This document shows positions 1 to 21,168 of a stretch of DNA of 21,168 bases, in pieces. The stretch is taken from the IMG/VR virus record IMGVR_UViG_3300024264_000192, positions 1 to 21,168 of that record, one strand, 5' to 3'. Each line of letters opens with the position of its first letter. Within the stretch, counting starts at the first letter, position 1. The notes beneath the pieces are model-generated. The model saw only the letters and a list, made by a program, of their open reading frames with translations, was not told where the DNA came from and made no database searches. The translations under genes and the position numbers were made by a program. Origin of the DNA: a virus.

Positions 1-423
1 TTATCCCATAAAAAATGCTGAGGCTTTCACAATCATACGATAACCTATCCTATCCCTGCCTTTCAATCTAACATAACGTCACCTGTTGACAGAAAACTGA
101 GTGTCATCTAAGTAGTTGATAACCTAAGTGTTCAAAGACAGAGTTCAGTTGTCGATATAAGTATTCGCTGTAAGTATCCATTTCGTCGTCAAACATTAGA
201 GAATTAGAACTCTAACTTCCTCAGTCTTGGCATCAAACTAGTAGGACAATTGCAAGCGCAACACATAAATGTCTTAGAAAAGATAGATAGATTTGTTTCC
301 AATTTGCCAATTCGATAGCTATCGTTACCTTCCGTGCAAACCTCTCCAATAATGGTCAAAAGTAGAGACTGTTATCGAATTCACATTTTTCAAATATTAA
401 TTAAAATTGACGGCAAACCTAAA
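1..423. other. Gene-free left edge
   Basis: All frames are broken by frequent stops and I see no convincing gene. The stretch holds the first copy of the dispersed motif at 27-36. It also has an inverted repeat of TTAGAG (196-201) and CTCTAA (210-215) with an 8-nt loop, and a TAGATTTG box at 288-295 that fits the Bacteroidota -7 consensus TAnnTTTG but has no clear -33 partner. It may be a regulatory or junction region, or the decayed remains of a gene. Confidence 0.5.
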
Positions 424-579
424 ATGAATTTTGGGATATTCAATAGGGTCGGCGATAAAAATCGCCTAAGTAAAATAATTTTAAAAACTTTTGGGGCAGT
501 GCTATCTATAATGGTAATCGTTTATATATTATCAATTGGCTTATCACAATCATCTATTCATATAAGCAAAACTTTTTAA
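424..579 (+). CDS. Small single-pass membrane protein, hypothetical
   Basis: The 51-residue product begins MNFGIFNRVGDKNRLSKI and then has one hydrophobic stretch of about 20 residues (about 24-44, FGAVLSIMVIVYILSIGL), followed by a short polar tail. The basic N-terminus ahead of the helix suggests the tail faces outwards. I chose ATG 424; the frame stays open upstream to a GTG at 334 and an ATG at 352, but that extension has no membrane or domain signal. One copy of the dispersed motif encodes the Ser-Gln-Ser near the C-terminus. No family is recognised. The ORF is short and isolated, so it may not be a real gene. Confidence 0.35.
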   Translation: MNFGIFNRVGDKNRLSKIILKTFGAVLSIMVIVYILSIGLSQSSIHISKTF

Positions 580-656
580 ATTTATTTCCCTTACCACGAT
601 TGCCTATCCCAAAATCCATTTTTTTTGGTCGGCCTAATTTTAAATTATTATATATT

Positions 657-1013
657 ATGAAAAATGCAAATTCAACAACAGTCACTTTTGATGCCATTCT
701 TGTAGAGCTTCACCCTTCAGGTAAGGCTATCAAATTGGCAAATTGTAAACAAGGAAAAGAACTATTGTTCAAAGAAATTTACATGCCACGCTCACAATCA
801 TCGTTAACAGTTCTTGACGCAAAGACTAAGAAAGTCAGAGTTAGAATTCCAGAATGGTTGTTTGACACCAAAATGGATACTTACACCGAAGAACAAGAGT
901 TCACAACTGATGACTCTGTCTTCGACCAATTAGGTTTCCTATCAATTTCAGATGCCAATCAACAGTTTCCTGACAAACAGGTTGACAGATTAGCTGAAGA
1001 AAGACCTGAATAG
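657..1013 (+). CDS. Hypothetical protein, 118 aa
   Basis: ATG 657 is preceded by an AT-rich leader (TATATATT) and starts MKNANSTTVTFDAILVEL. An in-frame TTG at 600 would add residues of unlikely composition, so I prefer the ATG. The product is a compact, mainly beta-like chain (residues about 8-75), followed by an acidic, polar C-terminal tail rich in Asp, Gln and Glu. No catalytic motif is visible. A motif copy at 792 is read as Ser-Gln-Ser. A hairpin follows 12 bases after the stop, which suggests a single-gene transcript. The family is not recognised; a small DNA-binding or regulatory role would be a guess. Confidence 0.6.
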   Translation: MKNANSTTVTFDAILVELHPSGKAIKLANCKQGKELLFKEIYMPRSQSSLTVLDAKTKKVRVRIPEWLFDTKMDTYTEEQEFTTDDSVFDQLGFLSISDANQQFPDKQVDRLAEERPE

Positions 1014-1025
1014 AACAGGCTAGGT

Positions 1026-1047
1026 ATGCTCGTGAAAGCGAGCATTT
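1026..1047 (+). terminator. Hairpin terminator after the 118-aa gene
   Basis: ATGCTCG (1026-1032) pairs perfectly with CGAGCAT (1039-1045) across a 6-nt loop. Only three T residues end the stem, so it is a modest terminator, but it sits 13 bases after the stop codon at 1013. Confidence 0.6.
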
Positions 1048-1066
1048 CCTATGTTCTAACCCTGCA

Positions 1067-1169
1067 CGGAATCGACACGGTTGGTCGGAATCGTTGCGGC
1101 AGTACGGCAGTACGGAATCGTTGCGGCTGCACGGAATCGTTGCGGTTGTACGGAATCGTTGCGGCTGCA
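1067..1169 (+). repeat. GC-rich 19-bp tandem array
   Basis: Five units begin with CGGAATCG at 1067, 1086, 1113, 1132 and 1151. The spacings are 19, 27, 19 and 19; the 27 equals 19 plus an 8-base internal duplication (TACGGCAG). The fullest unit reads CGGAATCGTTGCGGCTGCA, and unit 4 (1132) differs from it by two C-to-T changes. The array is much richer in G and C than its surroundings. It lies between the 118-aa gene's hairpin and a dispersed-motif copy at 1182, upstream of the tRNA. It could be an iteron array, a protein-binding array or an expanded minisatellite. Open frames across it are low-complexity artefacts. Confidence 0.85.
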
Positions 1170-1270
1170 CGGGGGGAGGGTTCACAATCATATGATGCGA
1201 CTAGTAGTAATAAAAGCAGTATATATATGATTAAAATTAGACTGAGGTTTTACATGCTTTTCCCTCAAAC

Positions 1271-1343
1271 GGCGCGTTCGTCTAACGGCTAGGACAGTAG
1301 GTTTTCAACCTAAAGATGGTAAGTTCGAATCTTCCACGCGCTA
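1271..1343 (+). tRNA. tRNA-Glu, anticodon UUC
   Basis: A complete 73-nt cloverleaf is visible. The acceptor GGCGCGT (1271-1277) pairs with ACGCGCT (1336-1342), with one G-T wobble at the tip. The D stem is GTC/GAC, the anticodon loop TTTTCAA carries anticodon TTC at 1304-1306, there is a 5-nt variable region, and the T loop is TTCGAAT (1324-1330). The discriminator base is A1343 and no CCA is encoded. Two stem pairs are imperfect: G1297 against A1313 in the anticodon stem and T1320 against C1334 in the T stem. The anticodon fits a genome rich in GAA codons. It is the only tRNA I can find here. Confidence 0.9.
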
Positions 1344-1358
1344 CTAAATTATATACAT

Positions 1359-1562
1359 ATGCAACATTACACTACAGCTGTCACAATCATACGTGACTTA
1401 GAAAACGATCAAGCAGATATCATTATGCTGATAGACAAGCTTCACAATCAGCACCAGAAAAAAACTGATGAACTAAACAACATCAATGAAAAACTTGACT
1501 TATGGTACAGTGTCAAGAAAAATATGACTGTACAAATTAATAATCTTAAAAATAAAAAGTAA
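1359..1562 (+). CDS. Small coiled-coil protein, 67 aa
   Basis: The product is a short, charged, largely helical protein. The central region (about 15-50) has a heptad-like spacing of Leu and Ile (ADIIMLIDKLHNQ through INEKLDLW), which suggests a coiled coil. ATG 1359 lies 15 bases after the tRNA 3' end. The stop TAA overlaps the next ATG by one base (1562), so the two are translationally coupled. It carries two motif copies 61 bases apart (1381 and 1442) in two different frames, which is unusual for so small a gene. No family is recognised. Confidence 0.6.
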   Translation: MQHYTTAVTIIRDLENDQADIIMLIDKLHNQHQKKTDELNNINEKLDLWYSVKKNMTVQINNLKNKK

Positions 1563-2176
1563 TGAAAGTAACATTAAAAAAACCTGTAAAAAGTTACGAG
1601 TACTACAACACGTACTTAGTAAAAATTGACAAAACTAATACTGCAGAGGTCAACGTGAGCGCGACAGTATACAAACTATCTGACATAGATATCTATGATG
1701 TAGATATACGAGAAATAGAGGTAGAATTCTTGGTAAACGGTATAATGACACAATACTCAGGATTTAAAGAGCTATACGATAAATTGTATGGTAATCTAGC
1801 ATACAACAGATTATGTGATAGAGTTGGTGAAGCTGCAAAAACAGAGTTTCTAAAAAAATTAGATCACCCTAACTTGTTAGTAAACATGCCTGTAGATACA
1901 GCTAAAAAGTATATCAACAAACTGCTTCAATCAGATGGTAATTACAACATAGGCAAGACTACAATTAACAAAGATGGTGCCGATGTTACTGTGTATTACA
2001 CAACTAACTATCAAATTAAACAGCTGATAAGAGCTATTGACAAAAAGCTAATCATAAATCACACTTGTCTTGCTACTCATGGAAAAGCAACAGAAATACG
2101 TAAAAATGAAATTGGTATAGTTGATAGTATAATCAATGCAAAGACTATAAAAAAGCATATAAACAAAACTAAATAA
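1562..2176 (+). CDS. Hypothetical protein, 204 aa
   Basis: The start overlaps the stop of the upstream coiled-coil gene by one base, and the next gene follows after one base, so these genes form a tight operon. The N-terminal third (about 1-60) looks beta-rich, with alternating Val, Ile and Tyr residues. The middle is helical and the C-terminus is basic (KTIKKHINKTK), which would suit nucleic-acid contact. I see no catalytic residues, zinc ligands or membrane segments. The family is not recognised. Its place just upstream of the peptidase gene suggests early-expressed accessory functions, but that is inference. Confidence 0.7.
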   Translation: MKVTLKKPVKSYEYYNTYLVKIDKTNTAEVNVSATVYKLSDIDIYDVDIREIEVEFLVNGIMTQYSGFKELYDKLYGNLAYNRLCDRVGEAAKTEFLKKLDHPNLLVNMPVDTAKKYINKLLQSDGNYNIGKTTINKDGADVTVYYTTNYQIKQLIRAIDKKLIINHTCLATHGKATEIRKNEIGIVDSIINAKTIKKHINKTK

Positions 2177-2177
2177 T

Positions 2178-2546
2178 ATGAAACAAATCAAAGATTTTAC
2201 TAAAAAACGTGTAACCGACTTGAAAAAAAGTATTGTCGGTACACCAAGCGCTGCGTATCTAGATAAATTTATGCAAGCTAACCACGGTAGCAATGATGTG
2301 CTACTTGTACAAATGGCTAAACAGTATGGTTACGAATTAGCCCTTGAAGATGTCAATCAAGAAATAGATAAAATTCTAATTGACAAACAGCGTAACCTCT
2401 TCAGTTATGAAACAAAGCAACCTAAGCTAAGTACAGACACAATTGAAGATGTATTCACAATCATCAGTAAGAATCCAAAAATTCTAACTAATAAAGAATG
2501 TGCAATACTAATGTATAATACAATAAGAAATAAGTTTAACAATTAA
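2178..2546 (+). CDS. Hypothetical protein, 122 aa
   Basis: A mostly helical protein with a basic N-terminus (MKQIKDFTKKRVTDLKKS) and a central acidic helix (about 50-70). It has no membrane segment and no recognisable enzyme motif. A motif copy at 2455 is read as Thr-Ile-Ile. It starts one base after the upstream stop and is followed 12 bases later by the peptidase gene, so it is probably co-transcribed with both. The function is unknown. Confidence 0.65.
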   Translation: MKQIKDFTKKRVTDLKKSIVGTPSAAYLDKFMQANHGSNDVLLVQMAKQYGYELALEDVNQEIDKILIDKQRNLFSYETKQPKLSTDTIEDVFTIISKNPKILTNKECAILMYNTIRNKFNN

Positions 2547-2557
2547 ATTCAATCCAC

Positions 2558-3658
2558 ATGAAAAAAAACAATTTTCTTGCATCAATTATGAAGGTACAGT
2601 CAGCCTCATACAAAACACACAGAATGGCTAAATTTATAACCAAGACACTACAAAAAGATGGTCTAGGTTACACTAAGGACAAATATGGTAACATCTATGT
2701 GACTAAGGGTGATGCAGAACTATACCCTACAATGGTATGCCATATTGATACAGTACATAGTATCAACGACAACGTACGAATAGTACGTACAGGTGATAAA
2801 ATGTTTGCAATAGACTCAAGTAATTGCCATCGAATTGGTATCGGAGGCGACGACAAAGTTGGTATCTATATTACACTATGCTGTCTACGTAAGTTTGACA
2901 ACTTCAAAGCAGTATTCTTTCTAGATGAAGAGGTAGGCTGTGTTGGTTCAGGACAAGCAGACTTCAGTTTCTTTGACGACAGTACACTAGTTTTAGAATG
3001 TGACAGGCGTGGTTATGGTGACTTTGTTACTAACATATCAGGAACAAAACTCAGTGATGACACACTAATTGATGATATACAACACATACTTGACGAATTT
3101 AAATTTGTTACTTGTAATGGAGGTATTACAGATGTTGGTGAAATTGCAGAAAATACTGATGTACAAGTTGCTAATATGTCTTGTGGTTACTATGAACCAC
3201 ACAGTGACAATGAATATATCGTTATATCAGAGGTAGAAAAAGTAAAACGCATGTGTATGAAAATACTAGCTAGTACTCAGCTCAAAAAATATACAATGCC
3301 AAAAGACTCACGTGTCACATATTACGATTATGGATACGGTGATGGTTGGTATGGACACAATTACTATGGTACTAAACCTAATGACAACAACGGTCAAGGT
3401 ACAGCATACTATGACAATATCTATCACGATGATGATGCAGAATATGTATCAGTAAATCAAAAATGTAATGAATGTAATCATGCACAAATGCTTTATGATG
3501 AATATGAAGATGCATTTTGGTGTCAAAACTGTGGACATTACATATCAGCATACGAACTTGATGTTCTTACTGAAATACATGATGATGTACGTGATGAAAT
3601 AGAAGAAAAACTTGGGTATGACCCATTATTTACTAACACTGAAAATTCACAATCATGA
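2558..3658 (+). CDS. M20/M28-like zinc metallopeptidase with C-terminal zinc ribbon
   Basis: The full metal-ligand set of the M20-type co-catalytic zinc peptidases is visible: H62 and D64 in CHIDTVH, D98/D99 in GGDDKVG, the catalytic base and ligand E124/E125 in DEEVG, D149 in ECDRRG and H215 in YEPHSDNEY. GGITDVGE (188-195) also matches the family. The usual dimerisation domain seems reduced, so the catalytic part ends near residue 240. A low-complexity Tyr/Asp/Gly linker (about 255-300) then leads to a zinc ribbon with C303, C306, C322 and C325. An aminopeptidase or dipeptidase activity is likely; the substrate is unknown. The stop overlaps the next start (ATGA), inside a motif copy. Eight of ten Arg codons are CGN/CGT-type, unlike the downstream operon. 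Confidence 0.85.
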   Translation: MKKNNFLASIMKVQSASYKTHRMAKFITKTLQKDGLGYTKDKYGNIYVTKGDAELYPTMVCHIDTVHSINDNVRIVRTGDKMFAIDSSNCHRIGIGGDDKVGIYITLCCLRKFDNFKAVFFLDEEVGCVGSGQADFSFFDDSTLVLECDRRGYGDFVTNISGTKLSDDTLIDDIQHILDEFKFVTCNGGITDVGEIAENTDVQVANMSCGYYEPHSDNEYIVISEVEKVKRMCMKILASTQLKKYTMPKDSRVTYYDYGYGDGWYGHNYYGTKPNDNNGQGTAYYDNIYHDDDAEYVSVNQKCNECNHAQMLYDEYEDAFWCQNCGHYISAYELDVLTEIHDDVRDEIEEKLGYDPLFTNTENSQS

Positions 3659-5430
3659 TAGACTTAATTATACAAGACGCAATACGTAATGTTATAAGTG
3701 ACGAATATATTAAAACATTCAAGCTACCAGACGATAAAAGTAACCATTTATATCATAGTAAAATTATAGGAGTATGTGAAACTATAGCTGCAGTTATACA
3801 TAACAACAGGCAGATATCAATTAATACTATAGCATATCGTGTACAAGAATGCGAGTGCACATGGTCTGTTGCTTTTAAAACAGCATTAAAAATAGCTAGT
3901 AAACTCAGAACATCAGAGTATTTCAAATATCTAACAGAATATGAAACTTTTGATGACGATAATAATAAATTGTATTCTATAGATTTTAAATTAGAAGACT
4001 ATCAAAAAACAATAGACTTCGGTAGTTACAAAATGAGAATATATGACATAGTAAAATTGCAGTATAGCATGTCAACACCAAAACGTAGCAGAAGATATTC
4101 TATGCTATCTGAAACACTAAAACGTAGGATACAACGTATCATTGACAGAATGCATAGCGATAGAGATGACATGTTTAAACATTATCACGACAAAGTTAGA
4201 ATACAAAAACTAGATAGAACTTTAAATTATATTGATAATCAGTATTACAGTATAGATAAAGTGAGAAATTTTACAATCAATCTAAAAGGTGAAATGACTT
4301 GCTTACCAAAAGGTAAGCCTTGTAAAACAGTAGTAACAGAAGAACAAGGTACTGTATGGTCTAAAAACTATAGACAAACAATAAAATATGGAAAAGGTGT
4401 TAGAGCAATATTCAACCAAGAAGGCATACCACCAACAAGTATGACTGATATACAAGATATATCACAATCACTTAAAGCTGCATATACATTTGTTGGTGAT
4501 ATACAAGTTGTAGAAGGTGAAGACATAAGATTGTACTATCACTACGACCAATACTCAAATGACAATACAGAGTCATTAGGTAACTCTTGTATGCGACACG
4601 ATAGCTGTCAAGAATTCTTTGACATATACGTTGATAATCCTGATAAAGTAAAAATGGCAATAGCTAAAACACCTGATGGTATAATTGGTAGAGCATTGTT
4701 ATGGACAACTGACTGCGGTACAAAAGTTATGGACAGAATTTACGGTAATGAAATAACTATAAATGGTATGAAAGCTTGGGCACACGCAAATAGTTATATA
4801 CACAAAAAAGTACAAAGTTATTCAAACGATACTGATTTTGTAACTACAGTAGGAGAAATTATTACAGGTGAATATAAAATAACACTTGAACGTAATAATG
4901 ACTACATGCCGTATATGGATACATTCAAATACTCTGATGATCAATACGCAAAACAATTAGTAATAACAAATGACAGTTGTTACGATAACTATACGTTTGA
5001 CTCAACCGATGGAGGTGAGGCAGGAGGAACGTTATGTGTAAATGGTGAAAGATATAACGATGATGATGTATGTTACATAGAATACGGGTCAGTAGAAGAA
5101 GGTTATTATCACAATGATGATACATTTTACTGCGATTGGAGTGACCAATCATATCATGAAGACGATATGGTAAGAACAAATTCAGGTGACACAGTATTTA
5201 AAGAACACAATGACTTAGTATGGATGGAACATTATGACGCATACGAACACTGCGATGATGTTGTTTTCTCTGACCAAATTAATTCGTATATATTAATTGA
5301 AGACTCAGTAGAATGTATTATCAAAGGTGCTATACTAAAGTCACAATCATGTGAAATTACACTTAATGAACTATCATATACTGTACATGAAGATGTAACA
5401 ACTAACGAACTTGAAGAATTCTTAAGCTAA
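3655..5430 (+). CDS. Large phage protein with GNSCM motif, function unknown
   Basis: A 591-residue soluble protein. The N-terminal half (1-200) is helical and basic. The centre has a conserved-looking block LGNSCMRHDSC (about 306-316), followed by EFFDIYVDNPDKV and, further on, GRALLWTT and VMDRIYG. I recall similar blocks in other large phage proteins without known function. The C-terminal region (about 440-560) is very acidic, with repeated Tyr/Asp/Cys units such as GERYNDDDVCYIEYG and DDTFYCDWSDQSYHEDD, resembling degenerate treble-clef or LIM-like repeats whose cysteines are mostly lost. It overlaps the peptidase gene by four bases, so the two may act together. Motif copies lie at 4462 and 5341, both read as Ser-Gln-Ser. 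The sequence does not support any specific activity. Confidence 0.8.
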   Translation: MIDLIIQDAIRNVISDEYIKTFKLPDDKSNHLYHSKIIGVCETIAAVIHNNRQISINTIAYRVQECECTWSVAFKTALKIASKLRTSEYFKYLTEYETFDDDNNKLYSIDFKLEDYQKTIDFGSYKMRIYDIVKLQYSMSTPKRSRRYSMLSETLKRRIQRIIDRMHSDRDDMFKHYHDKVRIQKLDRTLNYIDNQYYSIDKVRNFTINLKGEMTCLPKGKPCKTVVTEEQGTVWSKNYRQTIKYGKGVRAIFNQEGIPPTSMTDIQDISQSLKAAYTFVGDIQVVEGEDIRLYYHYDQYSNDNTESLGNSCMRHDSCQEFFDIYVDNPDKVKMAIAKTPDGIIGRALLWTTDCGTKVMDRIYGNEITINGMKAWAHANSYIHKKVQSYSNDTDFVTTVGEIITGEYKITLERNNDYMPYMDTFKYSDDQYAKQLVITNDSCYDNYTFDSTDGGEAGGTLCVNGERYNDDDVCYIEYGSVEEGYYHNDDTFYCDWSDQSYHEDDMVRTNSGDTVFKEHNDLVWMEHYDAYEHCDDVVFSDQINSYILIEDSVECIIKGAILKSQSCEITLNELSYTVHEDVTTNELEEFLS

Positions 5431-5433
5431 AAT

Positions 5434-5562
5434 ATGAAAAACTTACTATATTACTTAAGACTTATTAGAGCATTCATAATCACACTATTACATTATATTG
5501 TTTGGATTATACTGATGATAGGTATATTTCTTTCATGTGGAGGAAGAGGCGGCGATACATAG
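5434..5562 (+). CDS. 42-aa micro membrane protein, possible lipoprotein
   Basis: The ORF starts MKNLLYYLRLIRAF three bases after the upstream stop. It has one long hydrophobic segment (about 14-34) and then LSCGGRGGDT. The Cys followed by glycines resembles a Bacteroidota lipoprotein cleavage site, although the N-terminal part is longer than usual and the -3 residue is Phe. The stop codon TAG (5560-5562) lies inside the loop of the terminator hairpin, so the end of the gene and the end of the transcript coincide. A role in lysis or at the envelope is possible, but I recognise no family. Confidence 0.55.
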   Translation: MKNLLYYLRLIRAFIITLLHYIVWIILMIGIFLSCGGRGGDT

Positions 5563-5574
5563 TCGCCTTTTTTT
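5551..5574 (+). terminator. Rho-independent terminator
   Basis: GGCGA (5551-5555) pairs with TCGCC (5563-5567) over a 7-nt loop and is followed by seven T residues (5568-5574). It ends the 1359-5562 gene run. The stem and loop overlap the last codons of the 42-aa gene. Confidence 0.8.
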
Positions 5575-5605
5575 AAAAACTAAATTAATAATTAAATATA
5601 AACAA

Positions 5606-5812
5606 ATGGAAAAATTAGTAGACAAAGCCATTAAATTTTGGAAAAAAATCGGTAAAGAAAACGGTTGGGTTCTTGGTAAAAGAGGTGTAACAGTTTGGAT
5701 AAACGATGATGGAAATCAGGTAGATAGTTGTTACAACCCAGACAACGAAAATAACAAATCATTTATTGTACATCATATCAGTGGTGAAATACTACACGTG
5801 ATACAAAAATAG
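5606..5812 (+). CDS. Hypothetical protein, 68 aa
   Basis: ATG 5606 starts MEKLVDKAIKFWKK. The frame runs back to 5537, but that part crosses the terminator hairpin and its T run, so I reject the longer form. The N-terminal amphipathic helix is followed by beta-like stretches (WVLGKRGVTVWIND and SFIVHHISGEILHV). Hairpins flank it on both sides, so it is probably transcribed alone or by readthrough. No family is recognised. Confidence 0.6.
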   Translation: MEKLVDKAIKFWKKIGKENGWVLGKRGVTVWINDDGNQVDSCYNPDNENNKSFIVHHISGEILHVIQK

Positions 5813-5820
5813 TAAACACA

Positions 5821-5845
5821 GGCGGCTTAAAAAAAGTCGCCCTTT
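5821..5845 (+). terminator. Hairpin terminator, weak T run
   Basis: GGCGGCTT (5821-5828) pairs with AAGTCGCC (5834-5841), an 8-bp stem with one G-T pair and an A-only loop. Only three T residues follow a C. It starts eight bases after the stop at 5812. Confidence 0.6.
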
Positions 5846-5903
5846 ACTATAATACATACATACATTAGCACAAACATACTTCATAAGTTCACAATCACCG
5901 AGG

Positions 5904-5960
5904 ATGCGACTGAGATGCGACTGAAAACAGGATGCGACTGAAATGCGACTGAAATGCGAC
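5904..5960 (+). repeat. 11-bp iteron-like array (ATGCGACTGAA)
   Basis: ATGCGAC starts at 5904, 5915, 5932, 5943 and 5954. The spacings are 11, 17, 11 and 11, so four of five units sit about one helical turn from a neighbour on the same face. The 17-base step contains a 6-base insert (AACAGG). The unit is ATGCGACTGAA; the last copy has ATGCGACCGAA. It begins six bases after a dispersed-motif copy. Confidence 0.85.
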
Positions 5961-6023
5961 CGAAAATCCAATATGTAGTGCAGTTTTGTGCTTAAAACAC
6001 TAGTTTATCAACAAAAAAAAGAC

Positions 6024-6031
6024 TATATTTG
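6024..6031 (+). promoter_or_regulatory. Promoter -7 box TATATTTG for the replication operon
   Basis: TATATTTG matches the Bacteroidota -7 consensus TAnnTTTG and is followed by GTTAAT, as at 6714. The ATG at 6053 lies 21 bases downstream. A -33 box is not clear: TTTA at 6004-6007 is too close and TTTG at 5985-5988 too far, so activation by a protein bound to the array is possible. Confidence 0.6.
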
Positions 6032-6052
6032 TTAATATAAATCCAATTTAAT

Positions 6053-6304
6053 ATGAAAACAAAAGACTATTTACACTCAGAATTACTAAGCAACAAGAAA
6101 AACGATCTAGTGTTTGAAAAAACATACTCATTGATTGATAAGCTTGCAAAAAAACAAACAGAAATGATGTGTGCTGCATTTAATTTAGATGATCAGAACC
6201 ACATAAAAGAGCTGGAGAGAATGAACGCGATACATTATTCAGATGACATTATCGAACTAGTAAACTACACAATTGCAAACTTTAATAAAACTAAAAAATT
6301 ATAA
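6053..6304 (+). CDS. Hypothetical protein, 83 aa, first gene of the replication operon
   Basis: A small, charged, all-helical protein (MKTKDYLHSELLSNKK...) without membrane segments or metal-binding motifs. It follows the promoter at 6024 with a leader of about 20 bases, and the next gene begins after two bases. Leading the early replication operon, it could be a regulator or a host-takeover protein, but nothing in the sequence shows which. Confidence 0.65.
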   Translation: MKTKDYLHSELLSNKKNDLVFEKTYSLIDKLAKKQTEMMCAAFNLDDQNHIKELERMNAIHYSDDIIELVNYTIANFNKTKKL

Positions 6305-6306
6305 TC

Positions 6307-6729
6307 ATGAGTTATAGATCAAGAAACATCTTTGAAAGGTTTGTTAAAATCTATCAAGACAAAAAAAATATTAAAATCAGTAGAATTCACAACAAAAGAG
6401 ACGGTGATACGTATATTTACAGGCGTTTAACGATAATGAATATTGATAACGATCACTTTATATTCGACAACTCTACGGACATCTACAGACCTTTAGATGA
6501 TGATGAATTAAAAGAGCTAGATGAAGGGGATATTGATGATTTTTGCGACAAATTATACTTGCTAAATTCTATGCAACGGATAAAAAACAACAAAAGAAAA
6601 ATGCAAATTGCCATCATCAAAAACAACGACAAAGAAAAGCAATATCACTACAGAATTGCATCTGAAACTATAAAAACATTAAAGAATTTCTTGGATATTA
6701 ACAAGAAAAACACTAAATTTGTTAATTAA
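6307..6729 (+). CDS. Hypothetical basic protein, 140 aa
   Basis: The N-terminal half is beta-like (ISRIHNKRDGDTYIYRRLTIMNID). A very acidic stretch follows (DDDELKELDEGDIDDF, about 77-92), and the C-terminal half is basic and helical (MQRIKNNKRKMQIA, then KTLKNFLDINKKN). This charge pattern may indicate nucleic-acid or protein contact. The final codons contain the -7 box that probably serves the next gene. No family is recognised. Confidence 0.65.
   Translation: MSYRSRNIFERFVKIYQDKKNIKISRIHNKRDGDTYIYRRLTIMNIDNDHFIFDNSTDIYRPLDDDELKELDEGDIDDFCDKLYLLNSMQRIKNNKRKMQIAIIKNNDKEKQYHYRIASETIKTLKNFLDINKKNTKFVN
6690..6721 (+). promoter_or_regulatory. Internal promoter within the 140-aa gene's end
   Basis: TAAATTTG (6714-6721) matches TAnnTTTG, with CTTG (6690-6693) 20 bases upstream as a plausible -33 box. 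It shares TTTGTTAAT with the promoter at 6024. It would drive the recombination genes starting at 6747 separately from the two upstream genes. Confidence 0.5.
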
Positions 6730-6746
6730 TAATTAAATCTATTCAA

Positions 6747-7151
6747 ATGAAAACAGAGAGATTAAAAGAGCTGTACCTAAAGTACGGTTTATCGAAAGAC
6801 GATGTCTTTAAACATCAACACTACATTATTATCACAAGGTCTGGGATTGATAAAATCCAAGCAAGTGAGAAGATTAAAATTACTTATGACGTAATTAACT
6901 GCGAATCAAATTTTTGTGTTGTAAAAGCTAACGCACTTGTTGGTGAAAACAGTATTCAAACATTTGGCTCTGCATTAAAAGGAACCAATCACAGAGACGG
7001 GAATTGTAATACCTGGTACGTAATGGAAATGGCAGAAAAAAGAGCTATGAGTAGAGCTGTGTTAAAGCTAACAGGGTTCTATGAGTTAGGTGTCTTTGGT
7101 GAAGATGAAAGTGAGGACTTTAAAAGAAAGGATGCGTCATGGAAAAAGTAA
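6747..7151 (+). CDS. Candidate single-strand annealing recombinase (Rad52/Erf-like)
   Basis: The C-terminal block WYVMEMAEKRAMSRAVLKL (about 90-108), followed by TGFYELGVFGEDESEDF, resembles the 'AE-R-A-RA' helix shared by phage annealing proteins of the Rad52/Erf/Sak groups, which bind single-stranded DNA and anneal complementary strands. The N-terminal part (VFKHQHYIIITRSGIDKIQ) is beta-rich, as expected for such a core. At 134 residues it is short for the group. The start is set by the promoter at 6714 and the A-rich leader. It overlaps the RecE-like exonuclease gene by 13 bases and an SSB gene follows, which is the usual exonuclease-annealase-SSB arrangement. The assignment rests on motif and context. 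Confidence 0.6.
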   Translation: MKTERLKELYLKYGLSKDDVFKHQHYIIITRSGIDKIQASEKIKITYDVINCESNFCVVKANALVGENSIQTFGSALKGTNHRDGNCNTWYVMEMAEKRAMSRAVLKLTGFYELGVFGEDESEDFKRKDASWKK

Positions 7152-7870
7152 TTAAAAAACTACAAGACGATAAGCACTACTATGGTGAGTTTGGTCAAAA
7201 ATACTTATCAAACTCAGACATAGATGCTCTGATCAACAATCCGTATAGTTTTCACCAACCAAAATCACAATCATTGCCGTTCCTCTACGGGTCGGCTTTT
7301 CATGAAATGGTTATGTTTGGTAAAAGCGACAACATGGAATCTATTGAGTCATCAACTCGTACAACTAAAATCTACAAACAAGCAATTTTAGATAGTGGTA
7401 AAGAAATAATTTTACTACAAAAAGAGGCTGATGAAATACTAAACATGGTTGATGTGTTTAAGTCAAATGACAACATCAAAGAGGTGTTAAATACCAAGAA
7501 CATAAAGTTTGAAGTTCCGTCTGTTGGATTTATGACAGACAACGACATTCCGTGGAAGGGTAAAGCTGATATCATTACAGATGATTTTGTTTACGACATC
7601 AAGACATGTTCTAAACTAAAAAGTTTTCGTAACAGCTCTAGATCCTATAATTACGATAGTCAAGCGTTTATATACTCAAAATTGTTCCAGAAGCCTATGA
7701 AGTTTTTAGTAATAGAAAAAGGTACTGGTCTAATTGGAATATTTGAAACATCAGACGAAGCGTATGATAATGGATATTACAAGGTTGAAGCGGCTGAAAC
7801 TCAGTTTTTAAAATATTTTGTAAACAAAGAGGCAGACCTTAAAAACTTTACTAAGTATGGGGAAATATAA
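7139..7870 (+). CDS. RecE-like PD-(D/E)XK exonuclease
   Basis: A 243-residue nuclease of the YqaJ/RecE/Cas4-like fold that degrades double-stranded DNA ends to leave single strands for annealing. Seen in order: an N-terminal YLSNSDIDALINNP (22-35), typical of phage and RecE-type members; H55 in GSAFHEM; D144 in WKGKADII; D153-I-K155 in VYDIKTC, the (D/E)XK core; and Q175 in YDSQAFIY, the QxxxY motif. All expected catalytic residues are present. It starts inside the end of the candidate annealase gene. A motif copy (7265) encodes Ser-Gln-Ser at 43-45, in a region that is not a catalytic block. Confidence in the fold is high; polarity and product are inferred. Confidence 0.85.
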   Translation: MEKVIKKLQDDKHYYGEFGQKYLSNSDIDALINNPYSFHQPKSQSLPFLYGSAFHEMVMFGKSDNMESIESSTRTTKIYKQAILDSGKEIILLQKEADEILNMVDVFKSNDNIKEVLNTKNIKFEVPSVGFMTDNDIPWKGKADIITDDFVYDIKTCSKLKSFRNSSRSYNYDSQAFIYSKLFQKPMKFLVIEKGTGLIGIFETSDEAYDNGYYKVEAAETQFLKYFVNKEADLKNFTKYGEI

Positions 7871-7946
7871 TACTGAAGAAAGAGTAGAGCGTTTAGCTAT
7901 AAAAACATTTTTAATAATAATTTTAATTTTAATTTTTAATTCATAA
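7857..7946 (+). CDS. 29-aa single-helix micro-ORF
   Basis: ATG 7857 overlaps the end of the exonuclease gene by 14 bases in another frame. It encodes MGKYNTEERVERLAIK followed by about ten hydrophobic residues (FLIIILILIF) and a stop three bases before the SSB start. The position fills the gap and is compatible with translational coupling. The hydrophobic part comes from TTTTAAT repeats in an AT-rich spacer, so chance is a serious alternative. Confidence 0.3.
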   Translation: MGKYNTEERVERLAIKTFLIIILILIFNS

Positions 7947-7948
7947 CT

Positions 7949-8272
7949 ATGTCAACACTTATCAATGCATCGATTAAAGCTTCAGAGTTGAAGAAAATCG
8001 ACAAAAACAAAATCATTAAAGGAGAAAAAGATAGCTACATACCTATCACCATTTCTGTAAATGATGAATCAAGATTCGGTAAAAACGTATCAATCACAAT
8101 TGCTCAAGACCAAGACGAAAGAGCAAGTAAAGCAGAAAAACATTACTTAGGTAACGGATCTGTAATTTGGACTGATGGAAAGGTCGTAAAAGGCGTTAAA
8201 GAAGATGACAACTCTGGTTCGAGCCAGTCAAGTTCTAATAACTCCAATGATCTAAACGATCTACCATTTTAA
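7949..8272 (+). CDS. Single-stranded DNA-binding protein (SSB-like)
   Basis: A 107-residue protein with a beta-rich core (1-85: SYIPITISVNDESRFGKNVSITIAQ and NGSVIWTDGKVV), compatible with a small OB fold. A Ser/Asn-rich flexible linker (GSSQSSSNNSN) leads to an acidic tip DLNDLPF, nearly identical in pattern to bacterial SSB tails that recruit partner proteins. It sits next to the exonuclease and annealase genes, where it would coat replication and recombination intermediates. A strong hairpin follows the gene, separating it from the DnaA-like gene. The core is too diverged for me to assign a named SSB family by eye. Confidence 0.75.
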   Translation: MSTLINASIKASELKKIDKNKIIKGEKDSYIPITISVNDESRFGKNVSITIAQDQDERASKAEKHYLGNGSVIWTDGKVVKGVKEDDNSGSSQSSSNNSNDLNDLPF

Positions 8273-8284
8273 TTAAATCTTTAT

Positions 8285-8306
8285 CCCACCCTTCGGGGTG
8301 GGTTTT
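8285..8306 (+). terminator. Strong hairpin terminator after the SSB gene
   Basis: CCCACCC (8285-8291) pairs with GGGTGGG (8296-8302) across a TTCG tetraloop, which is very stable, and is followed by TTTT. It may lower expression of downstream genes relative to SSB. Confidence 0.85.
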
Positions 8307-8317
8307 AATTACAAAAT

Positions 8318-8908
8318 ATGAAAACAAAAACAGACAAATATCAAGTGCTTGATATAATCTCAGAGGTTATAGAAAAAAAACATAAAGTAGACAATCAATA
8401 TATATTTCAAGACACAAGAAAAAGAGAAGTGTGTGATTTGAGAAAAGTGTTTTTTTACTTAGCAACTAGATTCACTAGGCTTCCTTTACAAGATATAGGA
8501 AACTACTCTAAGCACAGAGGTCGTGGCAACGCTCACAATCATGCGACTATCATATACAGCTCAAAATTAGTTAAAGATTGGATTTCAATCGACAATGAAT
8601 ATAAAGAGTATATAGGTGAAATAGAAAACGAAGTAAAATACTTTGTAGACTATGAGCAATACAGATATGATGAATCAAACAAGTATAAAAAAAGAATTGC
8701 AAAGAAAATTTACCATGAAGAAGATATTGTGTTTTTAACTAAATACAATGAAATTACAGAAAAACTATACGAAAACAGAGAGTTTATTGATAACTTGGCG
8801 GATACTATCAATGAGCTTATAACAAATAAAGAACAAAACGATGAAAGGGTATATCAAGCTTCACAGGAGGATTCTCGATTGGGAATGGTACAAGGACTCC
8901 AATACTAA
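8318..8908 (+). CDS. Stand-alone DnaA domain IV-like DNA-binding protein
   Basis: Residues about 30-105 match the C-terminal helix-turn-helix domain of DnaA: KREVCDLRKVFFYLATRF corresponds to the helix that starts the domain, PLQDIGNYSKHRGRG to the turn, and NAHNHATIIYSSKLV to the signature that reads DnaA boxes (normally DHTTV). The AAA+ ATPase part of DnaA is absent. The remaining C-terminal 90 residues are helical and charged. It probably binds a specific DNA site at the phage origin or competes with host DnaA; the iteron array and the near-DnaA box at 6005 are candidate targets. The last 68 bases overlap the next gene in another frame. A motif copy (8533) encodes the His-Asn-His of the signature itself. 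Confidence 0.75.
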   Translation: MKTKTDKYQVLDIISEVIEKKHKVDNQYIFQDTRKREVCDLRKVFFYLATRFTRLPLQDIGNYSKHRGRGNAHNHATIIYSSKLVKDWISIDNEYKEYIGEIENEVKYFVDYEQYRYDESNKYKKRIAKKIYHEEDIVFLTKYNEITEKLYENREFIDNLADTINELITNKEQNDERVYQASQEDSRLGMVQGLQY

Positions 8909-9587
8909 AATTATATTCATACACTTATTATTAAACGCCTGCTACGACGATTGTAGATTTATGGGGCGGGCTGTGGCTAAAGGGGAATACATTACGTCTC
9001 TTAATAGAATTTCTGTAGATCTAAATATACCAATTAGAAAGGTAAGAACTGCTATTAAAAGACTAAAACAAACAGGAGAAATAGACACGCAAACGACAAA
9101 TAAATACACTAAGGTAACTATCTGTAACTATGATAGTTATCAAGTTGAGGAGCGTAAAACTAGAAAGAAAACGACAAGCAAGCGACAAGCAAGTGTCAAG
9201 CAAGTGACAGAGATAAATAAGAATATAATAAAACAAGAAAATAAAAATAACATATTTTTAACCGATTGTCTTAATTCTGCAACTTGGGCTGAAGTTGTTT
9301 GTATGCAAAACTCAATTAGCAAAGAATCTTTAGATAAAGCATTGGACACATTTCACAATCATCTAATCATGACTGACGAAATTAAAAACTCAATAAAAGA
9401 CTATAAATCTCATTTTGTTAATTGGCTTAAATACAACAAAGTTGATGCTATAAAGAACTCTGGTAGCTACAAATGGAAATGGAAAGGTCAAAGCACCAAG
9501 AGTGGAACTAAAACTGAATTAGAGAAGGATAGAAAATTTTACGATCAACCAGGATTTGACTTTAAAATAATACAAAATGGACATTAA
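8841..9587 (+). CDS. Winged-helix replication organiser (phage O/DnaD-like)
   Basis: The N-terminus MKGYIKLHRRILDWEWYKD, followed by IFIHLLLNACYDD, is the characteristic opening of phage replisome-organiser proteins. A winged helix-turn-helix then reads GEYITSLNRISVDLNIP and VRTAIKRLKQTGEI up to about residue 110 (NYDSYQ). A basic Lys/Arg/Ser-rich linker (115-145) separates it from a C-terminal helical domain (about 150-205) that probably contacts the helicase. The protein would bind origin DNA and load the primase-helicase encoded next, with which it overlaps by 11 bases. The start at 8841 lies 68 bases inside the DnaA-like gene but is supported by the conserved N-terminus. A motif copy at 9353 is read as His-Asn-His. 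Confidence 0.8.
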   Translation: MKGYIKLHRRILDWEWYKDSNTKIIFIHLLLNACYDDCRFMGRAVAKGEYITSLNRISVDLNIPIRKVRTAIKRLKQTGEIDTQTTNKYTKVTICNYDSYQVEERKTRKKTTSKRQASVKQVTEINKNIIKQENKNNIFLTDCLNSATWAEVVCMQNSISKESLDKALDTFHNHLIMTDEIKNSIKDYKSHFVNWLKYNKVDAIKNSGSYKWKWKGQSTKSGTKTELEKDRKFYDQPGFDFKIIQNGH

Positions 9588-11334
9588 CGGATTTAAAATA
9601 AAAGACTACAACGTTTACAAACTAGATACAAAATCTAAAAAATCAACATGTCCTGTGTGTTCTTCAAGTAGAAAGAAAAAGACTCAAAAATGTTTGATGT
9701 TAGATTGGGATAGAGGTCTTGGAACTTGTCAGCATTGTGGAGAGGTTTTACAGCTACATACTTACGAAAAAGAGGCTGAATACACTTACGAGGCACCTGT
9801 GCTACGCAAAGTAAATAAGCCTGGAGATAATATGATTGAATGGTTTAAAAGTAGAGGTATTACAAGCCAAACATTAGATAAGTTAGATGTGACCGCTGGA
9901 CTAGAATATATGCCTCAAGTTAGCAAAGAGGTGAATGTAATCATGTTTAAGTATAACTATAAGGGAAAGTTGGTAAATGTAAAATACAGAGATGCACAGA
10001 AAAACTTTAAGTTGTATAAAGGAGCAAAGAAGATTTGCTATAACATGGATTCCATTATAGGTAAAGACGAATGTGTTATTGTTGAAGGTGAAATAGATTG
10101 CCTTTCGTTTGTAGAAGCTGGTGTTGAAAATGTTGTGAGTGTTCCAAATGGGTTTACAGCAACAGGTCAAATAAACCTAGACTACCTCAACGATTTGTAT
10201 TATCACTTTGAAGACAAGAAAAAAATATACGTTTGCGTTGATGCTGATGAGGCTGGTGAGAACGGAAAGAAAGAGTTGATAAGAAGGTTTGGTTCAGAAA
10301 AGGTTTATTTATGCGATTTAAAGGATTGTAAAGATGCAAATGAATACTTAATCAAGTATGGTGCTGAAAGTTTAAGAGATGTAATAAAAACAGCAATACC
10401 CTGCCCAATAGAAAATGTATTAAGGGTTTCTGATATGGAAGCTGACTTAGATGACTTTTATAAAGGTGGTGTTAAGAATGGTTTTAAGATTGGTTTAGAT
10501 GGATTTGATTCAATATTTTCTACATACACAAAGCAATTTGTTGTAGTGACTGGATTTCCAAGTAGTGGTAAGTCGGACTTCGTGGACCAAATGACAATAG
10601 GATATAATATGATGTATGGATGGAAGACGGCTTATGCTTCGACAGAAAACTATCCACAATACTTACATGTTGACAAGCTGATAAGAAAACTGTATGGTAA
10701 TACTCCAGAGTACAAAGACACAAAGTCACAATCATGGAGAAGATGCGTCAACCACATTAATAAAAACTTTTGCTTTATTAATTATGAAGACGGATTTGAT
10801 TTAGATAAAGTATTAAAGAAAGGTGAAGAGCTTGTAAGAAGAGTTGGTATCAGATGCTTGGTTATTGACCCTTACAACAAGATAAGAGACAAATCTAATA
10901 TGAATTTAAGTATAACTGATTATACAAATGCTTACTTAAATAAAATAGATAATTTTTGTAAAAAAAACGATGTTGTATGTATTCTTGTAGCTCACCCAAC
11001 AAAACCTCAAAACGATAAAGGTAAATTGATTGAGCCAACATTCTACGATGTAAAAGGTGGTGGTGAGTTCTACGACATGAGTCCTCATGGGATATTAGTA
11101 CATCGTGATTTTGAGGCGGGTACAGTAAAGATTAAGGTGTTAAAAGTAAAGTTTGCGAATCTTGGAGAGAATCAAGCTCACGTAGATTACTGTTGGAATG
11201 TAAACAACGGAAGATATACAGATTTAAGGGATGGTTCACCTGTATGGGACAATACAAATTGGTTGACAGAAAAAGGCAATCCTTATGAATTAACTAAAAG
11301 TTTAGATGTTGAATTTAAAAAACTAGAATTATGA
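9577..11334 (+). CDS. Bifunctional TOPRIM primase-DnaB-type helicase (T7 gp4/Twinkle-like)
   Basis: Zinc ribbon C25-C28 and C51-C54 at the N-terminus; TOPRIM domain about 160-265 with E170 in VEGEIDCLSF and D222/D224 in VDADEAGENG; RecA-like helicase about 295-585 with Walker A GFPSSGKS (326-333), Walker B CLVIDP (D431), the H3-type VAHPTKP (471-477) and an arginine-finger region near GILVHRD. At 585 residues it is full length for the T7 gp4/Twinkle class. It would unwind the fork and make RNA primers. It is the most confidently assigned gene here and anchors the replication operon. It overlaps the next gene by four bases. A motif copy (10726) encodes Ser-Gln-Ser at 384-386. Confidence 0.95.
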   Translation: MDINGFKIKDYNVYKLDTKSKKSTCPVCSSSRKKKTQKCLMLDWDRGLGTCQHCGEVLQLHTYEKEAEYTYEAPVLRKVNKPGDNMIEWFKSRGITSQTLDKLDVTAGLEYMPQVSKEVNVIMFKYNYKGKLVNVKYRDAQKNFKLYKGAKKICYNMDSIIGKDECVIVEGEIDCLSFVEAGVENVVSVPNGFTATGQINLDYLNDLYYHFEDKKKIYVCVDADEAGENGKKELIRRFGSEKVYLCDLKDCKDANEYLIKYGAESLRDVIKTAIPCPIENVLRVSDMEADLDDFYKGGVKNGFKIGLDGFDSIFSTYTKQFVVVTGFPSSGKSDFVDQMTIGYNMMYGWKTAYASTENYPQYLHVDKLIRKLYGNTPEYKDTKSQSWRRCVNHINKNFCFINYEDGFDLDKVLKKGEELVRRVGIRCLVIDPYNKIRDKSNMNLSITDYTNAYLNKIDNFCKKNDVVCILVAHPTKPQNDKGKLIEPTFYDVKGGGEFYDMSPHGILVHRDFEAGTVKIKVLKVKFANLGENQAHVDYCWNVNNGRYTDLRDGSPVWDNTNWLTEKGNPYELTKSLDVEFKKLEL

Positions 11335-11678
11335 AAACAATAGTATTAGCAATTATGGTTACGGCAACAATTTACCATGCCGACCCAAAACAATGTAATG
11401 CAGATTACTTAACGACTGCATCACTTAAAAAAATCAATTCACAATCACCTGGATCACATAGATGGATAGCTGTCAGTAGAGATTTAGAGGAATACGGTTT
11501 CGTATTTGGAGCAAAAGTATGTGTGGAAAATGCTGGAGACATGAATGGAATCTGGACGGTGGAAGATAGAATGAATAAGAGGTGGAAAAAAAGAATTGAT
11601 TTCCTTGTTGATTACGACTTAAAAGGTGGTAAATGGGAGGATGTAAAAATATCTTTAATAGAAGATGAAGGACATTAG
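11331..11678 (+). CDS. 3D-domain double-psi beta-barrel cell-wall protein
   Basis: ATIYHADPKQCN (12-23), then TTAS, followed by WIAVSRDLEEYGFVFGAKVCV (45-65) and GIWTVEDRMNKRWKKRIDFLVD (73-94), match the 3D domain found in MltA and Sps/YocH-type wall proteins. The three aspartates that name the family fit D79, D90 and D94. The domain starts almost at the N-terminus, leaving only a short hydrophobic stretch (MKTIVLAIMV), so export would rely on a very short signal or a holin. A role in peptidoglycan cleavage at lysis or entry is likely. It overlaps the helicase gene by four bases (ATGA), an unusual place for a lysis-type gene. A motif copy lies at 11439. Confidence 0.75.
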   Translation: MKTIVLAIMVTATIYHADPKQCNADYLTTASLKKINSQSPGSHRWIAVSRDLEEYGFVFGAKVCVENAGDMNGIWTVEDRMNKRWKKRIDFLVDYDLKGGKWEDVKISLIEDEGH

Positions 11679-11886
11679 TAAAATACTTTCTATTTGCATA
11701 AAAAACGACATAAAAGTTTATCCTGTTATTTATGACGAATACCACTTAAAAGTTGAGGTGGATTATGCAGGTAGAAAGAAAAAAGGAAAAGAAAAATATA
11801 AATGGAGAACTGAACAAAAACAGCTACAGGCTAAAATAATAGAATTATATGAAACAATTGCAAAAAGAATACAGGATCGGGAATAG
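11665..11886 (+). CDS. Hypothetical basic protein, 73 aa
   Basis: It begins 14 bases before the stop of the 3D-domain gene, so the two are coupled. Beta-like residues (IKVYPVIYDEYHLKVEVDYAG) are followed by a very basic segment (GRKKKGKEKYKWR) and a C-terminal amphipathic helix. This could bind nucleic acid. No family is recognised. Confidence 0.6.
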   Translation: MKDISKILSICIKNDIKVYPVIYDEYHLKVEVDYAGRKKKGKEKYKWRTEQKQLQAKIIELYETIAKRIQDRE

Positions 11887-12148
11887 AAAATATATTTATA
11901 GCGAAGATATGTTAAAAACATCTTACATAAAGTATAAAAACTACTCTGATGAAGAGTTTATAAAAAATATTATAGACATACTTCACTATGCAGTTTATGT
12001 TTGTTGGGTAAAAGAAATAAGCTCTGATGATTGCTTATCTGATGATGGAATAATACACGAAATCGTTCATTTAGCACAAGAAAACACCAGAAAGTACTCA
12101 AATATTAAAAAAATACGAAGAAAATTTAACAAAACTTTGGCTTTTTAA
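11849..12148 (+). CDS. Hypothetical protein, up to 99 aa
   Basis: Two starts are possible: ATG 11849, which overlaps the upstream gene by 38 bases, or ATG 11909, which lies 22 bases after that gene's stop and gives a 79-residue protein (MLKTSYIKYKNYSDEEF). The second avoids a long overlap and may be the true start. The chain is helical, with an acidic region around SSDDCLSDDG and a basic C-terminus (IKKIRRKFNKTLAF). No motif is recognised. Confidence 0.55.
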   Translation: MKQLQKEYRIGNRKYIYSEDMLKTSYIKYKNYSDEEFIKNIIDILHYAVYVCWVKEISSDDCLSDDGIIHEIVHLAQENTRKYSNIKKIRRKFNKTLAF

Positions 12149-12186
12149 AAAAAATAAATTAAATTACCAAAAATTAACTCATTAAA

Positions 12187-12732
12187 ATGTTCGATTCAAT
12201 AGTAGAAAGCGTAAAAAACAAATATACAGACAGAAGTATCCGTGGTATTGAAAAATACAAAACGACACTTGATAACAATGTGACTGATAATTTTTTACAA
12301 CATCTTCAAGAGGAGTTAATGGACGCAACATTATACATAGAAAAAGAATTATCTGTTAAAGATTCGAAACTTGAAATGGTTAGAAAATTTAACAAGGTGT
12401 TTAATATATCTACTTTGAAAACACCTTCATTAATTAGCGAAGAAGATCACAATCTAAAGTTTAAATTAATGTTGGAGGAACTTAATGAATATAAAGACGC
12501 TTGTAAATCTAAAGATGTTGTGGAGATTGCAGATGCTGTTGTAGACATGATGTATATATTATATGGAATCATACTATCTCATGGTTTATCTGATGTTATC
12601 TTTGATATGTTCGAAGAAGTTCATAAATCTAACATGAGTAAGTTAGAGAATGGAAAAGTTTTAAGAAGAAATGATGGTAAAATTATGAAAGGATCTGAAT
12701 ACTTTAGACCTAATCTAAAACAATACCTATAA
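12187..12732 (+). CDS. MazG-like / PRA-PH-type NTP pyrophosphohydrolase
   Basis: Residues about 62-175 carry the all-alpha NTP pyrophosphatase pattern: LEELNEYKDA with E97, E98 and E101, then VVEIADAVVDMMYILYG with E113, D116 and D120, the acidic residues that hold Mg2+. The tail SNMSKLENGKVLRRNDGKIMKG and the YFRPNL ending are typical of phage and bacterial members. The N-terminal 55 residues (GIEKYKTTLDNN and LQHLQEELMDATLYIE) form a module I recall from phage MazG-related proteins and contain a second EELMDA-type acidic helix. Such enzymes clear non-canonical nucleotides or alarmone-linked nucleotides. It starts 38 bases after the previous stop, and the next gene begins at the base after its stop. 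Confidence 0.8.
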   Translation: MFDSIVESVKNKYTDRSIRGIEKYKTTLDNNVTDNFLQHLQEELMDATLYIEKELSVKDSKLEMVRKFNKVFNISTLKTPSLISEEDHNLKFKLMLEELNEYKDACKSKDVVEIADAVVDMMYILYGIILSHGLSDVIFDMFEEVHKSNMSKLENGKVLRRNDGKIMKGSEYFRPNLKQYL

Positions 12733-12969
12733 ATGGAAAAATTAATTAAATTTATTGATAAAGTATTAGGCTACAAGACGTGGTCTGAAAGAAGAAAAAT
12801 AGACGCTTTACTTGAATACGACTGCGGTTTGTATACTAATCTTGGCTTAGAGTCTACTAAAAAAGAAAGAACAGAAACAAAAAGAAAATCAAGAGCTATT
12901 TACAAGGCAATTAAAGCTATAGATAAAGAAGAAGGAGATAGATTTTTGTATCATTTAGACAAAGAATAA
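12733..12969 (+). CDS. Hypothetical basic protein, 78 aa
   Basis: It directly abuts the MazG-like gene (stop then ATG). A helical N-terminus (MEKLIKFIDKVLGYKTW) precedes a Lys/Arg-rich segment (KKERTETKRKSRAIYKAIKAI), suggesting nucleic-acid or membrane-surface contact. The stop TAA overlaps the next ATG by one base. The family is not recognised. Confidence 0.65.
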   Translation: MEKLIKFIDKVLGYKTWSERRKIDALLEYDCGLYTNLGLESTKKERTETKRKSRAIYKAIKAIDKEEGDRFLYHLDKE

Positions 12970-13139
12970 TGGCCTCATCTTCTCGGCAAGTATATTTAAA
13001 CAATGTTTTTAATCGTATGCACGAGAAGTTAAACGACGCTTATGAACATGTTTTTGATGGTGATTTTGAAGAGTCTAAAAACACAGTAAATTCTTTAATT
13101 TACGACTTAAGACAACTTAAAAAATCCATGGATCCATGA
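12969..13139 (+). CDS. Hypothetical protein, 56 aa
   Basis: A short gene wedged between two coupled neighbours: ATG 12969 overlaps the upstream TAA by one base, and its TGA (13137-13139) overlaps the next ATG (13136). The product begins MASSSRQVYLNNVFNRMHE and is helical and mildly acidic in the middle. The exact fit between stop and start on both sides is good evidence that it is translated. No function is apparent. Confidence 0.6.
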   Translation: MASSSRQVYLNNVFNRMHEKLNDAYEHVFDGDFEESKNTVNSLIYDLRQLKKSMDP

Positions 13140-14236
13140 GCAAAAAAAGAGTTAGACTAAACAAGGAAGAGGCAATAGCTTTAGGTTTAGAAGTAAAGGA
13201 AACCGAACAAGGAAGAAATACTTTTAGAGCATACATAGACATTGAGTCTCAACAAAAACTTAATCAAGTAAGACACCAAGGTGTTGCTGATTACTGCAAG
13301 GAAAGAGGTATTGATTTCAATAGTGTTAGTCAGTATTGGGACAAAACAAAAGAGTATTCAGTACAAGTAAGACCAACAATAGTTTCATACAACGATATAT
13401 CTAGACAGATAATAGATGAAATGAAACTATACTCTCCTAGTTATCCTAAAATTAAAAGATCAAAAATAAAAGAACCTCATCTACTAGTTATAGATCCAGC
13501 TGACGTTCATATAGGAAAACTTTCTACTTCTTTTGAAACAGGAGAAGATTATGATTCAGAAATAGCAATACAAAGAGTTAGGGATGGCGTTCAAGGAATA
13601 CTAGATAAATCGTCTGGATTTCAAATAGACAAATTCTTATTAATAATAGGTAACGATATTCTGCACATAGATACTCCAAAAAGACAAACAACTTCGGGAA
13701 CACCACAAGACACTGATGGTATGTGGTATGAAAGTTTTTTAAAAGCAAAAGCTATCTATGTAGAGGTAATAGAAAAACTTATAGCAATCGCTGATGTTCA
13801 TGTAACATATAACCCAAGTAATCACGATTACACTAATGGATTCTTTTTAGCTGATGTCATCACTACCTGGTTTAGAAATTGTAAGCATGTAACATTTGAT
13901 TCAAGCATAAGCCATAGAAAATACTTTCAGTATGGTAAAAATTTAATAGGAACAACACATGGTGATGGAGCTAAAAATAATGATCTTCCTTTACTTATGG
14001 CTGTAGAAGCTAAAGATAGATGGTCACAATCACGTCACCGATACGTTTACACACATCATGTACATCATAAAAATGCAAAAGACTATGCAGGTGTAACTGT
14101 AGAAAGTTTAAGAAGTCCTTCTGGAACAGATAGTTGGCATCATAGAAACGGATATCAACACGCTCCAAAAGCAATAGAAGGATTTTTACATCACCCAGAG
14201 TTTGGGCAGATAGCAAGATTAACACATATATTTTAA
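13136..14236 (+). CDS. Calcineurin-like metallophosphoesterase
   Basis: The dinuclear metal site of this superfamily is complete: D123 and H125 in DPADVHIGK, D174 in IGNDILH, N229/H230 in PSNHDY, H275 in TTHGDGAK and the histidines of YTHHVHHK (305-312). The first 100 residues form a basic, helical extension (MSKKRVRLNKEEAIALGL), perhaps a DNA-binding head. Phage members of this type are often labelled DNA repair exonuclease-like phosphoesterases; a nucleic-acid substrate fits the context but is inferred. A motif copy (14024) encodes Ser-Gln-Ser between the last two metal motifs. Confidence 0.85.
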   Translation: MSKKRVRLNKEEAIALGLEVKETEQGRNTFRAYIDIESQQKLNQVRHQGVADYCKERGIDFNSVSQYWDKTKEYSVQVRPTIVSYNDISRQIIDEMKLYSPSYPKIKRSKIKEPHLLVIDPADVHIGKLSTSFETGEDYDSEIAIQRVRDGVQGILDKSSGFQIDKFLLIIGNDILHIDTPKRQTTSGTPQDTDGMWYESFLKAKAIYVEVIEKLIAIADVHVTYNPSNHDYTNGFFLADVITTWFRNCKHVTFDSSISHRKYFQYGKNLIGTTHGDGAKNNDLPLLMAVEAKDRWSQSRHRYVYTHHVHHKNAKDYAGVTVESLRSPSGTDSWHHRNGYQHAPKAIEGFLHHPEFGQIARLTHIF

Positions 14237-14237
14237 C

Positions 14238-14414
14238 ATGGAGGAAGGATGGTATTTATTGTCGTTAAGCTTCAGGTGGCCTCACGAAGGAATTATCTTA
14301 GGATTTGAGATTTGGGAGCCTAATGAACATGAGCAGTTCTGGTCTTTAAAACTTCATTTACTGTTAGTAACTATTAACTATGATTTTGGGGAAGATGGTA
14401 CACAAAGAGAATAA
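14238..14414 (+). CDS. Hypothetical Trp-rich protein, 58 aa
   Basis: ATG 14238 lies one base after the phosphoesterase stop. The product begins MEEGWYLLSLSFRWPHEG and has four tryptophans in 58 residues, two short hydrophobic stretches (GIILGFEIW and LKLHLLLVTINY) and an acidic tail. It looks like a small beta protein. No family is recognised. A gap with a terminator follows, so it is the last gene of the run that begins at 12187. Confidence 0.5.
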   Translation: MEEGWYLLSLSFRWPHEGIILGFEIWEPNEHEQFWSLKLHLLLVTINYDFGEDGTQRE

Positions 14415-14468
14415 TTAAGTATCTTTATTGTATCAAAGATTACCTTTTTGTTAATCTGTTTTCATAAC

Positions 14469-14510
14469 AAACCCTGGACTTCTGCCAAGAAATAGTTTAG
14501 GGTTTTTTTT
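14469..14510 (+). terminator. Rho-independent terminator
   Basis: AAACCCT (14469-14475) pairs with AGGGTTT (14499-14505), with inner ACTTCT/AGA-AGT pairings in the 23-nt loop, and eight T residues occur at 14503-14510. A second weaker hairpin, AGATTA/TAATCT (14437-14457), precedes it. Both lie in the gap after the 58-aa gene. Confidence 0.7.
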
Positions 14511-14512
14511 AT

Positions 14513-14520
14513 TAAATTTG
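14513..14520 (+). promoter_or_regulatory. -7 box TAAATTTG, possibly giving a leaderless mRNA
   Basis: TAAATTTG fits TAnnTTTG and ends three bases before ATG 14524. If used in the normal register, transcription would begin at or very near the A of that ATG. No good -33 box is visible, partly because that region is the terminator stem. Confidence 0.45.
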
Positions 14521-14523
14521 TTT

Positions 14524-14976
14524 ATGGACTATAAGAAAAAACTTTTTGTAAATAAGGAATTAAGCGACGAAGATCTTGATTATGTAAAAAAAGTTTTAAA
14601 GAATGTGGATTTAATTGAACACCTGAAAGATTCTTTTGTATATGTTACTGTAGATGAAGAAGATGGAGTTCAAGTAGTAAGTGCTAAAAATGAATATGTT
14701 TATTTAGTCTCTAAAGAGTATTATATTGATAACAAGATGTCAATGGAATATCTAAAAAGAAGATATGAAATAAACAATAAGCTGAAAGAAACTCTTTATT
14801 GGATGGGATTAAATAATTTAAAAAAGTTTGTTCCTGTTATTTCAGATAATGGCATAGAAAAAAAATACTCAGAAAAAGCTGTTTATGCAGAAAACGCTCC
14901 AGAAGCAGTTGGTATAATGGATAATATGGATGAACATGATTACATGTATTTAGAGGACGTAGATGAAGAGATATAA
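14524..14976 (+). CDS. Hypothetical acidic protein, 150 aa
   Basis: I prefer ATG 14524 (MDYKKKLFVNKELSDED) over the in-frame TTG at 14518, which lies inside the -7 box. The chain is helical in its first half (LDYVKKVLKNVDLIEHLKD), has a beta-like stretch (FVYVTVDEEDGVQVVS), more helices, and a very acidic end (DEHDYMYLEDVDEEI). It overlaps the downstream nuclease gene by 14 bases. No family is recognised; the acidic tail could regulate or mimic a nucleic-acid partner, but that is speculation. Confidence 0.65.
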   Translation: MDYKKKLFVNKELSDEDLDYVKKVLKNVDLIEHLKDSFVYVTVDEEDGVQVVSAKNEYVYLVSKEYYIDNKMSMEYLKRRYEINNKLKETLYWMGLNNLKKFVPVISDNGIEKKYSEKAVYAENAPEAVGIMDNMDEHDYMYLEDVDEEI

Positions 14977-15415
14977 AAAAAACAAACAAATAACTAGAGC
15001 AACTAAAACAGTTATTGATGGAATACAGTTTCAATCAAGACTAGAGTCTCATATGTACTTATTGTTAAAAGCAAATGAAATAAGTAACGGATACGAAACA
15101 CATCAATTCACAATCATTGACGGATTTCTGAGCGAACATTCTTCTTACGAAAAAACACCAAAAAAGAAATTTCTACACGATAGAGGTTATAAAAAAATAC
15201 TACCTATAAGATATACTCCTGACTTTGTTGATACTCAAGTACCTCCAAGATATATTATAGAGTGTAAAGGAAATCCAAATGAAAGATTTCCTATGGTTTG
15301 GAAATTGTTTAAAAGACACCTTCATATTAAAGGCTGGTCTCCAGATTTATTTGTACCCAGAAACCAGAAAGATTGTCAAGAGGTAATAAATATAATAAAA
15401 GAAAAATATTATTAA
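14963..15415 (+). CDS. PD-(D/E)XK nuclease, DUF1064-like
   Basis: A 150-residue protein with the small phage nuclease layout: FQSRLESHMYLLL with E28, RYTPDFV with D87, and IIECKG with E100 and K102, which together complete the catalytic PD-(D/E)XK site. Such proteins are often proposed as junction-resolving or Vsr-like endonucleases in phages. The basic N-terminus (MKRYKKNKQITRATK) suits DNA contact. It overlaps the previous gene by 14 bases, and its stop shares three bases with the stop of the convergent giant gene. A motif copy lies at 15108. Confidence 0.8.
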   Translation: MKRYKKNKQITRATKTVIDGIQFQSRLESHMYLLLKANEISNGYETHQFTIIDGFLSEHSSYEKTPKKKFLHDRGYKKILPIRYTPDFVDTQVPPRYIIECKGNPNERFPMVWKLFKRHLHIKGWSPDLFVPRNQKDCQEVINIIKEKYY

Positions 15416-18400
15416 TCTTTAGGTGTATTTACGTTTTTCCTTATGTTCTCAATTACATCTAAAGCGTGTTTTTTTGCAGAACGATCCATATCTTTTTGTT
15501 CTTTTTCCCACCATTCACCTATATTATTCATATCAACAGGTTGCTTTTGTTCTTTTGTCCTGTAGTCTAAATAAGCTTTAAAGAAAGCGTTATTAACTCC
15601 TTTTATTGAAGGCGAAGACCTTGTGTAATTCTCTTCTATTTGTCTTTCTAATTTATTAAGAAGATTGTTTACATCTCCTTTTGGTATAGGAAGAAGTAAG
15701 TTTGCAGTCCTAGCATATAAAAGGTAATCAATAACTTTATCAATTTTTTCTTGCATAGCAGGAGTATCTGCCGCAATGTACTCAATTATCCCTGTGCTAG
15801 AAACTCCGCTACCTGGTTTTTTAAATACGCGATCTTTGTACAAAGTATAAGCTTTTGAAAACTTATCCAACTGTTCAAGACCAACACTATACATACCTAA
15901 ATTTTCTTTTAAAAGTAATACTATTTCATCAGTGCTTGTCCCCATCTTATCTAAGTCTGAAGATATGTACTCTGGTATAACCTCTTCTCCTAATAGCTCA
16001 TTCATTACAGAAAATCCTAAATCATATAATGGATCTGGAACAGCATAAGGCAAGGTTGTTTTAAACATATCTGTTGCCATTTGCAATAAAACACTATAGT
16101 TTGGAGATATCTTATATTTATTCTCATACTCCATAGTTGTTTTATACAGCTCTAAAAGAGTGTAGTCTATACCAGTTGCTGTTTCATTAAAAGAAGCTTT
16201 AAAGCCTTCTAAGGTCTCTCTCTGACCTCTAGGTATTTTAGATAATTGCTCCTTGTAATCAGGATCTTCTATTGACAAGAAAGCATCACCAATAAGTTTT
16301 GTCATTCCACCGTATCTATCAATATCATCCTCATCTGCTCCAAACTGCATCATTGCAGCTCCAACAAAACCTATAGTTGTAACTCTTCCTGTACTTAATT
16401 TTATTCCGTTAAACACAGCAACTTCATTCAATATACCTCTCATTCTTTTACGAGCTTCTTGCCTTTGTAGCTCTGGTACATTCTTGTCTTGAGACCTAGC
16501 GTATTGATTGGCAAAATTTGCTTTAGCATTTAACATAAATTTACCCCAAGGAAATATCATTCTTTGAGCTGCTTTTGTTCCTGTTTTAGCATTTATAGCA
16601 TAGAATTCAGCTTCAGAAGTAGGCTCTGTTTGTCTCATGGTTTCAGCAATTCTTCTATCTGCATACTCAATAGCTTCTGTGTTTGGGTTTTCGTTTTCTT
16701 TCTTCCACCACGCTGATATGTCTTTAGGAACAATAGCACCTTGATCTATTCTGTTTTGTAAGTAATGAGCTTCAAAGGCAGAATTTGCTGCAGCTCTATC
16801 CGCATTAGCTAAGAAAAACTCAAGAGAACCTTCTGAGGTTTTTGTTATCACTTCTAAAACACCGTCTATTGTATATTGAAGACCTCTTATTTCATCAGAA
16901 AAAAGGCTACTATCCATATTAAATTTACTAAGATAATAATCAAAAGGAAGCTTTGTGTTTTCTCCTATAGCAAATTCTGCTTTCAAAGCATTACGTAATC
17001 CAGTTCTTGATTGACTGTAAATATTAGAAAGCTGACCTCCTTTTACAAGGTTATTTGCCCATTGAGCATATTTAGCTGTTTTTTGACCACTTCCAACACC
17101 TGCCATAGAATACAAAAACCTTGCGTTGGCTAATTTTAAATGATTTCTAGCCTTTGCGTCATTTAGCATAGGCATAGTACCAGTAGTTGCACTATAAAAC
17201 TGAGAAGCTGGTTGATTAAATCTTGAAAGACCTATTGCAGATAAAGTAGAATAAAAAGCTTGTCCTATTTTTCCACCAGTGCTTTTTAAGTCTGGACTAC
17301 CAAAATCCATTTGTACATTTTGACCCTGAGAAATCATGTAATTAAAAATCTCCATTCTAGATCCAAAATATTTCTTTACGCTTTTATAATCTTTACCTTC
17401 CTTTTTAAATAAATCTTTAAACCCATCAGAATTCACAATCATATCTATGGTTTCAAAATCTTGACGAGAATTCATGTCAATAAAAGAACCTTGCATCTGC
17501 TGGTAAGCTCTTTCAAAATAATTACCAAAAGATAGTCTAGAATTTTCAAGTGTATCATCTTCTGTAACATCTTGAAGAACTCCTGCGAAAGTGCCAAAGT
17601 CACTTCCTTTTTTGTTTTTTAATCTAAAAGAGTCACTTGTCTCTTGTCCGCTATCTGCTGTTCTAAAACTAGGTACATAAGTTCCGTCCACAAAAAAAGT
17701 ATCTTTACCTTCATAGTCTTTTTTTCTTTGCTTGGCTTCCTGGTGAGGAAATCTTTCTGAAAGTCTATTAAGAGCATTTACTATGGGCGTTTTTGCGTTC
17801 CTAGACACATCTTTATAAGATAAAGCGCCTTGTAGTCCTAAGCCTTCTATTGTGGCTTTTAATTGTTTGTATTTTGCTTCAGTTATATTGTCGGGATCAT
17901 CTTCGTATTCTTGTTTTCTAAGGTCCAACTCTTTTAATAAGCTATTTTTTTGTCTTTGGAATTCAGTGTCTAATCCTGTAGATTGATCTATTTCACCAGA
18001 TTTTCTTCTTAAATGAGCTAAAACCTGCATCTCATAAGAAAGTTCTAAATTTCTTAAATCAGTAGAAATTTTATTTTTAGGATTAGCTTTGTTATATGCT
18101 TTAATTTCGTTTTTAAATAAAGAAACGTCTTGATTAACAAACTCTGCAGAAGTGTTCATTGCGCTTGCTACATTTCTGTTTGCAGCAGAAACTAAATCAA
18201 TAAACGGCTTTCCTTTAGAGGTGTCTCTAAAAATAGCACCCAAAAATATATCTGAAGTCATTAAGTTTTTAGGCATTACTTTCGTTCTACCCATCATCAT
18301 TTTTCTTCCAAAATTATTTACATAGGGAAATATATCTTGAATAAGGCTAAAAGGATTTATGTTTTTCTTACTAAGTAGCTTTGGGTTATCAAGAATATCT

Positions 18401-21132
18401 ATTTTTGTAGTATTAAGAACTTTTAACTCATTAACTGTCTCCTGAGCGTCTAAAAGAGTTTCAACTCTTGCAAACTTAGGTCTAAACCCATTTTTGATAT
18501 CTGTAAAGAATTTTTTAATTATCTTTTGACCATTCGCATCTAAACTTTCATAAAAATTTTGAGATAAGTTTAATTGTTTAATTCTATCAATATTAGCAAA
18601 CTGTCTTACTGAATCCTCTTCTTCTTGAAATATTTGTTCACCACTTTTATTTTCTTTGCTTTCTGTCTCCTTTTTTGTTTCATTTGCTACATCTTCCCCT
18701 AATAAAGTTTCTACAGCATCGGGTTTATTTAATAATATAATTTCTTGAGCTAAGTTAAAATCATTAGGATCATAATTTTCATCTACTTCAATTTCTAAAT
18801 CATCATAAGAAATATGTTCGTTAAAATAACCAGAAACACCTATGTCATCAGGTGTATCACGCATATTTTCTAAAACCTCTTTTTTGTATATCTCAGCAGC
18901 TCTTTTAATCACCTCAGAGTCTTCACTTGTAAGGCTGAAAGTTTCGCCTTCTTTTTCTTTAGATAGTTGTTCAAGAGCCTTTTCAGTTAAATCTGCTTGT
19001 TGGTTTTTACTTAAGAAATAATAACTCAACTCACTAGGATATGAAGCTAAAATTCTTTTCAATTTAAACTTCATTTCTTCTATTTGAGCCTGAGCTGAAT
19101 TAATAAGCTCTGGCTGTGTTTCAGAGTCGTTTATTTGTCCTTGCAAAGCCTCTAAGTCAGCAATCCCTTGTAAAAAAGTTGCCTTATGAGAAGGTGTCAT
19201 TTGATCAACAAGCTCTTGTTTTCTTTTCTCAAATGATAAAATAGCATCATCTGCTTTTCTTTGCATCTCTAGTGCAATTTTAAACTTAGGGCTGTCAGAA
19301 ATCTCGCCACTATCCTCAAGACTACCCACTCTAGCATCCGACTCAATCTTATTTACAACAGCTTCCATTTCTCCATCAAGAGTTATTTTTCTGTTTATAA
19401 CTTCATCAGCTATATTATTGACGTTTTTTGATATAGCCTTACTAGCCATACTCATACCAGAAGAACTAAACAAAGAGTTTAATCCAGCATCTGCAGCAAG
19501 TTTCAATGCAGTTTCGCTATCGTATTCTTTTAAACCAAAAGCAACTTCTGTAAGGTATCCCGTGTAAGCAATAAATTGCTCTTCTGGAACTTCGCTTGCA
19601 ATAACCTTCGCGCTTAATCCTGTGTATCTAGAAAAAGCAGCTATTAATCCTTTTCTGTTTTGATCTGCAAATGCCGAAGCAAGTTGTTGAGCTGATTCCT
19701 GTGTTTTTGAAACGCCTTTAATTCCGTTTGCAAGCCTTAACTGTTTAAAGTATTTAGCAGTAAATGCTGCAGTTATAAGAGTTTCTCCACCTGCCTTAAA
19801 AAAAGCATATGACCTTGCCCTATTGCTTGACATATTTAATAATTCTTTCTGTCTTTCCGTTAAGAGAACTCCAGCTGATTCAGCTTCTCTTGCTGATTGC
19901 CTAGCCTCTCTCACTTCTTCTATACTTCCACCATAAGTACTACCAAAAGTAACACCTAAACCAAGTCCTGGATTAGCCATAAATGCAGCTATATAAGGAA
20001 CAGAAGATGTAAAACCTTGCATACCATATGATAAAAACTCTCCAACACCTCTTGAATCGGATATAGATCCGTTGTATTCAGGAAGTAATTTCATCGCTTC
20101 TTCTACCTCTTTTTTTGTAGGCATTGAAACACGAGGAGTAGTCATTCCTGGAGTTCCTTTTGCTCCAGGTAAATAAACACCTGTTTGATTAAAAATAGCA
20201 TATTCTGCAACCTCTTTAGGAATTCCTAATCCTTCAAACGTATCTGCTAAAGCTACACCAAAATTGTTAAGTATATCTAACGTGTTAGCATAAATTCCTT
20301 GTGGAATATCAGCTACCCCTCTAAAAAATGAATTTAACCTAGGATTTCCTTCGTCTAAAAAAGCTGTATTTCTTTCTTGAGTTGTTTTAAGTTTTTTTAC
20401 TAAATCATTAAATACGCCAACGTCTACAGTATCATCAATTGAAACTCTTATTTCACCTCTTTGGATATAACCAAGTTCTTTTGGTCTTGATATTAAATCA
20501 TATACATCTTGAAAAGAAGCTTGTTTGTCGTTTATCAATAGTGATGGTAGAGGCATATCAAGCATATCTAATCCACTAGATATTAATCCATTTATTTGAT
20601 CTTCGTTACTTAAATCTATTTTAGCTAACTCATCACTTCTTTTTAGAGATTTACCTAGTATTTTAGAAGTGTTTCTTTTACTTTGCTCATATTTTTTTAA
20701 GATGTCATCTACCTTATTTAAAGTTGATTTTATCTTTATATTTCTTTTAAGTTCTTCTTCTGTTAAAGAATCGTTTGGATTTTCTGGTAGCCTAAGATTT
20801 CCTGTTTTAGTAGAAGCTAAAGTAGAGGATATAACAGAATCCTTATAATCTTTTTCTTTCTTTACAATATCATCATAAGCTGGAGTTAAATTACTTTTTA
20901 ATTGCTTAATTGAATTTATAAAAAGATTAGAATTAAAACCTTCAGCAGTTTTAAATATGTTAGAGTTTTCTTGACCAGTTAAAGCTTTTGATAAAAAATT
21001 CAAATCCTCTTGTTCTGGTTGATTCATTTGAAAAGCATAACGCTTCATAGCATCGTTAACACCAAAACGACTTTGATCTATATAATCAGATATAACGCCA
21101 ACTAAGTTTGATTTACCTAGAGATAAATCCAT
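15412..21132 (-). CDS. 1906-aa giant phage protein, probably virion-associated/ejection-type
   Basis: This is the only leftward gene. Its end meets the nuclease gene tail to tail, and its start leaves 36 bases to the window edge. Residues 1-260 are helical and polar. A glycine/alanine-rich, weakly hydrophobic stretch occurs at about 360-560 (FLSYGMQGFTSSVPYIAAFM, then PGLGLGVTFGSTYGGS), as in membrane-inserting ejection proteins. A charged coiled-coil-like part spans about 570-850. Late blocks read FNQPASQFYSATTG (about 1304-1317) and FPWGKFMLNAKANFANQYA (about 1525-1543), which I recall from large polyvalent phage proteins. No protease, lysozyme or polymerase motif is evident. An internal virion or DNA-ejection protein is the best guess; a multidomain effector delivered into the host is the alternative. 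One motif copy (17433) is antisense to it. Confidence 0.7.
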   Translation of the reverse strand: MDLSLGKSNLVGVISDYIDQSRFGVNDAMKRYAFQMNQPEQEDLNFLSKALTGQENSNIFKTAEGFNSNLFINSIKQLKSNLTPAYDDIVKKEKDYKDSVISSTLASTKTGNLRLPENPNDSLTEEELKRNIKIKSTLNKVDDILKKYEQSKRNTSKILGKSLKRSDELAKIDLSNEDQINGLISSGLDMLDMPLPSLLINDKQASFQDVYDLISRPKELGYIQRGEIRVSIDDTVDVGVFNDLVKKLKTTQERNTAFLDEGNPRLNSFFRGVADIPQGIYANTLDILNNFGVALADTFEGLGIPKEVAEYAIFNQTGVYLPGAKGTPGMTTPRVSMPTKKEVEEAMKLLPEYNGSISDSRGVGEFLSYGMQGFTSSVPYIAAFMANPGLGLGVTFGSTYGGSIEEVREARQSAREAESAGVLLTERQKELLNMSSNRARSYAFFKAGGETLITAAFTAKYFKQLRLANGIKGVSKTQESAQQLASAFADQNRKGLIAAFSRYTGLSAKVIASEVPEEQFIAYTGYLTEVAFGLKEYDSETALKLAADAGLNSLFSSSGMSMASKAISKNVNNIADEVINRKITLDGEMEAVVNKIESDARVGSLEDSGEISDSPKFKIALEMQRKADDAILSFEKRKQELVDQMTPSHKATFLQGIADLEALQGQINDSETQPELINSAQAQIEEMKFKLKRILASYPSELSYYFLSKNQQADLTEKALEQLSKEKEGETFSLTSEDSEVIKRAAEIYKKEVLENMRDTPDDIGVSGYFNEHISYDDLEIEVDENYDPNDFNLAQEIILLNKPDAVETLLGEDVANETKKETESKENKSGEQIFQEEEDSVRQFANIDRIKQLNLSQNFYESLDANGQKIIKKFFTDIKNGFRPKFARVETLLDAQETVNELKVLNTTKIDILDNPKLLSKKNINPFSLIQDIFPYVNNFGRKMMMGRTKVMPKNLMTSDIFLGAIFRDTSKGKPFIDLVSAANRNVASAMNTSAEFVNQDVSLFKNEIKAYNKANPKNKISTDLRNLELSYEMQVLAHLRRKSGEIDQSTGLDTEFQRQKNSLLKELDLRKQEYEDDPDNITEAKYKQLKATIEGLGLQGALSYKDVSRNAKTPIVNALNRLSERFPHQEAKQRKKDYEGKDTFFVDGTYVPSFRTADSGQETSDSFRLKNKKGSDFGTFAGVLQDVTEDDTLENSRLSFGNYFERAYQQMQGSFIDMNSRQDFETIDMIVNSDGFKDLFKKEGKDYKSVKKYFGSRMEIFNYMISQGQNVQMDFGSPDLKSTGGKIGQAFYSTLSAIGLSRFNQPASQFYSATTGTMPMLNDAKARNHLKLANARFLYSMAGVGSGQKTAKYAQWANNLVKGGQLSNIYSQSRTGLRNALKAEFAIGENTKLPFDYYLSKFNMDSSLFSDEIRGLQYTIDGVLEVITKTSEGSLEFFLANADRAAANSAFEAHYLQNRIDQGAIVPKDISAWWKKENENPNTEAIEYADRRIAETMRQTEPTSEAEFYAINAKTGTKAAQRMIFPWGKFMLNAKANFANQYARSQDKNVPELQRQEARKRMRGILNEVAVFNGIKLSTGRVTTIGFVGAAMMQFGADEDDIDRYGGMTKLIGDAFLSIEDPDYKEQLSKIPRGQRETLEGFKASFNETATGIDYTLLELYKTTMEYENKYKISPNYSVLLQMATDMFKTTLPYAVPDPLYDLGFSVMNELLGEEVIPEYISSDLDKMGTSTDEIVLLLKENLGMYSVGLEQLDKFSKAYTLYKDRVFKKPGSGVSSTGIIEYIAADTPAMQEKIDKVIDYLLYARTANLLLPIPKGDVNNLLNKLERQIEENYTRSSPSIKGVNNAFFKAYLDYRTKEQKQPVDMNNIGEWWEKEQKDMDRSAKKHALDVIENIRKNVNTPKD

Positions 21133-21168
21133 TACAAACTTGTTATGCTTTATATTAACTCTTTGGTT

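What the first reader, a model, noticed from the sequence alone, without database searches (positions are those of the whole stretch)
5889..6052. Candidate phage origin with 11-bp iterons and a DnaA-like box
Five ATGCGAC units are spaced mostly one helical turn apart, followed by TTATCAACA (one mismatch from the DnaA box), an AT-rich segment and a promoter, at the head of the replication operon. The same operon encodes a DnaA domain IV-like protein and a winged-helix organiser.
Basis: partly seen in the sequence, partly recalled or inferred. Interest (0 to 1): 0.68.

Follow-up and report, generated by a model that had tools for sequence, protein, structure and literature searches.

The report
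Nick-capped repeats in Bacteroidota-type phages
The repeat cluster is real and conserved in dozens of uncultured phages, but it looks like the main site of an array of one-strand DNA nicks (as known in phages T5 and tf) rather than the replication origin, which more likely lies 3.3 kb downstream inside the helicase-loader gene; nicked phage genomes have puzzled biologists for 50 years.

Summary
Observation confirmed: five ATGCGAC units (spacing 11, 17, 11, 11), TTATCAACA and a TAnnTTTG promoter lie at the head of a replication operon. In about 24 relatives the repeats persist as irregularly spaced AYGYGAC units, and every array not cut by a contig end is capped 1-13 nt upstream by TCACAATCA. 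That exact 9-mer occurs 19 times in the window, all on + (0.2 expected), and strictly on one strand in about 80 relatives, regardless of gene direction, with gaps growing with distance from a conserved non-coding element. Metagenome contigs of this clade begin exactly at TCACA|ATCA (16 verified of 79 left ends; 0.5 expected; 0 of about 120 controls), while right ends stop 2-15 nt past it: the signature of a top-strand nick. A better origin candidate is a strictly 11-bp-phased iteron array plus AT-rich stretch inside the organiser gene (9172-9260), conserved in 39 relatives. The 'DnaA box' keeps a fixed 10-nt distance to the -7 box, so it belongs to the promoter. The nicks were inferred from assembly ends, not measured; their function is unknown.

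The parts
5889..5897 (+). TCACAATCA cap of the array; inferred top-strand nick between 5893 and 5894 (TTCACA^ATCA)
   Evidence: Every non-edge array in relatives is capped by this 9-mer 1-13 nt upstream; contigs L003, L005, L011, L039, L042, L073 begin at this nucleotide
5904..5960 (+). Array A: five ATGCGAC units (5904, 5915, 5932, 5943, 5954), core AYGYGAC in relatives
6005..6013 (+).
   Evidence: 10-nt spacer to the -7 box in 22 of 23 loci
6024..6031 (+). TATATTTG, Bacteroidota-type -7 promoter box
   Evidence: spacing conserved in relatives
6053..6304 (+). First gene of the replication operon, conserved, no known family
8318..8908 (+). DnaA domain IV-like DNA-binding protein without ATPase domain; signature HNHAT instead of DHTT
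   Evidence: PF08299; fold Z 15.3 to DnaA domain IV 1j1v, rmsd 1.4 over 94 residues; alignment
8841..9587 (+). DnaD-like helicase loader / replisome organiser
   Evidence: phrog_2514 E 2e-23 and DUF7833
9172..9215 (+). Array B: four 11-bp iterons (CGACAAGCAAG x2, TGTCAAGCAAG, TGACAGAGATA) inside the organiser gene; best origin candidate
   Evidence: 88 of 95 gaps in 39 distinct loci are exactly 11 nt
9211..9260 (+). AT-rich stretch directly after array B (candidate unwinding element)
   Evidence: 82.5% AT on average in the 45 nt after the array against 65.7% for the gene
9577..11334 (+). TOPRIM primase-helicase
   Evidence: phrog_239 E 2e-81
26..60 (+). E0: conserved non-coding element TTCACAATCATWCGATANCCNAYCCTATCC holding the first site of the gradient
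27..35 (+). polar 9-mer TCACAATCA (inferred nick site), in E0
544..552 (+). polar 9-mer TCACAATCA
792..800 (+). polar 9-mer TCACAATCA
1182..1190 (+). polar 9-mer TCACAATCA, followed by one ATGCGAC
1381..1389 (+). polar 9-mer TCACAATCA
1442..1450 (+). polar 9-mer TCACAATCA
2455..2463 (+). polar 9-mer TCACAATCA
3647..3655 (+). polar 9-mer TCACAATCA
4462..4470 (+). polar 9-mer TCACAATCA
5341..5349 (+). polar 9-mer TCACAATCA
7265..7273 (+). polar 9-mer TCACAATCA; orthologous contig L064 starts at this nick
8533..8541 (+). polar 9-mer TCACAATCA followed by TGCGACT, in the DnaA-IV gene; orthologous contigs L007 and L059 start here
9353..9361 (+). polar 9-mer TCACAATCA in the organiser gene; contigs L019 and L021 start at the orthologous site
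10726..10734 (+). polar 9-mer TCACAATCA
11439..11447 (+). polar 9-mer TCACAATCA
14024..14032 (+). polar 9-mer TCACAATCA
15108..15116 (+). polar 9-mer TCACAATCA inside the FTIID codons of the DUF1064 gene; sites in the orthologous gene of G001, G004, G010, G011, G015 too
17433..17441 (+). polar 9-mer TCACAATCA, antisense to a late gene
14963..15415 (+). DUF1064 PD-(D/E)XK nuclease, weak candidate for the nickase
   Evidence: PF06356; TPDF..ECK residues invariant; conserved in the motif-bearing genomes tested; best fold match I-Bth0305I catalytic domain Z 8.3

Best explanation
The element at 5889-5963 is a nick-capped repeat array, and its cap is one of 19 copies (in this contig) of a polar 9-mer that marks site-specific single-strand interruptions in the virion DNA of this phage clade. 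Inferred mechanism: a phage-encoded or phage-directed nickase recognises TTCACA^ATCAY on one strand only and cuts after TTCACA, leaving nicks densest near one end of the early arm and sparser further on, as in phages tf and T5. The AYGYGAC repeats just 3' of the cap recruit a protein that makes this the most often nicked site, in the control region of the replication operon. Replication itself more likely starts at the 11-bp iterons and AT-rich stretch inside the organiser gene (9172-9260), bound by the DnaD-like organiser that loads the primase-helicase. Shown by computation: motif, polarity, exactness, gradient, capping, excess of contig ends, organiser-gene iterons. Inferred: that the ends are nicks, which enzyme cuts, what the nicks do, and where replication starts. 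My confidence by part: nick motif 0.8; array A as the main nick site 0.5; array B as the origin 0.5.
For: TCACAATCA: 19 on +, 0 on -, 0.19 expected. Relatives holding the helicase: hundreds on the helicase strand, none on the other; 15 long contigs all on one strand, across both transcription arms. No single-mismatch variant clearly enriched; 151 exact on + and 0 on - in 412 kb. Synonymous-codon shuffles: 7-12 coding sites observed against 0.7-1.2 expected. Gap against order Spearman 0.74-0.95 in five sequences. Left contig ends: 18 of 79 begin ATCA (0.48 expected, binomial 2e-23); 16 kept, 14 of them with an uncut homolog reading TCACA|ATCA at the break; no such start in motif-less relatives. 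Right ends stop 2, 7, 7, 8, 14 and 15 nt past the cut, as expected if end repair trims one side of a nick and fills the other. Array caps are contig ends in 6 of 33 cases, other sites in 10 of 291 (p = 0.003). Published precedent: tf TACT^RTGMC, 14 nicks in one strand, 11 in the left half (PMC3517423); Rembedalsseter WACTRTGAC and 60 relatives (PMC11780129). Array B.
Against: No reads, gels or strand-resolved coverage were available; nicks are inferred from assembly ends of partly related contigs. Six right ends are few. Contig ends could also come from double-strand cuts or a blocked site. Late-arm sites gave no contig start among the late-gene contigs, though by my estimate only one or two were expected. 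No nickase is identified. Array B is missing or degenerate in some organiser genes (L035-L037, L040, L053); in the genomes of L040 and L053 only the third array near groEL is found. Nothing shows binding to either array.
Confidence: 0.6

Rival explanations
1. Array A is the phage origin: the organiser or DnaA-IV protein binds the AYGYGAC units, melts the AT-rich DNA and loads the helicase.
For: Conserved, one array per genome in most genomes, at the head of the replication operon; 77-84% AT downstream.
Against: Spacing irregular, 5-28 nt, and units can overlap at 5 nt; a phased iteron array with its own AT-rich stretch lies in the organiser gene; the DnaA-like box is locked to the promoter.
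Confidence: 0.15
2. Nick-primed start: the nick at the array cap gives a 3' end for rightward strand-displacement synthesis, and the repeats at the 5' end of the displaced strand load the 5'-3' primase-helicase.
For: The cap is always 5' of the repeats; array caps are contig ends more often than other sites; polarity suits one rightward fork around the genome.
Against: In phikF77 nicks are sealed early and return late, and viable T5 mutants without nicks exist (PMC3517423); the densest sites lie upstream of the array.
Confidence: 0.2
3. The dispersed 9-mer is a Chi-like recombination signal (read as TGATTGTGA on the - strand) for an enzyme entering at E0 and moving right.
For: Strict polarity, exactness and a decreasing density from one point.
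Against: Does not predict contigs that begin exactly inside the motif or a fixed place beside the repeats; other flavophages lack it. Host genomes could not be tested here.
Confidence: 0.07
4. The repeats are operators of the replication-operon promoter (array A) or of stoperator type (dispersed 9-mers), silencing or timing transcription.
For: Array A lies just upstream of a conserved promoter.
Against: Dispersed sites lie in coding DNA in both sense and antisense, keep one strand where genes reverse, and tolerate no mismatch.
Confidence: 0.15

Closest known systems
Localized single-strand interruptions of Pseudomonas phage tf and the LUZ24-like/Rembedalsseter group (TACT^RTGMC / WACTRTGAC)
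   Same: Exact 9-mer, about 10-20 copies, one strand only, in and out of genes, concentrated towards one side of the genome, other single-substitution sites not nicked (PMC3517423, PMC11780129)
   Different: Other motif (TTCACA^ATCAY) and unrelated phages; one site always caps a repeat array at the replication operon; nicks not measured here
T5 / BF23 nicks (consensus R/GCGCRGG) and phiKMV-like nicks (CGACxxxxxCCTA/CTCCGG)
   Same: Site-specific nicks in one strand with uneven distribution
   Different: T5 motif is short and also occurs in the un-nicked strand (PMC3517423); unrelated sequences and hosts
Lambda-type origin inside the initiator gene (lambda O; replisome-organiser genes of lactococcal phages; from general knowledge)
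   Same: Four or so iterons at one helical turn, then AT-rich DNA, in the middle of the organiser gene (array B)
   Different: 11-bp short iterons with core CGACAARC; the same iterons recur on the other strand near groEL (array C)

Membership tests
Localized single-strand interruptions (T5/phiKMV/tf kind) | Short asymmetric motif confined to one strand of the genome | tested here: met
   19/0 in window, 158/0 in 15 long contigs
Localized single-strand interruptions (T5/phiKMV/tf kind) | Uneven distribution, denser on one side | tested here: met
   Spearman of gap against order 0.74-0.95
Localized single-strand interruptions (T5/phiKMV/tf kind) | Physical nick in virion DNA at the motif | tested here: inconclusive
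   Indirect: contig ends exactly at TCACA|ATCA with asymmetric left and right ends
Localized single-strand interruptions (T5/phiKMV/tf kind) | Nick has 3'-OH and 5'-P and is sealed by ligase | not testable with these tools
   Needs DNA
DnaA-box origin | Cluster of DnaA boxes | tested here: not met
   No TTWTNCACA near the array; one in the window, on -, at 11.5 kb
DnaA-box origin | DnaA-type DNA-binding domain present | tested here: met
   PF08299 and fold Z 15.3 to 1j1v; no ATPase domain in this 196-aa protein
Iteron origin within the initiator gene (lambda type), applied to array B | Phased direct repeats in the organiser gene followed by AT-rich DNA | tested here: met
   88 of 95 gaps are 11 nt; tail 82.5% AT
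Iteron origin within the initiator gene (lambda type), applied to array B | Binding by the organiser and replication start at the site | not testable with these tools
   Needs biochemistry or marker-frequency data
Iteron origin, applied to array A (5889-5963) | Helically phased repeats | tested here: not met
   11, 17, 11, 11 in the window but 5-28 nt across relatives
Chi-like signal | Over-represented in the host genome, leading-strand biased | not tested
Stoperators | Repressor-binding sites oriented with transcription | tested here: not met
   Strand does not change where genes reverse; the repressor-binding half was not tested

The most novel reading that the evidence does not exclude
Site-specific nicks serve replication in these phages: the conserved nick-capped repeat array at the replication operon is where an incoming or late nick is turned into a replication start, which would give the first clear function for nicked phage genomes.
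Probability: 0.2. Interest if true: 0.88.

Novelty: new variant of a known kind. Interest (0 to 1): 0.7.

Why it matters
Site-specific nicks in phage genomes have been known for about 50 years without an agreed function (PMC11780129). A large, widespread clade with a sharp motif, a regular gradient and one nick site fixed beside a repeat array at the replication operon gives that question a concrete test. It also suggests that nick motifs can be found from metagenome assemblies alone, by where contigs end. Separately, a conserved organiser-gene origin candidate is given for phages that have no cultured close relative in the collection searched.

Tried and rejected
Chi, primase sites, KOPS-like and antitermination readings of the 9-mer were considered before contig ends were examined; none predicts ends inside the motif. 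RNA pairing was dropped because wobble variants are not enriched. A terminase/cos reading of the gradient start was dropped: the gene left of it is groEL, and TerL lies mid late arm. An Rfam search found only tRNAs. Looking for a cultured relative gave none close: best helicase match in the phage collection is under 60% identity, Cellulophaga phage phi10:1 at 43.6%; MW202828.1 shares TerL (63%) but not the motif. The conserved 249-aa late protein was considered as nickase but has no nuclease match. Contig starts L072 and L040 look like hits but are coincidences.

Full report
What was checked. The window is a 21,168-base IMG/VR virus record. The downstream genes are a replication operon with a DnaA domain IV protein and a DnaD-like organiser; the DnaA domain IV assignment is strong by fold (Z 15.3, rmsd 1.4 over 94 residues to 1j1v), though its signature reads HNHAT instead of DHTT and no ATPase domain is present in the protein.

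A polar 9-mer. The array is preceded by TTCACAATCA. The core TCACAATCA occurs 19 times in the window, always on +, with 0.19 expected. Scans of IMG/VR gave about 80 loci with the same primase-helicase; in them the 9-mer lies only on the helicase strand. In 15 longer contigs it keeps one strand from end to end, including across the oppositely transcribed late arm. Consensus from 139 non-redundant sites is TTCACAATCAY with near-random flanks, apart from GCGAC following at the arrays. None of the 27 single-mismatch variants is clearly enriched. Shuffling synonymous codons removes the excess. The gaps widen with distance from a conserved non-coding element, TTCACAATCATWCGATANCCNAYCCTATCC, right of groEL.

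Contig ends reveal breaks. Of 79 true left contig ends in this clade, 18 begin with ATCA (0.48 expected). For 14 of these an uncut homolog, up to 100% identical, reads TCACA|ATCA at the very break; two (L040, L072) are coincidences and two (L011, L073) are array caps without an aligned uncut homolog. No left end of about 120 motif-less relatives starts so. Right ends do not stop at the cut but 2-15 nt beyond it (L307, L010, L055, L166, L080, L063). A nick in the + strand predicts this: on the right-hand fragment end repair trims back to the nick, on the left-hand fragment it fills in past it. Two contigs (L010; L073/L166) run from one site to another. This matches the published nicks of phage tf and its relatives, which also use a 9-mer in one strand, unevenly spread (PMC3517423; PMC11780129). 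I found no report of nicks in Bacteroidota phages in the library searched.

In about 24 distinct loci the array persists as AYGYGAC units with irregular spacing (5-28 nt). Each array not cut off by a contig end has the 9-mer 1-13 nt upstream. Its cap is a contig end in 6 of 33 cases, other sites in 10 of 291 (p = 0.003). The 'DnaA box' is TTATNAACA in relatives, with a 10-nt spacer to the -7 box in 22 of 23; it belongs to the promoter, perhaps as the site of the DnaA-IV protein. I therefore read 5889-5963 as the strongest nick site of the genome, lying in the control region of the replication operon.

A better origin candidate. Inside the organiser gene lies a second array, 9172-9215: units of CGACAAGCAAG at an 11-bp period that is out of codon frame, then AT-rich DNA to about 9260. 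In 39 distinct relatives 88 of 95 gaps are exactly 11 nt, and the following 45 nt are 82.5% AT against 65.7% for the gene. The same unit recurs three times on the other strand near groEL in all ten loci that reach it. Iterons within the initiator gene followed by AT-rich DNA is the lambda-type layout (general knowledge). Some relatives (L035-L037, L040, L053) lack array B, so the question is open.

Enzyme. The DUF1064 protein (14963-15415) has PD-(D/E)XK residues, a fold match to the I-Bth0305I catalytic domain (Z 8.3, at the level where chance matches occur), and is conserved in the motif-bearing genomes tested. It is also found in two phages without the motif. It is a lead only.

Limits. Nicking, binding and replication start were not measured. 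Contigs are not fully independent. Host genomes could not be tested.

Noticed in passing
window 1112-1172 (and degenerate copies from about 1065): 19-bp tandem repeat ACGGAATCGTTGCGGCTGC, three copies, ending just before the 9-mer at 1182 that is itself followed by ATGCGAC.
   Followed up: no
window 1271-1344: tRNA-Glu (TTC) gene; tRNAs also lie in the same early region of relatives G010, G011 and G015.
   Followed up: partly
G004 about 6981, G010 about 55938, G011 about 60791, G015 about 17891 (minus strand, oriented maps): Array C: three 11-bp iterons of the organiser-gene type about 150 bp upstream of groEL, in all ten loci that reach this region.
   Followed up: partly
L143 (MW202828.1): A related circular phage without the polar 9-mer array carries about 11 copies of the 16-bp palindrome GTGTCGTTAACGACAC.
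   Followed up: no
L124 (NZMJ01000013.1): A 64.6-kb phage contig of this clade is binned into a Maricaulis MAG; probable misbinning.
   Followed up: partly
L131 12724-13470 minus: Conserved 249-aa late protein of unknown family near groEL, with an HTH-like C-terminal stretch by eye; possible late regulator.
   Followed up: partly
window 2558-3658 and 3655-5430: Two long conserved early genes found only in motif-bearing genomes of those compared; the first resembles M42 peptidases weakly.
   Followed up: no
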